Part shown: piece by piece, positions 1 to 64,000 of the stretch | How the letters are laid out: every line of letters begins with the position of its first letter | Numbering within the stretch: the stretch's first letter is position 1 | DNA from: Streptomyces sp. NBC_01775 | Lineage (GTDB): Bacteria; Actinomycetota; Actinomycetes; Streptomycetales; Streptomycetaceae | Reading direction: 5' to 3' | Length of the DNA stretch: 64,000 nt | Assembly (NCBI RefSeq): GCF_035917675.1 | Contig: NZ_CP109104.1 | Coordinates: forward strand, 3,286,001-3,350,000 | Position numbers and translations under genes: made by a program | Notes under the pieces: generated by a model | What the model saw: the letters and a program-made list of their open reading frames with translations, nothing else | Database searches by the model: none | What the model was told of the DNA's origin: nothing

Positions 1-820
1 CGCGGTGCACGCCCACCAGCGCCCGAAGCTGGAGCGCTACGACGAGAGCCTGTTCACCGTCTTCAAGACGATCCACTACGTCGAGCACGCCGAACTGACC
101 GCCACCAGCGAGGTGGTGGAGACCGGCGAGGTCATGTGCTTCACCGGCAGGGACTACATCATCACCGTCCGGCACGGGGGCCAGGGCTCGCTGCGCGCCC
201 TGCGGCACCGGCTGGAGGAGGACCCCGAGCTGCTGGGCAAGGGCCCCTCGGCGGTGCTGCACGCGATCGCCGACCAGACCGTCGACGGATACCTCGCGGT
301 GGCCGACGCCGTGCAGGACGACATCGACGAGGTGGAGATCGAGGTCTTCTCCGACCGCTCGGCCAGCGGGCGGCGCGGCGGTGACGCGAGCCGGATCTAC
401 CAGCTCAAGCGCGAGGTCCTGGAGTTCAAGCGGGCCGTCTCCCCCCTGATGCGCCCGCTGCAAATGCTCAGCGAGCGGCCGGTGCGGCTGATCGACCCGG
501 ACATCCAGAAGTACTTCCGCGACGTGGCCGACCACCTGACGCGGGTCAACGAGCAGGTGCTGGGCTTCGACGACCTGCTCAACTCCATCCTCCAGGCCAA
601 CCTCGCGCAGGCCACGGTCGCGCAGAACGAGGACATGCGGAAGATCACCGCGTGGGCCGCCATCTTCGCGGTGCCCACGATGATCGCGGGAATCTACGGC
701 ATGAACTTCGACTACATGCCCGAGACCGAGTGGACGTACGGCTATCCCGCGGTGCTGGGGCTCATCCTCGCCATCTGCTACGGCATGCACCGGGGATTCA
801 AGCGCAACGGGTGGCTGTAG
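1..820 (+). CDS. corA: CorA-family Mg2+/Co2+ transporter, 5' end outside window
   Basis: This is the C-terminal part (272 codons visible) of a CorA-type divalent cation channel of the inner membrane. The CorA hallmark YGMNF (the GMN selectivity loop) lies at about 711-725, between a first membrane helix (ITAWAAIFAVPTMIAGI) and a second (AVLGLILAICYGM). A short basic tail follows, as in the family. Upstream is the usual acidic, helical cytoplasmic domain. CorA proteins are usually about 320-370 residues, and the frame is open to the window edge. The GTG at position 5 is therefore probably internal, and about 60-100 residues are missing to the left. A soluble MgtE-like protein and a DUF1003 protein lie downstream, so this end of the window is rich in Mg2+-related genes. 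Confidence 0.93.
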   Translation, partial: AVHAHQRPKLERYDESLFTVFKTIHYVEHAELTATSEVVETGEVMCFTGRDYIITVRHGGQGSLRALRHRLEEDPELLGKGPSAVLHAIADQTVDGYLAVADAVQDDIDEVEIEVFSDRSASGRRGGDASRIYQLKREVLEFKRAVSPLMRPLQMLSERPVRLIDPDIQKYFRDVADHLTRVNEQVLGFDDLLNSILQANLAQATVAQNEDMRKITAWAAIFAVPTMIAGIYGMNFDYMPETEWTYGYPAVLGLILAICYGMHRGFKRNGWL

Positions 821-829
821 CCTGCCGCC
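818..829 (+). promoter_or_regulatory. Candidate -10 box for a leaderless transcript
   Basis: TAGCCT at 818-823 fits the actinobacterial TANNNT -10 pattern and ends exactly 6 bases before the ATG at 830. No ribosome binding site precedes that ATG. The box uses the TAG stop codon of the corA gene as its first three bases. The inference is a leaderless mRNA starting at or near the A of the ATG. There is no experimental support. Confidence 0.4.
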
Positions 830-1375
830 ATGACGGTGACGCCCCAGATGCCCGCGAGCCACCTCGACCGTGCGCTGGTCGAGGAGACCGCCAAGAAGTC
901 CGGCCTCGTATGGGTGCGCGGGCCCGAGGGGCGGGCGCGCGGGCTGTGGCACGTGTGGCACGAGGGCGCCGTCTGCCTGGTGGGGGACGGCACGCTGGAA
1001 CAGCCGCTCGAAGGGCTCGGGCTGAGGGACGGCGGCAGCGCGACGGTGTCCGTGCGCGGCAAGGACAAGGGCGCCCGGCTGGTCGCCTGGCCCGCGCGGG
1101 TGAGCGAACTGCCGCCGGACAGCGAGGCTTGGCAGGCGGCCGTCGCCGAGCTGAAGGCCAAGCGGCTGAACGCGCCCGACGCCGACACCATCGCCGAGCG
1201 CTGGGCGCGCGAGTGCCGGGTGCTGCGGCTGGAGCCCGCGGGCGAGCCTCTGGAGCGGCCCGGCGCGATGCCGGACGGCTCGCATGCCGCCACTCCGCCG
1301 GAGACCCCCGCCACGACCCGCCACGCGGCTCCGGCGGGGCTGCCCCGGCTGCTCTTCCGGCGCCGCAGGAAGTGA
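830..1375 (+). CDS. Conserved hypothetical protein (181 aa)
   Basis: I do not recognise a named family with certainty. The protein is soluble, with no signal peptide or membrane helix. Residues 1-130 look like a compact alpha/beta domain (VWVRGPEG, LWHVWHEGAVCLVGDG, VSVRGKDKGARLVAWPARV). The alternating short strands are reminiscent of the FMN-binding split-barrel fold, but I see no decisive motif. The tail (about 140-181) is Pro/Ala-rich and ends in a basic run (RLLFRRRRK). It starts 9 bases after the corA stop with no Shine-Dalgarno, and a TAGCCT box fits leaderless expression. Similar proteins are common in streptomycetes as hypotheticals. Confidence 0.75.
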   Translation: MTVTPQMPASHLDRALVEETAKKSGLVWVRGPEGRARGLWHVWHEGAVCLVGDGTLEQPLEGLGLRDGGSATVSVRGKDKGARLVAWPARVSELPPDSEAWQAAVAELKAKRLNAPDADTIAERWARECRVLRLEPAGEPLERPGAMPDGSHAATPPETPATTRHAAPAGLPRLLFRRRRK

Positions 1376-1392
1376 CGGCACGCGCCGGGCGT

Positions 1393-1431
1393 CCGTCCGC
1401 GCGCGGACGGCGCCGTCGGACGGCGCCGTCG
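1393..1431. terminator. Possible bidirectional terminator with nested palindromes
   Basis: Between the convergent genes ending at 1375 (+) and 1467 (-) there is a perfect 18-base palindrome at 1393-1410. It overlaps two tandem 13-base copies of a self-complementary unit (GACGGCGCCGTCG, 1406-1418 and 1419-1431). Several alternative G+C hairpins could form. No U-run follows, which is normal for Streptomyces. Confidence 0.4.
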
Positions 1432-1466
1432 AGCCGTGCGGCTCTCGGCGCGCAGCCGTTCGCCGT

Positions 1467-2231
1467 TCAGCGCTGTCCGGGCGAGATCTTCCTGCCGTAG
1501 TCGACGGTCTCGCTCTTCTCCGGGGCTTTGAGCGGGAACCCGCTGTTCCACTCGCCGAGTTGGACCGTCCCCGCGCCGCCGCCGCGCTGGAGGCGCAGCG
1601 GGTAGGGGGAGCCCTTCAAGGAGACGTCGACGATGCCGCCGCGTCCCTTGCCCGCGATGACGCGGACCGTCTTGACGCCGCCCACCTCGCCACGCTCGCC
1701 CGTCTCCCGCTTGCCGTCCATCGCCAGCAGCCCGTCCAGCAGCGTGCTCATGTCGGTGAAGACGCTCAACTGCTGGTAGGCGGGGTCGCCCTGGGGGACC
1801 TTGACGTACTTGCCGCCCAGCTTGCCCGCCGCCGCCACATCGGACTTGGTGGGCTCCTTGCCGCCCTTCTCCTGCTTGGCCCAGAACTTGGCGTCCGCCT
1901 TGAGGTAGAGGTCCTTGCTCACCCGCAGCAGCTCGAAGGTGGACCCGCCCTTGGCGGAGACCTCGCCGACGCCGCCGCCGTGCTTGAGACGCATCTTGAG
2001 GCGGTAGGTCTGGCCCTTGCTGACCACGTTGCCGGAGACCCGTACGGCCTTGGCGCCCTTGGCCGCCCTTCTGGCCTTCGTCTCGATCTTCGTGGCCGAC
2101 AGCTTGCCCACCCCGTTGGTGCCCTTGTCCGGGTCCTCCTCACTTCCGCACGCGCTGAGCGCGGCGATCGCTCCGGCGCAGAGGACCGCGAGAAGCGCTG
2201 CACTCCGGTGTGCGCGGGCACGTCCAGTCAC
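1467..2231 (-). CDS. Exported lipoprotein, LppX/LolA-like fold suspected
   Basis: This 254-residue secreted lipoprotein has a basic N-terminus, a hydrophobic core and a lipobox LSAC with Cys28 as the acylation site. The mature part is Lys/Gly-rich with repeated beta-strand segments (YRLKMRLKHGG, FELLRVSKDLYLKADAKFW, GGVKTVRVIAGKG, YPLRLQRGG). This resembles the half-barrel lipoproteins (LppX/LprG and LolA class) that carry lipids, but that placement is by pattern only. The GTG start at 2231 is chosen because AGGAGG lies 6 bases upstream on the minus strand. It is divergent from the MgtE-like gene, with about 210 bases of shared promoter region. Confidence 0.8.
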   Translation of the reverse strand: MTGRARAHRSAALLAVLCAGAIAALSACGSEEDPDKGTNGVGKLSATKIETKARRAAKGAKAVRVSGNVVSKGQTYRLKMRLKHGGGVGEVSAKGGSTFELLRVSKDLYLKADAKFWAKQEKGGKEPTKSDVAAAGKLGGKYVKVPQGDPAYQQLSVFTDMSTLLDGLLAMDGKRETGERGEVGGVKTVRVIAGKGRGGIVDVSLKGSPYPLRLQRGGGAGTVQLGEWNSGFPLKAPEKSETVDYGRKISPGQR

Positions 2232-2444
2232 GGGGGAATCCTCCTGGGGTCGGCGGCAGGACCGCACCCTACCCGGGCCCGGTACCGCCGTCGGAAGGCA
2301 GCCGTCCGGACCACACCGCCGCGCAGGTGTGGCGCCGGTCACGCTAGCCTTAACCCGGCATATATGTGGAAGAGCTCCTATAAGCGGGCAAAGCTCTACG
2401 GCTTCATACGGTCGGGCGGCACGGCCGAGGAGGGCAGGCAGCTG

Positions 2445-3764
2445 ATGGCAGCGAGCGCGCCCCGGGTCTTCGTCTCCCATCTGGCGGGCATCGCCGTCTT
2501 CGATCCGAACGGGGACCAGGTCGGCAGGGTCCGCGACGTGGTCGCGCTGCTGGGCCGCCGACGGCTGCCGAGCGTGCTGGGGCTCGTGGTCGAGGTCGTC
2601 AGCAGGCACCGGGTCTTCCTGCCCATGACCCGGGTGACCGGCATGGAGTCGGGCCAGGTCATCACCACAGGAGTGCTCAACATCCGCCGCTTCGAGCAGC
2701 GCCCCAACGAGCACCTGGTCCTCGGCGAACTCCTGGACCGCCGCGTCACCCTCCTGGAGACCGGCGAGCAGGTGACGGTGCTCGACGTCGGCATGCACCG
2801 GCTGCCCGCCCGCCGCGAATGGGAGATCGACCGGCTGTTCGTCCGCAAGCCGCGCCGGGGCGGGGGCCTGCGCGGGCGGCGCGGCGAGACGCTGACCGCC
2901 GAGTGGGACGCGGTCACCGGCTTCGCACTGGAGGAGCCCGAACAGGGCACCGCCAACCTGCTGGCCACCTTCGAACAGCTGCGCCCCGCCGACCTGGCCA
3001 ACGTGCTGCACCACCTCTCCGAGAAGCGCCGGGCCGAGGTCGCCGCGGCGCTGCACGACGACCGGCTGGCCGACGTGCTGGAGGAGCTGCCCGAGGACGA
3101 CCAGGTGGAGATCATCGGCAAGCTCAAGGACGAGCGCGCCGCCGTCGTCCTGGAGGCCATGGACCCGGACGACGCCGCCGACCTGCTCGGGGAGCTGCCC
3201 GAGGACGAGAAGAACCACCTGCTGGACCTGATGCAGCCCCAGGAGGCGGCGCCGGTGCGGCGGCTGCTGTCCTACGAGGAGGGCACGGCCGGCAGCCTGA
3301 TGACGACCGACCCGATCGTGCTGCGCCCCGACGCGACCGTCGCCGAGGCGCTCGCCCGCGTGCGGGACGAGGACCTGCCGGCGCCGCTGGCCTCACAGGT
3401 CTACGTCTGCCGCCCGCCGGACGAGACCCCCACGGGCCGGTACCTGGGCGTCGTGCACTTCCAACGGCTGCTGCGCGAGGCGCCGTTCGTCCTCGTCGGC
3501 GGCATCGTGGACACCGACTTGAACCCGCTGCCGCCCCGCACCTCGCTGCCCGCGCTGACCAGCTACCTGGCCGCCTACAACATCGTCTCGGCCCCGGTGG
3601 TGGACGAGGGCAGACACCTGCTGGGCGCCGTGACGGTCGACGACGTGCTCGACCACCTGCTGCCCGACGACTGGCGCGAGGCGCCGGGCCTGGGGGTACC
3701 TCCCGGCGAAGCTGGGGGAGGGCTGCCGGGGCCGGCACCGGAGGAGGGACGGCAGGATGGCTGA
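2445..3764 (+). CDS. MgtE intracellular-domain protein with PRC-barrel and CBS domains
   Basis: This 439-residue soluble protein carries the cytoplasmic half of an MgtE Mg2+ transporter but no membrane domain. Residues 1-90 look like a PRC-barrel (FDPNGDQVGRVRDVV). About 165-275 is the MgtE N domain with its superhelical repeats (LRPADLANVLHHL, LEELPEDDQVEII, MDPDDAADLLGELPEDE). About 280-420 holds a CBS pair (GSLMTTDPIVLRPDATVAEAL, NIVSAPVVDEGRHLLGAVTVDDVLDHLLPDD). In MgtE these domains sense Mg2+. A stand-alone version could regulate a separate channel, such as the nearby CorA or the overlapping DUF1003 protein (inference). The ATG follows GAGGAGG. The last ~25 residues come from an intruding repeat (3691-3720). 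Confidence 0.85.
   Translation: MAASAPRVFVSHLAGIAVFDPNGDQVGRVRDVVALLGRRRLPSVLGLVVEVVSRHRVFLPMTRVTGMESGQVITTGVLNIRRFEQRPNEHLVLGELLDRRVTLLETGEQVTVLDVGMHRLPARREWEIDRLFVRKPRRGGGLRGRRGETLTAEWDAVTGFALEEPEQGTANLLATFEQLRPADLANVLHHLSEKRRAEVAAALHDDRLADVLEELPEDDQVEIIGKLKDERAAVVLEAMDPDDAADLLGELPEDEKNHLLDLMQPQEAAPVRRLLSYEEGTAGSLMTTDPIVLRPDATVAEALARVRDEDLPAPLASQVYVCRPPDETPTGRYLGVVHFQRLLREAPFVLVGGIVDTDLNPLPPRTSLPALTSYLAAYNIVSAPVVDEGRHLLGAVTVDDVLDHLLPDDWREAPGLGVPPGEAGGGLPGPAPEEGRQDG
3691..3720 (+). repeat. Dispersed Streptomyces-type repeat inside a coding 3' end
   Basis: A 30-base G+C motif with pairing arms (TGGGGGTACCTCCC, then CGAAGCTGGGGGAG) resembles 48006-48036 in the intergenic region before typA. 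From memory, this kind of sequence recurs in many Streptomyces genomes between genes or near gene ends. Here it encodes the Gly/Pro-rich end of the MgtE-like protein, just before the overlapping start of the next gene. Confidence 0.55.
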
Positions 3765-4290
3765 GCGGGAGGGCCCACGGCTGGACGTACCGCGCACACC
3801 GCGCCGGAACCTGCTGCCCGCGTACGACCCCGACGTCTTCGGGCGGACCTCCGAGCGGATCGCACGCTTCCTGGGCACCGGGCGCTTCCTCGTCTGGATG
3901 ACGATCGTGATCGTCGCCTGGGTGGGCTGGAACGTCCTGGCACCGGATGCCTGGAGATTCGACGGCTACCCTTTCATCTTCCTGACCCTGGTCCTCTCCC
4001 TCCAAGCCTCGTACGCGGCCCCGCTGATCCTGCTCGCGCAGAACCGGCAGGACGACCGCGACCGGGTCAACCTGGAACAGGACCGCAAGCGCAACGAGCG
4101 CAGCATCGCCGACACCGAGTTCCTGACCCGCGAGATCGCCTCCCTGCGCATGGGCCTGGGCGAAGTCGCCACCCGCGACTGGATCCGCTCGGAACTGGCC
4201 GAACTGGTCAAGGACCTGGAATCCTCAGCTTCCTGGGCGGAGCGACCGGATGAAGAACGTTTCGGGCAACAACGGGCCGAGCGGGAGTGA
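3757..4290 (+). CDS. DUF1003 membrane protein
   Basis: This 177-residue protein has the DUF1003 layout: a short cytoplasmic lead, FGRTSERIARFLGTGRFL, and a first helix (WMTIVIVAWVGWNVLA). A WRFDGYPFIFLTLVLSLQASYAAPLILLAQNRQDDRDR segment forms the second helix and conserved loop, and a charged coiled-coil tail follows. The function of DUF1003 is not established. Its start overlaps the end of the MgtE-like gene by 8 bases, so the two are probably translated together. Mycobacteria carry a comparable pair near mrp, which suggests a shared job in Mg2+ or membrane homeostasis (inference). Confidence 0.88.
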   Translation: MAEREGPRLDVPRTPRRNLLPAYDPDVFGRTSERIARFLGTGRFLVWMTIVIVAWVGWNVLAPDAWRFDGYPFIFLTLVLSLQASYAAPLILLAQNRQDDRDRVNLEQDRKRNERSIADTEFLTREIASLRMGLGEVATRDWIRSELAELVKDLESSASWAERPDEERFGQQRAERE

Positions 4291-4303
4291 CGAAGCCCCT
4301 CCC

Positions 4304-4396
4304 CCGCCCCTTGTCCGACGCGCTTCGCGCGGCCGTACCCCCCACACCGTCACCCGACCCCCGCCCCTTATCCGACGCGCTTCGCGCGGCCGTACC
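4304..4396. repeat. Pair of 36-base direct repeats upstream of mrp
   Basis: Two copies (4304-4339 and 4361-4396) differ at a single base (TTGTCC versus TTATCC) and are spaced with a 57-base period. Each contains the small hairpin GCGCTTCGCGC. The second copy runs into the candidate -10 box of mrp. They probably arose by local duplication. A regulatory role is possible but unproven. Confidence 0.85.
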
Positions 4397-4398
4397 AT
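4393..4398 (+). promoter_or_regulatory. Candidate -10 box of mrp (leaderless)
   Basis: TACCAT ends 6 bases before the ATG at 4405, and no Shine-Dalgarno is present. This spacing would place the transcript start on or next to the start codon. Confidence 0.4.
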
Positions 4399-4404
4399 TC
4401 ATGT

Positions 4405-5562
4405 ATGCCTACCGAGAGTCCCGCCTCCTTCCCCACCGAAGACGCGGTGCGTGCCGCGCTCGCCACGGTGAACGATCCGGAGATCCACCGGCCGATCACC
4501 GATCTTGGGATGGTCAAATCCATCGGCATCGCGCCCGACGGGGCGGTCGACGTCGGGATCTATCTGACGGTCTCGGGCTGCCCCCTGCGCGAGACCATCA
4601 CCGCGAACGTGACCGAGGCCGTGCAGGGCGTGCCCGGGGTGACCGGGGTCAGCGTCGAGCTGGATGTGATGAGCGACGAGCAGCGGCGCGAGCTGGCCTC
4701 CTCGCTGCGCGGCGGCAAGGCCGAGCGGGAGATCCCGTTCGCCCAGCCCGGCTCCCTCACCAGGGTCTACTGCGTGGCCTCCGGCAAGGGCGGGGTGGGC
4801 AAGTCCTCGGTGACCGTGAACCTCGCCGCCTCCATGGCGGCCGACGGGCTGAAGGTCGGCGTCGTGGACGCCGACATCTACGGCCACTCCGTGCCCCGGA
4901 TGCTGGGCACCGAGGGCCGGCCCACCCAGGTCGAGGACATGATCATGCCGCCCTCGGCGCACGGCGTGAAGGTCATCTCGATCGGGATGTTCACCCCCGG
5001 CAACGCCCCCGTGGTCTGGCGCGGCCCCATGCTGCACCGGGCGCTCCAGCAGTTCCTGGCCGACGTCTACTGGGGCGACCTGGACGTGCTGCTGCTCGAC
5101 CTCCCGCCCGGCACCGGTGACATCGCCATCTCCGTCGCGCAGCTGGTCCCCAACGCGGAGATCCTGGTGGTGACGACCCCGCAGCAGGCGGCTGCCGAGG
5201 TCGCCGAGCGCGCGGGCTCCATCGCCGTCCAGACCCACCAGAAGATCGTGGGCGTGGTCGAGAACATGTCGGGCATGCCCTGCCCGCACTGCGACGAGCT
5301 GATCGACGTCTTCGGCACCGGCGGCGGCAAGCAGGTCGCCGAGGGGCTGACCAGGACCACCGGCACGGAGGTGCCGGTCCTGGGCGGCATTCCGATCGAC
5401 CTGCGGATGCGCGAGGGCGGTGACGAGGGCAAGCCCGTGGTGCTCAGCGACCCCGACTCCCCCGCCGGCTCCGCGCTGCGGGACATCGCGGGCAAGCTCA
5501 GCGGGCGCCAGCGCGGCCTTTCGGGGATGTCGCTGGGGCTGACCCCGAGCAACAAGTTCTGA
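4405..5562 (+). CDS. mrp: Mrp/ApbC iron-sulfur cluster carrier ATPase
   Basis: This 385-residue P-loop ATPase of the Mrp/NBP35 class carries or inserts Fe-S clusters into apoproteins in the cytoplasm. The N-terminal ~95 residues form a DUF59/MIP18 domain (VNDPEIHRPITDLGMV). Next come the deviant Walker A motif SGKGGVGKSS at about 127-136, the switch region DADIYGHSVPRM, and LLDLPPGTGDIAIS. A CPHC pair at about 292-295 (GMPCPHCDEL) is the cluster-binding CXXC at the dimer interface. Length and order are standard. mrp near the sigma/anti-sigma/htrA/tatB locus also occurs in mycobacteria. A strong hairpin terminator follows. Confidence 0.95.
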   Translation: MPTESPASFPTEDAVRAALATVNDPEIHRPITDLGMVKSIGIAPDGAVDVGIYLTVSGCPLRETITANVTEAVQGVPGVTGVSVELDVMSDEQRRELASSLRGGKAEREIPFAQPGSLTRVYCVASGKGGVGKSSVTVNLAASMAADGLKVGVVDADIYGHSVPRMLGTEGRPTQVEDMIMPPSAHGVKVISIGMFTPGNAPVVWRGPMLHRALQQFLADVYWGDLDVLLLDLPPGTGDIAISVAQLVPNAEILVVTTPQQAAAEVAERAGSIAVQTHQKIVGVVENMSGMPCPHCDELIDVFGTGGGKQVAEGLTRTTGTEVPVLGGIPIDLRMREGGDEGKPVVLSDPDSPAGSALRDIAGKLSGRQRGLSGMSLGLTPSNKF

Positions 5563-5579
5563 GGCGCTCAGCCGCCCTG

Positions 5580-5632
5580 GAAGACCTCGGACCCCCGTAC
5601 GGATGTTCTCCGTACGGGGGTCCGAGGTCTTC
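5580..5632. terminator. Strong bidirectional terminator, 23-bp perfect stem
   Basis: The left arm 5580-5602 pairs perfectly with 5610-5632 around a 7-base loop (ATGTTCT). It lies just after mrp (+) and before the stop of the convergent gene at 5702 (-), so it can stop transcription from both sides. Confidence 0.9.
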
Positions 5633-5670
5633 GGCGCTTGTCGGGCGTCGTCAGTGCCCGGCGGTCATCG

Positions 5671-5704
5671 GCGCTCGTGCGTCGTCAGCGCTCGTGCGTC
5701 GTCA
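5671..5704. repeat. 17-base tandem duplication reaching a stop codon
   Basis: GCGCTCGTGCGTCGTCA occurs twice in direct succession (5671-5687, 5688-5704). The last three bases of the second copy are the TGA stop (minus strand) of the gene ending at 5702. The first copy supplies a spare, now non-coding, copy of that end. Confidence 0.8.
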
Positions 5705-6358
5705 CTGCTGCTCGTATGCCGCGATGTCCTTGACGACCGCGAAGCCCAGGCCGTACGCGCTCATCCCGCGCCCGTAGGCGCCCAGATGCACTCCCTCCTG
5801 TGCCGATCCCGCCAGGACCCAGCCGTACTCGGACTCGCGGTAGTGGAAGTCGGTCGGGACCCCGTCGACCGGCAGGGACAGCGTGTTCCAGCCCTGCCCG
5901 TCCAGGTCGTCGGCCAGCTCCCAGGCCACGCCGGTCTGCTGGTCGAGCCAGTCCTGGCGCAAAGAGTGTTCCATCTCGATGGGGAAGGTGCGCGAGAGCA
6001 GGCCGGAGCCCGCCAGCCAGGCGGCCGTGGAGACGGACGTCGCCTCCAGCACCCCCGTCCCGTCGGCGCTGCGCCGCACCGGGCGGCTGGCGACCGTCAC
6101 CACGACGGCGAAACTCTCATCCTCCGGGCTGGTCTCCACCCGGAGTGACGGCTCTTCTCCATGCCCCGTGGAGCAGTGCTCGACCGTGCCGTCGGCCGCT
6201 GCTCCGACCTGCATCAGCCAGCGTGGACCGGCGAAAGCCGCATCGAGGCCGTACCACGGAAAGGCGGCCATCAGAAAGCCGTCCACCGCCCGCCGCGCGC
6301 CTGGAACCCCCTGCGCGGCGGGCCCGGATTCACCGGCTAGCCGACTCGTCGTCTCCAT
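5702..6358 (-). CDS. Conserved hypothetical protein (218 aa)
   Basis: No family is recognised with certainty. The protein is soluble and aromatic-rich, with no signal peptide or membrane helix. It has many beta-like stretches (PRWLMQVGAAADG, EDESFAVVVTVASRPV, GWNTLSLPVDGVPTDFHYRESEYGWVLAGSAQEGVHLGAYGRGMS), suggesting a compact beta-rich domain with a Trp/Tyr-lined core. The ATG at 6358 gives the full frame. It sits between mrp and the tatB end of the stress locus, reads in the same direction as tatB, and is separated from it by about 210 bases. Confidence 0.7.
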   Translation of the reverse strand: METTSRLAGESGPAAQGVPGARRAVDGFLMAAFPWYGLDAAFAGPRWLMQVGAAADGTVEHCSTGHGEEPSLRVETSPEDESFAVVVTVASRPVRRSADGTGVLEATSVSTAAWLAGSGLLSRTFPIEMEHSLRQDWLDQQTGVAWELADDLDGQGWNTLSLPVDGVPTDFHYRESEYGWVLAGSAQEGVHLGAYGRGMSAYGLGFAVVKDIAAYEQQ

Positions 6359-6568
6359 CTGTGCGACGCCTCCTCATTGCCCTGTGCCATGGGCGGCCAA
6401 CTTCCTCGGACGGCGACCCCGGACACTTGGAGGATAGCCACATGGATCCGCCGTGTCGGGCATGCCTGGGGGTTCAGGACCCGGTACGGGGGCGAGATGG
6501 ACGGCAAACGCCGCAGATGTCCCAGGTGACAGAGGGGTGGGAAACCGCACCCCGGATCTGACACGCCG

Positions 6569-7150
6569 TCAGGTAGCGTCTGCGTCGAATGGCGGGGGGT
6601 CGCTCTTACGGAGGGCAGCGGGTGCGGGCTCGGCAGTGGCTGCCGCGCCGTCCGTCTCGGATGCCTCGCGCCGGCCCCCGGGGCCGGCCTCCTTGACCAT
6701 GTCGGCCTTCTTGACCGTGTCGGCCTTGCCGGAGGAGCCGCCGGCGGCCGACGAGCGGCCGTCGGAGCCGTTCTTGCTGAGGCTCGGCCTGGCCCCGTCC
6801 GCGTCCCCGGAGCTGTTCCCGCTCTCCTTGCCGTTGACCGCGTCGGTGACCTCTGCCAGGTCCTTACGCAGGTCGAAGCTGCTGCTCAGCTCCTTGATGC
6901 CCAGTTCGTCGTTGTCCATCAGGTGCTTGCGGGCGAAGTTCTTGGGGTTCAGGTCCTCGAACTCGAAGTCCTTGAACTCGGGGCCCAGTTCGGACCTGAT
7001 GTCCTCCTTGGCGCTGTCGGAGAACTGCCGCACCTTCCGGATGAAGGCGGCGACGTCCTGGATCACCTTGGGGAGCTTCTCAGGCCCGAAGACGAGCACG
7101 GCGAGGACGATGAGCGCGACCAGCTCCAGTGGTCCTATATCGAAGAACAC
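6569..7150 (-). CDS. tatB: Twin-arginine translocase subunit TatB
   Basis: This 193-residue TatB begins MFFDIGPLELVALIVLAVLVFGPEKLP. This is the single N-terminal helix followed by the FGP hinge and amphipathic helix typical of TatA/B, and Glu at position 9 favours TatB over TatA. It forms the receptor for folded Tat substrates with TatC in the membrane. The C-terminal ~90 residues are a variable charged tail rich in Gly, Ser and Ala. It lies downstream of htrA in the same orientation, the same sigma/anti-sigma/htrA/tatB order known from mycobacteria. Envelope-stress control of export capacity is a reasonable inference. Confidence 0.95.
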   Translation of the reverse strand: MFFDIGPLELVALIVLAVLVFGPEKLPKVIQDVAAFIRKVRQFSDSAKEDIRSELGPEFKDFEFEDLNPKNFARKHLMDNDELGIKELSSSFDLRKDLAEVTDAVNGKESGNSSGDADGARPSLSKNGSDGRSSAAGGSSGKADTVKKADMVKEAGPGGRREASETDGAAATAEPAPAALRKSDPPPFDADAT

Positions 7151-7269
7151 CGTGCAGCTCCCTCACTCCGTCCACAGCCCATACGGCCAGATGTCACGGT
7201 ACCCGTCTTCGGCCCGTGTGGGGGACCCCGCCCACCCTCCCCGCCTCATCACCACCGGGCGACCGGACC

Positions 7270-7341
7270 CTCAGCGGACATGAGGCTCTCAGCGGGCATG
7301 GGGCTCAGCGGGCATGAGGCTCAGCGGACATGAGGCTCTCA
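7270..7341. repeat. Four-copy degenerate tandem repeat between tatB and htrA
   Basis: Units close to CTCAGCGGACATGAGG recur four times over 7270-7341 with A/G changes (GGACATGAGG, GGGCATGGGG, GGGCATGAGG, GGACATGAGG). The last unit reaches the htrA stop codon. On the minus strand the array lies in the tatB leader, so its copy number could affect htrA-tatB readthrough. Confidence 0.75.
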
Positions 7342-9183
7342 GCCGGTGGCCGAGCCGAGCGTCACGCTCACCGACCGCTCCTCCCCGTCGTGCCGCACCG
7401 TCAGGCCGAGCTTGTCGCCCGGATGGTGGCTGCGGATGCGGACGATCAGCTCCTCGCCGCTGTGCACCGCCCTACCTCCCGCCCGGGTGATCACGTCACC
7501 CTCCTGGAGGCCCGCTTCGTCTGCCGGGCCCTTGGGGGTGACCGGCGCTCCGCTGCCGTCCGGATTGCCGATGCGGGCGCCCTCGCCGCCGTACTCCATG
7601 TCCAGGGTGATGCCGATCACGGGATGGGTGGCCCGGCCCTCGTTGATCAGCTCCTCCGCGACCCGCCTGGCCTGGTTGACCGGGATGGCGAAGCCGAGCC
7701 CGATGCTGCCGCCGCCTTCGCCCTCGGGCAGCCCCGAGCCGTTGCCCGCGCCCTTGATGGCGCTGTTGATGCCGATGACCCGGCCCCGGGTGTCGACGAG
7801 GGGGCCGCCGGAGTTGCCCGGGTTGATGGGGGCGTCGGTCTGGAGCGCGTCGACGTAGCTCATCTCGCTGCCCGCCTCCTCGCCGCCCGCCGTGATGGGC
7901 CGCTGCTTGGCGCTGATGATGCCGGTGGTGACCGTGCCGTCCAGGTCGAAGGGCGCACCGATCGCGACCACCGGGTCGCCTACGCGCACCGAGTCGGAGT
8001 TGCCCAGTGGCAGCGGCTTGAGGCCCGAGACGTCGGAGACCTTGACCACGGCCAGGTCGTAGCCGCCGTCCTTGCCGACGACCTCGCCCTTGGCCGTCTG
8101 GCCGCTGTTGAAGGTGACCTGGATGGAGTCGCTGCCGCGCGCCGATTCGACCACGTGGTTGTTGGTGAGGATGTGGCCCCGGCTGTCCAGCACGAAGCCG
8201 GTGCCCGTCGCCTCGGCGCCGCCGCCGCGCGCGTGCAGGGTGACGACGCCGGGCAGCGTCTGGCGCGCGATGCCCGCGATGCTGCCCTTGGGCCTGTCAC
8301 CGCCGTCCCCCGCACGCTCGGCCGGTGCCTGCGGCAGCTTCACATCGCCGACGCTGCCGCTCCGCTCGACGTAGGCCCCGATCAGCCCGCCCGCGCCGCC
8401 CGCGACCAGCGCCAGCACGACCCCGCCGACCACCGCACGGGACCTCCCCGCCCGCTTCCGCCCACCGGGGGCGGGAGCGGGGGCGGGAACGGTGATGCGG
8501 GCCGGGACGGGGACGGGAGCGCTGACGACGGCCGGGACGGGATCGAGGGAGGTGGCGGGGACCGGTACGGGGTCGAGGGGGGCGGTCGGAGTGGTGGGCG
8601 CCAGCGGGGTGGTGGGTGAGGCGGACCGGGAGGCCTGCTGCTCCGGCACGGCCGGGTGGGGTTGCGGGCCTGGGAGCGCGGAACCGCGCGCCCACGGGTC
8701 GGCGCCGGGGCCCGTCGCCACCCCGTACGGAGGTGTCGTGGTGACCGGCGGCAGATGCACGCCCTGCGGCGGCGTCGCCCCGGGCAGCTGCACCGGCGGC
8801 GCCGGCGCCCACGGTCCGGGCCCCCCGTAAGGAGGAGTCCGGTACGGGTCCTCGCCGTGCAGCGGCTGCGGCCGGGCGGCCGGCACCTGCTCCGTGGCGG
8901 GGTTCGGCCCGTCGGCAGGGTCGGTGGCGTCACCCGTCCGTGCGGCCCCCGCGTCGCCCGTCCCGGTGGCCTCCGCGTCACCCTGTCCAGCCGCGAGAGT
9001 CACGGCGCCAGGGCCGGCCGCGCCGGGAGAGGGCTGTGCGGAGGCCGGCTCTGCCTGGGTGGCGGGCTCAGCCGGCGACCCCGTCTCCGCGTCCGCCGGC
9101 TCCCGGGTCATCTGGCGGCCCAGCGCCCTGCGTGGGCGGCTCCACCACTTCGGCGCCGGCCTGGTGGCCTTCCCCTCGTCCAT
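7339..9183 (-). CDS. htrA: HtrA/DegP-type membrane-anchored serine protease with PDZ domain
   Basis: This 614-residue protein has about 265 residues of Pro/Ala-rich cytoplasmic sequence, then one membrane helix (AVVGGVVLALVAGGAGGLIGAYV). A trypsin-fold protease domain and a C-terminal PDZ domain (about 525-610) follow. The catalytic triad is readable as His343 (TNNHVV), Asp376 (YDLAVV) and Ser458 (GNSGGPL). It degrades or refolds misfolded proteins outside the membrane. It follows the sigma factor and anti-sigma factor genes and precedes tatB. In M. tuberculosis the equivalent HtrA is tied to the SigE envelope-stress response. The long low-complexity N-terminus is typical of actinobacterial HtrA. 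Confidence 0.95.
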   Translation of the reverse strand: MDEGKATRPAPKWWSRPRRALGRQMTREPADAETGSPAEPATQAEPASAQPSPGAAGPGAVTLAAGQGDAEATGTGDAGAARTGDATDPADGPNPATEQVPAARPQPLHGEDPYRTPPYGGPGPWAPAPPVQLPGATPPQGVHLPPVTTTPPYGVATGPGADPWARGSALPGPQPHPAVPEQQASRSASPTTPLAPTTPTAPLDPVPVPATSLDPVPAVVSAPVPVPARITVPAPAPAPGGRKRAGRSRAVVGGVVLALVAGGAGGLIGAYVERSGSVGDVKLPQAPAERAGDGGDRPKGSIAGIARQTLPGVVTLHARGGGAEATGTGFVLDSRGHILTNNHVVESARGSDSIQVTFNSGQTAKGEVVGKDGGYDLAVVKVSDVSGLKPLPLGNSDSVRVGDPVVAIGAPFDLDGTVTTGIISAKQRPITAGGEEAGSEMSYVDALQTDAPINPGNSGGPLVDTRGRVIGINSAIKGAGNGSGLPEGEGGGSIGLGFAIPVNQARRVAEELINEGRATHPVIGITLDMEYGGEGARIGNPDGSGAPVTPKGPADEAGLQEGDVITRAGGRAVHSGEELIVRIRSHHPGDKLGLTVRHDGEERSVSVTLGSATG

Positions 9184-9297
9184 GCTCTCCCCAACTGTTC
9201 ACCCGCGCCTGCTCACCCGCGCCGGGCGACAGGTTGCAGGGAAGGATTCAACCAGGTGTGGGGGGCCTCGCACACCGGCATCCAGTCCGCCGGTGCC

Positions 9298-10359
9298 CTA
9301 CCGGCCCGCCATGGGGGACGGAGTGGCCGGGGATCGCCCGGGGAAAGCACGCAGCGACGACGGGTCGTACGACGGCGAGGCGGGACGCGCTCCGGACATC
9401 AGGGGGCCGACGCCCCGTGAGCCGAGGGACGGGGTCGAGGTCAGCGAGGTGAAGGTCCCGCCGCCGCCGTCCTGGCCGTACGAGCCGGAGGCGCCGGTGG
9501 CGGGCGAGAGGCGCTGCGCCGACGGGCCCAGCGGGGCCGCGAGCGCCGCGATCAGCGAGGGCGCTGCCGCCGCCGTGCCGCCCCGGGCACTGGAGACCAC
9601 TCCTGAGCCACGGGCCGCACCCGCGGCAAAGGTGGCGGCCGTCTGGGCCTCCGCGGCGCTGGCGCTGAGCGCACCGCCACGGTGCTCGCCACCCGGCGTC
9701 CGCCGCCTGCTGTCGCGGGAGGTGGTGCCGGAGCCCGAGGGCGCGGTGCGCACCGGGCTGGCCGAGGCGCCGCCCCCATCGCCCTTGGCGACGGGAGCGC
9801 CGCCGGTGGTGCCGGACGCCAGGGAGCCGCCGAGGGCGAGCGCCGCCAGCGAGAAGGCCCCGGCCGCGGCGAAGGCGAAGCGGCGCCCGCGCGAGGCGGA
9901 GCGCTCGGCGCGGTCCACACGGACCTCATGTATCCGGAAGCCGCGCTGGGGGGTCAGGAGCCCGCGCCCGGCGCCACGGCCGACCGGCAGGTAGTCGAAC
10001 GCCCACGGGGAGCGCTGGGGCCCGCCGGGCAGGCCTGCCATCGGCAGGGCGCCGGATTCATCCGCCGGGGCCGCTCCCGGCCCGGAGCCATCCGTGTCGC
10101 GGTCGGTGTCGTCCGCTCTTCCCGCGCACGCGTCACCTCCGGCGGGCAGACCCTGGAGGCGGGCCAGCAGCCCGTCGGAGGGTGGGGGCGGCGCGGTGTC
10201 GGCGAAGACGTTCTTGAGCCGGCGCTGGGCGTCGGCCTCGGCCTTGCAGCTGTGGCAGGTCGCCAGGTGCGAGAGGACACGCTCGCGCGCGTCGTGGCCC
10301 AGCTCCCCGTCGACGAGCGCTGCCAGGCGGTCTCCGAGGTGGTGCTCGGCGGGCGTCAC
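9298..10359 (-). CDS. Zinc-binding anti-sigma factor (ZAS type), membrane anchored
   Basis: This 353-residue partner of the adjacent sigma factor has an N-terminal ZAS domain with the motif HxxxCxxC ([13 protein letters not shown], about residues 30-42) and an upstream His ([17 protein letters not shown]). A middle linker leads to one membrane helix at about 160-185 ([22 protein letters not shown]). About 165 Gly/Ser/Ala-rich residues then lie outside the cell. It should hold the ECF sigma factor inactive until an envelope or redox signal arrives. Its ATG overlaps the sigma-factor stop by 4 bases (ATGA), implying coupled translation. It is the RseA-like member of this locus. The long outer tail has no recognisable sensor domain. 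Confidence 0.9.
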
Positions 10360-11129
10360 TCAGCCCCCACCTCCCCGGTCCGGGCCGCAGGCACCACCGC
10401 GCTCAGCGCGCGCTGCTGCTCGGCCCTGGCTGCGGGCGAGCGGTGCTGGAGCGCCTTGCGCAGGTGTGAGCGGCCACGGTGGATACGGCTGCGGACCGTC
10501 CCCAGCTTGACGCCGAGGGTCGCGGCGATCTCCTCGTAGGACAGGCCCTCGATGTCGCAGAGCACGACGGCGGCGCGGAACTCGGGAGCGAGGGTGTCCA
10601 GAGCCTGCTGCACGTCGGCGTCGAAGTGCGTGTCGTTGAAGTGCTGCTGCGGGGTGGGCTCGCGGCTGGGCAGCCGCTCGGCCGCGTCGTCGGCGAGCGC
10701 GTCGAAGCGGATGCGCTGCTTGCGCCGGACCGTGTCCAGGAACAGGTTCGTCGTGATCCTGTGCAGCCAGCCCTCGAAGGTGCCGGGCGTGTAGGTGGAC
10801 AGCGAGCGGAAGACGCGGACGAAGACTTCCTGGGTGAGGTCCTCGGCGTCGTGCTGGTTACCCGTGAGGCGGTAGGCGAGGCGGTAGACCCTCGCGCTGT
10901 GCGTGCTGACGATCTCCTCCCACGAAGGAGGGGTCCACGCCTGCGCGTCCGCATCGGTGTCGAAAGTCGCCGTGGTCGCGGAGTCGGCGGTGCGGGCCTG
11001 GTCAGCAGTGTTGGTCACGGATTTCGGCTGTACCGTCGGCCGCCGGAATCTTGCGAAGACTCCGCGGTCTCGGGTCGCAGCCGCACCTCCCCTGTCGGCT
11101 CTGGTGGTGTCCAGTGGAGCCCCTACCAT
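10356..11129 (-). CDS. ECF RNA polymerase sigma factor (SigE-like of mycobacteria)
   Basis: This 257-residue ECF sigma factor has region 2 at about 85-155 ([31 protein letters not shown], then [15 protein letters not shown]) and region 4 at about 185-240 ([37 protein letters not shown]). It recruits core polymerase to stress promoters. An N-terminal extension of roughly 75 residues precedes region 2. I prefer the ATG at 11129, with GGGAG 8 bases upstream, over an in-frame GTG two codons earlier, where GGGAG would be too close. It is first in the leftward sigma/anti-sigma/htrA/tatB series and diverges from an O-methyltransferase gene, the same arrangement as mycobacterial sigE. In Streptomyces the name sigE belongs to another gene, so no symbol is given. 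Confidence 0.95.
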
Positions 11130-11313
11130 AGCCACATCTCCCGTTAGCTCCGGATAAGCATCTTTGCCCAGCTTTCGCGGGCGCCGTACGCCCCTTCACG
11201 AGGCCCTTCCGGCAACCGCTTCCCCTCGGCGTCCGCTCATCCTCTCTTCGCGGTCTCTCCCCTCAACGCCCAGTCCCATCAGCAGGTTCCCGGGCCAACG
11301 GATACAGTCACGA

Positions 11314-12000
11314 TTGCGTGAAGGACGGGGACAGGAGAGGGTCATTACCGGCAACCGGCAGACGAGCTGGGCGTTCGCCGACGCTTACGGCGCCGAGCTG
11401 GTCGAGAACGCCGAGAGCGAAGCACTGCGCTGGGCCCGCGACCGGGCCCAGGACGCGGGGCTGCGCTCGGTGTCTCCCGGCACCGGCGCCGCGCTGCGGC
11501 TGCTGGCCGCGACGGCGGAGGCCAAGTCGGTGGCCGAGATCGGTACCGGCACCGGCGTCTCGGGCATCCACCTCCTGCACGGCATGCGCTCCGACGGGGT
11601 GCTGACGACCGTCGACATCGAGCCGGAGCGCCAGCAGTTCGCGCGTGAGGCGTTCCGCGCCGCCGGATTCGCGGGCAACAGGGCACGGTTCATCCCCGGC
11701 CGCGCCCTGGATGTGCTGCCGCGCCTGGCGGACGGCGGGTACGACCTCGTCTTCTGCGACGGCGACCGGATGGAGTGCATGGACTATCTCGGTGAATCGT
11801 TGCGCCTGCTGCGCACCGGCGGGCTGATCTGCTTCGCGGGCGTCTTCGCCGAGGGGCGCACCGTCGACTCGGCGGCGCAGCCCGCCGAAGTGCTCAAGCT
11901 GCGCGAGCTGTTGCGCACGGTGCGGGAGAGCACGGTGCTGGTGCCTTCGCTGCTGCCGGTCGGCGACGGGCTGCTGTGCGCGGTCAAACGCGGCGAGTGA
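11314..12000 (+). CDS. SAM-dependent O-methyltransferase (class I, CCoAOMT-like)
   Basis: This 228-residue methyltransferase of the caffeoyl-CoA/catechol O-methyltransferase type has motif I VAEIGTGTGVSGIHLL, an acidic end to beta-2 (LTTVDIEPE), and the metal/substrate-side VFCDGDRMEC. Its physiological substrate is unknown. It corresponds by position to the O-methyltransferase that diverges from sigE in M. tuberculosis (Rv1220c, from memory). The start is uncertain: streptomycete homologues begin near the LRGQERVITGNRQ segment. Here the only fitting start is TTG at 11314, with a TACAGT box 5 bases upstream and no clear ribosome site. Confidence 0.85.
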   Translation: MREGRGQERVITGNRQTSWAFADAYGAELVENAESEALRWARDRAQDAGLRSVSPGTGAALRLLAATAEAKSVAEIGTGTGVSGIHLLHGMRSDGVLTTVDIEPERQQFAREAFRAAGFAGNRARFIPGRALDVLPRLADGGYDLVFCDGDRMECMDYLGESLRLLRTGGLICFAGVFAEGRTVDSAAQPAEVLKLRELLRTVRESTVLVPSLLPVGDGLLCAVKRGE

Positions 12001-12121
12001 CCACACAATCCCGGTGAGCCCTCCGCCGGCCGGAGTGCCGAGTCCGGCGCGCCGACCGCCCGCCCGCGGCGCCGGCCGTCGGAGGGCCGCCCGCCTGGAG
12101 AGAAGCTGACTGGAGACGAAG

Positions 12122-12163
12122 CTGCCCCGGGGTGTACGCACGAATGCGTACACCCCGGGGCAG
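12122..12163. terminator. Bidirectional terminator, 19-bp perfect stem, CGAA loop
   Basis: 12122-12140 pairs perfectly with 12145-12163 around a CGAA tetraloop. It separates the convergent O-methyltransferase (+) and DUF3117 (-) genes. Confidence 0.9.
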
Positions 12164-12199
12164 CGCAAGTCGGCGGAGGCCGCTTGCCCGGCTCTCTCC

Positions 12200-12367
12200 T
12201 CAGCCGCAGACCTTCTTCAGCTCCTCGCCGAGTGCCGTCGCCTCGTCCGGTGTCAGCTCGACGACGAGTCGCCCACCGCCTTCGAGCGGAACGCGCATGA
12301 CGATGCCCCGCCCCTCCTTGGTCACCTCGAGCGGGCCATCGCCCGTCCGCGGCTTCATGGCCGCCAT
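12200..12367 (-). CDS. DUF3117 small conserved protein (55 aa)
   Basis: This is a 55-residue actinobacterial protein beginning MAAMKPRTGDGPLEVTKEG and containing VMRVPLEGGGRLVVELTPDEA, a near-invariant family sequence. The function is unknown, and the small charged alpha/beta protein has no membrane segment. The start at 12367 is taken because AGGGGA lies about 7 bases upstream and the family begins exactly here. An upstream in-frame start at 12445 would add 26 unconserved residues. The mycobacterial counterpart (Rv1211, from memory) also lies beside tag and the DivIVA-like gene. Confidence 0.93.
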   Translation of the reverse strand: MAAMKPRTGDGPLEVTKEGRGIVMRVPLEGGGRLVVELTPDEATALGEELKKVCG

Positions 12368-12675
12368 GCTCGTTCCCCTTCCTGAAACCAGCCGATCGCA
12401 GCCGGCGGCCCCATAAGCGGGCACAGTCTCACCGGCATCGAACACATTGCTTCCCGGTCATTATCCCGCATGGCAGGACCCAATGACCAACATCAGTCCG
12501 CATCTCTTCTCCTCCGCCCCTCCACAAAACGCCCCAATGCGGCGATCAGGCTGCGATACTGCCCCGGTTCTTCTGTCGAACAGGCCCTGAGCGGTTTGAC
12601 GCAGCTCACACCGCGAAGCGGAGCGAGGCGCCGCGCGCTCTGTGCGGGCCCGATGATCTAGGCCATGCTGAGCTC

Positions 12676-13464
12676 ATGTCCGACACCGTGCGCTACGAAG
12701 TGAACGAGGGCCTCGCGACGGTCACCCTCAACCGCCCCGACGCGATGAACGCCCTCGACGAAGAGACCAAGGTCGCCCTGCGCGACACCCTCCAGCGGGC
12801 CGCGGCCGATGAACTGGTCCGCGCCGTGCTGCTGACCGGCAGCGGGCGGGCCTTCTGCGTGGGCCAGGACCTCAAGGAGCACACGGGCGCGCTCCAGCGC
12901 GGCGGCGGCAGCGCGCTGAACACGGTCGAGGAGCACTACAACCCGATCACGCTGGCCCTCGCGGGCATGCCCAAGCCGGTGGTGGCGGGCGTGAACGGCG
13001 TCGCCGCGGGGGCCGGGGCGGGCTTCGCCTTCGCCTGCGACTACCGCGTGATGGCCGATACGGCGGCCTTCAACACCTCCTTCGCCGGTGTCGCGCTGAC
13101 GGCCGACTCCGGCGTCTCCTGGACGCTGCCGCGCCTGGTCGGCCCGGGCAAGGCCGCCGACCTGCTGCTCTTCCCGCGCAGCGTGAAGGCCCCCGAGGCG
13201 CTGGAGCTGGGTCTGGCCGGACGGGTGGTCCCGGCGGACGAGCTGGCGGCGGAGGCGGCCTCCGTCGCCCGGCAGCTGGCGGAGGGCCCCACGGCCGCCT
13301 ACGCGGCGCTCAAGGAGTCCCTCGCCTACGGGGCCTCGCACTCGCTGGCCGAGACCCTCGCCAAGGAGTCGGAACTCCAGCTGCGGGCCGGTGCCTCGCA
13401 GGACCACCGGATCGCGGTGGAGGCGTTCGTGAAGAAGGAGCGCCCGCGCTTCACCGGCCGCTGA
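12676..13464 (+). CDS. Enoyl-CoA hydratase/isomerase family (PaaG-like)
   Basis: This 262-residue crotonase-fold enzyme acts on acyl-CoA thioesters in the cytoplasm. Its oxyanion-hole segments are readable: GRAFCVGQDLKEH and GVNGVAAGAGAGFAFACDYRV. In the following active-site stretch (GVALTADSGVSWTLPRLVG) an Asp is present, as in PaaG-type ring-modified-acyl-CoA isomerases, rather than the pattern of classical fatty-acid hydratases. This suggests an isomerase or phenylacetate-like activity, but no other paa genes are nearby. It is a single gene between a divergent and a convergent neighbour, so the substrate cannot be set from context. Confidence 0.88.
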   Translation: MSDTVRYEVNEGLATVTLNRPDAMNALDEETKVALRDTLQRAAADELVRAVLLTGSGRAFCVGQDLKEHTGALQRGGGSALNTVEEHYNPITLALAGMPKPVVAGVNGVAAGAGAGFAFACDYRVMADTAAFNTSFAGVALTADSGVSWTLPRLVGPGKAADLLLFPRSVKAPEALELGLAGRVVPADELAAEAASVARQLAEGPTAAYAALKESLAYGASHSLAETLAKESELQLRAGASQDHRIAVEAFVKKERPRFTGR

Positions 13465-13543
13465 CCCTCGCGCGTCCGGCCCCGTAGGGCGCCTCCGGTC
13501 CGTCCCGTCAGCGCCCGTCAGCGCCCGTCCCCGCGTCCTCCGT

Positions 13544-14194
13544 TCACGCCTTCGCGTCGCGGCGCCAGCAGTCGGCCAGGTGGTCGTTTACCAGGCCGCA
13601 CGCCTGTATGAGGGCGTAGGCGGTGGTGGGGCCCACGAAGCGGAAGCCGCGCTTCTTGAGGTCCTTGGACAGCGCCGTGGACTCGGGGGTGGTGGCGGGC
13701 AGCTCGTGCATCGTGCGGGGCACGGAGCGCGCGGTGTGGTCGGGGGCGTAGGACCACACCAGGCGATCCAGCGTGCCCGGCTCCCACTCGGCCGCCACCC
13801 GGGCGTTGTTGAGCGTGGCACTGATCTTGAGGCGGTTGCGGACGATGCCGCTGTCGGCGAGCAGCCGCTGCTCGTCGGCCTCGGTGAACTTCGCGACGTC
13901 GGGGATGTGGAACCCGGCGAAGGCGGCGCGGAACGCCTCGCGCTTGCGCAGGATGGTCAGCCAGGACAGACCCGACTGGAAGCCCTCCAGGCACAGCCGC
14001 TCGAAGAGCGCGTCGTCGCCGTGCACCGCCTCGCCCCACTCGGTGTCGTGGTACGCGGCGTAGTCCTCGGCCGTGGTGCCCCAGGGGCAGCGCAGGCGGC
14101 CGTCGGGCCCCGGCAGGGCGCCGCCCTCGGGCACCTGCTTCTCCGGGCCCGGCGCCGGGCCCGGCTCTTCCGTCCCGGTCTTCTCGGGGCTCAT
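13544..14194 (-). CDS. tag: DNA-3-methyladenine glycosylase I
   Basis: This 216-residue Tag-family base-excision enzyme removes 3-methyladenine from alkylated DNA. Family signatures are RCPWGTTAEDYAAYHDTEWG near residue 35 (zinc Cys and substrate pocket), LFERLCLEGFQSGLSWLTILRKREAFRAAFAGF and a C-terminal zinc-site region (DHLADCWRR). The start at 14194 overlaps the stop of the DivIVA-like gene by 4 bases (ATGA), so translation is coupled. The first ~30 residues are a Pro/Glu-rich extension. Mycobacteria have the same adjacent pair (tagA with a DivIVA-like gene). Confidence 0.95.
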   Translation of the reverse strand: MSPEKTGTEEPGPAPGPEKQVPEGGALPGPDGRLRCPWGTTAEDYAAYHDTEWGEAVHGDDALFERLCLEGFQSGLSWLTILRKREAFRAAFAGFHIPDVAKFTEADEQRLLADSGIVRNRLKISATLNNARVAAEWEPGTLDRLVWSYAPDHTARSVPRTMHELPATTPESTALSKDLKKRGFRFVGPTTAYALIQACGLVNDHLADCWRRDAKA

Positions 14195-14592
14195 CGCGTA
14201 CCTTCCGGTGCCTGGCCGCCCTCCGGGCCCCGGTCCTGGGGCTCGTGGCGGGAGGGGTCCGAGTGGCGCATGGCGAGCGCCTGGGCGCCCGCGAGCGCCG
14301 ATTCCAGCTCGGCGATCCGCGCGTCCCGCTCGGCCAGCTCGGCGCCGAGGCGGTCGAGGACGTCGTCGACCTGCCCCATGCGGTAGCCGCGCACCCCGAC
14401 GGCCAGGCGCAGGCCGGCCACATCCGCGTGGCTGACGGGCCGGTCGGGCGGCAGCGGCTCCTCCAGCAGGTCGGGAGGCACCTCGGTGAGCCCTCCCACG
14501 GCCCCGCGCCCCGACTGGTCGCCGCTCCCGACGACGGCGAGCGTGACCGCCGCGACGACCACGACAAGCGAGATCAGCAGGAACACGAACAC
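14191..14592 (-). CDS. DivIVA-like small membrane protein
   Basis: This 133-residue protein has one N-terminal membrane helix (FVFLLISLVVVVAAVTLAVV). A Pro-rich linker leads to a DivIVA-type segment (LPPDRPVSHADVAGLRLAVGVRGYRMGQVDDVLDRLGAELAERDARIAELESAL), where the GYRMGQVDDVLDRL core and the following coiled coil are characteristic. It may help organise membrane curvature or a scaffold. A role in cell growth is inferred only from the family. The GTG start at 14592 is chosen because GGGGAG lies 6 bases upstream. An in-frame ATG at 14640 has no such site. Confidence 0.85.
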   Translation of the reverse strand: MFVFLLISLVVVVAAVTLAVVGSGDQSGRGAVGGLTEVPPDLLEEPLPPDRPVSHADVAGLRLAVGVRGYRMGQVDDVLDRLGAELAERDARIAELESALAGAQALAMRHSDPSRHEPQDRGPEGGQAPEGTR

Positions 14593-14734
14593 GGACCACT
14601 CCCCGAGTTGCTGGATGTGCGCGGACCCCGATCGTGCCATGGCCCACTGACAGTTATGGTCAGCGGCAGGAGCGTGCAGGGGCCACGCGGTACGGGCGGC
14701 GGCCGGGGCCCCGCCGAGAAGGAGAGGATGGCTG

Positions 14735-15649
14735 ATGCTGCGCCTGGGCACGCGTGAGTTCGGCGAGAACGAGCCGGTGGTCATGGCGATCGTGAACCGC
14801 ACGCCGGACTCGTTCTACGACCGCGGCGCCACCTTCCGGGACGAGCCCGCGCTCGACCGGGTCGAGCAGGCGGTCTCGGAAGGGGCCGCGATCATCGACA
14901 TCGGCGGGGTGAAGGCGGGGCCCGGCGACGAGGTGACCGCCGAGGAGGAGGTGCGGCGCACCGTCGGGTTCGTCGCCGAGGTGCGGCGGCGCTGGCCCGA
15001 TGTGGTGATCAGCGTCGACACCTGGCGCCACGAGGTGGGCGAGGCCGTGTGCGCGGCCGGAGCGGACCTGCTCAACGACGCGTGGGGCGGGGTGGACCCC
15101 CTGCTGGCCGAGGTGGCGGCCCGGCACGGTGCCGGGCTGGTGTGCACCCACGCGGGCGGCGCCGAGCCCCGCACCCGTCCGCACCGGGTCGCCTACGACA
15201 CCGGAAGCACCGCCGGGGCCGGGCGGGCCGCCGGGGCCGGGCGCTCCGGCAGCGGCGTCGTCGAGGACATCTTGCGGGTGACGCTGGAGCTGGCGGAGCG
15301 CGCGGTGGAGCTGGGCGTGCGCCGGGACGGCATCCTGATCGACCCGGGCCACGACTTCGGGAAGTCCACGCGCCACTCCCTGGAGGCCACGCGGGGGCTG
15401 GGCCGGATGACGGAGACGGGCTGGCCGGTGCTGGTCTCGCTGTCCAACAAGGACTTCGTGGGCGAGACCCTCGACAAGCCCGTCAAGGAGCGGCTGACCG
15501 GCACCCTGGCCACGACCGCGGTCTCGGCCTGGCTGGGCGCCCAGGTCTACCGCGTGCACGAGGTGGCCGAGACGAAGCAGGTGCTCGACATGGTGGCCTC
15601 GATCGCGGGCCACCGACCTCCCGCGGTGGCCCGCAGAGGGCTGGCGTAG
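14735..15649 (+). CDS. Dihydropteroate synthase-family protein, FolP2 type
   Basis: This 304-residue TIM-barrel protein has DHPS signatures: AIVNRTPDSFYDRGATF in place of the usual NVTPDSFSDGG loop, IIDIGG, VISVDTWRHEV, LLNDAWGG, and the C-terminal RVHEVAET. Mycobacterial FolP2 shares this NRTPDSF variant and, from published work as I recall, does not replace FolP1 as a dihydropteroate synthase. Enzymatic activity is therefore doubtful. A Gly/Ala/Ser-rich insert (about 152-168) sits between the HAGG loop and the next helix. It diverges from the DivIVA/tag pair and converges on a LOG-family gene, a neighbourhood also found in mycobacteria. Confidence 0.88.
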   Translation: MLRLGTREFGENEPVVMAIVNRTPDSFYDRGATFRDEPALDRVEQAVSEGAAIIDIGGVKAGPGDEVTAEEEVRRTVGFVAEVRRRWPDVVISVDTWRHEVGEAVCAAGADLLNDAWGGVDPLLAEVAARHGAGLVCTHAGGAEPRTRPHRVAYDTGSTAGAGRAAGAGRSGSGVVEDILRVTLELAERAVELGVRRDGILIDPGHDFGKSTRHSLEATRGLGRMTETGWPVLVSLSNKDFVGETLDKPVKERLTGTLATTAVSAWLGAQVYRVHEVAETKQVLDMVASIAGHRPPAVARRGLA

Positions 15650-15667
15650 CCCTCCGGGAGCGGGGCC

Positions 15668-16432
15668 CTAGACCCCGGTCTCCTTGGTCACCAGCTTGAT
15701 CGCCTCGTCGATGTCGTCGGTGACGTGGAACAGCTCCATGTCCCGCTCGGACGCCTTGCCTTCGGCGACGACGGAGCCGCGAACCCAGTCGATGAGCCCC
15801 TTCCAGTAGTCCGTGCCGTACAGCACGATCGGGAAGCGGGTGACCTTCTGGGTCTGGACGAGGGTCAGCGCCTCGAACAGCTCGTCCAGGGTGCCCAGCC
15901 CGCCGGGCAGGACCACGAAGCCGCTGGCGTACTTCACGAACATCGTCTTGCGCACGAAGAAGTAGCGGAAGTTCACACCGATGTCGACGTACTGGTTCAT
16001 GCCCTGCTCGAAGGGCAGCTCGATGCCGAGTCCGACCGAGGTGCCGCCCGCCTCCAGCGCGCCCTTGTTGGCCGCCTCCATCGCGCCGGGGCCGCCGCCG
16101 GTGATGACGGCGAAGCCCGCCTCGGCCAGCGCCTGGCCGATGCGGACGCCCTTCTCGTACTCGGGTGCGTCCACAGGGGTGCGGGCCGAGCCGAAGACGC
16201 TGACCGCCGGGCCGAGTTCGGCCAGCGCGCCGAAGCCCTCCACGAACTCCGACTGGATGCGCATGACGCGCCAGGGGTCCTGGTGGATGAAGTCGGACGG
16301 TCCCGCGGTGTCCAGCAGCCGCTGATCCGTGGTGCCGGGCTGCACCTGGTCACGACGGCGCAGCACCGGGCCCAGCCGCTGCTCCTGGGGCTCCCTGGAT
16401 TCCCTGGACCCCTTGCCGGACTTGTCGGTCAT
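15668..16432 (-). CDS. LOG-family protein (TIGR00730 Rossmann fold)
   Basis: This 254-residue protein of the Lonely-Guy family has the nucleotide site SVFGSARTPVD, GGGPGAMEAANKGA and the PGGxGTxxE signature (LPGGLGTLDELFE). Family members release adenine-type bases from nucleoside 5'-monophosphates, and in plants and some actinobacteria this makes cytokinin-like products. The start at 16432 has GGAAGGAG 8 bases upstream, so the GTG three codons earlier is less likely. Only 18 bases separate it from the convergent FolP2-like gene. dapE lies upstream in the same direction, about 90 bases away. Confidence 0.9.
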   Translation of the reverse strand: MTDKSGKGSRESREPQEQRLGPVLRRRDQVQPGTTDQRLLDTAGPSDFIHQDPWRVMRIQSEFVEGFGALAELGPAVSVFGSARTPVDAPEYEKGVRIGQALAEAGFAVITGGGPGAMEAANKGALEAGGTSVGLGIELPFEQGMNQYVDIGVNFRYFFVRKTMFVKYASGFVVLPGGLGTLDELFEALTLVQTQKVTRFPIVLYGTDYWKGLIDWVRGSVVAEGKASERDMELFHVTDDIDEAIKLVTKETGV

Positions 16433-16521
16433 GTACAGCACTCCTTCCGCCTGCGATCTTTCCGCTTCAGGGTACGCAGCCGCCTCGCGGGGAGGACGCG
16501 GAATTCACCCTGCGTAGACCG

Positions 16522-17601
16522 TCAGGACGTCAGCCAGCTGCGGAGCCGTTCCTCGCACCGAAGAATGAGTCCGGTTTCCACTCTTTCATCCCGCTTATGA
16601 GCGAGATTGGGATCACCTGGGCCGTAGTTGACAGCCGGGACACCGAGAGCGCTGAACCGGGACACATCGGTCCAGCCGTACTTGGGCTGGGGCTCCCCGC
16701 CGACCGCCTCCAGGAAGGCGCGGGCCGCCGGGTGCGCCAGGCCGGGCAGCGCGCCGGGCGAGCTGTCGTCGACCACCAGCTCCTCCACGCCGCACCCTTC
16801 GAAGACCTCGCGCACATGGGCGAGCGCCGCCTCCTCGCTCCGGTCGGGCGCGTAGCGGTAGTTGACGGTGACGGTGCAGGCGTCGGGGATGACGTTGCCC
16901 GCGACACCCCCCTCGATCCGGACGGCGTTGAGTCCCTCGCGGTACTCCAGCCCGTCGATCACCGGGCGCCGCGGCTCGTAGGCCGCCAGCCGCGCCAGGA
17001 GGGGCTCGGCCGCGTGGATCGCGTTGGCGCCCATCCAGCCGCGCGCCGAGTGCGCGCGCACGCCTCCGGTGCGCAGGTGCACCCGCAGCGTGCCCTGGCA
17101 GCCGCCCTCGACCTGGCCGTGCGAGGGCTCCAGGAGGACGGCGAAGTCACCGGCCAGCCAGTCGGGGTGGGCCTCGGCGACGTGGCCGAGGCCGTTGAGA
17201 TGGGCGGCGACCTCCTCGTTGTCGTAGAAGACGAACGTCAGGTCGCGGTTGGGCTCGGGCACAGTGGCGGCGATGCGCAGCTGCACGGCGACGCCCGCCT
17301 TCATGTCGCTGGTGCCGCAGCCCCACAGGACGCCGTGCTCGTCCAGCCGGGAGGGCACGTTCCCGGCGATGGGCACCGTGTCGATGTGCCCCGCGAGGAT
17401 GACGCGTTCGGGCCGGCCCAGACTGGTGCGGGCCACCACGTTGTTGCCGTGCCGCGTGACGCTCAGATGGGACAGCCCGGAGAGGGTCTCCTCCACGGCG
17501 TCGGCGAGCGCCTTCTCGTTCCCGCTCTCGGAGGGGAAATCCACCAGCCGGGCGGTGAGCCGCGCGGCATCCTGTCGCAGGTCGAGTGCGCTGTCGGGCA
17601 T
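16522..17601 (-). CDS. dapE: Succinyl-diaminopimelate desuccinylase
   Basis: This 359-residue M20-family metallohydrolase cleaves N-succinyl-LL-diaminopimelate to LL-diaminopimelate for lysine and peptidoglycan. Metal-binding motifs are GHIDTVP, WGCGTSDMKAG, and the EE pair in FYDNEEV. The central dimerisation (lid) domain contains GVRAHSARGWMGANAIH, and YGWTDVSRFSALGVPAVNYGPGD closes the active site. Length is typical of actinobacterial DapE. It probably lacks a leader: TAGGGT lies 6 bases before the ATG on the minus strand. dapC, the preceding step in the succinylase pathway, lies about 2 kb away. Confidence 0.93.
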   Translation of the reverse strand: MPDSALDLRQDAARLTARLVDFPSESGNEKALADAVEETLSGLSHLSVTRHGNNVVARTSLGRPERVILAGHIDTVPIAGNVPSRLDEHGVLWGCGTSDMKAGVAVQLRIAATVPEPNRDLTFVFYDNEEVAAHLNGLGHVAEAHPDWLAGDFAVLLEPSHGQVEGGCQGTLRVHLRTGGVRAHSARGWMGANAIHAAEPLLARLAAYEPRRPVIDGLEYREGLNAVRIEGGVAGNVIPDACTVTVNYRYAPDRSEEAALAHVREVFEGCGVEELVVDDSSPGALPGLAHPAARAFLEAVGGEPQPKYGWTDVSRFSALGVPAVNYGPGDPNLAHKRDERVETGLILRCEERLRSWLTS

Positions 17602-17607
17602 ACCGAC

Positions 17608-17679
17608 ACCCTACGGCCCGCGCCGGGCGCGCGGCGCGCTCCCCCGCGCCCCCGGCCACCCGCGCGCAGCCGCTACCTT
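17608..17679. promoter_or_regulatory. Back-to-back candidate leaderless promoters (dapE / 17687 gene)
   Basis: On the minus strand TAGGGT (17608-17613) lies 6 bases before the dapE ATG. On the plus strand TACCTT (17674-17679) lies 7 bases before the GTG at 17687. Neither gene has a Shine-Dalgarno. The two -10 boxes are about 60 bases apart, leaving room for overlapping -35 regions, so expression of the two genes may interfere. Confidence 0.4.
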
Positions 17680-17686
17680 TGGGCGC

Positions 17687-18670
17687 GTGCTCCACTCCGG
17701 ACCGGCCCGTGCGCCCCGTACGACCCGACCGAAGCGCCGCGGCATCCTGTTCAGGGGAGCCGTGGCGTGCCTCGCGCTGCTCGCCGTCACCGCCTATGTC
17801 GCCGTGCGGATACTGACGGGTCAGGAGGACGCGCACTGCACCGTGCGCGCCACCGGCGAACCGGACGGCGCCGGGAGCGCGGCGGATGCTCCGGGCCGCA
17901 CCCCCAAGGACGCGCACGACTACGAGCTGAAGCCGGGCCAGGCCGCCAACGCCGCGACCATCGCCGCCGTCGCCTCCCGGCGCGGACTGCCGGAGCGCGC
18001 GGTGACCATTGCCCTGGCCACCGCGATGCAGGAGTCCAAGCTGAGCAACATCGGCCACGGCGACCGGGATTCGGCCGGGCTCTTCCAGCAGCGCCCCTCG
18101 CAGGGCTGGGGCACGATGCGGCAGATCCAGGACCCGGTGTACTCAGCGGCGAGGTTCTACGACCACCTGGCGAAGATCCCCGGCTACTCCCGCCTGCCGC
18201 TGACCGTCGCCGCGCAGCGCGTGCAGCGCAGCGGCTTCCCGCAGGCGTACGCCAAGCACGAGGCGAACGCCACACTGCTCACCTCGGCCCTCACCGGCCG
18301 CCGGGCCGCCGCGCTCAGCTGCACGACGAGCACCGGGAACGACCGCGAGCCGGGCGACCCGGCACGGGTGCGCAAGCAGCTGGTGCGGGAGTTCGGGAGG
18401 GACGTACTGGCCGACGGCGCCGGCACCCTGACCGTCCCGGCGCGCGGCAGCCGCCACGGCTGGGAGCTGGCGCACTGGGCGGTGGCGAATGCCTCCGGGC
18501 TGCGCATCGAGCGGATCGCCTACGCGGGCCGGGTCTGGAGCGCCGGGCGGTCCCAGGACGGCTGGCGCGTGACGACGGGGGACGCGAAGGCCCCGCCGGA
18601 GGGCGCGCAGGGTAGCGGGGGACGCGGCTCCGGTGGCGAGGTCGAGCTGCGACTCGCCCCCGGTCATTAG
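17687..18670 (+). CDS. Membrane-anchored lysozyme-like-fold protein
   Basis: This 327-residue protein has one N-terminal membrane helix (GAVACLALLAVTAYVAVRIL) and a long extracytoplasmic part. The segment VTIALATAMQESKLSNIGHGDRDSAGLFQQRPSQGWGTMRQIQDPVYSAARFYDHLAKIPGYS matches the lysozyme-like/transglycosylase-type region seen in many streptomycete secreted proteins, with a candidate catalytic Glu in MQESKL. It may cleave or bind peptidoglycan (inference). Automatic annotation sometimes calls relatives heavy-metal transporters, which nothing here supports. The tail ends in a Gly-rich segment. The GTG start is leaderless-type and fits the membrane helix. Confidence 0.8.
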   Translation: MLHSGPARAPRTTRPKRRGILFRGAVACLALLAVTAYVAVRILTGQEDAHCTVRATGEPDGAGSAADAPGRTPKDAHDYELKPGQAANAATIAAVASRRGLPERAVTIALATAMQESKLSNIGHGDRDSAGLFQQRPSQGWGTMRQIQDPVYSAARFYDHLAKIPGYSRLPLTVAAQRVQRSGFPQAYAKHEANATLLTSALTGRRAAALSCTTSTGNDREPGDPARVRKQLVREFGRDVLADGAGTLTVPARGSRHGWELAHWAVANASGLRIERIAYAGRVWSAGRSQDGWRVTTGDAKAPPEGAQGSGGRGSGGEVELRLAPGH

Positions 18671-18964
18671 TACGGGCACTCACGCGCAGGAGGGCGGCCG
18701 TCCACCGGGGTGGACGCCGGTCGCCCGCCCGGCGGTCACCCGTGGGGGGTGGACGAGTTGCCTGCAAACGACGGGAACGACTCCTCCGGTACAGGTCAAC
18801 TGGCCGCGAAGAATGCCCAGTTTGAGCACCGAGGGGCAAACCCGCATTGCCAATCCTTTACCTGGGTTCCCCGCAACCTGAACGCGGCCCCGCGCGATAG
18901 GCACTGCGTCCGACCGGGCGACCCGGCAGGACACTCCAGAATCCTTCTCCGTCAAAGGAGCACC

Positions 18965-19369
18965 ATGTCCCTCCCCCTCCCCCGCCGGATCGCTCGGACC
19001 GCCCTGCTGGCCGCGGCGGGTGCCGCCTCCGTCGTCGGCGCCGCGGGTTCCGCCAGCGCCCTCGACCTGCCCGCCGGCCCCGTGGGCGGCGTGAGCAACC
19101 TGGACGGCGCGGGCGTCGGCAACACGCTGGACAAGGCGTCGACGGAAACCTCCGGGCTCGCCGGGAAGACCGGCGGCAACGCCGTCGAGACGACCGTGCC
19201 GGCCGCGGGCAAGGCCGTCGGCAAGACCGGCAAGTCCGCGACCCCCGCGGCCCAGAAGCTGGCCGGCAACGCGGCGGGCGACACCAGTGGCCTGGTCGGC
19301 AAGACCGCCTCCACCACCGGCAAGAGCCTGCCCTCCACCAACAGCCTCGGCGGCCTGCCGATCGGCTGA
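18965..19369 (+). CDS. Small secreted Gly/Ala/Thr-rich protein
   Basis: This 134-residue exported protein has an RR-containing signal peptide and a likely cleavage after ASA (residue ~31). The mature chain is low in aromatics and repetitive: GKTGGNAVETT, GKAVGKTGKSA, KLAGNAAGDTSGLVGKTAS, TTGKS. A Ser/Ala/Gly-Lys-Thr periodicity dominates and there is no Cys. Relatives are sometimes labelled ATP-binding from the chance GKT/GKS strings, but I see no P-loop fold. It may be a surface or spore-coat protein (inference). A good AAAGGAG lies 5 bases before the ATG, and a strong hairpin terminator follows. Confidence 0.8.
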   Translation: MSLPLPRRIARTALLAAAGAASVVGAAGSASALDLPAGPVGGVSNLDGAGVGNTLDKASTETSGLAGKTGGNAVETTVPAAGKAVGKTGKSATPAAQKLAGNAAGDTSGLVGKTASTTGKSLPSTNSLGGLPIG

Positions 19370-19416
19370 GCACACCGACGCGGCGGCCTCCCGCCCGGCT
19401 GAGCCGCCACAGCGGC

Positions 19417-19453
19417 GAGGGCCGCCCCGACCTCTCCGGTCGGGGCGGCCCTC
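19417..19453. terminator. Bidirectional terminator, 16-bp stem
   Basis: 19417-19432 pairs with 19438-19453 around a TCTCC loop, between the convergent secreted-protein gene (+) and dapC (-). Confidence 0.88.
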
Positions 19454-19503
19454 TCGCGCTTCAAGGGCCGGACGGGCCGAGGTGGCCCCCGCGCCCGTAG
19501 GGC

Positions 19504-20613
19504 CTACTCCCCCAGGCGCCGCACGGCCGCGCTGACGCGCTCGTCGGTGGCCGTGAGCGCGACGCGGACGAAGCGCTCGCCCGCCGGGCCGTAGAAGTCG
19601 CCGGGCGCGACGAGGATGCCGCGCTTGGACAGGTCGGAGACCGTGTCCCAGCACGACTCGTCCCGCGTCGCCCACAGGTACAGCGACGCCTCGCTGTGCT
19701 CGATACGGAAGCCGGCGGCCTCCAGCGCGCCGCGCAGCGCCGTGCGCCGCGCGGTGTAGCGCGCGCGCTGCTCGGCGACGTGCACGTCGTCGCCCAGCGC
19801 GGCGACGGTGGCCGCCTGGACGGGCGCAGGGGTGATCATGCCGCCGTGCTTGCGGATGTGGAGCAGGTCGCCCAGGACGTCGGCGTCGCCCGCGATGAAG
19901 GCGGCGCGGTATCCGGCGAGGTTGGAGCGCTTGGAGAGCGAGTGGACGGCCACCACGCCCTCGTAGGAGCCGCCGCACACCCGCGGGTCCAGCACGGAGA
20001 CGGGCTCGGTCTCCCAGCCCAGCTCCAGGTAGCACTCGTCGCTGAGGACGAGGATGCCGTGCTCGCGGGCCCAGGCGACGACGCGCCGCAGCTCGTCCAG
20101 GCCCAGCACCTTGCCCGTCGGGTTGGACGGGGAATTGAGCCACAGCAGCTTCAGGCCCGCGGGGTCCAGCTCCGTCGGGTCGTCGTAGGCGAGGTACTCC
20201 GCACCGGCGAGCCGCGCCCCCACCTCGTAGGTCGGGTAGGCGAGCCGGGGGAAGGCCACCCGGTCGCCCGCACCGAGGCCGAGCTGGGTCGGCAGCCAGG
20301 CCACCAGCTCCTTGGAGCCGACGACCGGCAGCACGTTGCGGTGCTCGATCCCGCGCGCCCCCAGGCGGCGCTCGCACCATCCGGTGATGGCGTCCCGCAG
20401 CTCCTTGGTGCCCCACACCGTGGGATAGCCGGGGCTGTCCGCCGCGTCGGTCAGCGCGCGCTGGACGAGTGCGGGAACGGGGTCCACGGGAGTGCCGACG
20501 GACAGGTCCACGATGCCGTCGGGGTGTGCGGCGGCAGTGGTCTTGTACGGCTCGAGCCGGTCCCAGGGGAAGGCGGGGAGCCGGTCGGAGACGGAGGGCA
20601 CGATGGGGCTCAC
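19504..20613 (-). CDS. dapC: N-succinyldiaminopimelate aminotransferase
   Basis: This 369-residue fold-type I PLP aminotransferase of the lysine/DAP succinylase branch converts N-succinyl-2-amino-6-ketopimelate to succinyl-DAP. Seen: substrate loop GYPTVWGTKELRDAI, the NSPSNPTGKVL motif, DECYLELGWE, and the PLP-lysine segment SLSKRSNLAGYRAAFIAGD. The GTG start at 20613 matches the family beginning (VSDRLPAFPWDRLEPYK). An upstream in-frame extension is low complexity and rejected. It lies about 200 bases downstream of the ferredoxin gene with a terminator hairpin between. The ferredoxin-dapC pair is also adjacent in mycobacteria (Rv1177-Rv1178, from memory). Confidence 0.93.
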   Translation of the reverse strand: MSPIVPSVSDRLPAFPWDRLEPYKTTAAAHPDGIVDLSVGTPVDPVPALVQRALTDAADSPGYPTVWGTKELRDAITGWCERRLGARGIEHRNVLPVVGSKELVAWLPTQLGLGAGDRVAFPRLAYPTYEVGARLAGAEYLAYDDPTELDPAGLKLLWLNSPSNPTGKVLGLDELRRVVAWAREHGILVLSDECYLELGWETEPVSVLDPRVCGGSYEGVVAVHSLSKRSNLAGYRAAFIAGDADVLGDLLHIRKHGGMITPAPVQAATVAALGDDVHVAEQRARYTARRTALRGALEAAGFRIEHSEASLYLWATRDESCWDTVSDLSKRGILVAPGDFYGPAGERFVRVALTATDERVSAAVRRLGE

Positions 20614-20690
20614 TTTCTTCTGCTGCCGGCTGGACGGCGGCTGTGCCGCGCAGCCGGATGACTCGGAAGCAGCGGGTCGCGCTGAAAACG

Positions 20691-20737
20691 GCGCAGTCCC
20701 GTGCGGCGGACGCGTGGACCGCCGCACGGGACTGCGC
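20691..20737. terminator. Terminator after ferredoxin gene, 19-bp perfect stem
   Basis: 20691-20709 pairs perfectly with 20719-20737 around a 9-base loop (ACGCGTGGA). It lies downstream of the ferredoxin stop (minus strand) and upstream of dapC, so dapC probably needs its own promoter or partial readthrough. Confidence 0.85.
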
Positions 20738-20810
20738 ACCAGCTCCGCCGGCCTGGCGCGGTGGGCTGCCGCCCGGCCTGGGGGCTGCCACCCGGCCTAG
20801 GGGCGCGGAA

Positions 20811-21137
20811 TCACTCGTCGTGTTCCTGCGGCGGGAGAGCGGCGATGACAGGGTGGTCCTTCTCGATCAGGCCCAGCTTGCTGGCACCACCGGGCGAACC
20901 GAGGTCGTCGAAGAACTCGACGTTCGCCTTGTAGTAGTCCTTCCACTCCTCGGGAGTGTCATCCTCGTAGAAGATGGCCTCGACCGGGCAGACCGGCTCG
21001 CAGGCTCCACAGTCGACGCATTCATCCGGGTGGATGTACAAGGACCGCTGGCCCTCGTAGATGCAGTCGACGGGGCACTCCTCGATGCAGGCCTTGTCCT
21101 TCAGGTCGACACAAGGCTCCGCGATGACGTAAGTCAC
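20811..21137 (-). CDS. fdxA: 7Fe ferredoxin ([3Fe-4S][4Fe-4S])
   Basis: This 108-residue low-potential electron carrier has a first cluster motif Cx7Cx3CPxxC (PCVDLKDKACIEECPVDC, with Asp/Lys spacing typical of a 3Fe site) and a second CxxCxxCxxxCP (CVDCGACEPVCPVEAI). The C-terminal helix-rich tail EDDTPEEWKDYYKANVEFFDDLGSPGGA is the standard actinobacterial form. The GTG start has GAGGAGG 9 bases upstream. It diverges from a GNAT acetyltransferase gene across about 150 bases. It could deliver electrons to cytochrome P450s or oxidoreductases; no specific partner is adjacent. Confidence 0.95.
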   Translation of the reverse strand: MTYVIAEPCVDLKDKACIEECPVDCIYEGQRSLYIHPDECVDCGACEPVCPVEAIFYEDDTPEEWKDYYKANVEFFDDLGSPGGASKLGLIEKDHPVIAALPPQEHDE

Positions 21138-21289
21138 GCTGTCGTTCCTCCTCGGTAGGGCTGGCGGGCCGGTGTCCGGCACCACCACTGAGCGCGCGGG
21201 AGCGCTGCTTCGCTTCGGACGGCGGCCGATGCCCGCATCTAGTATCTCCGTTCCCGGCCACAAGACGAACAGGAGGGGCGGATACAGCT

Positions 21290-22309
21290 GTGGAATTCAC
21301 CACGGGCGGACGCTTGGAGGTCCGTATCACCGCTTCCGACGTGGGAGAACGCGTCTCTGTACGCTCGCTGACGGCCGCTGGAGAGCGGCTCGGGCGGTTC
21401 ACGGACACGGTCGGCATTCTCACATCGTGGACCGGTGGCGTGCTCGGAATCACCCGGCGCGATGGTGAGCACGTCGAGATCGAGGAGGCGTCGATGGTCG
21501 CTGGAAAGGTCGTGCCCCGCACCCCGGCTCGCAGGAGAGGAATCCCCTCGGCGAGCGTGCCGGAGCTGATGGCGGTGGGGGCCCGGGGGTGGCCGGCGGC
21601 GGAGACCGGACGACTGGGCGAGTGGACGCTGCGCGCCTCCGGAGGCTTCACGGCGCGGGCGAACTCCCTCCTCCCGCTGGGCGACCCCGGCATACCGCTC
21701 GCCGAGGCGATCGGCCAGGTGGTGCGCTGGTACGAGGATCGCGGGCTGCCGCCGCGCGTGCAGCTCGTACCGGAGGAGCACGCGCTGCTCGAACGGGAGT
21801 TGGCCGGGCGTGGCTGGACGGCGGAGCGGCACGCGGTGATTCGGGTCGGCGCGCTCGCGCCGCTGGCGGACCGCGCACCGGATGAACGGGTCACCCTGAG
21901 CCGCGTACCGGATGAAGCGTGGCTCTCGCGGTACAACCGCGCCGACGGCGACGGTGACGGGCTGCCGGAAGCGGCTTGGCGGGTGCTCGCGGGCGGGCCC
22001 TCGGTGTGGTTCGCGACCGTGGCGGGCGGACAGCCGGGCGGCGGGGAGGCGAAGCCCGCGGCGATCGGCCGCTGTGTGGTGGACGGCCGGTGGGCCGGGT
22101 TCGCCGCCATAGAGGTCGCCCCGGAGCGGCGCGGGGAAGGACTCGCGTCGGCGGTGATGACCGAGCTCTCCCGCCGGGCATTGGAGGAAGGGGCCTCGGC
22201 GGCCTACCTCCAGGTCGAGCGCGACAACGGCCCGGCACGCGCGCTCTACGACAAGCTGGGCTTCGCCGACCACCACGCGTACCACTACCTCCGCGCCCCG
22301 CAGGACTGA
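21290..22309 (+). CDS. GNAT acetyltransferase with N-terminal beta domain
   Basis: This 339-residue protein combines an N-terminal ~85-residue small beta domain (LEVRITASDVGERVSVRSL, LGITRRDGEHVEIEEASMVAGKVVP) with a GNAT region at about 195-335. The acetyl-CoA-binding signature VAPERRGEGLASAVMTELSRRAL is followed by AYLQVERDNGPARALYDKLGFADHHAYHY. The acceptor is unknown, and the fused N-terminal module resembles a histone-acetyltransferase-like Rv0428c-type arrangement. GTG start with AGGAGGGG upstream. It is followed one base after its stop by the SirB1-like gene, so the two are co-transcribed. Confidence 0.88.
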   Translation: MEFTTGGRLEVRITASDVGERVSVRSLTAAGERLGRFTDTVGILTSWTGGVLGITRRDGEHVEIEEASMVAGKVVPRTPARRRGIPSASVPELMAVGARGWPAAETGRLGEWTLRASGGFTARANSLLPLGDPGIPLAEAIGQVVRWYEDRGLPPRVQLVPEEHALLERELAGRGWTAERHAVIRVGALAPLADRAPDERVTLSRVPDEAWLSRYNRADGDGDGLPEAAWRVLAGGPSVWFATVAGGQPGGGEAKPAAIGRCVVDGRWAGFAAIEVAPERRGEGLASAVMTELSRRALEEGASAAYLQVERDNGPARALYDKLGFADHHAYHYLRAPQD

Positions 22310-22310
22310 C

Positions 22311-23315
22311 GTGGGCGGGGCGGACGAGAACGACGGGACGGATGAGACCGGCGGGACCGGCGGAAGCGACGGGACCGGCGGAAGCGGTGGTACGGGCGGA
22401 AGCGGCGGCGGCCCCGCCGGTGAGGGCCGGGGTCCCGGAGGGCCGCCGGGCGGCAACAGACAGCGCTTCGCCGAGGCGGCCCGCGAGGGGCGCCCCGACC
22501 TCGCCCTGCTGTGCCTGCTCATCGGCGTGGAGGCCGAGGAGGCGGCCGGCCGCGAAGGGCGGCGGGGGAGCGGCGGCCAGGACGCGGCGGACGCCCTCGT
22601 TGACGGCGCCCAGGCCGAACTGGACCGGCTGACCGGGCAGTTGCCGTACGAGCGGGGCCGCTCCCCCGAGCAGTGGGTGCGGGCGCTGGAGCGGCTGCTG
22701 GGCCAGGAGCACGGCTTCGCCGGGGCTCCGGCGGACTACCAGCGGCTGGACTCCTCCTTGCTGCACGCCGTCCTGCGCAGACGGCGCGGGCTGCCCATCG
22801 TGCTGTCGGTGGTGTGGATGGAGGTGGCCAGGCGCGCGGGTGCGCCGGTGTACGGGGTGGCGCTGCCGGGGCACTTCGTCGTCGGCTTCGGCGACCCGTC
22901 CGGCGACTTCGTGCTGGCCGACCCCTTCAACGGCGGCAAGCCGCTGTCTCCGGAGGAGACGGAGGTCCTCGTCGCCGGGGCGACCGGCGGGCGGGCGCAT
23001 GTCTCGGACGCGGCGCTCCAGCCGGCCGGACCGCTGGAGATGGTGCTGCGGATCCTGAACAACATCAGGGCCTGGGCCGGCGACCGTCCCGAGCAGTCCG
23101 GCGTGCGCCTGTGGGCCGTCGAGCTGTCGCTGCTGCTGCCCCACCACCCGGGGCGGCTGCGCCTGGAGCGGGCCCAGCTGCTGGTGGAGCACGGCGACTT
23201 CGTCGCCGGGGCGCGCGAGATGGAGGAGTACGCGGACGTGGTCGCCACGATGGAGCCCAACGCGGCGGAGAACATCCGCAGAGGGGCCCGCGCGGCCCGG
23301 GCGCGGCTGAACTGA
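22311..23315 (+). CDS. SirB1/transglutaminase-like protein with Gly-rich N-terminus
   Basis: This 334-residue protein has a ~40-residue N-terminus that is almost pure Gly/Thr/Ser/Asp (repeats of GGTGGS) and looks like slippage-prone DNA. From about 60 on it has the SirB1 N-terminal transglutaminase-like domain (SSLLHAVLRRRRGLPIVLSVVWMEVARRAGAPVYGVALPGHFVVGFGD, DPFNGGKPLSPEE). It ends in a TPR-like helical part (RLRLERAQLLVEHGDFVAGAREMEEYADV). The canonical catalytic Cys of transglutaminases is not evident (SVVW in its place), as in many SirB1 relatives, so enzymatic activity is doubtful. Coupled to the preceding GNAT gene. Confidence 0.82.
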   Translation: MGGADENDGTDETGGTGGSDGTGGSGGTGGSGGGPAGEGRGPGGPPGGNRQRFAEAAREGRPDLALLCLLIGVEAEEAAGREGRRGSGGQDAADALVDGAQAELDRLTGQLPYERGRSPEQWVRALERLLGQEHGFAGAPADYQRLDSSLLHAVLRRRRGLPIVLSVVWMEVARRAGAPVYGVALPGHFVVGFGDPSGDFVLADPFNGGKPLSPEETEVLVAGATGGRAHVSDAALQPAGPLEMVLRILNNIRAWAGDRPEQSGVRLWAVELSLLLPHHPGRLRLERAQLLVEHGDFVAGAREMEEYADVVATMEPNAAENIRRGARAARARLN

Positions 23316-23364
23316 GCGGGGGCGGACGGGCCGGTCGTCCGCCTGCCGCTACAGCGGGAAGGTG

Positions 23365-23392
23365 CCGGTGCCGCCGGTCTCCCCGGCACCGG
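23365..23392. terminator. Weak candidate terminator between convergent genes
   Basis: CCGGTGCCG (23365-23373) and CGGCACCGG (23384-23392) can pair across a 10-base loop between the SirB1-like gene (+) and the response regulator (-). Confidence 0.45.
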
Positions 23393-23424
23393 TGCGCCGG
23401 GGCGACCGGGCCCGTGCGGTACCG

Positions 23425-24030
23425 CTACAGCCAGCCCTTGTCGCGGGCGATGCGGACCGCCTCGGCCCGGTTGCGCGCTCCGGTCTTCTGGATGGCCGCG
23501 GACAGGTAGTTGCGTACCGTGCCGTGGGACAGGTGTATGGCGGAGGCGATCTCGGTGTTGCCCGCGCCCTCGGAGGCGGCGCTCAGCACGTCGCGCTCCC
23601 GGTCGGTCAGCGGGCTGGCTCCCTCGGCAAGGGCGGCTGCGGCCAGCGTCGGGTCGATCACGCGCTCGCCCGCCAGGACCCGGCGTACCGCCTCGGCGAG
23701 CTGGGCGGCGGGCGAGTCCTTCACGAGGAAGGCGTCGGCACCCGACTCCATGGCCCTGCGCAGATAGCCGGGCCTGCCGAAGGTGGTGAGGATGACGACC
23801 TTCAGGCCGGGGTGCTCGGCGCGCAGCCGGGCGAGCGCGTCGAGCCCGGAGAGGCCGGGCATCTCGATGTCGAGGAGCGCCACGTCCGGCTGGTGGGCCG
23901 CGACGGCGTCGAGCACCTCGTCGCCCCTGCCCACCTGGGCGGTCACTTCCATGTCCGGTTCGAGGCCCAGCAGGGCGGCGAGGGCCTCACGGACCATGGC
24001 CTGGTCCTCGGCGAGCAGCAGTCGGGTCAC
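23425..24030 (-). CDS. NarL/FixJ-family response regulator
   Basis: This 201-residue two-component regulator has a receiver domain at 1-120 with phospho-acceptor Asp54 (ALLDIEMPG), acidic pocket E8-D9, and Lys of the KD motif (FLVKDSPA). A LuxR-type helix-turn-helix lies at about 140-200 (PLTDREREVLSAASEGAGNTEIASAIHLSHGTVRNYLSAAIQKTGARNRAEAVRIA). The GTG start lies 4 bases after the kinase stop. It is the last gene of the ATPase-permease-kinase-regulator operon and probably controls that operon. The order resembles DesKR/LiaRS-like modules that sense membrane or drug stress. Confidence 0.93.
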   Translation of the reverse strand: MTRLLLAEDQAMVREALAALLGLEPDMEVTAQVGRGDEVLDAVAAHQPDVALLDIEMPGLSGLDALARLRAEHPGLKVVILTTFGRPGYLRRAMESGADAFLVKDSPAAQLAEAVRRVLAGERVIDPTLAAAALAEGASPLTDRERDVLSAASEGAGNTEIASAIHLSHGTVRNYLSAAIQKTGARNRAEAVRIARDKGWL

Positions 24031-24034
24031 GGCC

Positions 24035-25312
24035 TCAGGCTACTGAGGACACGGTGGCCCGCAGCGTGAAGCCCCCGCGTAGGCCCGCCGAGGTCTCCAA
24101 CGTGCCGTCGGCGAGCGCCAGTCGCTCCCGCAGCCCGCTGAGCCCGTTGCCCTCGCCCTTCCCCGAGGGGCCCGTGCCGTTGTCGGTGACCGTGAGGCAG
24201 ACGGCGGAGTCGGCGGAGTCGGCCCGTGGGCTCAGCGTCACCGTGCAGTGCGTCGCGCCGCTGTGCCGTACGACGTTGGTGACGGCCTCGCGCAGCGCCC
24301 AGGCCAGCGCCGCCTCCCGCTCGGGCGGGAGGCCCAGGGGCGCGGGCGGGGGCGGCGCGTCGGTGGTCTCGTCGCGGTGCTCGCCGGGACCGGCCGGGAG
24401 CCGGGGGGCGAACTGCGGGACCTCGGCGGTGATCCCGGCGGCGAGCAGGGCCGTGCGCGCTCCGGCGAGTTCGACGGCCAGGGTGGGGCGGCGGTATCCG
24501 CCGACGGCCTCGCGTACGTCCACGAGGGCCTGTCTGCTGACCCGTTCGATGTCGGCCACCTGCTCGGCGGCCTGTACCGGCTGTTCGGGCAGCATCCGGC
24601 CGGCCAGCTCGCTCTTGAGGGTGATCAGCGAGAGGGAGTGGCCGAGCAGGTCGTGCAGGTCGCGGGCGAGACGCAGCCGCTCCTCGTTGGCCGCCAGCCG
24701 CGCCACGGCGGCCCTGGCCTCGCGCAGCTCGCGCAGCGTACGGATGGTCTTGCGGGCCGACATCAGGGCGAAGCCGCCGAGCACGGCGGGGATCACGAAC
24801 GAGGTCCACACGCCCCACCACGGGCGGGTGCCGAAGCCGGTGCCCAGGAGCGCGAGGGAGACCACCGCGACCGCCATCGCGAAGACGGCCTGGCGGACCG
24901 GGAGCACGGCGCCGGAGGCGACCGTGAAGTACACGAACAGCACCAGCCACGCCTCCCCCGCCGTGCAGGAGAGAAGGACGGCGAGCAGGTAGAGCAGGGC
25001 CAGTACGCTCTGGACGGTTCTGCTCGGCAGGGGCTCGCGGGTGTGACGGAAGACGAGCAGGACGTATGTGGTGACGAACACGGCGAGCCCGAGGGCTGCC
25101 CCGGCCACGGCGGGCCCGGAGTGCCCCCCGGACCACAGGTCGCGCAGGGGGGCGCCGAGGAAGACCATCCAGACCGTGATCATGACGGCCTTGGAGATCT
25201 TCTGCCGCCGGGTCTGCGGGACCTCCCCGACGAGCGGTACGTCCTCCGGGCCGCTCGGCCACCGGACGGCGGACCGCGCCTCGGGCGCGTCCTCCTGCCG
25301 GGTGTCTGCCAT
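24035..25312 (-). CDS. Sensor histidine kinase (HisKA_3 type)
   Basis: This 425-residue kinase has about five N-terminal membrane helices (AVMITVWMVFLGAPL through WTSFVIPAVLGGFALM), a DHp domain with His220 (LARDLHDLLGHSLSLITLKSEL), and an HATPase_c domain at about 330-420 (ALREAVTNVVRHSGATH, VTDNGTGPSGKGEGNGLSGLRERL). There is no obvious extracellular sensor domain, so the helices themselves or the partner transporter likely sense the signal. Start: the ATG at 25312 has AAGGAG 7 bases upstream. An in-frame ATG at 25351 overlaps the permease stop (ATGA) and is a real alternative, adding 13 residues. Confidence 0.92.
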   Translation of the reverse strand: MADTRQEDAPEARSAVRWPSGPEDVPLVGEVPQTRRQKISKAVMITVWMVFLGAPLRDLWSGGHSGPAVAGAALGLAVFVTTYVLLVFRHTREPLPSRTVQSVLALLYLLAVLLSCTAGEAWLVLFVYFTVASGAVLPVRQAVFAMAVAVVSLALLGTGFGTRPWWGVWTSFVIPAVLGGFALMSARKTIRTLRELREARAAVARLAANEERLRLARDLHDLLGHSLSLITLKSELAGRMLPEQPVQAAEQVADIERVSRQALVDVREAVGGYRRPTLAVELAGARTALLAAGITAEVPQFAPRLPAGPGEHRDETTDAPPPPAPLGLPPEREAALAWALREAVTNVVRHSGATHCTVTLSPRADSADSAVCLTVTDNGTGPSGKGEGNGLSGLRERLALADGTLETSAGLRGGFTLRATVSSVA

Positions 25313-25347
25313 GGCCAGGCTCCTTACGTCCTGCGTGCTCGTGCGAT

Positions 25348-26085
25348 TCATGCCTTGCGGGTGTCCTTGCGGTAGAACCAGGCGGCGGCCCCGGCGAAGA
25401 GCACGAGGTAACCCAACAGCAGCCCGGCGTCCCGCAAATGGGGCGCGTCGCCCACCTCGACGGCCTGGCCCAGCGCCGTGTAGGCGTGGGTGGGCAGCCA
25501 CTCGCCGATGTCCTGGACCCACCCTGGCAGGCTCGACATCGGCAGCCACAGCCCGCCCATGAACGCCAGGCCGAAGTAGAACAGCATCGTGATCGGCCGT
25601 ACGGCGTCGCCCGTCGCAAGGTATCCGATGGCCACGCCCAGCGCGGCGAACACGAAGCTGCCCGCCCACGAGCACAGCGCGATGGCGGCCCACTGCCACG
25701 CGTCCAGACGTACGCCCATCACCAGGGCCCCGGTGAGCAGCACCAGCAGGATCGAGGGGAGGCTGACGGTCGCGGCCGAGGCGATCTTCGCGGTGACGTA
25801 GCCCCGGCCGGGCAGCGCGGTCAGTCGCAACTGGCGCACCCAGCCTCGCTCGCGCTCCTTGGCGATGCGCTCGCTGTTGCCCATCAGGACGGCGGTCATG
25901 GCACCGAACGCCGCCATGGCGACCATGTAGTAGAGCGCCAGGCCGACGGGGAGGCCGGGCATGTTGGTGTCGTCGCCGCGGCCCGCGATGAGCACGTAGA
26001 GGACGGGCGGGTAGATCACCGAGAAGAACATGAACTTCCGGTTGCGCAGGGACCGCAGGATCTCCAGCTTGATCAGGGTATTCAC
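25348..26085 (-). CDS. ABC-2 type permease
   Basis: This 245-residue integral membrane subunit of an ABC exporter has six predicted helices, including VIYPPVLYVLIA, LYYMVAMAAFGAMTAVLMG, PSILLVLLTGALVMG, AALGVAIGYLATG, ITMLFYFGLAFMGGLWLP and LLLGYLVLFAGAAAWFY. The cytoplasmic loop ERIAKERERGWVRQLRLTALPG is the usual ABC-2 coupling element. It overlaps the ATPase gene by 4 bases (ATGA) and pairs with it. The substrate could be an antimicrobial, lipid or other hydrophobic compound, but sequence alone does not say. Confidence 0.92.
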   Translation of the reverse strand: MNTLIKLEILRSLRNRKFMFFSVIYPPVLYVLIAGRGDDTNMPGLPVGLALYYMVAMAAFGAMTAVLMGNSERIAKERERGWVRQLRLTALPGRGYVTAKIASAATVSLPSILLVLLTGALVMGVRLDAWQWAAIALCSWAGSFVFAALGVAIGYLATGDAVRPITMLFYFGLAFMGGLWLPMSSLPGWVQDIGEWLPTHAYTALGQAVEVGDAPHLRDAGLLLGYLVLFAGAAAWFYRKDTRKA

Positions 26086-27095
26086 TTCGCTGTCGCCTTC
26101 CGGTGGGAGGAGTGGACGGGGGTGCCGGGGGTGCCAGAGGTGCCGGACGCGTCGTCGGCGCTCCGCTGTTCCGCGCGCTGTGTGAGGGTGAGGAACGCCT
26201 GTTCAAGGCCGAGCCCGGTGACCTCCAGGTCCCTTGGCCAGAGGCCCAGTTGGTAGAGGGCGTGCACCGTGGCGTCGGCGTCGGCCGAGCGCACCCGTAC
26301 GGCGCTCCCGGCCAGCTCGATCTCGCTCACGCCGGGCAGCCCGCGCAAAGCGGCCTCCAGGCGGCCGTCGGGCACCGTGCCCAGGGAGAAGCTGATCCGG
26401 CGCGCGCCGGCCATGGCCTTGATGTCGGCCGCGCTGCCGTCGGCCAGCAGCCGTCCCCGGTGCATCACGAGCACGCGGTCGGCGACCTCGTCGGCCTCTT
26501 CCAGGTAGTGCGTGGCGAACAGCACGGTGCGGCCCTGTGCCGCCTGGGCGCGCATGGCCGACCAGAAGTCCCGGCGGGCCGAGACGTCCATGCCGGTGGT
26601 GGGCTCGTCCAGCACGATCAGGTCACAGGCGCCCGCGGTGGCCAGGGCGAAGCGGACACGCTGCTCCTGCCCTCCGGACAGCTTGCCCACCATCCGGTCG
26701 GCGATCTCCGTGATCCCCGCCTCTTCCAGCACGTGCTCGGTGGGGTAGCCACGCGGGTGCAGGTCGCAGGCGAGGGCGACCAGCTCGCGCACCCGCACCC
26801 CGTCCATCAGCCCGCCGGACTGGAGCATGGCGCCCACCCGCCCGTCGGTGACCGCCTGGCGCGGCGAGGTGCCGAAGAGCCGGACGCTGCCGCCCGGGTC
26901 GGGGTTGCGCAGCCCGAGGAGCAGGTCGAGCGTGGTGGACTTGCCGGCTCCGTTGGGGCCGAGCAGTGCGACGGTCTCGCCCGGGTGCAGGGTGACGCTG
27001 AGGCCGGAGAGCGCCTTGACGGTGCCGTAGGTCTTTCCGGCGTCCGCGAACTCCACGGCCGGTGCCGGGGAAGCGGTGAAGTGGCTCGATGTCAT
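26082..27095 (-). CDS. ABC transporter ATP-binding protein
   Basis: This 337-residue ATPase is the first gene of the four-gene operon. Walker A is GPNGAGKST, the signature LSGGQEQRV, Walker B LIVLDEPTTGMD and the switch His FATHYLEEADEVADR. The ~100-residue C-terminal extension after the switch is normal for DrrA-type drug or lipid exporters. Membrane partner: the overlapping ABC-2 permease. The start ATG at 27095 follows a 200-base promoter region that contains a small dyad at 27156-27167. Confidence 0.95.
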   Translation of the reverse strand: MTSSHFTASPAPAVEFADAGKTYGTVKALSGLSVTLHPGETVALLGPNGAGKSTTLDLLLGLRNPDPGGSVRLFGTSPRQAVTDGRVGAMLQSGGLMDGVRVRELVALACDLHPRGYPTEHVLEEAGITEIADRMVGKLSGGQEQRVRFALATAGACDLIVLDEPTTGMDVSARRDFWSAMRAQAAQGRTVLFATHYLEEADEVADRVLVMHRGRLLADGSAADIKAMAGARRISFSLGTVPDGRLEAALRGLPGVSEIELAGSAVRVRSADADATVHALYQLGLWPRDLEVTGLGLEQAFLTLTQRAEQRSADDASGTSGTPGTPVHSSHRKATAK

Positions 27096-27155
27096 GCACC
27101 AAGCCTCGCCGTGAGGGGGGTGTCCCGGGCAGTGTCGCCGGTCGTGACCTGCGGC

Positions 27156-27167
27156 TGACAGATGTCA
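27156..27167. promoter_or_regulatory. Candidate operator dyad upstream of ABC/two-component operon
   Basis: TGACA-GA-TGTCA is a 5-base-arm dyad about 60 bases upstream of the ATPase start. A related half-pair (GTCGCCGGTCGTGAC) lies close by. It is a plausible target of the operon's own LuxR-type regulator, but this rests on position alone. Confidence 0.3.
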
Positions 27168-27238
27168 TACGGCGCGCATGACACCCGGGCACCCGGACGG
27201 GGCGCCCCGGGAAAGCACGAGGGCCCCGGACAGCACGA

Positions 27239-27270
27239 GGGCGCCCCCGCCATGCGTGGCGGGGGCGCCC
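27239..27270. terminator. Terminator after peptidoglycan-binding gene, 14-bp stem
   Basis: 27239-27252 pairs with 27257-27270 around a TGCG loop, downstream of the leftward gene ending at 27302. An imperfect GGCGCCCC-type arm just further left (27201-27210) could form a second hairpin. Confidence 0.8.
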
Positions 27271-27301
27271 CGGGGTGTGCGGTCCGGCAGGAGACCGGGG
27301 G

Positions 27302-29617
27302 TCAGCCCGAGTGGGATCCGGGGACCTTGGCGACGCGTTCGCCCGGTTTCGGGGGCGCCTTCTTGCGGAGGGCCTGGATCATCGCGGAGGCCGCGTGCTG
27401 CGGGGTCATCCTGACCTTGCCCGCGCCGCCGTCGACCACGACGCCGTCGAACGCCGAGCCGTACGTCGCCTTCAGCGCGACGGGGTCGATGACCGGCTGG
27501 AGCGAGCCGCCGCCCGCGCGCATCGTCAGGAACTTGCCCATGGTCTTCTGGCTGAACGGCACCTTCACATCGCCCGCCTCCAGCCACACCCAGCCGGACA
27601 TGGCGGTGCGGCCGAAACCGTTCACCGCCGTCTTCAGCTCGGCGTCGCCGATCTTGGGCTGCTGGAGGGTGACGGGCAGCGTCACGGGCTTGTTCGAGCC
27701 CGAGACGGCGCGCCGCTTGTACGCCTTCTCCAGCGTCGAGGAGGACTTGGCCGTGTCGACGCCCTTGTGCGGCTTGCCCTTGACCGCGACGGCCCTGCCG
27801 TTCACGAACTTGACCATGCCGTCCGAGGGGCTGCTGCCCCGGCCCCCCGCACCCGCGGCGACGCGGGAGAGTGCCGACTCCATCTTGGCCTTGTCCACCT
27901 TCACGGCGGGCTCGGCCGTGCGGCGGACGTCGAAGAGGGAGCCTATGACGGAGACCGGGTTGTAGTCCCGCCCGGCGGCGTTGCGGACGGTGGCCTCGGT
28001 GTCGAACGTCAGCCCGGCCACGCTCGGCTTCAACTCGGCCTGCTTACCGGCCGCGACGACCTTGAAGGGCTCGGTCGTGCGCTTGCCGAGGCTGTCGTCC
28101 ATCTTCTTGACGGCCTCGTGCTTGCTCAGTCCGCCGATCTCGACGCCGAGGACGGTGGTGTTCTTGGGAACGTCGGCATGGTCGAGCAGCAGCCCGGTGC
28201 CGTACGCGACGCCACACACGCCGACGACGGCGACACCGGCCAGGACCAGCTTGGAGCGCCCGCCCTTCTTCTTGGCCTTGCCCGCCTTCGCCTGCTTGCC
28301 CTTGCCGCTCTTGGGCGCGGCGGGGGCCGGTTCGGGCGTCGGGTGCGGGACGCCGCTGACGACGGTCTCGCTCGCCAGCCGCTGTTCGCCGCCCCCGGCT
28401 CCGGGAGCACCCGGGCCCGCCGGGTCTCCGGTGCCGTAGATGGCGGTGCCCACGCCGTCCGGCGCGAAGGGCGCGGGGCCGGTGCCCAGGCCGAGGGTCG
28501 AGTGCGCGGCGGGGGGTCCACCGCCGGGAGCGCCGGGCACAACGGGCGTGCCGGCGGGGGGAGTTCCGCCCGGTCCGGCCGCCGGACCCGCCGCCGGGTC
28601 CTGACCCGGTGCGGGGGCCGGGGTCCCCAGCGGTCCCGGCGCACCGCCGGGAACGCCAGGGGCGCCGGGCACCGGAGGCACGGGCATGTCGCCGCTCGCG
28701 GGCCCCGTCGTCGGTCCGCTGGGCGCCCCGCCCGCCGGGCCGCCGCCCAGGCCCACCGAGGGGTCGAGCAGCGGAAGGCCCTCGGCGGGCGTGTCCGTGG
28801 GGCCACCCGCGCCGGGGAACGGCATCTCGCCCGTCGAACCCGGTCCGGACTCGGCGTCGGGCCGGCGCCGCTCGTCCACTTCGTCTATGCCCGAGCGCGG
28901 GCGCGGCTCGGCCGGGCGCGGCTCGGTGAAGTACGGCAGGTCGCCCCGCTCGTTCCCCGAACCGCCCGTACCGCTCGCGCCACCGGAGGGTGCGGGGGGC
29001 GGCGTGGCACCGGAGGAGGCACCGGACCCGCTCTTGGGCGACTTGCGCGGCGCGAACCAGTCGCTGGTCTCCTGGGTGAACTCGCCCGTCCTGGACGGGT
29101 CCTCCGGGCTCTCACCGCTCCCGGAGCCCGACGCCGTCGCGGCGGCCGGCGCGACGCCGGAGGCACCGGCCGGGCCGGGCGCCTGCGGGACACCACCCGG
29201 ACCCATGGGAGGGGGCACCGCGGGGCCACCGGCACGGGTGCGCGCCTCCTCGGCGGGCGAGGGCGCCCCGGCGCCCGGCACCTCTCCCGGGCCGGCCCCC
29301 GCGCTCTTGGGGCCGGAAGTCTTCCTGGGGCCGGCGTTGGCCCCGTCGGACGCGGCGGCTCCGTCGTCGTCGCCCACCGGTGTCCGCATCACCACGGGCG
29401 GAATGGGCCGCGAGCCGGGGATGTTGATGCGGATGCGGGTGGTGAGCGTCGTCTCGGTCCTCGGCTCGTCCGCCTTCGCCCCCGCCTCCGGCTCGGCACC
29501 CTGGCCGGCCGGGTCTGCGCCGGCGCCGGAGGTGCCGTACGGATCGGTCCCGGAAGGGTACGGGGAACCGCCGCGCCTCTTGGGCCCGGAGGACGAACTG
29601 TCAGTTTCACGACTCAA
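27302..29617 (-). CDS. YoaR-like peptidoglycan-binding membrane protein, long disordered N-terminus
   Basis: This 771-residue protein has about 440 cytoplasmic residues that are almost all Pro, Gly, Ala, Ser and Asp, then a Lys-rich stretch (SGKGKQAKAGKAKKKGGRSK) and one membrane helix at about 453-478 (LVLAGVAVVGVCGVAYGTGLLL). About 290 outer residues follow, with repeats of the PG_binding_4/YoaR type (VLGVEIGGLSKHEAVKKMDDSLGKRTTEPFKVVAAGKQAELKPSVAGLTFD; a second unit from about 640). No VanW or catalytic domain follows. It may tether the membrane to the cell wall (inference). TTG start with GGGAG 8 bases upstream. Confidence 0.85.
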   Translation of the reverse strand: MSRETDSSSSGPKRRGGSPYPSGTDPYGTSGAGADPAGQGAEPEAGAKADEPRTETTLTTRIRINIPGSRPIPPVVMRTPVGDDDGAAASDGANAGPRKTSGPKSAGAGPGEVPGAGAPSPAEEARTRAGGPAVPPPMGPGGVPQAPGPAGASGVAPAAATASGSGSGESPEDPSRTGEFTQETSDWFAPRKSPKSGSGASSGATPPPAPSGGASGTGGSGNERGDLPYFTEPRPAEPRPRSGIDEVDERRRPDAESGPGSTGEMPFPGAGGPTDTPAEGLPLLDPSVGLGGGPAGGAPSGPTTGPASGDMPVPPVPGAPGVPGGAPGPLGTPAPAPGQDPAAGPAAGPGGTPPAGTPVVPGAPGGGPPAAHSTLGLGTGPAPFAPDGVGTAIYGTGDPAGPGAPGAGGGEQRLASETVVSGVPHPTPEPAPAAPKSGKGKQAKAGKAKKKGGRSKLVLAGVAVVGVCGVAYGTGLLLDHADVPKNTTVLGVEIGGLSKHEAVKKMDDSLGKRTTEPFKVVAAGKQAELKPSVAGLTFDTEATVRNAAGRDYNPVSVIGSLFDVRRTAEPAVKVDKAKMESALSRVAAGAGGRGSSPSDGMVKFVNGRAVAVKGKPHKGVDTAKSSSTLEKAYKRRAVSGSNKPVTLPVTLQQPKIGDAELKTAVNGFGRTAMSGWVWLEAGDVKVPFSQKTMGKFLTMRAGGGSLQPVIDPVALKATYGSAFDGVVVDGGAGKVRMTPQHAASAMIQALRKKAPPKPGERVAKVPGSHSG

Positions 29618-29744
29618 AGCAGGTACTCCCGGATGGATTCGCCGTCTTCATGATGGCCCGAAGGCGGCTCGCCGGCGCGCACCACAATACTGGGGGCACG
29701 GGACACCGGCTCCGGGACCACCGAATCGCCCAGTAACAGCCCTC

Positions 29745-30155
29745 TCAGCGGTATTTGTTCGCTGACACAGGGGGCGCGGGCAGCGCGATCGTGGTACACA
29801 TCACAGCCGCGAGGAGCCCGCCGAACAGATAGATGTACGAGGGGATCCCCGCGCCGAAGAGAAAGTCCCCCTCCGGCCGCGAGGTGGTCATCAGCATCAC
29901 CGCGACCGCCCATCCCGCCCCCGGCGCCGCGGCTCCCACCTTCGTACGGCACAGCTTGGCACCGCCGTGGAAGAGGCCGACGGCGGCGGCGAGCGCGACC
30001 AGCAGCCCGAGCGGGAACCACGCGGCCTGCAACAGGGTGCCGGCCACGCCGGTCAGCACGCCGAGCACGGCCAGCCCGGCATAGACCGCGGCCCGCGCTC
30101 CGGTGGCCACGGGGTAGGCGCCCCAGTCGGCCGCGCCCTGACTCGGGGCGCTCAT
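29745..30155 (-). CDS. Small four-helix membrane protein (DUF6113-like)
   Basis: This 136-residue integral membrane protein has about four helices ([67 protein letters not shown]). Streptomycetes commonly carry such a gene immediately after mshB, and I recall the family as DUF6113. The ATG overlaps the mshB stop by 4 bases (ATGA), so it is translated with the mycothiol gene, but no direct role in mycothiol metabolism is evident. Confidence 0.82.
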
Positions 30156-31138
30156 CCGCTCACTCCGAGGAAGAGATCGTCGGCGGCGTCGGCGGCTCCG
30201 ACGCCGGCCGAGCCCGCCGCCCGGTCAGCGCGCTGGAAGAACTCCAGGCCGGTCAGCGGCTGGCCGAGCCCGTTGGAGAGCGCGAAGAAGTCACCCCGTG
30301 AGGTCTCCCTCACGGAGATTTGGGTCTCGTGTGCCGCCATCGCCGTCGCCTTCGTCTTCTCGTACGCCCGGGCGTCCACGGTGACATCGACGGCGGTCGC
30401 GCTGTCCACCACCCCCGGGACATCGTCGGGCGCGGCGAAGCCCGTATCGCCTGTGAAGCCCGGAAAGGGAAAGACCTCCCCCGCCCCGGCGGCGGCCCGC
30501 AGCCGGGTGAAGCCCTCATCGAGGACGGGGCGCGGGACGATGTTCCAGTAGACGCGCTCGACGTGGTGCGGCTCGGCCGGGGCGCCGTCCGTCGCACGGC
30601 CCTCGCGACCGGCCAGTTCCACGGCGCGGGTGGCCACGCGGTGGGCCTGGATGTGGTCCGGGTGGCCGTATCCGCCGTCGGGGCGGTAGGTGACGAGCAC
30701 CTGGGGGCGCACCTCGCGGATCACCTCGGCCAGCAGCTCACCCGCCTCGTCCACGTCCGCCCGCCAGAAGCAGCCGGGACGGTCGTTCTGCGGGGCGCCC
30801 ATCATGCCCGAGTCGCGGTAGCGGCCGGGCCCGCCCAGGAAGCGGTGGTCGCGCACGCCCAGCGCGCGCATGGCGGCGGCCAGTTCGCCGGCGCGGTACG
30901 GGCCGAGGGTGTCGTCCCGGTCGGGCGCCAGCCGGGCCAGCGCCGCCGGGATCACCTCGCCCTCCTCACCCTGGGTGCAGGTGACGAGGGTGACGTGGGC
31001 GCCCTCCGCCGCGTACTTGGCCATGGTGGCGCCCGTGGTGATGGACTCGTCGTCCGGGTGGGCGTGCACCAGCAGCAGACGGCGCCCAGGGGCGGCCGGT
31101 GATCCGGGGGCAGCCCCCCGGGGAAACGCAGCGCTCAT
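30152..31138 (-). CDS. mshB: MshB: GlcNAc-inositol deacetylase of mycothiol synthesis
   Basis: This 328-residue zinc-dependent deacetylase of the PIG-L/LmbE family removes the acetyl group from 1-D-myo-inositol 2-acetamido-2-deoxy-glucopyranoside, the second committed mycothiol step. The zinc motif AHPDDE is at 26-31, and the third ligand is in [15 protein letters not shown]. The typical [10 protein letters not shown] and RYRDSGMMG segments are present and confirm MshB rather than another LmbE protein. The first ~18 residues are a Pro/Ala/Gly lead. Mycothiol is the main low-mass thiol of actinomycetes, so the gene supports the taxonomic call. Other msh genes are not in this window. Confidence 0.95.
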
Positions 31139-31180
31139 GCCCCTGAGCCTACGGTGCGGGCCCGCGTGCGGGCCCGCACG

Positions 31181-31375
31181 TCAGAACTTGATGCCGCCGA
31201 TCATCCCGGCGACATTCGTGGTCAGCTCGTTGATCGTGGGCGCGATCGACGAACTGGCCAGGTAGAAGCCCAACAGGATGCAGACCACCGCGTGCCCGCC
31301 CTTCAGCCCGGATTTCTTCACGAGCAGGAAGACGATGACAGCCAGCAGCACCACCGCCGAAATCGAGAGTGCCAC
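31181..31375 (-). CDS. Small two-helix membrane protein (64 aa)
   Basis: This 64-residue protein consists of one clear helix (ISAVVLLAVIVFLLV) and a second amphipathic to hydrophobic helix (GHAVVCILLGFYLASSS) and ends TTNVAGMIGGIKF. No family name is recalled with confidence, and similar short proteins occur in many streptomycetes. The GTG start is strongly supported by GGAGGTGA 6 bases upstream, so the gene is probably real despite its size. It lies 42 bases upstream of mshB in the same direction and may share its transcript. Confidence 0.75.
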   Translation of the reverse strand: MALSISAVVLLAVIVFLLVKKSGLKGGHAVVCILLGFYLASSSIAPTINELTTNVAGMIGGIKF

Positions 31376-31638
31376 GGCGGTTCACCTCCAAGTACGCGCG
31401 GTTGGTACGGGATCTGATCGGTCACACGAGTCAGCCGGCTCGCTCCGGCATGGAGGAGCCACCGGCTTCATACCCAGCACCCACCATGCGCAACGGATCA
31501 TAATTATCCGCGCGACCGCACGGGTCGGTGCACAGGTGCAGAGGAGGGGCGCATATTCAGTTCCAGCCAACTGCACACGACCTGACCATCGTCCCGCACC
31601 CGGACCCGAAGGGGATCACAGCCGGACTCAAGGGCAAG

Positions 31639-31644
31639 TACGGT
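31639..31644 (+). promoter_or_regulatory. Candidate -10 box of the dipeptidyl-peptidase gene (leaderless)
   Basis: TACGGT ends 7 bases before the ATG at 31652, with no Shine-Dalgarno between. It lies at the right end of a ~275-base divergent promoter region whose middle (31495-31510) is A+T-rich. Confidence 0.4.
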
Positions 31645-31651
31645 CAGCCGC

Positions 31652-33925
31652 ATGGCTACGACTTTCCCCCAGCAGCACGCGCGTACCCACAGATTCACAC
31701 TTGGAGCTCCGCGGTCCTTCACCGTGGCCCCAGACGGCACACGCGTCGCTTTCCTGCGCTCCCGTGGTGGCACTGACCTGGCACATCTCCTCTGGGTGAG
31801 GGATGTGGCAGAGGGCACGGAGCGCATCGCGGCCGATCCTCGCGCGCTGTTGGGAGGGGCCGAGGAGGAGCTGTCGCCCGAGGAGCGCGCGCGGCGCGAG
31901 CGCAGCCGGGAGGGCACGGCCGGGGTGGTCGGATATGCCACCGACAGTTCCGTGGAGATGGCCGCTTTCGCTCTTTCGGGACGGCTGTTCACCGCTGAGC
32001 TGCGCGCGGGGACGGCCCGCGAGCTGGCCACGCCGACCCCCGTGGTGGACCCGCGGCCTGCCCCGGACGGGCGACACATCGCCTACGTGTCAGGGGGCAC
32101 CCTGCGGGTGATCGCCGCCTCCGACGACGGTTCCGGCGGCAGCGACCGGGCCCTCACCGAGTCCGGGCCGGACACGGTGACCTGGGGGCTCGCGGAGTTC
32201 ATCGCCGCGGAGGAGATGTCCAGGACCCGCGGGTTCTGGTGGTCGCCCGACTCGGACCGGCTGCTGGTCGCCCGGGTGGACGACGCGCCCGTCGCGCGCT
32301 GGTGGATCGCCGATCCGGCCCACCCCGAAAGCGAGCCGGCCCGGGTGGCCTACCCGGCGGCCGGAACCGGGAATGCCGAGGTCACACTGCATTTCGTCGA
32401 CCTCGACGGGTCCCGCACCGAGGTCTCCTGGGACCGGGAGCGCTACCCGTATCTCGCCCGCGTGCACTGGTCGTCCTACGGCCCTCCGCTGCTGCTGGTA
32501 CAGAGCCGGGACCAGCGGGAGGCCGCGTATCTGACGGTGGACACGGGCAGCGGTGCGACTTCCGTCACACTCACCGAGAAAGATCCAATCTGGCTAGAAC
32601 TCTTCGGCGGCGTACCCGCCTGGGCACCGGACGGAAGCCTCGTCCGGATGACGGACGGGGAAGGGGCCGTTGGGGAAAGCACGCCGGACGGTGAGGGCGC
32701 ACGGGTGCTCATGGCGGGCGCACGGCGGCTCACCTCTTCCGGCCTGCACGTACGGGCCGTTTTGGACATCGGCGACGAAGACGTCCTCTTCTCCGCCTCC
32801 GAGGGCGAGACCTCCGGCCGCGTCGCGCCCGGCGATGTGGGGGTCTACCAAGTGCCGCTGGCGGGCGGCGAGCCCGTACGCCTCGCGACGGAGGAGGGCC
32901 CGCACGTGGCCTCGGCCGCACGGGGCGGCGGCACGCTCGTGCTGTCCTCCGCGACCCTGGAGCGACCCGGCTCGCGTGCGGTCGTGCTGCGGCAGGCGAC
33001 CCCCACAGCGGACACAGTGGACGCAGAAACCACAGAGGGCACAGCAGGCACAGCAGGCGCAGAAAGCGCAGCCGGGGAACGGCACAGGGGACTGGAGCAG
33101 GCCGGAGTGATCGCCTCCGGCGCCGAGACGCCCGTGCTCGCGACCGCGCCCCGGCTGCTGCACACCGGGCGGCGCCGTATCCCGGCCGCCGTGGTGCTGC
33201 CCAGCGGGTACCGCGAAGGGGACGGTCCGCTTCCGGTGCTGATGGACCCCTACGGCGGGCCGCACGGGCAGCGGGTCGTGGCCGCGCACAACGCGCATCT
33301 GACGGCGCAGTGGTTCGCCGACCAGGGCTTCGCCGTCGTCGCCGCCGACGGGCGCGGCACGCCTGGATACTCGCCGGGCTGGGAGAAGGCCGTCCACCAC
33401 GATCTGGCCCACGTCACCCTGGACGACCAGGTCGAGGCACTGCACTCGCTCGCGGACAGCTTCCCGCTGGACCTGACCCGGGTGGGCATCCGCGGCTGGT
33501 CCTACGGCGGCTACCTCTCAGCGCTGGCGGTGCTGCGCCGTCCCGACGTCTTCCACGCGGCGGTCGCGGGCGCCCCGGTGACGGACTGGCGGCTGTATGA
33601 CACGCACTACACGGAGCGGTACTGCGGCACTCCGCAGGACGGCCCGGCCGTGTACGCGGAGGCGTCACTGGTCACCGATGAGGGGCTGTCCGGCGTGGCC
33701 GAGGACGGTCCTCACCGGCCGCTGATGATCATTCACGGGCTCGCCGACGACAACGTCGTGGTCGCGCACGCGCTGCGGCTGTCCTCCGCGCTGCTGGCGG
33801 CCGGACGCGGCCATGAGGTGCTGCCGCTCTCGGGCGTCACCCACATGGCCAGCGGGCCGCAGGTCGCGGAGAACCTGCTCCTGCTGCAAGTGGGCTTCCT
33901 GAAGCGGTCGTTGGGGATCGGCTGA
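31652..33925 (+). CDS. S9 family prolyl dipeptidyl-peptidase (DPP IV-like)
   Basis: This 757-residue cytoplasmic-type serine peptidase has an N-terminal beta-propeller (about 10-510) with the DPP4 substrate-binding Glu pair in LAEFIAAEEMSRTRGFWWSPD, followed by an alpha/beta-hydrolase domain. The nucleophile is Ser617 (GWSYGGY), with Asp in LADDNV and His in THMASG. It should release dipeptides from peptides, preferably after Pro or Ala. No signal peptide is seen. An insert at about 451-474 is Thr/Ala/Glu-only, encoded by an unusually A-rich repeat (33003-33075). It lies next to two oligopeptide importers read toward it, so it may process imported peptides (inference). Confidence 0.93.
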   Translation: MATTFPQQHARTHRFTLGAPRSFTVAPDGTRVAFLRSRGGTDLAHLLWVRDVAEGTERIAADPRALLGGAEEELSPEERARRERSREGTAGVVGYATDSSVEMAAFALSGRLFTAELRAGTARELATPTPVVDPRPAPDGRHIAYVSGGTLRVIAASDDGSGGSDRALTESGPDTVTWGLAEFIAAEEMSRTRGFWWSPDSDRLLVARVDDAPVARWWIADPAHPESEPARVAYPAAGTGNAEVTLHFVDLDGSRTEVSWDRERYPYLARVHWSSYGPPLLLVQSRDQREAAYLTVDTGSGATSVTLTEKDPIWLELFGGVPAWAPDGSLVRMTDGEGAVGESTPDGEGARVLMAGARRLTSSGLHVRAVLDIGDEDVLFSASEGETSGRVAPGDVGVYQVPLAGGEPVRLATEEGPHVASAARGGGTLVLSSATLERPGSRAVVLRQATPTADTVDAETTEGTAGTAGAESAAGERHRGLEQAGVIASGAETPVLATAPRLLHTGRRRIPAAVVLPSGYREGDGPLPVLMDPYGGPHGQRVVAAHNAHLTAQWFADQGFAVVAADGRGTPGYSPGWEKAVHHDLAHVTLDDQVEALHSLADSFPLDLTRVGIRGWSYGGYLSALAVLRRPDVFHAAVAGAPVTDWRLYDTHYTERYCGTPQDGPAVYAEASLVTDEGLSGVAEDGPHRPLMIIHGLADDNVVVAHALRLSSALLAAGRGHEVLPLSGVTHMASGPQVAENLLLLQVGFLKRSLGIG

Positions 33926-34015
33926 GGCAGGCCGGACAGCAAGGTGAGGCCGTCTCCCGGCTGAGGGCATGTCCCGGCTGAGGGCCCCCGCGCTGGGCGT
34001 CCCCCTCCCCCAGGA

Positions 34016-34056
34016 CGCCGCCACGGCCCTCGCTGTCGCTGAGGGCCGTGGCGGCG
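34016..34056. terminator. Bidirectional terminator, 16-bp stem
   Basis: 34016-34031 pairs perfectly with 34041-34056 around a 9-base loop, between the dipeptidyl-peptidase (+) and the end of the peptide-transporter operon (-). Confidence 0.88.
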
Positions 34057-34077
34057 GAGAAGGGGCAGGGCGGGGGC

Positions 34078-35265
34078 TCAGCTCGTCTTCGCCGTCTCCC
34101 CCGGGGCGTCCTCCATGGCGCGCAGCGCGGTGTCCAGGATGATGTCCTCGCGGCGCGCCGCGGCGGCCGTCGTGGGCTCCTCGGGGAAGTGGCAGGCCGT
34201 CAGGTGCCCCTCGGTGTTCCCGGGGATCTGCACCAGCGGCGGCTCTTCCTTGGCGCACTTGTCCTGCGCCTTCCAGCAGCGGGTGCGGAAGCGGCAGCCC
34301 GACGGCGGGTTGATCGGTGAGGGCACGTCGCCCGCCAGCCGGATGCGCTCCTTGGCGCCGCCGCCCTGCTGGCCCCTGACCTCTTCCTCCGGCTCGTCCG
34401 ACAGCAGCACCGCCTCCGGCACGGCCGACAGCAGCGCGTGGGTGTAGGGGTGGCGGGGACGGTTGTAGATGGCGTCCCGCTCACCGACCTCCACGATCTT
34501 GCCGAGGTACATCACCGCGACCCGCTCGGAGAAGTGCCGCACGATGGCCAGGTCGTGCGCGATGAAGACGAAGGCGATGCCCATCTCGCGCTGCACCTCC
34601 TGGAGGAGGTTGACGACCTGCGCCTGGATGGAGACGTCCAGCGCGGAGACCGGCTCGTCGGCCACGATCAGCTTCGGCTCCAGCGCCAGGGCCCGCGCGA
34701 CGCCGATGCGCTGGCGCTGGCCGCCGGAGAACTCGTGCGGGAAGCGGTTGTAGTGCTCGGGGTTGAGGCCGACGGTCTCCAGCAGCTCCCGGATGCGCTT
34801 CTCGCGCCCGCCGGCCGGGTTGATGCCGTTGACCTCCATGGGGCCGCCGATGATGGAGCCGACGGTCTGGCGCGGGTTCAGCGACGAGTACGGGTCCTGG
34901 AAGATCATCTGGATCTCGGAGCGGACCGGCGACATCTGCTTGCGGTTGGCGTAGGTGATGTCCTGCCCCGCGTAGGTGATCTTTCCGCCCGTGGGCTCCA
35001 GCAGCCGGGTCAGCAGCCGGCCGGTGGTGGACTTGCCGCAGCCGGACTCGCCCACCAGTCCGAAGCTTTCCCCCGCGTGGACGGTCAGGTCGATACCGGA
35101 GACGGCCTGGACCTCTCCCACCTTCCGTTTGAAGGGGAAGCCCCCCATGATCGGAAAGTGTTTGGCCAGGTTCTCCGCCCTCAGCAGGGGTTCGCCCGTA
35201 CGCCCTGCGGACGTGCTGTCCGCCGCGTCGTCGCCCGGCTTGGTCAGGGTGAGGTCATCGCTCAT
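34078..35265 (-). CDS. Oligopeptide ABC transporter ATPase (OppF/DppF type), system 1
   Basis: This 395-residue ATPase is the last gene of the first peptide-import operon. It has Walker [10 protein letters not shown], the Q-loop region, signature [15 protein letters not shown], Walker [13 protein letters not shown], switch His FIAHDLAIVRHFSERVAVMYLGKIVEVG, and the oligopeptide-ABC C-terminal motif with clustered Cys ([14 protein letters not shown]), which in relatives can bind an Fe-S cluster or metal. It energises uptake together with the DppD-type ATPase 25 bases upstream. A C-terminal extension of about 45 residues goes beyond the family core. Confidence 0.93.
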   Translation of the reverse strand: MSDDLTLTKPGDDAADSTSAGRTGEPLLRAENLAKHFPIMGGFPFKRKVGEVQAVSGIDLTVHAGESFGLVGESGCGKSTTGRLLTRLLEPTGGKITYAGQDITYANRKQMSPVRSEIQMIFQDPYSSLNPRQTVGSIIGGPMEVNGINPAGGREKRIRELLETVGLNPEHYNRFPHEFSGGQRQRIGVARALALEPKLIVADEPVSALDVSIQAQVVNLLQEVQREMGIAFVFIAHDLAIVRHFSERVAVMYLGKIVEVGERDAIYNRPRHPYTHALLSAVPEAVLLSDEPEEEVRGQQGGGAKERIRLAGDVPSPINPPSGCRFRTRCWKAQDKCAKEEPPLVQIPGNTEGHLTACHFPEEPTTAAAARREDIILDTALRAMEDAPGETAKTS

Positions 35266-35290
35266 TGGTCTGTTTCTCCCTCTGCCTGTC

Positions 35291-36364
35291 CTAGCTCAGC
35301 CTGGGCTTGATCTGCTCGACGAAGATCGTGCGCTTCTGCTCCGCCGTCAGATGGCAGGCGGCCCCGCGCCCGTCGGGCAGCGCCGGCCGGTCGCTGGAGC
35401 AGGACGTGCCGCTCGCCACCTCGTCCACGAACGTGCAGCGCGGGTGGAACGGGCAGCCGGGCGGCGGCGCGAGCAGGCTCGGCGGGGTGCCGTCGATCGG
35501 GGTGAGCGCCTCGTTGACGTCACCGGACAGCCTCGGCATCGAGGTGAGCAGGCCCCAGGTGTAGGGGTGCTGGGGGGCGCGCAGCACCTCACCGACGGTG
35601 CCGCGCTCGACGGCCCGGCCGCCGTACATCACCAGGATGTCGTCGGCGACGTTGGCGATCACGCCGAGGTCGTGGGTGATGAAGATGATCGCGGAGCCGA
35701 ACTCCTGCTGGAGGTCCTTGAGCAGGTCGAGGATCTGGGCCTGCACGGTGACGTCCAGGGCCGTGGTCGGCTCGTCGGCGATCAGCAGGTCCGGGTTGCA
35801 CACCAGCGCCATCGCGATCATGGCGCGCTGGCGCATGCCGCCGCTGAACTGGTGCGGATAGTCGTTGACCCGCGTCCTGGGGTTGGGGATGCCGACCTTG
35901 TCCAGCATCTCGATCGCGCGCAGATGGGCCTCGCGCTTGGAGACGCCCATGTGCTTGCGGTAGGGCTCGGCGATCTGGCGGCCGATGGTGTAGTAGGGCG
36001 AGAGCGCCGTCAGGGCGTCCTGGAAGATCATCGCCATCTTGTTGCCGCGCAGCGATTCCAGGGTCTTCTCGCGGGCCCCGGTGAGCTCCTGCCCGTCGAG
36101 CAGGATCTCGCCGGACACCTCGGTCGAGCGGGGGTTGTGCAGCCCGAGGATCGAGAGGTTGGTGACCGACTTGCCGGAGCCGGACTCGCCGACGATGCCG
36201 AGGGTCGAGCCGCGCTCCAGGTCGAAGGAGAGCCCGTCGACGGCCTTGACGGTGCCGTCCTCGGTGGCGAAGTGCACATACAGGTCGCGCACCGAGAGGA
36301 AGGGGTCTCCCTCGCCCGAGCCGCGCGGAGCCGGTACGTCCGCTTCCTTGGTCAGGGTGGTCAT
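35291..36364 (-). CDS. Oligopeptide ABC transporter ATPase (OppD/DppD type), system 1
   Basis: This 357-residue ATPase has Walker [10 protein letters not shown], signature [15 protein letters not shown], Walker [13 protein letters not shown], switch His [27 protein letters not shown], and the C-terminal oligopeptide motif ([10 protein letters not shown]). It pairs with the ATPase gene just downstream. The ATG follows AGGAG by 10 bases, and the gene starts 13 bases after the permease stop, so the operon is tight. Length and order are standard for this role. Confidence 0.93.
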
Positions 36365-36377
36365 GGTGCCGGATCTC

Positions 36378-37355
36378 CTAGGACAGCCGCACGCGCGGGT
36401 CGATGAACGCGTAGGCGGCGTCCACGAGGATGTTGAAGAGGATGATGAAGGTGGCCGCGAAGAGCATCACACCCATCACCATGGGCAGGTCGGTGTTCTC
36501 CACCGAGTTGACCGCCAGCGTGCCCAGTCCCGGCAGCGAGAACGTCCACTCGGTGATCATCGCGCCGCCGAACAGAGAGCCCAGGTCGACGCCGAAGATG
36601 GTGACGATCGGGATGAGCGAGCCGCGCCAGGCGTAGCGGAAGAAGACGTACTTGCCTCCCATGCCCTTGGCGCGGGCCGTTCTGACGTGGTCCTCCTGGA
36701 GCTGCTCGATCATCGAAGACCTGGAGAGCCTGGTGTAGTTCGCGGTGAAGATGATCTGGACCACCATCCAGGGGATCAGCAGTCCCAGGAACCAGCCGAC
36801 CGGATCCTCGGTGAGCGGCACGTACTTGGGCTGGTCCAGCAGTTCCATCTTGTAGACCACGAGCGCCAGTACGAGCGGGCCGATGAAGTAGATCTGCATC
36901 GAGCTGAGCACCAGAGAGGCGGAGCTGAAGAGCTTGTCGACCCAGGTGCCGCGATTGGCGGCGGCGATCATGCCGGATCCCAGTCCGATGACGAGGAAGA
37001 CGATCGCCCCGCCGACGGTCAGCGAGACCGTGGTGGGGAAGCGGTCGACGATGGTCTCCCACACGGGGTCCTGGTTGGCGAAGGAGTACCCGAAGCAGGG
37101 GGCGGGACAGTCGCCCTGTGCGAAGGTGCGGCCGGCGAAGATGCCGATCATGAAGTTCCAGTACTGGACCGGAACGGGCGCGTCGATGCCCATGTTCTTG
37201 CGGATGACCGCCAGCGCGTCCGGCGTGCAGTTCTTGCCGCAGGCCAGCGTCGCCGGGTCCCGGGGGACGGCGTAGAAGAGAAAGAAGGTGACGGCGCTGA
37301 TGATCAGCAGGATCACCACGGCGCCGAGTGACCGGCGGAGGAGAAATCGCAGCAT
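36378..37355 (-). CDS. Oligopeptide ABC transporter permease (OppB/DppB type), system 1
   Basis: This 325-residue permease begins MLRFLLRRSLGAVVILLIISAVTFFLFYAVP, the typical OppB lead helix. A Cys-containing outer loop (LACGKNC, DCPAPCFGY) precedes the BPD_transp core, and the EAA-type coupling loop reads DHVRTARAKGMGGKYVFFRYAWRGSLIP. The end AFIDPRVRLS is canonical. The first outer loop is longer than in E. coli OppB and carries four Cys residues that could form disulfides. The start at 37355 is set by the family beginning, and the Shine-Dalgarno is weak. Confidence 0.9.
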   Translation of the reverse strand: MLRFLLRRSLGAVVILLIISAVTFFLFYAVPRDPATLACGKNCTPDALAVIRKNMGIDAPVPVQYWNFMIGIFAGRTFAQGDCPAPCFGYSFANQDPVWETIVDRFPTTVSLTVGGAIVFLVIGLGSGMIAAANRGTWVDKLFSSASLVLSSMQIYFIGPLVLALVVYKMELLDQPKYVPLTEDPVGWFLGLLIPWMVVQIIFTANYTRLSRSSMIEQLQEDHVRTARAKGMGGKYVFFRYAWRGSLIPIVTIFGVDLGSLFGGAMITEWTFSLPGLGTLAVNSVENTDLPMVMGVMLFAATFIILFNILVDAAYAFIDPRVRLS

Positions 37356-37528
37356 GACGGAACGCAGCTCTCGGTGCGACAGCGGAATCGAGACGGGTGG
37401 GAAGCGGGCGGCGCCAGGCACGCGGGGTGCCCCGGGCGCCGGAGCCCGGGGGCCCGGGCCTGCGCCGCCCGCCCGGCTGAGCGGGGCGGGCGGCGACGGT
37501 CACGGCCTGGGCCGGAGGTGCCTGTGCG

Positions 37529-39322
37529 CTACTTCTTCACGTAGAGCGACGTCGGGTTGAGGTCGTGCAGGGACTCGTCGAAGTAGACCCCGCCGATCTT
37601 CGACCCGTAGAGCTGGATCGCCTTGTAGTACTGGAGCGGCACCGCGGGGACGTCCTCCTTGAGGATCTTGTCCGCGAGCTTCTGCCACTCATCGGCCGCC
37701 TTGTTCGGGTTGGACATGGCCCGGATGCGGTCCATCTCCTTCTCGAACTTCGGGTTCTTGTGGTGCGAGTAGTTCGCCGCGCCGTCCTGGACCTGACGGC
37801 CGTCGAACGTGTTGGGAACCACGGTCGAGGCACTCGGCCAGTCGGCACCCCACGAGTTGTGGTAGATGTCGTAGTTGTTCTTGACCTTGCCGATCTGGTC
37901 GTAGTACGTGTCGGCGATGATGTCCTTCTTCTGGACGTTGAAGCCGGCCTTCTTCAGGTTGTCCGTGACGGCGACGGAGAACTTCTGCCACTCGGGAGCG
38001 TTCTGGAAGGCGAAGGTGAGCTTCATGCCCTTCTTGCCGGACTGCTTCAGGAGCTTCTTCGCCTTGGCGACGTCACCCTGCGGCTTCTTCAGCTTGCCGA
38101 ACGGGTCGGTGGGCTGCTGGCCCACCAGCGTCGGGCTGATGTAGTTGCCCGCCAGCTGGGCACCGCCGGAGCCGCCGAAGGCGGAGACGATGGACTGCGA
38201 GGGAATCGCGTAGGCGATGGCCTGCCGGACCTTCTTGTTCTTGATCCGGTCGTTGTTGATGTTCATGTAGCCGACGTAGGACTGGTACCCGGAGACCGAG
38301 CGCTTCTTGACGTCGGGGTTCGAGCGCACCTCCTGCATGCTGGAGGCGTCGACCTGGTTCGTGAAGCTCGTCGCGGTCTGGTTCTCACCCGAGTCCGACA
38401 TCAGCCGCTTGGTGGAGTCCTCGAAGGAGACACCGAACTGGATGTCGAAGGCATCCGGATACTGGTTGCGCTGCGAGTCGGTGTTCGGGTCCCACTCCTT
38501 GTTCTTCACCAGCTTCATGCTCTTGCCGGACTTGAACGACTCGATCTTGTACGGACCCGAGGAGAGCGGCTTCTTGTCGTACTTCTCCTTGGTGTCCTTC
38601 TTCTCGGACACCACGCCGTAGCCCGCCATGGCCAGCGCGTAGGGCAGCTCGGCCTGCGGCTTCTTGAAGTGGAAGATGACCGTCTGGTCGTCCGGCGTCT
38701 CCAGCACGCTGTCCGGCAGGTGCTTGCCCTTGTACGGGCCGCCCTTGAGCAGCTTGCGGTAGTCGGTGCCGCCGGTGTCGGCCAGCCACTGCTGGATGAA
38801 GGTCGGACCCTCGCTGATGAACGGCGCGAAGGTCCGCTCGATGGTGTGACGGATGTCCTTCGAGGTGATGGCCGAGCCGTCCTCGAACTTGATGCCGTCC
38901 TTCAGCTTGTACGTCCAGGTCTTGCCGCCGTCGGACTTCTGACCGCTGTCGGTGGCGAGGTCACCGACGACCGAGTACTTGCCGTCGCTGTCCTTCTTGT
39001 AGTTGGTCAGCCGACGGTGGATCAGAGTGGAGAGCGCGCCTTCGTCGCTGACGTAGATCTGCGCGGGGTCCAGGTGTGCGTAGCTGTCGCGCTGGAGCAC
39101 CTTGATGGTGCCGCCGGGCTTGGCGCCCTTGACCTCGGGAGCCGGGCCCTTGGAGGCAGCGGTGTCGGCGAAGGTGTAGGAGACGTCCTCGCCCTGCTTC
39201 TTGGCCTTGGTGTCCCCGCCGTCGTCCCCGCCCCCGCCACTGCTGCAGCCGGTGAGGAACAGCGCACCGGCGGCGAGCGCCGCGAGGGGGGCGCGCACCG
39301 TGCGTATGGTCACTCTGCTCAT
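37529..39322 (-). CDS. Peptide-binding lipoprotein (SBP_bac_5), system 1, BldKB-like by context
   Basis: This 597-residue extracytoplasmic solute-binding lipoprotein has lipobox LTGC with Cys26, a short Gly/Ser/Asp linker, then a family-5 binding fold: GGTIKVLQRDSYAHLDPAQIY, FEDGSAITSKDIRHTIER, SSGPYKIESFKSGKSMKLVKNKEWDP, KVRQAIAYAIP, IYHNSWGADWPS and a conserved end. It presents oligopeptides to the flanking permeases. The length and its place between two permease genes match the bldK locus, whose BldKB is needed for aerial development in S. coelicolor. That assignment is by organisation, not by alignment. Confidence 0.9.
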   Translation of the reverse strand: MSRVTIRTVRAPLAALAAGALFLTGCSSGGGGDDGGDTKAKKQGEDVSYTFADTAASKGPAPEVKGAKPGGTIKVLQRDSYAHLDPAQIYVSDEGALSTLIHRRLTNYKKDSDGKYSVVGDLATDSGQKSDGGKTWTYKLKDGIKFEDGSAITSKDIRHTIERTFAPFISEGPTFIQQWLADTGGTDYRKLLKGGPYKGKHLPDSVLETPDDQTVIFHFKKPQAELPYALAMAGYGVVSEKKDTKEKYDKKPLSSGPYKIESFKSGKSMKLVKNKEWDPNTDSQRNQYPDAFDIQFGVSFEDSTKRLMSDSGENQTATSFTNQVDASSMQEVRSNPDVKKRSVSGYQSYVGYMNINNDRIKNKKVRQAIAYAIPSQSIVSAFGGSGGAQLAGNYISPTLVGQQPTDPFGKLKKPQGDVAKAKKLLKQSGKKGMKLTFAFQNAPEWQKFSVAVTDNLKKAGFNVQKKDIIADTYYDQIGKVKNNYDIYHNSWGADWPSASTVVPNTFDGRQVQDGAANYSHHKNPKFEKEMDRIRAMSNPNKAADEWQKLADKILKEDVPAVPLQYYKAIQLYGSKIGGVYFDESLHDLNPTSLYVKK

Positions 39323-39417
39323 GGTGGTCTCTGCACCTGCCTGTCGGTTGTCCGTCGCTGCCTGACTGATGCCGTACGGGGTGGCAGCGCCCCCCACCAC
39401 TCGGTCGCGGCGGGCTG

Positions 39418-40452
39418 TCATCGGCCCGACTTCGGGTCGAACGCGTCCCTGACCGAGTCTCCGAGCAGGTTGAATGCGAGGATGAAGATCACCATCGCGC
39501 CGCCCGGAAAGAACATGTAGGTGATGTCGCTCTGGTAGATATCGGCCCCTGTCGCGAACATCCGGCCCCAGTCCGGGACGGGTTCGGGCATGCCGACGCC
39601 GAGGAACGACAGACCCGCGATGGCGGTCACGTTGTTCGGCAGCATGTAGGTGGACTGCACCAGGATCGGCGTCACCAGGTTCGGCAGCAGTTCTTTGCGG
39701 ATGATCCGGCCGGGCGGAGTGCCCGCCACCTTCGCCGCCTCGACGAACTCCCGCTCACGCAGTGAGAGCGTCTGGCCGCGCAGCAGCCGCGCGAGGGTCA
39801 TCCAGCCCAGCAGCCACATGACGTAGATCAGCACGCAGGCGCGCATCCACGTCGGCATCTGGTCCTGCGGGTCGACGAACAGCGCCATGACGACCGGGGT
39901 GAAGGCGATGAAGAAGAGCTGGTTCGGGAACGACATCATCAAGTCGGTCAGCCGGCCGAGGAAGTAGTCGGTCCGGCCCCCGAGGTAGCCACCGGCGACG
40001 CCGATCACGATGGCGGTGATCACCGAGAGCAGGGTGATGGCGATCGCGAGCGAGAGCGAGGTGCGGATGCCGTAGACGAGCTGCATGAACACGTCGCGGC
40101 CCAGGTCGGGCTCGATGCCGAACCAGTACTCAGAGCTGATCCCGCCGTTGGGCTTGACCGGGTAGCCGTTGTCGTTCAGCAGCCCCGGGATCGTCTGCCC
40201 GTAACGGGTGTACGCATCCTTGCCGTACAGCTTGGAGATCACCGGGGCCAGCGCCGCGATCAGGCAGAAGGCGAGCACGATGCAGGCCGAGATGACCCCC
40301 GTGCGGTCGCGCTTGAAGCGGATCCACATGAGCTGCCCGGGTGAGCGGCCCACCAGTGCGTTCTTCTGTTCAACTCGCGTAGAACTCAGACCCGCGTCAT
40401 CGGGGCCAGGAGTATCGGCCCCGGCTGTCGCAGCCTGGGAAGGACTCGTCAT
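39418..40452 (-). CDS. Oligopeptide ABC transporter permease (OppC/DppC type), system 1
   Basis: This 344-residue permease is the first gene of system 1. The N-terminal ~55 residues are cytoplasmic (RSPGQLMWIRFKRDRTGVIS is the OppC_N motif), then six helices with the coupling loop LREREFVEAAKVAGTPPGRIIRKELLPNLVTPI. The end NLLGDSVRDAFDPKSGR is diagnostic for OppC/DppC. Having this permease upstream of the binding-protein gene is the unusual permease-SBP-permease-ATPase-ATPase order of bldK. GGGAG lies 8 bases before the ATG. A 500-base upstream region separates it from a divergent gene. Confidence 0.93.
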   Translation of the reverse strand: MTSPSQAATAGADTPGPDDAGLSSTRVEQKNALVGRSPGQLMWIRFKRDRTGVISACIVLAFCLIAALAPVISKLYGKDAYTRYGQTIPGLLNDNGYPVKPNGGISSEYWFGIEPDLGRDVFMQLVYGIRTSLSLAIAITLLSVITAIVIGVAGGYLGGRTDYFLGRLTDLMMSFPNQLFFIAFTPVVMALFVDPQDQMPTWMRACVLIYVMWLLGWMTLARLLRGQTLSLREREFVEAAKVAGTPPGRIIRKELLPNLVTPILVQSTYMLPNNVTAIAGLSFLGVGMPEPVPDWGRMFATGADIYQSDITYMFFPGGAMVIFILAFNLLGDSVRDAFDPKSGR

Positions 40453-40953
40453 CGCGTTGTGCTCCCGCGCTCAATTCTCGCCGGAACCCGAATCGCTGGC
40501 AGTGATGCGGGCTGGGTTGAGCGGACTTTCGCAACTCAATTAACCCGGAGTCAAGGGGTGTTGGACGCAACGACGCCGGTCGCGTGCTTTCTTGAGCGAA
40601 CATTACGCAGATCGAGGTCTCTACGTGCTTGACAGCTCTGAGCAGGAGGCGACATAGCAACATAAGTCAGCAGCAAACGCCTTAACAGCCCTGCAACTTG
40701 GCCGTCGTCTGCCCGATATCCGAATCCACCACCCTGAAGTCCGTACGGCCCCACGCCCCCCTGCCACTCGGCGGCCCCGTCCCCGGGGCGCCCAGGGGTG
40801 CCGATCTCATGCGCGAGCCGTGCGAATCGTGCGAACATAAGTATGCGGTCGCATGTTCGTCGCTCCCGGACCAGAACGACGCGTGTTGCCGGGGCGACGA
40901 TCACCGGTAGGTCTGGAGCGTCGCGAATCCGCATCCACGGGGGGCCAAGCGCC
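40453..40953. other. 500-base divergent regulatory region before peptide transporter 1
   Basis: No gene is supported here. Its left half is less G+C-rich than the flanks, fitting promoters. On the minus strand TTGACT (40549-40554) could be a -35 box for the transporter operon, although no good -10 sits at the right distance. On the plus strand TTGACA occurs at about 40630. A 7-base inverted repeat CGAACAT...ATGTTCG (40832-40838, 40853-40859) with a 14-base spacer precedes the rightward membrane-protein gene. Confidence 0.5.
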
Positions 40954-41973
40954 ATGAGCCAGGACAGAACACTCGCGCGCGGTGCGCGCGTCTTCGGGGC
41001 TGTGCTGATCGCCGCGCTCGCGCTCATCAGCCTGGGCTGGATAATTCGCGACTTCACCAAGGCCAACGAGGTGACCGACGTCTGGTGGAACTGGACGGGT
41101 CTGCTGGCCCGCTCCGAGGACGGCATCTGGGTCGCCTCGTTCATCGAGCCGATGTTGCTGCTGCTCTACGCGGTCGCCGCCGTGACCGCCGTCCGCTCCT
41201 CCTCGGCCACCGGGATACTCATCGGCACGGGCGTGCTCACGGTGGTGCTGCGCACCCCGGGGCTGTGGAACCTCAACGCCGACTGGATGCAGGGCGTCTC
41301 GGACGGCCTGATGAGCAAGGTGCTCTCCAGCACCGTCGCGGCAGTGGCGATCGGCGCCGTGCTGATCATCACGGCCATCGCCGGCCGCCGCCCCACGCAG
41401 CCGCCTCCCGGAGGCTACGGATACGGCTTCCCGCCCCCCACCGACCCCGCCGAGGAGCCGCCGGCCCGGCCCACGAGGAGTGGCGCCATTGCCGCCTTCC
41501 TGATGCTGGGGTCCGGCGCGGCCGTGCTCGCGGCGTGGGAGATCCGCACCTGGGAGCGGGCCGGCTGGGACCGCTACGAGCGGATGCTGACCGGTGAGCG
41601 CTCGATCATACGGCTGCTGGACGTGCCGCCCGCCTGGGCGACGTGGACGGTCGTCCTCGTGGCCCTGGTCGCGGCCGTCGGGGCACTGGCCGGGGCGCCC
41701 TTCTCCCGTCCGCTGGGCCTGATCGTCGCGGCGCCGCTGCTGGCCTTCGGCGTCTCCGCCGTCGCCTACGCCCTCAAGATCGACATGATCGAGCACTTCG
41801 CCGAAGTCAGCATCGAGGAGCGGCTGCGCCTGCTCACCAACGTGTTCGAGGTCGTCGTGGGTGCCGCGGTGCTGCTGGTTCTGGCCAGGGGCGAGCGGGG
41901 TGACCCGCAGACGGTGTCCGACTACCGGGGCCGCGCCGCAGCACCGTACGCGGCGTCCCCGCCGAGCTCGTAA
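40954..41973 (+). CDS. Membrane protein of unknown function (339 aa, ~7 helices)
   Basis: No family is recognised. Predicted helices include GAVLIAALALISLGWII, IEPMLLLLYAVAAVTAV, ILIGTGVLTVVLRT, AVAIGAVLIITAIAG, AIAAFLMLGSGAAVLAAW, WTVVLVALVAAVGALAG, LIVAAPLLAFGVSAVAYAL and VVVGAAVLLVLARG. The halves before and after the Pro-rich loop at ~135-165 look alike in layout. Outer loops contain Trp/Asp-rich segments (DVWWNWTGLLARSEDGIW; LNADWMQGVSDGLM). It stands alone between two leftward transporter operons, read against both. The start ATG has only a weak GGGGGG upstream. Confidence 0.75.
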   Translation: MSQDRTLARGARVFGAVLIAALALISLGWIIRDFTKANEVTDVWWNWTGLLARSEDGIWVASFIEPMLLLLYAVAAVTAVRSSSATGILIGTGVLTVVLRTPGLWNLNADWMQGVSDGLMSKVLSSTVAAVAIGAVLIITAIAGRRPTQPPPGGYGYGFPPPTDPAEEPPARPTRSGAIAAFLMLGSGAAVLAAWEIRTWERAGWDRYERMLTGERSIIRLLDVPPAWATWTVVLVALVAAVGALAGAPFSRPLGLIVAAPLLAFGVSAVAYALKIDMIEHFAEVSIEERLRLLTNVFEVVVGAAVLLVLARGERGDPQTVSDYRGRAAAPYAASPPSS

Positions 41974-42068
41974 CGCGCAGCGCCCGGCCGGTGCGATGCG
42001 GTGCGATGCGATGTGCCCGGACCGATGCCGGCGTCCGGCTGATGCGGGTGCTCCGCCGGTGAGCGCGC

Positions 42069-43226
42069 TCAGTCCGTCGACCGGGGGATGACCGTCGAGC
42101 GTTCGGCGGCGAAGTGGCAGGCCGACGGGTGATGCACCGCCTCCTCCTGTGCGGTCCCGGCGAAGTTCTCGGGCACGGCCAGCAGCGGCTCCTCGACGAC
42201 GCAGCGCTGCTGGGCCTTCCAGCACCGGGTGCGGAAGTGGCAGCCCGACGGCGGGTTGGCCGGGGAGGGGACGTCGCCCTCCAGCACGATGCGCTCGCGT
42301 ACGGCCTCCGCCTCGGGGTCGGGAACCGGGACGGCCGAGAGCAGGGCCTGGGTGTAGGGGTGCGTGGGGTGTTCGTAGATCTCCTCTTCCGTACCGATCT
42401 CCACGAGCTTGCCCAGGTACATCACCCCCACCCGGTCGGAGATGTGCCGCACCACGGACAGGTCGTGCGCGATGAAGATGTAGGAGAGCCCGAATTCCTC
42501 CTGGAGCCGGGCCATCAGGTTGACGACCTGAGCCTGGACCGAGACGTCCAGCGCCGAGACCGGCTCGTCCGCGACGATGATCTCGGGGCGGAGGGCCAGC
42601 CCGCGCGCGATACCGATGCGCTGCCGCTGGCCGCCGCTGAACTGGTGCGGGTAGCGGTTGATGTACTCGGGATTCAGCCCGACCACATCCAGCAGCTCCC
42701 GCACCCTGCGCCGCCGGTCGCCCTTGGGAGCCACCTCGGGGTGGATGTCATAGGGCTCGCCGATGATGTCACCGACCGTCATGCGCGGATTGAGCGAGGT
42801 GTAGGGATCCTGGAAGACCATCTGGATGTTGCGGCGCACGGCCTTCAGCGCGCGGCCCGAGAGCTTGGTGATGTCCTCGCCCTTGTACCGGATGGTGCCC
42901 GAGGTGGGCTGTTCGAGGTGGGTCACGAGCTTGGCGACGGTGGACTTGCCGCAGCCCGACTCCCCCACGATGCCCAGCGTCTCGCCCTTGTGCAGGTCGA
43001 AGGAGATGCCGTCCACGGCCTTGACCGCGCCGACCTGCCGCTTGAAGAGGATGCCCTGGGTGAGGGGGAAGTGCTTGACCAGGTCCCGCACCTCCAAGAT
43101 GGCCTCGCCCGGCGCGTAGGCGCTCTTGGCACGCGACCCGGCCGGCAGGCGGTGCGCCGTACCGCCCTCCTCCCCGGCCTCCCCGGCCTCCCCGGCCTCC
43201 TCGCTCCCCGAGTGGTCAGCGGACAT
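42069..43226 (-). CDS. Oligopeptide ABC transporter ATPase (OppF/DppF type), system 2
   Basis: This 385-residue ATPase has Walker [10 protein letters not shown], signature [15 protein letters not shown], Walker [13 protein letters not shown], switch His [28 protein letters not shown] and Cys motif [14 protein letters not shown]. An N-terminal extension of ~35 residues is Glu/Gly/Ala-rich because of three repeats of a 9-base unit (43168-43200). The start overlaps the upstream ATPase stop by 11 bases, with GGAG 7 bases before the ATG. It is the close counterpart of the system 1 gene at 34078-35265. Confidence 0.93.
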
Positions 43227-44196
43227 CGGGCATCTCCTTCCAGAAGTGGCACGCGCTGGCCCGGTCCGCGGAGACCTCGTACAGCGGTGGATCGTCCGTG
43301 CGGCACACCGGGCGCGCCATGGGGCAGCGCGGGTTGAAGGCGCAGGCGGGCGGGATCTCCAGCAGGCTGGGCGGCATCCCCTTGATGGCGTTGAGCTGGT
43401 GCCCCTTCTGGTCGAGGCGGGGGATGGAATCGAGCAGGCCGCGGGTGTAGGGGTGGGCGGGGGCGCGGTAGAGCTCCTTGACGGGCGCGGTCTCCACGAT
43501 GCGGCCCGCGTACATCACCGCGATCTTGTCGGCCACATCCGCGACCACCCCCAGGTCATGGGTGATCAGAATGAGCCCCATGTTGAACTCCCGCTGCAAC
43601 TCGGCGAGCAGTTCCATCACCTGCGCCTGAACCGTCACGTCCAAAGCCGTCGTCGGCTCGTCCGCGATGATCAGATCCGGCTCCAGCGCCAGCGCCATCG
43701 CGATCATGATCCGCTGCCGCATCCCCCCGCTGAACTGGTGCGGGTAGTCGTTCACGCGTTCGCGCGCCGCCGGAATGCGGACCCGCTCCATCAGCTCCAT
43801 GGCCTTGGCCTTGGCCTCCTTGCGGGAGGCGTCCTGGTGCACCCGGAACATCTCGCCGAGCTGATAGCCCACCGTCAGCACCGGGTTGAGCGAGGAGAGC
43901 GCGTCCTGGAAGATCATGGCCATCCGGGAGCCGCGGACCTTGCGGCGCTCCTCCTCGGGCAGCGTCAGCAGGTCCCGCCCCTGGAAGAGGATCTCCCCGC
44001 TGGGGATACGTCCCGGCGGCATGTCGAGGATGCCCATGACGGCCTGCGCGGTGACGGACTTGCCCGAGCCCGACTCGCCCAGCACGGCCAGGGTCTCGCC
44101 CTCCTCCACGCTGTAGCTGACGCCGTTGACCGCCTTGGCGACACCGTCGCGGGTGTGGAACTCGACGTGGAGGTCCCGCACTTCGAGCAGGCTCAC
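43216..44196 (-). CDS. Oligopeptide ABC transporter ATPase (OppD/DppD type), system 2
   Basis: This 326-residue ATPase has Walker [10 protein letters not shown], signature [15 protein letters not shown], Walker [13 protein letters not shown], switch His [25 protein letters not shown], and the C-terminal motif [14 protein letters not shown]. The GTG start at 44196 has AGGTGA upstream and lies 4 bases after the permease stop. It forms the ATPase pair with the downstream overlapping gene. Confidence 0.93.
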
Positions 44197-44200
44197 TGCG

Positions 44201-45154
44201 TCACCTCAGCTTCGGGTCGAGGGCGTCGCGCACGGCGTCGCCGAGCATGATGAACGCCAGCACGGTGACGCTGAGCGCTGCGGCCGGATAGATGAGGATG
44301 TGCGGCGCGTTGCGGAACTGCATGCCTTCGGAGGCGGCGGAGATGTCGGCGCCCCAGGAGATGGTGGGCGGCTGGAGGCCGACGCCGAGGTAGCTGAGAG
44401 TGGCCTCCAGCGCGATGTAGGTGCCCAGCGCGATGGTCGCGGTCACGATCACGGGCGCGATGGCGTTGGGCATGATGTGCCGCACCATCATCCGGGCGTT
44501 GCCGGCGCCCAGGGCCCGGGCCGCCTGGACGTAGTCGTTCTGCTTGGCGGTGATGACCGCTCCGCGTGCGATACGGGCGACCTGCGGCCAGCCGAGCAGC
44601 ACGATGAAGGAGACCACCGTCCACACCGAGCGGCTGCCGGTCATGGAGAGGAAGACCAGCCCGCCCAGGACGATCGGGATCCCGAAGAAGACGTCGGTCA
44701 CCCGCGAGAGGAGCGCGTCCCACGCCCCGCCGAAGAACCCGGCCAGCCCGCCGAGCAGACTGCCCAGGACGGCGACCCCGAGCGTGGAGCAGACACCGAC
44801 CGTGACGGACGTACGAGCGCCGTAGACCACGCGGGTGTAGACGTCACAGCCCTGGGTGTCGTACCCGAACCAGTGTCCGGCCGAGGCCTCGTTGAGGGAG
44901 CGGCCCAGGCGGCAGGAGAGCGGGTCCTGGCTGGCGATCAGCTGCGGCCACAGGGAGATGAGGACCAGAAAGGCGATCAGCAGGCCCGCGATGACGAACA
45001 CCGGATTCCGGCTCAGGTCGTGCCAGGCGTCGGACCACAGGCTGCGCCCCTTCTTCCGAGGCCCCCGCCCGTCGCCTCCCTCCAGCCCGGCCCCCTCGCT
45101 CTCCGCCAGCTCCATGGCCCCGCCGGGCCCCCCGACGGCGGGCATCCCCTTCAT
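44201..45154 (-). CDS. Oligopeptide ABC transporter permease (OppC/DppC type), system 2
   Basis: This 317-residue permease has an N-terminal cytoplasmic Gly/Glu segment and the OppC_N motif SLWSDAWHDLSRNPVFVIAGLLIAFLV. Six helices carry the coupling loop QNDYVQAARALGAGNARMMVRHIMPNAIAPV and the end FIMLGDAVRDALDPKLR. GGGAG lies 7 bases before the ATG. It partners the permease immediately upstream in the usual A-B-C-D-F order, unlike system 1. Confidence 0.93.
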   Translation of the reverse strand: MKGMPAVGGPGGAMELAESEGAGLEGGDGRGPRKKGRSLWSDAWHDLSRNPVFVIAGLLIAFLVLISLWPQLIASQDPLSCRLGRSLNEASAGHWFGYDTQGCDVYTRVVYGARTSVTVGVCSTLGVAVLGSLLGGLAGFFGGAWDALLSRVTDVFFGIPIVLGGLVFLSMTGSRSVWTVVSFIVLLGWPQVARIARGAVITAKQNDYVQAARALGAGNARMMVRHIMPNAIAPVIVTATIALGTYIALEATLSYLGVGLQPPTISWGADISAASEGMQFRNAPHILIYPAAALSVTVLAFIMLGDAVRDALDPKLR

Positions 45155-45247
45155 GTGCGGGCTCCCGGGTTCTCTCCCGCCGCGACGGCGGTGACGGGCG
45201 CGCGAGGGGCCGGCCGGCAGTCGGGGAAGTCAGGGCGGGAGGACGGG

Positions 45248-46171
45248 TCACGCATAACGGATCCTCGGGTCGAGCACGGCGTAGAGGAGGTCGACGAGCA
45301 GGTTCGCGAGCAGGAAGACGATGACGAGGATCGTCACGAAGCCGACGACCGTCGGTGAGTTCTGGCGGACGACGCCCTGCCACAGCTGGAAGCCGACGCC
45401 CTGGATGTTGAAGATCCGCTCGGTCACCAGCGCGCCCGCCATCAGGTTGCCGACGTCCGTGCCGAGGAAGGTGACAACGGGGATCAGCGAGTTGCGCAGC
45501 AGATGCCGCACGGTCACCCGGCTCCGGGACAGGCCCTTGGCGATGGCGGTACGCACATAGTCGGCACGGGCGTTCTCCGCGATGGACGTACGGGTCAGCC
45601 GGGTGACGTAGGCGAGCGAGACCAGCGCGAGCACGAGCCCCGGCAGCAGCAGTTCGTTCACCGGCGCCTCGGGCGAGACGGCCGGCCGGATCCAGCCCCA
45701 CTTCACGCCGAAGAGGTACTGCGCGAGGGTGCCGGTCACAAAGGTCGGTACGGAGATGACGACGAGGGTCAGCATCAGCACCGAGGTGTCGATGGGCCGC
45801 CCGCGCCGCAGCCCGGTGAGCACGCCGAGGGTGATGCCGATGATGATTTCGAAGACGATCGCGATGATCGCCAGCCGGATGGTGATCGGGAAGGCGTTCG
45901 CCATCAGTTCCGTCACCGGCTGGCCGGTAAAGGCGTTGCCGAAGTCGCCGGTGAAGATCTTTCCCATGTAGAGCACGTACTGCTGCCACAGGGGCTTGTC
46001 GAGGTTGAACTCCGAGCGCAGTTGGGCCGCCGTGGCGGGGTCGGGGGCCCGGTCGCCGAACATCGCGTTGACCGGGTCCCCGACGGCGTACACCATCACG
46101 AAGATGAGAAAGGTGGTTCCGATGAAGACCGGAATCATCTGGAGCAGTCGTCTGATGACGTAGCGCCCCAC
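45248..46171 (-). CDS. Oligopeptide ABC transporter permease (OppB/DppB type), system 2
   Basis: This 307-residue permease begins with the canonical GRYVIRRLLQMIPVFIGTTFLIFVMVYAVGDPVNAMFG, has the coupling loop ENARADYVRTAIAKGLSRSRVTVRHLLRNSLIPVVTFLG and ends LLYAVLDPRIRYA. The GTG start lies 6 bases after the binding-protein stop, so translation is likely coupled since no strong Shine-Dalgarno is present. The gap to the next permease is about 90 bases. Confidence 0.93.
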   Translation of the reverse strand: MGRYVIRRLLQMIPVFIGTTFLIFVMVYAVGDPVNAMFGDRAPDPATAAQLRSEFNLDKPLWQQYVLYMGKIFTGDFGNAFTGQPVTELMANAFPITIRLAIIAIVFEIIIGITLGVLTGLRRGRPIDTSVLMLTLVVISVPTFVTGTLAQYLFGVKWGWIRPAVSPEAPVNELLLPGLVLALVSLAYVTRLTRTSIAENARADYVRTAIAKGLSRSRVTVRHLLRNSLIPVVTFLGTDVGNLMAGALVTERIFNIQGVGFQLWQGVVRQNSPTVVGFVTILVIVFLLANLLVDLLYAVLDPRIRYA

Positions 46172-46177
46172 CTCGGG

Positions 46178-47827
46178 TCACTTGACCTTGATGTCGGTGA
46201 AGACCGGCACGGAGAAGGGGTTGAGCTTGACGTTGCTGACGCGGTCCGAGTATCCGGCATTGCCGTTCTGGTACCACAGCGGAATGGCGGGCAGCTGCTC
46301 CAGAATGAGCTTCTCGGCCTGCTGGAACGTGGGGACGGCGGCGCTCTCCTGGGAGGAGTTCGCCTTGTCCATCAGCTTGTCGGCCGCCGGGTCGGAGAAG
46401 TGCGAGTCATTCGACGAGGCGTCCGTGTAGTAGAGCGGCTGGATGAAGTTCTGGATCAGCGGATAGTCCATCTGCCAGCCGGTCCTGAACATCCCCTTCA
46501 TCTTCTTGTCGGAGATGTTGTTGCGGAACTCGCTGAAGGTCGGCACCGGGTCGACGGCGCAGGCGTTGTTCTTGCCGAGCGTGTCGTTGATGCTGTTGCA
46601 GACCGCTTCCATCCACTGCCGGTGGGAGCCGGTGTCCACGTTCGAGGTGAGCTTGATCTTGCCGCCGGGCAGGCCGCCGCCCTGCTTGATCAGCTGCTTG
46701 GCGCGCTTGGGGTTGAAGGTGCAGGTCTCCCCGCACAGCCCGGCCTTGTAGCCGCCGGCCGCCTTCAGCACGGGTGAGGTCAGGTCGGTCGCGGGCTCGC
46801 GGGTGCCGTGGTAGATCTTCTCGGTCACCTCTTTACGGTCGATGGCCATGGAAAGGCCGCGCCGCACCAGAACCGCCTTCTTGCCCTGCCACTTCTTGTC
46901 GTACATCGGAAAGGAAACAGACTGCGTGATCCCGGCGGGCTGGTTGATGTACCGCCCGTCCAGGTCCCGCTTGGCGTTCTTCAGCTGACCGGCGGGGAGT
47001 TCGTCGACCACATCGAGATTACCGGCCTGGAGGTCGGTGTACCCGGTGTTCTGGTCGGTGTAGACCTTCAGCTCGACGCCCTTGTTCCGAGGCTTGTCCG
47101 GCCCTCTGTAGTGCTTGTTCCTGGACAGCTTCATCGACTGCCCCTTGGTGTACGAATCCACCTGGTAAGGCCCGTTCCCCACAGGCTTCTTCAGCCATTC
47201 ACCGTGATCGGAGAAGAACATCTTGGGCAGCGGCGCATAGGCGCTGTATCCCAGCGTGTCGGGCCAGAGCGAGAACTTCTGGTTGAGCTTCACGGTAAAG
47301 GTAAGTTTATCCTTCACCTTCAGCCCCGACATGGTCTTCGCCTTCGGCTTCCCCTTTTCCGGGTGCACATCCTCGTAACCGTCGATGTACTGGAAGAAGT
47401 AGGAGCTCACCTGCTTGTTGGTGGTGAGCGCGCCGTAGTTCCAGGCATCCACGAAGGACTTGGCGGTGACCGCAGTACCGTCGGAGAACTTCCAGCCCTT
47501 CCTGAGCTTGACGGTGAAATTCCGCTGGTCGCTGCTGTCGATCGACTGCGCGACAGCGTTCTCCGCCCTACCGCTGACCGGGTTGTACTTCTTGAGCCCC
47601 CGGAAGGCCATGTCGAGGACCTTGCCGCCTTGTACTTCGTTGGTGTTCGCGGGCTCGACCGGGTGCTGGGGATCGGTCCAGAACGCGCGGACGACCCCCT
47701 CCCCGGAGCCACCGCCAACGCCGGCACCCCCTCCCGAGCCGCCCCCGCAGGCCGTGGCCGTGAGGGCGACCGCCACGGCGGCGGTGAGCGACCTGCCGGT
47801 CCAGATGACGCGGACGGCTCCACGCAT
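46178..47827 (-). CDS. Peptide-binding lipoprotein (SBP_bac_5), system 2
   Basis: This 549-residue lipoprotein has acylation Cys27 after a basic/hydrophobic signal peptide, then a Gly/Ser linker. The family-5 fold reads VEPANTNEVQGGKVLDMAFRGLKKYNP, WKFSDGTAVTAKSFVDAWNYG, VGNGPYQVDSYTKGQSMKLSRN, GLSMAIDRKEVTEKIYHG, GWQMDYPLIQNFIQPLYY and IPLWYQNGNAGYSDRV. It belongs to a typical actinobacterial oligopeptide-binding group. AGGAGG lies 5 bases before the ATG. It is the first gene of system 2, and upstream is an unusual 420-base region rich in small hairpins. Confidence 0.93.
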   Translation of the reverse strand: MRGAVRVIWTGRSLTAAVAVALTATACGGGSGGGAGVGGGSGEGVVRAFWTDPQHPVEPANTNEVQGGKVLDMAFRGLKKYNPVSGRAENAVAQSIDSSDQRNFTVKLRKGWKFSDGTAVTAKSFVDAWNYGALTTNKQVSSYFFQYIDGYEDVHPEKGKPKAKTMSGLKVKDKLTFTVKLNQKFSLWPDTLGYSAYAPLPKMFFSDHGEWLKKPVGNGPYQVDSYTKGQSMKLSRNKHYRGPDKPRNKGVELKVYTDQNTGYTDLQAGNLDVVDELPAGQLKNAKRDLDGRYINQPAGITQSVSFPMYDKKWQGKKAVLVRRGLSMAIDRKEVTEKIYHGTREPATDLTSPVLKAAGGYKAGLCGETCTFNPKRAKQLIKQGGGLPGGKIKLTSNVDTGSHRQWMEAVCNSINDTLGKNNACAVDPVPTFSEFRNNISDKKMKGMFRTGWQMDYPLIQNFIQPLYYTDASSNDSHFSDPAADKLMDKANSSQESAAVPTFQQAEKLILEQLPAIPLWYQNGNAGYSDRVSNVKLNPFSVPVFTDIKVK

Positions 47828-48249
47828 GGGTGCCTCCTAGGTGCGCTGTTGGATTCAGTCCGACGAGAACCCACATAACACCTTTTGTCCCACAAACCCC
47901 CGCTGACCTGCCCAAGCCCAGACAGTCGACACCCATTCGGCCCCACCTCGGATGTTGCCCGGGGGGTCCTAGGGGGGCGGAGCCCCCGTAGCGGGGGGCA
48001 GTTGGGTGGGGTCCCCCCGGCCGGAGGCTGGGGGAGGAGCCGCCCCAACGCCCGGCCGGCGAGGCCAAAGGGGCCTGGGGGGGCGAAGCCCCCAACAACG
48101 GCTAGTCAGAAGGGACACAGCCCCATCAAAACCGGGTCAACAGAGACAAAGCCCCAAGACGGGCCACCAGGGGCGAAGCCCCAGAAACGAGAAGGGGTCG
48201 CACCCACCAGGGTGCGACCCCTACACGACCGAAGGTCACAAGCGGAGCG
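47828..48249. repeat. Intergenic region packed with GGGGCGAAGCCCC-type mini-hairpins
   Basis: No gene is supported. From about 47970 to 48185 there are several short inverted repeats of one type: GGGGGGCGGAGCCCCC (47972-47987), a longer form at 48006-48036 that resembles 3691-3720, GGGGGGCGAAGCCCCC (about 48077-48092), degenerate forms near 48111-48124 and 48144-48155, and GGGGCGAAGCCCC (about 48170-48182). Between typA (ending leftward) and the start of peptide transporter 2, they could block readthrough or process RNA. Confidence 0.7.
48193..48222 (-). terminator. typA terminator, 13-bp stem, ACCA loop
   Basis: 48193-48205 pairs with 48210-48222. It lies just downstream of the typA stop on the minus strand. 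Confidence 0.85.
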
Positions 48250-50121
<1,872 letters not shown>

Positions 50122-50364
50122 GCTGGGGCGTGTCTCCCGGGTTGCTGGATGGGGCCGCGCGCTCCGCGCTGCGGGACCTGCGCGCCCTCTTCGCCGGGCA
50201 CATCTCGCCACGGCCTCGTCAACCATGGTACGGGGCCGCGCGCGAAGCGCCGGACGGGGCCGATGTACGGCGCCGTCCGGCGCTCGTCGTCGCTGGTCGG
50301 GGGCCTCCCCGGGCCCCGGCCGGGCCCGGCGGATCCGGAGGCGAGCCCGAGGCGGGCCAGAAGA

Positions 50365-50399
50365 CGAGACCGAGGCGAGACCGAAGGCGAGACCGAAGA
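50365..50399. repeat. Three-copy 11/12-base tandem repeat before the SBP stop
   Basis: CGAGACCGAGG, CGAGACCGAAGG and CGAGACCGAAGA follow each other at 50365-50399, in the gap between typA and the solute-binding gene. Related CGAGCCCGAGG and GAGACCG words precede them, suggesting slippage. Confidence 0.7.
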
Positions 50400-50405
50400 C
50401 CGGGG

Positions 50406-52796
50406 CTAGCCCTTGTGGTACCCGATGTCCTGGTACCGGGGGGTGGCGAAGCCGAACGCTCCGGCGTTGGCCAGTGCGCGCCTGGCCGCCACCAGCTGCG
50501 GGCGCTGGTAGAGCGGCACGGAGCCGGCCACCGCCCAGATCCGGGCGTCCGCCTTCCCCACCAGCTCGCGGCGACGGCCGTCGTCCAGCTCGCCGGCCGC
50601 CTGCTCGAAGAGCTGGTCGATCTGGTCGGTGCCGATCCGCGCGTAGTTCTGTTCGACCAGCAGCGAGCCGTCGGCCGCGGGCTGCGGCTTGGAGAAGATC
50701 GGCTTCGTCTCGGTCGCCGGGTAGGCGGAAGCGGGCCACGAGAAGAGCGCGAGATCGTACTCGCCCGCCGCGATGTGGTCCTTGAAGTAACTCTCGTTCG
50801 GGACTTCCTTGATCTGGGTGCGGATCCCGACGCCGTTGAGCATGTCCGCGATGCGCTCGCCCGAGACCCGGATCGGCGCGGAGCCCGGGCCGCCCGGCAG
50901 GACGAAGCGCAGCGCGAGCGGCTTGCCGTTCTTGGTCCGTACGGCCATGGACTTGCCGCGCGTGAGCAGCTGGAGTTCGCCCGCCGTCGCGCGGACGTTC
51001 TGCGCGGTGGCCAGCGCGGCGCGGGCCCGGCTCAGCTTGCGCGGGGAGCGGAGGAGCCGGGCCTGCTCCAGATCGGCGTGCGCGGCCTGCGCGAGGAGGG
51101 CGCCGCGCTGGCTGGTGGCGGAGGCCGCGAGGCTGAGCGGCTTGCCGGTGACCCGGGCCATCTGGGCGCGGGTGAGCCGTACGACGGACGCCTCGGCCTC
51201 GGCGCGGTAGGGCGCCGAGGCGCCTGCGTCGGGGGAGGACGCCTCGCCGGGCGGCGCGGCCGGGCCGCCGCCCGGCTTCTTGCCGTGCCTGCCGTCCTTG
51301 CCGTGCTTGCCGTGGCCCTTCTTGCCGCCGGGCTTCTTCGCGCCCGCGGCCTTGCCCTGGAGGAGCGAGCCGCCGGTCTTCCAGCCCGCGTCGGCCAGCA
51401 GCGACTGGGCGGAGTCGATGTCCATGCCGCCCGCCGCGTCGCTGTTGTCCTTGTAGCCGTCCTGGTTGGCCATCCGCAGATGGTTGCCCAGCGGCTCGTC
51501 GGGGAGGCCGACGCGGCCGAGCGCCTTGTGGGCCAGCTCGTCCCGGTCGAGAGCGCGGGCCACGGCGCGGCGTACCCGGTCATCGGCGAGGGGGCCGCTG
51601 GAGCCGTTGAGGGAGAGCTGGGTGTAGGCCGAGTCGAGGGCCTTGCGCACCTCGTACTTCCGGAGCGCCTTGCCGAGGCCCTTCGGGAGCGCCGCGGCCC
51701 GCCTCCGGGCGGCGCGCTCGGCCTTGTGGGCCTTGTGCTCGGCCTTGTGGGCCTGCTTGTCCCCGTGGCGGGTGCGGGGGCGCTGGGGGCCGCCGAGGTG
51801 GTGCGCGGCACCGATCCTCCTGGCCGACGCCTCGTCCACGTCGGCCAGGTCCAGCTTCCCGTTCGCCAGTGCCTTGGCCCGCTTGTGGCGGGGTACGGCC
51901 TTCAGCTCGATACGGCTCAGCTTCGCGCGCTCGCCCCACCAGTGCGGATTGCGCTCCAGAACGGTGGTGCCACGCTTGCCGCCCTGGCCCTTGGCGCCGC
52001 CTGCCTTGCCCGCGACCCGGAAGGGTCCGGCCGCGGCGGGGAGCGCGTCGCGGGTCCTGTCGTTGAACGCCTTCGGGCTGCGCATGGCCTGGCGGGGGTA
52101 GAGCGGGGTGAACAGGGAGCGCCAGTCCGCGTAGGGCTTGGCGAAGACGACCTTGACCTCGCGGGCCCCCTCCCCCCTGGTGACGCTGCGGATCCGGTCG
52201 TACCCGGCGTTCCGCGCCGCCCAGTACGCGTCGTCCTTGCCGCGCAGCGCCTTCCACTGGGCGCGGAAATCGGCCGTGCTCACGGCCCGGCCGTTGTTCC
52301 AGCGCGCCCTGTGGCTGAGCTTGTAGACGACGGTCTGGCGCGGCTCGGTCTTGGTGACCTCGGCCGAGCGCAGATAGTCCTCGTTGGCCTGCGGCGCCCC
52401 TTGTTCGTCGAGGGTGAAGAGGGAGGGGAGGGTGGCGCCGGTGACCTTGGCCGTCGCCTCGCCCGCGTCGGGCTGGAAGGCGTTGAAGGTGGTGGGTGCC
52501 GCGTCCACCGCCCAGCGCACGGTGCCGCCCGAGGAGACCTCCTGCCGGTCGGTCGTGCGGATGTCGCCCGTCGCGTCGTGGGCGGCGCCCGCCTGGGCCC
52601 CGGTGGCCGTGCCCGCTCCGGCGAGCGGGAGCGGAAGCAGCGCCCCCGCGACGAGTACGGCGCTCGTCCTGCGGAAGGTTCGTGCGGTCCGGAGGGCTCC
52701 CGTCCGCCGGTTCCGGAAGGCTCCCCTCCGCCGGGTGACTCTCGCTGACGGGGCCGGCTTCGCTGGCCCGTCTGATTCGGCTGGGACGGCTCGCAT
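50406..52796 (-). CDS. Long solute-binding protein (SBP_bac_5) without lipobox, His/Lys-rich inserts
   Basis: This 796-residue family-5 binding protein is about 200-250 residues longer than usual. The binding fold is clear (GTVRWAVDAAPTTFNAFQPD, ARWNNGRAVSTADFRAQWKAL, RNPHWWGERAKLSRIELKAVP, VRRAVARALDRDELAHKAL, EYDLALFSWPAS). The N-terminus is basic (RNRRTGALRTARTFRRTSAV) with a signal-like segment, but no Cys follows it, so it is probably secreted or anchored by the uncleaved helix rather than lipidated. Two inserts are odd: about 336-366, rich in His/Lys/Ala/Glu, and about 475-510, rich in Gly/Lys/His. No transporter genes adjoin it. GGAGG lies 6 bases before the ATG at 52796. Confidence 0.85.
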   Translation of the reverse strand: MRAVPAESDGPAKPAPSARVTRRRGAFRNRRTGALRTARTFRRTSAVLVAGALLPLPLAGAGTATGAQAGAAHDATGDIRTTDRQEVSSGGTVRWAVDAAPTTFNAFQPDAGEATAKVTGATLPSLFTLDEQGAPQANEDYLRSAEVTKTEPRQTVVYKLSHRARWNNGRAVSTADFRAQWKALRGKDDAYWAARNAGYDRIRSVTRGEGAREVKVVFAKPYADWRSLFTPLYPRQAMRSPKAFNDRTRDALPAAAGPFRVAGKAGGAKGQGGKRGTTVLERNPHWWGERAKLSRIELKAVPRHKRAKALANGKLDLADVDEASARRIGAAHHLGGPQRPRTRHGDKQAHKAEHKAHKAERAARRRAAALPKGLGKALRKYEVRKALDSAYTQLSLNGSSGPLADDRVRRAVARALDRDELAHKALGRVGLPDEPLGNHLRMANQDGYKDNSDAAGGMDIDSAQSLLADAGWKTGGSLLQGKAAGAKKPGGKKGHGKHGKDGRHGKKPGGGPAAPPGEASSPDAGASAPYRAEAEASVVRLTRAQMARVTGKPLSLAASATSQRGALLAQAAHADLEQARLLRSPRKLSRARAALATAQNVRATAGELQLLTRGKSMAVRTKNGKPLALRFVLPGGPGSAPIRVSGERIADMLNGVGIRTQIKEVPNESYFKDHIAAGEYDLALFSWPASAYPATETKPIFSKPQPAADGSLLVEQNYARIGTDQIDQLFEQAAGELDDGRRRELVGKADARIWAVAGSVPLYQRPQLVAARRALANAGAFGFATPRYQDIGYHKG

Positions 52797-53107
52797 CTGA
52801 AACCTCCAGGGCTTGCCGCGCATCCGCGTACGTCCACCCTCAGCGGTTTTGGCGGCTCATCACATCTTTCGCCCCACTGAAGGCGCTCCCGCGCGGGAGA
52901 CCCCGCAGACACGGCGCACGGACCCCGCACGCCACCCATGCGGAGCACGCCACTCCGCCGCGCGGCGGCACCCCGGCCACGGCCCCTGGCAGCCCCGGCG
53001 CGGGGCCCGGGCACGGCCCCCGACGCGGCACCCGGACCCCGCTCCGGCTGCCGCCCCGGACGGCCGCCTCGCAGCGGCTCGCTGAAACCGCCCGTCACAG
53101 CGGCCCG
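52797..53107. other. Intergenic region before the long SBP gene
   Basis: 311 bases without a supportable gene, between the SnoaL-like stop (53108) and the binding-protein start (52796), both read leftward. The part nearest the start (about 52840-52880) is less G+C-rich and probably holds the promoter. The rest is extremely G+C-rich with many overlapping short palindromes around 52975-53050 and no single strong terminator. Confidence 0.5.
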
Positions 53108-53506
53108 TCACATCGCCTCGGTCAGCTCCTGTCTCCATACCGGAGGCTGCTCGCCGTACAGATCCGTCCAGTACTCCGTTGCCGCGGTGATACGGCCGTC
53201 GTGGACGGTCCAGAACGAGGCGGCGCGGAAGATGCCCAACTCCGTGTGCGGCACCTCGACTTCGGAGACGACCTCGGCGGGCCGGCCGGGCTCCTGCTCA
53301 CCCTGCGCGACGATCCGCAGGACCCGTATGGACCAGCCCTCCGGATACTCGCTCTGGACCGCGACGAAATTCGCCCGCCCCACGATCCGCTCGCCGCTGA
53401 CCGGCCACTCCACGACGACGTCCGCCGCTACCAGCCGCTCCATCCCCGGCCAGTCCCTGGCATCTATCCGCTCCCACAGCTGCGTCACCACGTCCACAGG
53501 TCTCAT
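53108..53506 (-). CDS. SnoaL-like/NTF2-fold protein
   Basis: This 132-residue protein with the NTF2/SnoaL cone fold reads MRPVDVVTQLWERIDARDWPGMERLVAADVVVEWPVSGERIVGRANFVAVQSEYPEGW, then FWTVHDGRITAATEYWTDLYGEQPP, the usual alternating helix and strand order. Members act as isomerases, hydrolases or plain binding proteins, and no function can be set. The ATG at 53506 matches the family start. The frame runs upstream but codes only a Pro/Gly/Arg run, so it is not accepted. It is divergent from the UrtA-like operon, sharing a 386-base control region. Confidence 0.82.
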   Translation of the reverse strand: MRPVDVVTQLWERIDARDWPGMERLVAADVVVEWPVSGERIVGRANFVAVQSEYPEGWSIRVLRIVAQGEQEPGRPAEVVSEVEVPHTELGIFRAASFWTVHDGRITAATEYWTDLYGEQPPVWRQELTEAM

Positions 53507-53892
53507 GCCGTGGAGTCTGGCAGCCGCCTTCGACAACCGACCGCCTCCGCCCGCCGCCCCGCCTCCCCCGGCCGCCCGCCTCCGACAGCCAGGGGCCGGC
53601 CGCCCGCGAGCGTGCCCCGGGGGTGGCGGGGGCGGGTGTGAATAGCGGGGTGAACTTCCGGGTTCTCGCATGGATTTCGTAAAAGCGGAAGCGGCCATTG
53701 CGGCGAACTCCATGAATAATTCTCGTCATTTCACTCATTCGGGCCGCAAAGCAGAAATCCATGGACTGGGGGGTCGGCTTTCGTGGATGCTTCACGGCAG
53801 GTCATGGAGGGCGCCGCGGCGGGCGAGGAGGAAGCGATGCGGGAGGTAAGTGTTAACTGGGCCCTGCGGTACGGGAATTGCCAGCCGAGACC
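53507..53892. promoter_or_regulatory. A+T-richer divergent control region with long-range hairpin
   Basis: This gap between the SnoaL-like gene (-) and the UrtA-like gene (+) changes from Pro-type G+C-rich DNA (53507-53635) to clearly A+T-richer DNA (53636-53780). A two-part inverted repeat lies in the latter: CATGGATTTC (53669-53678) with GAAATCCATG (53754-53763), and nested inside GCGGCC (53691-53696) with GGCCGC (53742-53747). The loop contains an A+T-rich stretch (ATGAATAATTCTCGTC). It may be an operator, an RNA leader structure or an insertion remnant. Confidence 0.6.
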
Positions 53893-55218
53893 ATGAGGCC
53901 GACCGCGAGAGAGCGCGGGATGGTCACGCTCATGACGCTGGCGGTCCTCGCCTACGTCCTGCTCCTCTCAGCGGTCACCCCGGCCGACCCGCATCCCAGG
54001 CCCCCGCTCCGGGTGGGGATCCTGCACTCCCACACCGGCCGGCTCGCCCAGGCGGAGAAGCCGCTCAACGACGCGACGGTGATGGCGATCGACGAGATCA
54101 ACGCCCAAGGAGGCCTGCTGGGCCGGAAGGTGGTGCCCATCCTCGCGGACGGGCGCTCCAGCCGAAGGGTCTTCGCCAAGGAGACCGAAAGGCTGCTGAC
54201 CAGGGGCGGAGTCCAGGTGATCTTCGGAGGGTACGAATCGGCCGCGCGCCGCAGCATGATCCCGGTGGTGGAGCGGAACGGCGGACTGCTGTTCTACCCG
54301 GCGGTCTACGAGGGCGGTGAGTCCTCACGCCGTGTGGTCTACACCGGGGCGACCCCGAACCAGTACATCACCCCGGCGATCCAGTGGTTCCTGGACAACG
54401 GGGCCCGCACGTTCTTTCTCGTCGGCTCCGACTACATCTATCCGCGCGTATCCCTCGCACTCGTGCATTCCCAACTGATGTCCTCCGGCGGGCGGGTGCT
54501 CGGAGAGGAGTATCTGCTGCCCCGTTCACGCGACGTCAAGGGCACCGTCCTCAGAATCCACAAGACCGAGCCCGATGTCATCGTCTCGGCTCTCGCAGGC
54601 GACACCAACGGCCCTTTCTTCAGCGCCCTCAGAAGCGGCGACGCCGACGCGCAGCGCATTCCCACGCTCAATCTCGTAGCGGACGAATGGGAGTTGCGTT
54701 CCCTGGAGGCCCGCAGGAAATCCGGGGCCTTCGTCGCGGGCGACTACGTCGCGGCCAACTATTTCGAGTCCCTGCCGGACCACGTCAACCAGACGTTTGT
54801 GCGGGAGTTCAAGCGGCGCTACGGCGTCCCGCACGTCTCCGACACGGTGGCGGCGGCCTACGCGGGGGTGCACCTGTGGGCACGTGCCGTGCGCGCAGCG
54901 GGAAACACCTCGCCGGAGGCGGTGCTGCGCTCGGTGCGCGGTGCCTCCGTCAAAGCGCCGGGCGGCACCGTCTACGCCGACCGGCAAAACCGTCACCTGT
55001 GGAAGCGGGCCCGCGTCGGGCGCATCCGGCTCGACGGCAGGATCGAGCCCGTCTGGTCCTCCGAGGCCGTCATCCGCCCGGCCCCCTACAGCCCGTACCG
55101 CAGCAAGCAGGAGTGGGACAGCCTCGTCAGCTACCTCTACCAGGGGTGGGGAAAGCGCTGGGAGCGCAAGCCCGGCGGTCCCAAACTCCCCCTGGAATCC
55201 CGGCCCGGCGCCCCGTGA
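53893..55218 (+). CDS. UrtA/AmiC-like periplasmic-binding-fold protein, orphan
   Basis: This 441-residue protein has one N-terminal hydrophobic segment (MVTLMTLAVLAYVLLLSAV) and an outer type-I binding fold of the urea/short-chain amide group: LRVGILHSHTGRLAQAEKPLNDATVMAIDEINAQGGLLGRKVVPILADG, VQVIFGGYESAARRSMIPVVE, LLFYPAVYEGGE, RTFFLVGSDYIYPR, the family end VYADRQNRHLWKRARVGRIRLDGRIEPVWSS and PYSPY. There is no lipobox. No urea-transporter permease, ATPase or urease gene is near, so a sensor or receptor role is more likely than transport (inference). ATG at 53893 is preferred; a TTG at 53878 is possible. The stop overlaps the next start (GTGA). Confidence 0.88.
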   Translation: MRPTARERGMVTLMTLAVLAYVLLLSAVTPADPHPRPPLRVGILHSHTGRLAQAEKPLNDATVMAIDEINAQGGLLGRKVVPILADGRSSRRVFAKETERLLTRGGVQVIFGGYESAARRSMIPVVERNGGLLFYPAVYEGGESSRRVVYTGATPNQYITPAIQWFLDNGARTFFLVGSDYIYPRVSLALVHSQLMSSGGRVLGEEYLLPRSRDVKGTVLRIHKTEPDVIVSALAGDTNGPFFSALRSGDADAQRIPTLNLVADEWELRSLEARRKSGAFVAGDYVAANYFESLPDHVNQTFVREFKRRYGVPHVSDTVAAAYAGVHLWARAVRAAGNTSPEAVLRSVRGASVKAPGGTVYADRQNRHLWKRARVGRIRLDGRIEPVWSSEAVIRPAPYSPYRSKQEWDSLVSYLYQGWGKRWERKPGGPKLPLESRPGAP

Positions 55219-56060
55219 AACACCACCGTCTGTGGCTCCCCTGGCTCCTGCTGCTGGGCTCGGGCGCGGGGCTGGTCGCCATCCGGCTCGCGGACCTCCC
55301 CGCCGTGGTGACCTGCCTGCTGCTGGTCGCCACGGCCGTGGTGCTCGTCAACGCGGGGCTGCCGCTGGCCAGGCACGGGGTGCGGCACGTGGTGGCCGAA
55401 CAGAACGTGGCGGTGCAGGCGGCGGTCTTCGCGATCGTGGGTTCGCTGTACGCCACCCTCGTCCACTTCTCCGTCGTGGTCGTGTGGGACGGCTACTCGC
55501 GCGCCGACACCACCGTCGCGCAGGAGGCCAACGCGCTGGCCGACCTGGAGCGGATGTCCAAGGGGTTCTCGGGCCCCGTGCACCGGCAGGTGCGCGAGAC
55601 GTCGCTGACCTACGCGGGCATCGTCATCGACGACGAGTGGCACGCCATGACCCGGCGCGGCTCGGACCCGCAGGCCCAGGCGGCGCTGGCCGAGCTGTGG
55701 ACGATCTACACCAGCATGGGCCCCGAGGACCGGGAGAACGCCCTGTACGCCCCCTCCATCGAGCGCCTCAACCAGCTCGACGACAACCGCAGGCTGCGGC
55801 TGCGCGCGGGGGTGCGGGACGTCCCGGCCGTGGTCTGGCTGATGTTCTACTGCGGCGGCGTCCTCGCGGTCGTCACCGTGTTCCTCTTCGGGGTCCGCCG
55901 CGGCTGGCTCCAGCGGGTCATCGTGTCCGTGCTGGCCGCCGTCGTGGCACTCACCGTCTTTCTGGTCACCTCCTTCGAGAAGCCCTTCGAGGGCGACGCG
56001 GGCATCAGGCCCGACACGTTCGAGACCGTCCAGGACCATTTGCGCTCCCAGGAGAGATGA
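55215..56060 (+). CDS. DUF4239 (bestrophin-like) membrane protein
   Basis: This 281-residue protein has three helices at the N-terminus (LWLPWLLLLGSGAGLVAIRLA, AVVTCLLLVATAVVLVNAGLPLA, AVQAAVFAIVGSLYATLVHFSVVVVW). A soluble helical middle follows (EANALADLERMSKGFSGPVHRQVRETSLTYAGIVIDDEWHAM), then two C-terminal helices (AVVWLMFYCGGVLAVVTVFLFGV, RVIVSVLAAVVALTVFLVTSFEKPFEGD). The last part, VTSFEKPFEGD..I.PD.F, is the hallmark of DUF4239, described as a bestrophin-like domain. Bestrophins are anion channels gated by Ca2+ in animals. GTGA overlap with the UrtA-like gene; 6 bases before the EF-hand gene. Confidence 0.85.
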   Translation: MKHHRLWLPWLLLLGSGAGLVAIRLADLPAVVTCLLLVATAVVLVNAGLPLARHGVRHVVAEQNVAVQAAVFAIVGSLYATLVHFSVVVVWDGYSRADTTVAQEANALADLERMSKGFSGPVHRQVRETSLTYAGIVIDDEWHAMTRRGSDPQAQAALAELWTIYTSMGPEDRENALYAPSIERLNQLDDNRRLRLRAGVRDVPAVVWLMFYCGGVLAVVTVFLFGVRRGWLQRVIVSVLAAVVALTVFLVTSFEKPFEGDAGIRPDTFETVQDHLRSQER

Positions 56061-56066
56061 GCCGCT

Positions 56067-56759
56067 GTGTGCCCCTGCCCCTCCTCATGGCCCCCGCTGT
56101 GGTCGTTCCGCCGACGGGCCCCCAGGCGTGTGCCCGCCGGGGCGCCGCCGGGATCGACCGGGGCCCGGCATCCGACGCTGGACCCGCTGCTGAGGTGGAA
56201 GGCGCACCGCTGGTTCGACTGCCTGCTCGATCCCGGCCCCGGCCCGGGGCCCCGGTATGACCGGCGGCTGACGTTCCACGACTACGAGCTGGCGGCCGAG
56301 CGCGTCGCGCGGGCCTTCCGGCGGCGCCCCGGGTGCCGGGAGCACCGCCGGCTGCACGGCTGTTTCCGCAAGCTGTGGCGGCTGCACGACAGCGCGGGCA
56401 CCGGCGTCCAGGACCGGGCGGCCTTCACCGCGGGGCTCGCCCAGGCGCTCACCGGGCGGCACCGGGCGCTGGTGGCGGCCGTCAACTCGCTGTGCTGCGC
56501 CATGGTCGACCTCGCGGACGGGAACGGCGACAACCTCCTGTCCGAGCGCGAGTACCGGGTCCTGCTGGCGGCGGGCTTCCGGCTCTCCTCCGAGCACGAT
56601 CTGCGCACCGCCTACCGCACCCTGGACCGCGACGGGAGCGGCGCGCTGGAGCACAACGAGGTCCACGAGGCGTTCGTGGAGTTCTTCACCAGCGCCGATC
56701 CCGACGCACCGGGTAACTGGCTGCTGGGTGCCCCTCGTTCGGGTGACGGCGGCCCGTAG
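56067..56759 (+). CDS. EF-hand calcium-binding protein
   Basis: This 230-residue soluble protein has two good EF-hand loops: residues 151-162 (DGNGDNLLSERE: Asp1, Asn3, Asp5, Ser9, Glu12) and 187-198 (DRDGSGALEHNE: Asp1, Asp3, Ser5, Glu9, Glu12). An N-terminal pair position (about 50-75, FDCLLDPGPGPGPRYDRRLTFHDYELAAERVARAF) keeps the flanking helices, but its loop is Gly/Pro-degenerate. The layout resembles calsymin/calerythrin-type streptomycete EF-hand proteins. The first 40 residues are Pro/Arg-rich. GTG start 6 bases after the DUF4239 stop, so it is in the same operon. It may report Ca2+ to the membrane partner (inference). Confidence 0.85.
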   Translation: MCPCPSSWPPLWSFRRRAPRRVPAGAPPGSTGARHPTLDPLLRWKAHRWFDCLLDPGPGPGPRYDRRLTFHDYELAAERVARAFRRRPGCREHRRLHGCFRKLWRLHDSAGTGVQDRAAFTAGLAQALTGRHRALVAAVNSLCCAMVDLADGNGDNLLSEREYRVLLAAGFRLSSEHDLRTAYRTLDRDGSGALEHNEVHEAFVEFFTSADPDAPGNWLLGAPRSGDGGP

Positions 56760-56917
56760 GCCCGGGAGCCCGCCACGGCCCCCCTGCCAAGGCATCCGCG
56801 ATGGTCCGTCCGGGCGGAAAGGCGTGACGCACCCTTCACAAGCGGGAGTGTGACGCGCAACACTCGCCACGCGCATGGACCAACGCCAGCCGCCACCACC
56901 GCGGAGGTGGGCAACTC

Positions 56918-57205
56918 ATGTCTTTGCAAGACGAACTGACAGCCGCTCAACGCTGTCTCGACGATCTCGCCCGCAGCGTCGCCCGCTTGGAGGAGCGGGT
57001 CGGCACCGGGCTGGAGATACGCCGGGTGCGGAGCGACACCGAACACCTGAAGGAGTCGCTCTCCCTCCTGAGAGCTGCCGCCCCCCGACCACCGGCCGAG
57101 CCGCGCGTCGAGATGGTGACGATTCCCGAACAGCCCTACGACGCGGGGCTGTGGACGGACGTCGACGACGAGGGGCTGGGAGCGCAGGACCGGCACGCGC
57201 CCTGA
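56918..57205 (+). CDS. Small conserved protein (95 aa) upstream of sdh
   Basis: This 95-residue soluble protein has an N-terminal coiled coil (QDELTAAQRCLDDLARSVARLEERVGTGLEIRRVRSDTEHLKESLSLL), a short Pro-rich joint and an acidic end with MVTIPEQPYDAGLWTDVDDEGLG. Function unknown; similar proteins precede the succinate dehydrogenase genes in other streptomycetes as far as I recall. GGAGGTG lies 8 bases before the ATG. The gap to sdhC is about 50 bases, so it is probably the first gene of that operon. Confidence 0.8.
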   Translation: MSLQDELTAAQRCLDDLARSVARLEERVGTGLEIRRVRSDTEHLKESLSLLRAAAPRPPAEPRVEMVTIPEQPYDAGLWTDVDDEGLGAQDRHAP

Positions 57206-57257
57206 TGAGGCAGGTCCGTACTGCCCCGATCCCCCGTCGTCACATCCGGAGAAACCG

Positions 57258-58091
57258 TTGGCCACTGGCACCGAACCCCAACTGAACACGGGCCCGCAGC
57301 CCGGCGGCGTGCGTGGGAGCACGCGCGCCGCCATCGCCGAGCCCCATCTGCGCAAGGACCGCTGGTGGCTCGCCCCGGCGGTCACCGCATTCGGGCTGCT
57401 CGCGTTCGTCGTCTACTCCACCTGGCGCGCGTTCGCGAACGCCGACTACTACTCGGCGCCCTACGTGTCGCCGTTCTACTCGCCCTGCCTCGCGGACAAC
57501 TGCCACGCCATGAAGGGCGGCCCCAACTTCGGCCTGCTCGGCGACTGGTGGGGCCTGTCGCCCGCGCTGATCATCCTGATCTTCCCGCTGGGCTTCCGGC
57601 TCACCTGCTACTACTACCGCAAGGCGTACTACCGGGGCTTCTGGGCCTCTCCCCCGGCCTGTGCCGTGGCCGAGCCGCACAAGAAGTACACCGGTGAGAC
57701 CCGCTTCCCGCTGATCCTCCAGAACATCCACCGCTACTTCTTCTACGCGGCGGTCCTGGTCGCGCTGATCCTGACCTGGGACACCCTCCTCGGCTTCCGC
57801 GACGAGCACTACGAGTGGGGCCACATGGGCCTGGGCACCGTGGTCTTCCTCGTCAACATCGTGCTGATCTGGGCGTACACCCTCTCCTGCCACTCGTGCC
57901 GCCACATCATCGGCGGCCGGCTGAAGCACTTCTCCAAGCACCCCGTGCGCTATCGCATGTGGGGCTGGGTCGGAAAGCTCAACGAGCGCCACATGCTGCT
58001 CGCCTGGGCCTCGCTGATCAGCGTCGCCGTCGCGGACTTCTACGTCTACCTGGTGGCGACCGGCGCCTTCACCGACCCGCGCTTCTTCTGA
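57258..58091 (+). CDS. sdhC: Succinate dehydrogenase cytochrome b subunit
   Basis: This 277-residue five-helix membrane anchor of the SdhCAB (type B-like) complex carries b-type heme and the quinone site. Helices: WWLAPAVTAFGLLAFVVYST, LSPALIILIFPLGFRLTCYYY, YFFYAAVLVALILTWDTLLGF, LGTVVFLVNIVLIWAYTLSCH, MLLAWASLISVAVADFYVYLV. Candidate heme-ligating His residues are in QNIHRYFF and SCHSCRHIIGG, and Cys-rich loops (PCLADNCHAMKGG) are typical of this streptomycete form. TTG start with GGAG 6 bases upstream; no ATG or GTG fits the family beginning. Confidence 0.9.
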   Translation: MATGTEPQLNTGPQPGGVRGSTRAAIAEPHLRKDRWWLAPAVTAFGLLAFVVYSTWRAFANADYYSAPYVSPFYSPCLADNCHAMKGGPNFGLLGDWWGLSPALIILIFPLGFRLTCYYYRKAYYRGFWASPPACAVAEPHKKYTGETRFPLILQNIHRYFFYAAVLVALILTWDTLLGFRDEHYEWGHMGLGTVVFLVNIVLIWAYTLSCHSCRHIIGGRLKHFSKHPVRYRMWGWVGKLNERHMLLAWASLISVAVADFYVYLVATGAFTDPRFF

Positions 58092-58144
58092 GCGGCGGCT
58101 TCTTTCCGAGCGCCGGCTTCTTCGAGCGGCGGCTTCTTTCCGAG
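58090..58144. repeat. 21-base perfect direct repeat between sdhC and sdhA
   Basis: The 21-base unit (starts GAGCGGCGGC, ends TTTCCGAG) at 58090-58110 recurs exactly at 58124-58144, with a partial copy between. The first copy begins in the sdhC stop codon. It looks like a recent local duplication that lengthened the spacer before sdhA. Confidence 0.85.
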
Positions 58145-58159
58145 AGGGATGTACGAGAC

Positions 58160-60130
58160 ATGACGCAAGTGGAACGCCAACAGTGGGACGTGGTGATCAT
58201 CGGCGCCGGCGGCGCCGGGCTGCGGGCCGCGATCGAGGCACGGGAGCAGGGCCTGCGCACCGCCGTCATCTGCAAGTCACTGTTCGGCAAGGCCCATACG
58301 GTGATGGCCGAGGGCGGCATCGCGGCCAGCATGGGCAACGTCAACGAGGGCGACAACTGGCAGGTGCACTTCCGCGACACCATGCGCGGCGGCAAGTTCC
58401 TCAACCAGTGGCGGATGGCCGAGCTGCACGCGCGCGAGGCCCCCGACCGGGTGTGGGAGCTGGAGACCTGGGGCGCGCTGTTCGACCGTACGAAGGACGG
58501 CCGGATCTCGCAGCGCAACTTCGGCGGGCACGAGTATCCACGCCTGGCCCACGTGGGCGACCGCACCGGGCTGGAGCTGATCAGGACGCTCCAGCAGAAG
58601 GTCGTCGCGCTCCAGCAGGAGGACTTCAAGGAGTCCGGCGACTACGAGGCGCGGATCAAGGTCTTCCAGGAGTGCACGGTCACGCGCGTGCTCAAGGACG
58701 GCGAGAAGGTCTCCGGCGCCTTCTGCTACGAGCGCGAGACGGGCCGCTTCTTCGTGATGGAGGCCCCCTCGGTCGTCCTGGCGACCGGCGGCATCGGCAA
58801 GTCGTTCAAGGTGACCTCCAACTCCTGGGAGTACACCGGCGACGGGCACGCGCTGGCGCTGCTGGCCGGGGCCTCGCTCATCAACATGGAGTTCGTGCAG
58901 TTCCACCCGACCGGCATGGTCTGGCCGCCGTCGGTGAAGGGGATCCTGGTCACCGAGTCGGTGCGCGGCGACGGCGGGGTGCTGCGCAACTCCGAGGGCA
59001 AGCGCTTCATGTTCGACTACGTGCCGGACGTCTTCAAGGAGAAGTACGCCGAGTCCGAGCAGGAGGCCGACGGCTGGTACGAGGACCCGGACAACAACCG
59101 CCGCCCGCCCGAGCTGCTGCCCCGCGACGAGGTGGCCCGCGCCATCAACTCCGAGGTCAAAGCCGGGCGCGGCACCCCGCACGGCGGCGTCTACCTCGAC
59201 GTCTCGACCCGGATGCCCGCCGAGGTGATCAAGCGACGGCTGCCCTCCATGCACCACCAGTTCATGGAGCTGGCGGACGTGGACATCACCGCCGAGCCCA
59301 TGGAGGTCGGGCCCACCTGCCACTACGTCATGGGCGGCGTGGACGTCGACTCGGAGACGGCGGCGGCGCGCGGCGTCCCCGGCCTCTTCGCCGCGGGCGA
59401 GGTCGCCGGCGGCATGCACGGCTCCAACAGGCTGGGCGGCAACTCGCTGTCCGACCTGCTGGTCTTCGGGCGGCGGGCCGGGCTGTACGCGGCGGAGTAC
59501 GCCCGCGGGTACGGCCCCGAGCGGCCCGCCGTGAGCGAGGAGCAGGTCGCGGCGGCGGCCGACGAGGCACTGCGCCCGTTCAACGTCGCCGAGGCCCCCG
59601 CGCCGAAGACCGGCGCGGCAGTGCCGCCGGAGAACCCGTACACCGTCCACCAGGAGCTCCAGCAGGCGATGAACAACCTGGTCGGCATCATCCGCCGCGA
59701 GGAGGAGATGACCCAGGCCCTGGCGAAGCTGGCCGAGCTGCGCGGGCGGGCCAGGCGGGCGGGGATCGAGGGGCACCGGCAGTTCAACCCGGGCTGGCAC
59801 CTGGCGCTGGACCTGCGGAACATGCTGCTGGTCAGCGAATGCGTGGCCCGTGCCGCGCGGAACCGGACGGAGTCGCGCGGCGGCCACACCCGCGACGACT
59901 ACCCCGCGATGGACCGCGAGTGGCGCCGCGCCAACCTCGTCTGCACGCTGGCGGACGGGACGGCCGAGCCCGAGGGCGCCGAGGAGTCCGCCGGCTCCCG
60001 CGAGGAGGGCGGCGGGCGCATCACCATCCGGCGGCGGGAGATGCCCCCGATCCGCGGCGATCTCCTCGATCTGTTCGAGAAGGACGAGCTGATCAAGTAC
60101 CTGACCGACGAGGAGCTGACGACCGAGTGA
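58160..60130 (+). CDS. sdhA: Succinate dehydrogenase flavoprotein subunit
   Basis: This 656-residue FAD subunit oxidises succinate to fumarate. It has the dinucleotide site VVIIGAGGAGLRAAIEAREQG and the covalent-FAD His in SLFGKAHTVMAEGGIAASMGN. Active-site segments are FVQFHPTGM, LVTESVRGDGGVLRN and the Arg/His-containing GPTCHYVMGGVDVD, AAGEVAGGMHGSNRLGGNSLSDLLVFGRRAG. The C-terminal domain has the helical cap and PAMDREWRRANLV. Its stop overlaps the sdhB start (GTGA), and it lies about 70 bases after sdhC. Length matches the longer actinobacterial Sdh/Frd-like form. Confidence 0.96.
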   Translation: MTQVERQQWDVVIIGAGGAGLRAAIEAREQGLRTAVICKSLFGKAHTVMAEGGIAASMGNVNEGDNWQVHFRDTMRGGKFLNQWRMAELHAREAPDRVWELETWGALFDRTKDGRISQRNFGGHEYPRLAHVGDRTGLELIRTLQQKVVALQQEDFKESGDYEARIKVFQECTVTRVLKDGEKVSGAFCYERETGRFFVMEAPSVVLATGGIGKSFKVTSNSWEYTGDGHALALLAGASLINMEFVQFHPTGMVWPPSVKGILVTESVRGDGGVLRNSEGKRFMFDYVPDVFKEKYAESEQEADGWYEDPDNNRRPPELLPRDEVARAINSEVKAGRGTPHGGVYLDVSTRMPAEVIKRRLPSMHHQFMELADVDITAEPMEVGPTCHYVMGGVDVDSETAAARGVPGLFAAGEVAGGMHGSNRLGGNSLSDLLVFGRRAGLYAAEYARGYGPERPAVSEEQVAAAADEALRPFNVAEAPAPKTGAAVPPENPYTVHQELQQAMNNLVGIIRREEEMTQALAKLAELRGRARRAGIEGHRQFNPGWHLALDLRNMLLVSECVARAARNRTESRGGHTRDDYPAMDREWRRANLVCTLADGTAEPEGAEESAGSREEGGGRITIRRREMPPIRGDLLDLFEKDELIKYLTDEELTTE

Positions 60131-60912
60131 CTACCGCTGCGGACACGACGAGCTACGACGCGCACTTCAAGGTCTGGCGCGGCGATGTGGACGGCGGCGG
60201 CCTGGAGGACTTCACCGTCGAGGTGAACGAGGGCGAGGTCGTCCTCGACATCATCCACCGCCTCCAGGCCACCCAGGCCCCGGACCTCGCGGTGCGCTGG
60301 AACTGCAAGGCGGGCAAGTGCGGTTCGTGCAGCGCGGAGATCAACGGGCGGCCCCGGCTGCTGTGCATGACGCGGATGTCCGTCTTCGAGCGGACCGACG
60401 TCATCACCGTCACGCCGCTGCGGGCCTTCCCCGTGGTGCGCGACCTGGTCACCGACGTCGGCTTCAACTACGAGAAGGCCCGCGAGGTCCCCGCCTTCGT
60501 GCCGCCCCAGGACCTCGGCCCCGGTGAGTACCGGATGCAGCAGGAGGACGTGGGGCGCTCGCAGGAGTTCCGCAAGTGCATCGAGTGCTTCTTGTGCCAG
60601 GACACGTGTCACGTGGTCCGGGACCACGAGGAGAACAAGACGGCCTTCGCCGGCCCGCGCTTCTTGATGCGCGTCGCGGAGCTGGACATGCACCCGCTGG
60701 ACGCCGCGGAGGACGACGGCCTGGACCGCAAGACCACGGCGCAGGACGAGCACGGGCTCGGATACTGCAACATCACCAAGTGCTGCACGGAGGTCTGTCC
60801 GGAGGGCATCAAGATCACGGACAACGCGCTGATCCCGCTCAAGGAGCGGGCCGCGGATCGTAAGTACGATCCGCTGGTGTGGCTGGGGAACGTGATCCGG
60901 CGGCGTACCTAG
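60127..60912 (+). CDS. sdhB: Succinate dehydrogenase iron-sulfur subunit
   Basis: This 261-residue electron-transfer subunit has a [2Fe-2S] motif CKAGKCGSC...C in the N-terminal ferredoxin domain (about 59-79), a [4Fe-4S] motif CIECFLCQDTC and a downstream CCTEVCPEG for the remaining clusters. It passes electrons from SdhA flavin to quinone at SdhC. GTG start inside the sdhA stop (GTGA overlap), so it is coupled. The spacing of the cluster motifs matches the actinobacterial SdhB/FrdB group rather than the enterobacterial one. Confidence 0.96.
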   Translation: MTTAADTTSYDAHFKVWRGDVDGGGLEDFTVEVNEGEVVLDIIHRLQATQAPDLAVRWNCKAGKCGSCSAEINGRPRLLCMTRMSVFERTDVITVTPLRAFPVVRDLVTDVGFNYEKAREVPAFVPPQDLGPGEYRMQQEDVGRSQEFRKCIECFLCQDTCHVVRDHEENKTAFAGPRFLMRVAELDMHPLDAAEDDGLDRKTTAQDEHGLGYCNITKCCTEVCPEGIKITDNALIPLKERAADRKYDPLVWLGNVIRRRT

Positions 60913-60977
60913 CCGTTCCGGCTCCCCACGGGTTGGGGGTTGGACTTTCGGCAGTGGTCCGGGGCCCGGTTGCTTCG

Positions 60978-60983
60978 TACTGT
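60978..60983 (+). promoter_or_regulatory. Candidate -10 box of histidine-kinase gene (leaderless)
   Basis: TACTGT ends 6 bases before the GTG at 60990 with no Shine-Dalgarno, 65 bases after the sdhB stop. It suggests an independent start for the kinase/regulator pair. Confidence 0.4.
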
Positions 60984-60989
60984 CGCTCC

Positions 60990-62591
60990 GTGGACGAGCA
61001 ACGAGGCAGGGGCGGGGCGCGGGCCGAGGCCGATTCCGGGACCGGGGCCGAGGCCTGGGCCGGGACCGGGGCCTGGGCGGGAGTCGGGCTCATGGCGGGG
61101 GTTGCGGTCTCCGCCGGGCTCGCCTCGCTGGTCAGCCCGTGGTGGGCGTTGGCGACAGTGGTGTGTGCCTTTCTCACGGGGCGGCGGCGGGGGCGGGCGC
61201 TGCCCGCCGCGCTCACGCTGGCCGGCGTCGTCGTGGCGGACATGGTGGCGGTGTTCACCGTCCCGTCCTGGCTGACGCCGGGAAGCCGGTACGCCGCCGT
61301 GGTGATCGCCGTCGGCACGGTGTCCTGGTGCGTGGGCCGCTTCTGGCGCCAGTACGCGGAGTTGGTGCGGGCGGGCTGGGAGCGGGCCGAGCGGCTGGAG
61401 CGGGAGCGGCAACTGGTGGCCGAGCAGGCGCGGCTGCGCGAGCGGTCGCGGATCGCCCAGGACATGCACGACGTCCTCGGCCACGACCTCAGCCTGCTCG
61501 CCCTCTCCGCGGGAGCCCTCAAGCTGGCGCCCGGTCTGGCGGCGGAGCACAAGCAGACGGCCGAGGACATCAGGGGCCGGGCCGAGGCGGCGGTCGACCG
61601 GCTCGGCGAGGTGGTCGGCGTCCTGCGCGAGGAGGCGGACGGCGCACCGGCCCGGCCCGCCGACACCGACGTGGCCCGACTCGTGGAGGAAGCGCGCGCG
61701 TCCGGTCTGCCGGTCGAGGCGCGGGTGATCGGCGCCTCGGGGGTCGGCCCGCCGGTCGTCGTCCTGCGGGCCGTGCACCGGGTGGTGCAGGAGGCCCTCA
61801 CGAACGCCGCCCGCCACGCCCCCGGCGCCGCCGTCACGGTCGACGTCACCCATGGGGCCGAGGAGTCCCGGGTGGCGGTCGAGAACGGCCCGCCCTCGGA
61901 GGGGACGGCGCACCGGACGGACGGGCGGCCGACGGCCGGACGGACAGCGGACGGGCGAACGGCGGGCGGGCGAACGGTGGGCGGGCGAACGGTGGGCGGG
62001 CGAACGGTGGGCGGGCGGGGGCTCGTCGGGCTGGACGAGCGCGTCAGGCTGGCGGGCGGCACCTTCAGTTGCGGGCCCACACCGGACGGCGGTTTCGCCG
62101 TCAGCGCGCGACTGCCCCGTACGCGCCCCGCGCAGGCGCGGACGCAGGCGCCCGCGCTCTCGCCCCAGCCGTCGGTGTCACCGTCGCTTTCGCCCCACGA
62201 GCCCCTCTCGCCCCATGAGCAGCACCGGCGGGCCCGTCGTGCGCTCGGGCGCACGCTGCTCGTCGCCACGGCCGTCTGCGCGCTGGCCACCGCCCTGCTG
62301 GGCGGGGCGCTGGCCTGGTGGGACATGCTGGTGACCGAGCGGTCGGTGCTGGCTGCCGAGGACTTCACCCGCCTGCGCCCCGGCCAGGACAGGGCGGAGA
62401 TCGCCGCCTACCTGCCCGGCGAACAGACCGCGCACCGACCGGCGCACAGCCCGCCCCCGCCGACAGGACACGGAACGACGTGCGAGTACTACGCGATGAC
62501 CGCCGACCTCTTCGACGACAGGTCGGGGGACGCCTACCGGCTCTGTTTCCGCGCGGGCACGCTGGTGTCCGCCGAAGCGCTGCGCCCGTGA
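60990..62591 (+). CDS. Histidine kinase with C-terminal membrane helix and outer domain
   Basis: This 533-residue HisKA_3-type kinase has four N-terminal helices (about 25-115), a DHp domain with His160 (IAQDMHDVLGHDLSLLALSAGALKLAPGL) and an HATPase domain (QEALTNAARHAPGAAVTV, N box, then GRGLVGLDERVRLAGG as G box). Beyond the kinase, unlike most of its class, it has one more helix at about 421-443 (LGRTLLVATAVCALATALLGGALAWW). An outer domain at about 450-533 follows (FTRLRPGQDRAEIAAYLP, then TTCEYY ... RLCFRAGTL), resembling the SmpA/OmlA-type small fold. A 5-residue repeat array (GRTVG) interrupts the ATP-binding lid. Confidence 0.9.
   Translation: MDEQRGRGGARAEADSGTGAEAWAGTGAWAGVGLMAGVAVSAGLASLVSPWWALATVVCAFLTGRRRGRALPAALTLAGVVVADMVAVFTVPSWLTPGSRYAAVVIAVGTVSWCVGRFWRQYAELVRAGWERAERLERERQLVAEQARLRERSRIAQDMHDVLGHDLSLLALSAGALKLAPGLAAEHKQTAEDIRGRAEAAVDRLGEVVGVLREEADGAPARPADTDVARLVEEARASGLPVEARVIGASGVGPPVVVLRAVHRVVQEALTNAARHAPGAAVTVDVTHGAEESRVAVENGPPSEGTAHRTDGRPTAGRTADGRTAGGRTVGGRTVGGRTVGGRGLVGLDERVRLAGGTFSCGPTPDGGFAVSARLPRTRPAQARTQAPALSPQPSVSPSLSPHEPLSPHEQHRRARRALGRTLLVATAVCALATALLGGALAWWDMLVTERSVLAAEDFTRLRPGQDRAEIAAYLPGEQTAHRPAHSPPPPTGHGTTCEYYAMTADLFDDRSGDAYRLCFRAGTLVSAEALRP
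61953..62012 (+). repeat. In-frame 15-base tandem array (4 copies) in kinase domain
   Basis: Four units of GGGCGAACGGYGGGC (61953, 61968, 61983, 61998) code GRTAG then GRTVG three times. The array lies between the N-type and G-type boxes of the ATP-binding domain. Copy-number change would keep the frame. Degenerate copies (GRPTAGRTADGRTAG) extend the array upstream. Confidence 0.9.
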
Positions 62592-62592
62592 G

Positions 62593-62646
62593 GCGCGGGC
62601 GGGCGGCGGGGCGCGGGCGGGCGGCGGGTTGCGGGCAGGCGGCGGG
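62593..62646 (+). repeat. Three-copy 18-base tandem repeat before the response regulator
   Basis: GCGCGGGCGGGCGGCGGG at 62593-62610 and 62611-62628, then a diverged third copy at 62629-62646, fill nearly all of the gap between kinase stop and regulator start. The third copy ends 6 bases before the ATG at 62653 and may supply the G-rich ribosome site. Confidence 0.85.
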
Positions 62647-62652
62647 GTGCCG

Positions 62653-63339
62653 ATGATCCGGGTCCTGATCGCGGACGACGACCCGATGGTGCGCACAGGC
62701 GTACGCACCATCTTGGGTACGGCCCCCGACATCGACGTCGTCGCCGAGGCGGCGGACGGGCACGAGGCCGTGGAGCTGGTGCGGCGTCACCGGCCACACG
62801 TGGCCGTGCTCGACATCCGGATGCCCGGCGGCGCGAACGGCATCGAAGCGGCGGCCACGATCCACGAGACCGTGCCGGAGACGCGCGTGGTGATGCTGAC
62901 GACGTTCGGGGAGGACGAGTACATCCTCCAGGCGCTCAGCGGCGGCGCCGTCGGCTTCCTCGTCAAGTCCGGCCGCCCCGAGGAACTGATCGAGGGCGTA
63001 CGGGCCGTGGCCGACGGCGCCGCCTATCTGTCACCGAAAGTGGCCGCCCGGGTCGTCGCCCATCTGTCCGCCTCCGGCGCCGGGGTGGTGGCCGGGCGGC
63101 GCTCCGCCGCCCGGGAGCGGGTCGAGTCGCTCACCGCCCGCGAACGGGAGGTGCTCGCGCACCTGGGGGCCGGGCTGTCCAACGGTCAGATCGCCCGCCG
63201 CCTGTGCGTGGTGGAGGGCACCGTGAAGGCCCACGTCAGCTCCATACTGGCCCGGCTCGGCGTGGACAACAGGGCCGCCGCGGCGGTGGTGGCGCACGAG
63301 GCGGGGATCGTGCCACCCGCGTCCGCCGCCCAGCCGTGA
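62653..63339 (+). CDS. NarL/FixJ-family response regulator
   Basis: This 228-residue regulator has a receiver domain (Asp8-10 cluster, phospho-acceptor Asp54 in AVLDIRMPG, Lys in FLVKSGRPEE) and a LuxR-type HTH (SLTAREREVLAHLGAGLSNGQIARRLCVVEGTVKAHVSSILARLGVDNRAAAAVVAHEAG). It is the partner of the kinase 61 bases upstream. ATG 62653 is chosen; the GTG two codons earlier is possible. Its last 309 bases are also read antisense by the PAP2 gene. Confidence 0.92.
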   Translation: MIRVLIADDDPMVRTGVRTILGTAPDIDVVAEAADGHEAVELVRRHRPHVAVLDIRMPGGANGIEAAATIHETVPETRVVMLTTFGEDEYILQALSGGAVGFLVKSGRPEELIEGVRAVADGAAYLSPKVAARVVAHLSASGAGVVAGRRSAARERVESLTAREREVLAHLGAGLSNGQIARRLCVVEGTVKAHVSSILARLGVDNRAAAAVVAHEAGIVPPASAAQP

Positions 63340-63993
63340 CAGCGCCCGCGTGCCGGGTCCGCCGAGCGCGAGCACGGCGGCGGCTGCCAGTGCGCCGCCC
63401 AGCAGCGCTCCGGCCAGCACGTCGTGCGGGTAGTGCACGCCGACGAGCACGCGCAGCAGCGCGGCGGCTGCCGCCAGCGGCAGGGTGACCGCCGCCAGCC
63501 GGGGCCGCAGCACGGCGAGCCCCACCGCCAGCCCCGCCGCGAGCGTGGCGTGGTTGCTGGGGAAGGACCAGTCCCCCGGCGGCGGGCACTCGGCCACCGG
63601 TTCGGCGCCGGACACAGCGCGGCAGGGCCGCTCTTCGTCGGCCACCAGCTTCAGCGCCTCGCTGACCGCGTACGCGGCGACGGTGCCGGCGCCGGTCAGC
63701 ACCGCACCGGCCGCCACCTGGGCGTCCTTGCGGCGCAGCGCGCCCCAGCCTGTCCACAGCAGGAGCAGGCCCAGCGCGACGAGGGTGCCCTCGGTCGCCA
63801 GCTCGAACAGCCAGCCCGGTCCGTCGGCCGCCACCTCGCTCAGCGAGCGGTAACCGTCCGCCGAGGCCCCGTCGGTGATCCGTACGGCCTCCTGCTGCCC
63901 GAGCCCGCCCGGCCACAGCGCGAGCACCCCCGCCCCGCCCGTCACCAGTGCGGCGAGCGCGCCGTACAGTCCGCGTCGAATGTCTCGTTCCAT
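63031..63993 (-). CDS. PAP2-family phosphatase, 3' end antisense to response regulator
   Basis: This 320-residue predicted lipid phosphatase has six helices and all three PAP2 motifs: KxxxxxxRP (KLVADEERP), PSNH (SFPSNHATLAAG) and RxxxxxHxxxD (RVLVGVHYPHD). It probably removes phosphate from undecaprenyl-pyrophosphate or phosphatidic acid outside the membrane. The family fold ends near residue 215 (LALGGPGTRALSRLGG). No stop occurs there, and the frame runs 309 more bases into the regulator gene, adding about 100 unlikely residues. Either the tail is real or the stop was lost. The ATG at 63993 is 7 bases from the window edge. Confidence 0.8.
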   Translation of the reverse strand: MERDIRRGLYGALAALVTGGAGVLALWPGGLGQQEAVRITDGASADGYRSLSEVAADGPGWLFELATEGTLVALGLLLLWTGWGALRRKDAQVAAGAVLTGAGTVAAYAVSEALKLVADEERPCRAVSGAEPVAECPPPGDWSFPSNHATLAAGLAVGLAVLRPRLAAVTLPLAAAAALLRVLVGVHYPHDVLAGALLGGALAAAAVLALGGPGTRALSRLGGGRGWHDPRLVRHHRRGGPVVHAEPGQYGADVGLHGALHHAQAAGDLTVGQPGPQVREHLPFAGGERLDPLPGGGAPPGHHPGAGGGQMGDDPGGHFR

Positions 63994-64000
63994 AAGGCGA

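Follow-up and report, generated by a model that had tools for sequence, protein, structure and literature searches.

A possible receptor module in a few Streptomyces: a UrtA/AmiC-fold binding protein paired with a DUF4239 membrane protein and, in one clade, an EF-hand protein

Why a gene for a solute-binding-fold protein should lie beside genes for a membrane protein and an EF-hand protein, and what the three products might do together, is the question raised by a locus of Streptomyces sp. NBC_01775. It was analysed within a window of 64,000 nucleotides (contig NZ_CP109104.1, positions 3,286,001 to 3,350,000; coordinates below are those of the window and all features lie on the + strand). Gene 1 (53893..55218) encodes a UrtA/AmiC-type periplasmic-binding-fold protein of 441 aa without a lipobox, as judged from profile and structure-sequence matches; gene 2 (55215..56060) encodes a membrane protein of 281 aa belonging to DUF4239 (PF14023, "Bestrophin-like") by Pfam match and hydropathy; and gene 3 (56067..56759) encodes a calerythrin/calexcitin-like EF-hand protein of 230 aa by Pfam and PDB matches. 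An earlier note on this DNA had proposed a three-gene module, and its coordinates, the 4-base GTGA overlap of genes 1 and 2 (55215-55218) and the 6-base gap between genes 2 and 3 (56061-56066) are all correct. The tight triad occurs with the same order and spacing in S. iconiensis and S. boncukensis, so that the order is kept in 3/3 species where all three orthologues were found, and the start codon of gene 1 has a position common to the three. Pairwise dN/dS values in the three species comparisons are low (0.13-0.22 for gene 1, 0.20-0.34 for gene 2 and 0.36-0.45 for gene 3, the fastest evolving), which indicates that all three genes are real and under purifying selection. Genes 2 and 3 share a frame in the window; their fusion by stop-codon read-through was considered and rejected because S. 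iconiensis and S. boncukensis have other frame offsets between the two genes.

We infer that the triad genes are co-transcribed. A block upstream of gene 1 (53728..53766), seen in the three-species alignment, is identical in 30/39 columns across all three triad species, the entire upstream alignment being identical in 109/313. Because the promoter scan of the triad region found no sigma-70 consensus promoter, this block is at most a candidate promoter/operator region. The terminator scan gave two terminator-like sites in total against 1.0 expected, which is chance level, and one of them lies on the + strand within gene 2; the promoter and terminator scan thus says nothing in favour of a single transcript.

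Gene 1 matches Peripla_BP_5 with 386 bits and the UrtA family TIGR03407 with 347.3 bits, under the family cut-off of 492.75, so its score does not place it within UrtA. As the earlier note had it, this is a binding-fold protein with a hydrophobic N-terminal segment (53920..53976 by hydropathy; a signal peptide or anchor) and no lipobox: the N-terminal region has no Cys, and the 18-residue window starting at residue 11 averages 2.41 on the Kyte-Doolittle scale, a strong hydrophobicity found in 3/3 triad species. Its description as an orphan is likewise borne out. Neither an ABC permease or ATPase in general nor urtB/C/D/E partners in particular were found among the window neighbours scanned; at E<=0.001 the genome holds no second UrtA-like binding protein; and none of its UrtB matches exceeds the family cut-off, the best reaching 152.6 of 250.3 bits at 7.29 Mb. 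No urea-transporter permease and ATPase pair was seen elsewhere with the gene 1 product as its only partner. Next to UrtA-type relatives, the following gene is a BPD_transp_2 permease in 8/8 loci scanned (8 of 13 loci taken wide), and it is this position that the DUF4239 gene occupies in the triad.

The triad is rare, a gene 2 relative at E<=1e-30 being present in 1/391 other genomes of the genus. The pairing of genes 1 and 2 reaches beyond it. A fourth Streptomyces (G1163) has the binding protein and the DUF4239 protein only, 44-45% and 40% identical to their triad counterparts respectively, encoded close to one end of a contig of 8.75 Mb by a divergent pair with 33 bases between start codons. 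The pairing therefore outlasts a change of layout and place. Since G1163 keeps only those two, and has no gene 3 relative at E<=0.001, the core is the binding protein plus DUF4239, and the EF-hand protein loses the place in it that the earlier note had given it. The wider claim of a co-occurring module holds for close orthologues, which were always neighbours, but not for the families, which seldom are: within flanks of at most 1.5 kb, relatives of gene 1 or 3 lie beside 0/30 other DUF4239 loci (29 from other Streptomyces, the remaining one a second copy in the NBC_01775 genome), and relatives of gene 1 or 2 beside 0/19 other loci of gene 3 relatives. In the binding-protein tree the four linked rows are grouped at 92/78. 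In the DUF4239 tree they cluster at 99/97, joined by one fragment row, and owing to a row that is 15% filled no more than 3% of bootstrap trees set the four apart on one side of a branch; for both trees the tool warns that long branches meet near the linked rows. The case for linkage rests on four genomes, three of which are close relatives.

The ligand pocket of gene 1 departs from that of UrtA. Eight conserved urea-recognition residues and the urea contacts are defined in PMC10392092; W120, Q144, N246 and S274 are replaced in 3/3 triad proteins (S274 depending on alignment register), and all eight are kept in 7/7 other relatives aligned. By alignment, the motif Y114-E-S116 (54232..54240) has Tyr for the UrtA Trp, as in AmiC, and V138-Y-E140 (54304..54312) has Val for the urea-contact Gln. 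With 4/8 residues changed in three species, the urea-type ligand suggested earlier is unsupported; a small amide is possible. A urea ABC importer was rejected on the changed residues, the sub-cut-off score and the missing partners. At several positions the pocket agrees with AmiC and not with UrtA (Y114 and the SDYIYPR motif), which would suit a ligand sensor that controls a target other than DUF4239 and merely shares a promoter with its neighbours. The G1163 binding protein also fits such a sensor, for its N-terminus, read from the best start, is not hydrophobic (the highest 18-residue mean is 0.76), so that it would be cytoplasmic, unlike the triad version, and a STAS-domain gene adjoins it, making another partner possible in G1163. 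We nevertheless consider AmiC-like regulation improbable, given the strongly hydrophobic N-terminus in 3/3 triad species and the lack of any regulator-like gene among the window neighbours scanned.

A further mark of the DUF4239-linked subfamily is the C-terminal tail of gene 1 (55090..55215, beginning SPYRSKQEWDSLVSYLYQGWGKRW), identified by alignment. It is common to 4/4 DUF4239-linked binding proteins and present in 0/24 of the other relatives that a phylum sample of 396 genomes yielded, all 24 of which end at model position 398-400 of 441, before the tail. AmiC can be aligned as far as residue 410, which means that the beginning of the tail is not peculiar to the linked subfamily; one earlier match (G240) aligned to residue 417, but through a stop codon. 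On plasmids, gene 1 relatives at E<=1e-40 occur in 777 records, and the matches of the 20 listed stop at query residue 399-402. These observations bear on whether the gene 1 product simply serves a branched-chain-type ABC permease encoded elsewhere, its neighbours being incidental. The permeases adjoining all eight relatives scanned, and permease genes of this genome that match UrtB below the cut-off, would agree with such an import receptor. It is nonetheless quite unlikely: the protein has no lipobox to hold it at a Gram-positive membrane, its pocket is changed, its tail is absent from other relatives, and its linkage to DUF4239 recurs in two layouts.

Gene 2 is a DUF4239 member, as first described, with a PF14023 match of 193.5 bits (curated cut-off 32) over profile positions 2-232 of 232, although it is only 23-34% identical to 22 other DUF4239 proteins aligned. 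Hydropathy gives four hydrophobic clusters, and the length of the first would accommodate two helices. At the N-terminus an additional hydrophobic segment (55233..55289; hydropathy and alignment) is found in 4/4 receptor-linked DUF4239 proteins, with a best 16-residue mean of 1.44-1.91, and in 0/22 other aligned rows, whose starts were picked mechanically (at most 0.99, or too short). Between hydrophobic clusters lies a soluble domain (55485..55823; hydropathy and charge), helical according to a low-confidence model only: two single-chain models from three-row alignments had mean pLDDT of 45.3 (the AlphaFold model of gene 2) and 38.2, too low to be usable. The charge count points to neither orientation clearly. 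Viral or phage origin was rejected, as of three viral-contig scans with other-subfamily DUF4239 alignments one returned a single partial match and the other two nothing, and the phage collection gave no match; plasmids hold distant DUF4239 relatives only (4 records).

The kinship with bestrophins that had been read into gene 2 is not supported. A 25-sequence DUF4239 profile found no bestrophin at E<=10 among 177,635 distinct PDB sequences, a set that presumably includes bestrophins, and PF01062 has no row among the Pfam families shown at E<=1 (for the gene 2 protein these are all 4, and for the full set of sequences 25 out of 47). Gene 2 is thus not placed among bestrophins by sequence or profile similarity; "Bestrophin-like" remains a family name, and DUF4239 is at most a putative channel. 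Bestrophins consist of membrane segments, a soluble helical domain and membrane segments, an order that gene 2 resembles. This likeness, the family name and a distant genome (G970) in which two enzymes with EF-hand domains adjoin a DUF4239 gene would favour a ligand-gated, Ca2+-tuned channel, with DUF4239 as pore, the binding protein gating it from outside and the EF-hand protein coupling it to cytosolic Ca2+. Such a Ca2+-gated reading of the triad is unlikely, considering the missing sequence link, the G1163 pair without a gene 3 relative, and the prokaryotic bestrophin KpBest, which the review PMC8496536 describes as a Na+ channel that is not Ca2+ sensitive.

Gene 3 does have the two intact 12-residue EF loops attributed to it, at residues 151-162 (DGNGDNLLSERE, 56517..56552; Asn at position 6, usually Gly) and 187-198 (DRDGSGALEHNE, 56625..56660), both found by loop pattern. 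Canonical loops number two in the window protein and three in S. boncukensis, where alone one further loop is intact; in S. iconiensis the second loop is recognised only by a looser pattern. Pfam EF-hand scores are below curated cut-offs (EF-hand_1: 24.2 vs 25.4 bits). The product aligns to four-hand calexcitin-type proteins, two of its own hands being degenerate, and its PDB matches over residues ~68-222 are juvenile hormone diol kinase and calexcitin. No signal peptide was seen by eye, Ca2+ binding is predicted from the loops, and plasmids hold distant EF-hand relatives only (13 records). Calerythrin is described in PMC10574481 as an intracellular Ca2+ buffer grouped with sarcoplasmic Ca2+-binding proteins. 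Gene 3 could accordingly encode a plain buffer that shares the operon by chance with a functional pair, which we regard as a real possibility though not the expected outcome: its fast evolution and the loop intact in one species only point that way, against which genes 2 and 3 overlap or lie within <=7 bases in 3/3 species. A plain buffer is compatible with the receptor module set out below, minus its Ca2+ step.

We tentatively favour, at somewhat less than an even chance, a two-part non-ABC receptor module in which DUF4239 responds to closure of the binding protein and one clade has a link to Ca2+ as well. The UrtA/AmiC-fold protein, with its remodelled pocket and dedicated tail, would dock on a DUF4239 partner carrying the extra N-terminal membrane segment, and ligand-driven closure would change the state of the latter, be it a signal transducer or perhaps a pore. 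The receptor of one Streptomyces clade is hydrophobic at its N-terminus, and in that clade a calerythrin-like EF-hand protein of the cytosol would have entered the operon, where it may sense or buffer Ca2+ tied to the response. A bolder form, a split bacterial ligand-gated channel in which gating of a DUF4239 pore falls to a separate clamshell receptor protein and control of its Ca2+ response to the EF-hand protein, is very unlikely; if true, it would be a multi-subunit counterpart of the animal receptor channels made from the same binding fold. For the two-part receptor module, the partnership lends itself to direct testing through the tail common to the linked receptors, the added membrane segment and the divergently arranged pair of the fourth genome. 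DUF4239 is very rarely named in the literature searched (2 of 5.39 million papers, in one of which it is a gene-network entry), and the pairing would give a first functional handle on this membrane family.

Binding proteins that function independently of an ABC importer are already a known class. The combination of a receptor without an import pump, an uncharacterised membrane protein and a Ca2+-binding protein suggests an unstudied kind of bacterial sensing module in a few Streptomyces. Gene 1 shares its fold with UrtA, the binding protein of the urea ABC importer (347-bit match to TIGR03407; 34-38% identity to seven permease-type relatives), but falls below the family cut-off, has half of the urea residues changed and no lipobox, carries the extra tail and lacks an adjoining permease or ATPase. 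With AmiC (PDB 1PEA), which senses amides for the amidase operon of Pseudomonas, it shares the binding fold (170 bits), Tyr for the UrtA Trp, an identical SDYIYPR motif and alignment to residue 410; unlike AmiC, the triad protein is hydrophobic at its N-terminus and is encoded next to DUF4239, and no AmiR-like partner was seen among the gene 1 neighbours scanned. Gene 2 matches DUF4239 across the family profile (193 bits, positions 2-232 of 232) but differs from the 22 others in its low identity, its extra N-terminal hydrophobic segment and its adjoining receptor gene. Gene 3 resembles the calerythrin, Streptomyces Cab and calexcitin group over residues ~68-222, but has two intact loops (three in S. 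boncukensis) and is the operon partner of a membrane protein.

The three genes lie on the forward strand exactly where the earlier note had placed them: a Peripla_BP_5 binding protein of the UrtA/AmiC type (gene 1, 53893-55218), a PF14023 'Bestrophin-like' (DUF4239) membrane protein (gene 2, 55215-56060) and an EF-hand protein (gene 3, 56067-56759), all assigned by family match. The GTGA overlap between the gene 1 stop and the gene 2 start and the 6-base gap between genes 2 and 3 are also exact, and neither a permease nor an ATPase turned up in the neighbours scanned, as had been claimed. Upstream, the opposite strand encodes a SnoaL-like protein and a solute-binding protein of family 5; a membrane-protein frame without family match starts about 500 bases downstream, followed by the flavoprotein and iron-sulphur subunits of succinate dehydrogenase/fumarate reductase (1207 and 488 bits, above cut-off). 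Between the EF-hand gene and these sdh genes there is also a 95-residue frame (56918-57205) without Pfam match, possibly a fourth member of the triad or an sdh neighbour; the DNA of the frame is kept in S. iconiensis too.

The triad is genuine and conserved, yet uncommon. When one genome per species was scanned with two strict peptide patterns, which overlook distant relatives, S. iconiensis and S. boncukensis came up; among 392 Streptomyces genomes (own included) just one further gene 2 relative reached E<=1e-30, and the genome that holds it (G315) appears to be that of S. boncukensis, since match lengths and identities are identical. Genes 1-3 stand in the same order in both species, with identities to the window genes of 87/84/70% (S. 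iconiensis) and 77/77/63% (S. boncukensis). The GTGA overlap of genes 1 and 2 is present in all three triad species; the junction of genes 2 and 3 is a 4-base overlap in S. iconiensis and a gap of 6 bases in the window and 7 in S. boncukensis. The dN/dS values (0.13-0.22 for gene 1, 0.20-0.34 for gene 2 and 0.36-0.45 for gene 3) indicate purifying selection on all three genes, least on gene 3. An upstream block of 39 bases (53728-53766) is identical across the three species in 30 of its 39 columns, compared with 109 of 313 in the upstream alignment. A short inverted repeat, ATGGATTTC (53670-53678) and GAAATCCAT (53754-53762), was spotted by eye, its second arm within this block. The triad's surroundings in S. 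iconiensis are mostly those of the window, except for about 0.9 kb extra before the triad; in S. boncukensis the contig does not reach far enough for this comparison. The extra stretch, which has no match in the window, carries a metallophosphoesterase-like gene (L051 7516-8325) just upstream of the triad. In G315, directly after the EF-hand gene, begins a minus-strand sequence (L050 1-125) that we take to resemble an IS630-type transposase.

As to co-occurrence, close orthologues do stand together in order, but across the three families at large such neighbourhoods are rare. No gene 1 or gene 3 relative at E<=1e-5 was found in 30 other DUF4239 loci (L002-L031, flanks <=1.5 kb, one being a second DUF4239 copy from the own genome). 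Nor did 19 loci around further gene 3 relatives (L054-L072) hold a gene 1 or gene 2 relative at E<=0.01; these loci came from a set of 61 genomes, 16 of them (own included) matching gene 3 at E<=1e-8. The class sample (394 genomes) added eight DUF4239 loci at E<=1e-26; none of the seven taken wider held a gene 1 relative, and in one (G970) two enzymes with EF-hand domains adjoin the DUF4239 gene. There (L085 7119-8021, 7911-9647, 10582-12138) the DUF4239 gene is divergent from secretory-lipase-like and patatin-like proteins, both carrying a gene 3-related EF-hand domain at the C-terminus. The order sample (391 genomes) gave gene 2 relatives at E<=1e-28 in 14 places of 13 genomes besides the own, and among the ten places taken wide one, in a fourth Streptomyces (G1163), held a gene 1 relative; the other nine showed no relative of either gene 1 or gene 3.

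In G1163 a gene 2 relative (3.6e-61) lies beside a gene 1 relative (365 bits), close to the end of a chromosome-size contig; the two are divergent, with 33 bases between their start codons. The flanks are unlike those of the triad: an MCRA-family (oleate-hydratase type) gene and an FAD-binding-domain frame occupy one side and a STAS-domain gene the other (L124 4717-7503, 9739-10329). No gene 3 relative was found at E<=0.001 anywhere in this genome, which leaves genes 1 and 2 as the stable core; the EF-hand gene drops out of the stable unit that the earlier note had drawn around all three.

What stands out in the unit is the pairing of receptor and DUF4239. Past the domain end, all four linked binding proteins (triad species and G1163) share a PYR...W...LY.GWG..W.R.PG segment, and 24 of 24 other matches to a tail-inclusive profile (396 phylum genomes, own included) end at position 398-400 of 441. 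Against uniqueness of the tail, the AmiC alignment extends to residue 410, and a match in G240 with gene 1 alone as query reached 417, crossing a stop codon. A BPD_transp_2 permease is the next downstream gene in 8/8 relative loci scanned (13 loci taken wide), and DUF4239 was not found at E<=0.01 in 52 stretches fetched around gene 1 relatives (28 distinct frames once repeat fetches are collapsed). An extra hydrophobic start is present in 4/4 linked DUF4239 proteins versus 0/22 other aligned members, whose starts were chosen mechanically. Both the tail and the extra segment may serve for docking. In the binding-protein tree the four linked rows group together (support 92/78); in the DUF4239 tree the four come together at 99/97 with one row among them that has 15% of its columns filled and is regarded as an artefact of frame picking, because of which the strict one-branch test reaches 3% of bootstraps. 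Both trees carry a long-branch warning near the linked rows, the long branches meeting being the triad-plus-G1163 group and a distant outgroup for the binding proteins, and G1163 and the triad for DUF4239. The extra segment counts for the pair, whereas the STAS neighbour in G1163 and the tree warnings count against it; on balance its odds stay the same.

The gene 3 product aligns with juvenile hormone diol kinase and calexcitin over approximately residues 68-222; of its four EF loops two are canonical, against three in S. boncukensis. Calerythrin is grouped with sarcoplasmic Ca2+-binding proteins (PMC10574481), and for CabC, an EF-hand protein of Streptomyces, a role in germination and aerial growth has been described (PMC5693915, PMC10574481).

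PF14023 matches all 25 aligned DUF4239 members. The kinship with bestrophins was not borne out: searching the PDB set with the DUF4239 profile brought up no bestrophin at E<=10. A PF01062 genome search was uninformative, its controls having failed, and structure models were poor. Nor is a Ca2+-activated channel established; the Klebsiella bestrophin homologue is described in PMC8496536 as a Na+ channel that is not Ca2+ sensitive, so on that account a bestrophin fold alone would not imply Ca2+ activation. Averaged across the 25 members, basic versus acidic residues number 12.3 versus 19.4 in the soluble domain and 2.0 versus 0.7 in the loop that joins the last two segments, but 3.0 versus 3.0 in the loop preceding the soluble domain (residues 50-66); this charge pattern leans weakly towards a soluble domain outside the cell. 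Weak Pfam matches of the 25-protein alignment (A3) include TctB (12/25, best 0.00059), DUF4064 (2/25, best 0.00024) and the two-TM effector domains SLATT_1 and Saf_2TM; gene 2 itself reaches 14 of 29.1 bits against TctB. DUF4239 is very seldom named in open-access papers (two of 5.39 million), in one as a gene-network entry. Within these open papers, DUF4239 was absent from the matches listed for DUF4239 with EF-hand and Streptomyces, and bestrophin from the three that bring together substrate-binding protein, EF-hand and Streptomyces.

A lipobox-like Cys is present in 7/7 aligned relatives of the binding protein and in 0/4 linked proteins. In the triad proteins, TPAD/APAD follows a hydrophobic stretch and could be a signal peptidase I site; alternatively the stretch could be retained as an anchor. 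From its best start the G1163 protein has no such stretch, which weakens a simple outside-receptor model. Among solved structures the gene 1 product matches 8tg1 best (315 bits), then three urea-binding proteins (218-227 bits) and AmiC (170 bits), and it scores 347 bits against the UrtA model, under the cut-off of 492.75. Eight strictly conserved residues are reported for urea recognition in PMC10392092, and all are present in 7/7 other aligned relatives. All three triad proteins keep S122, Y141, E146 and Y190, with Trp120 replaced by Tyr, Gln144 by Val, Asn246 by Ala and Ser274 by Asn or Val (register-dependent). With four of the eight replaced, the triad pocket is therefore not the urea pocket that PMC10392092 describes, and this speaks against a urea-type ligand; a small amide or another molecule could still be the ligand. 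The G1163 protein retains Trp, has Thr for Gln, a gap at Asn246 and Ser or Ala at S274 by register, so that its pocket is less changed than that of the triad. With AmiC, the triad binding protein has in common the Tyr and the SDYIYPR motif.
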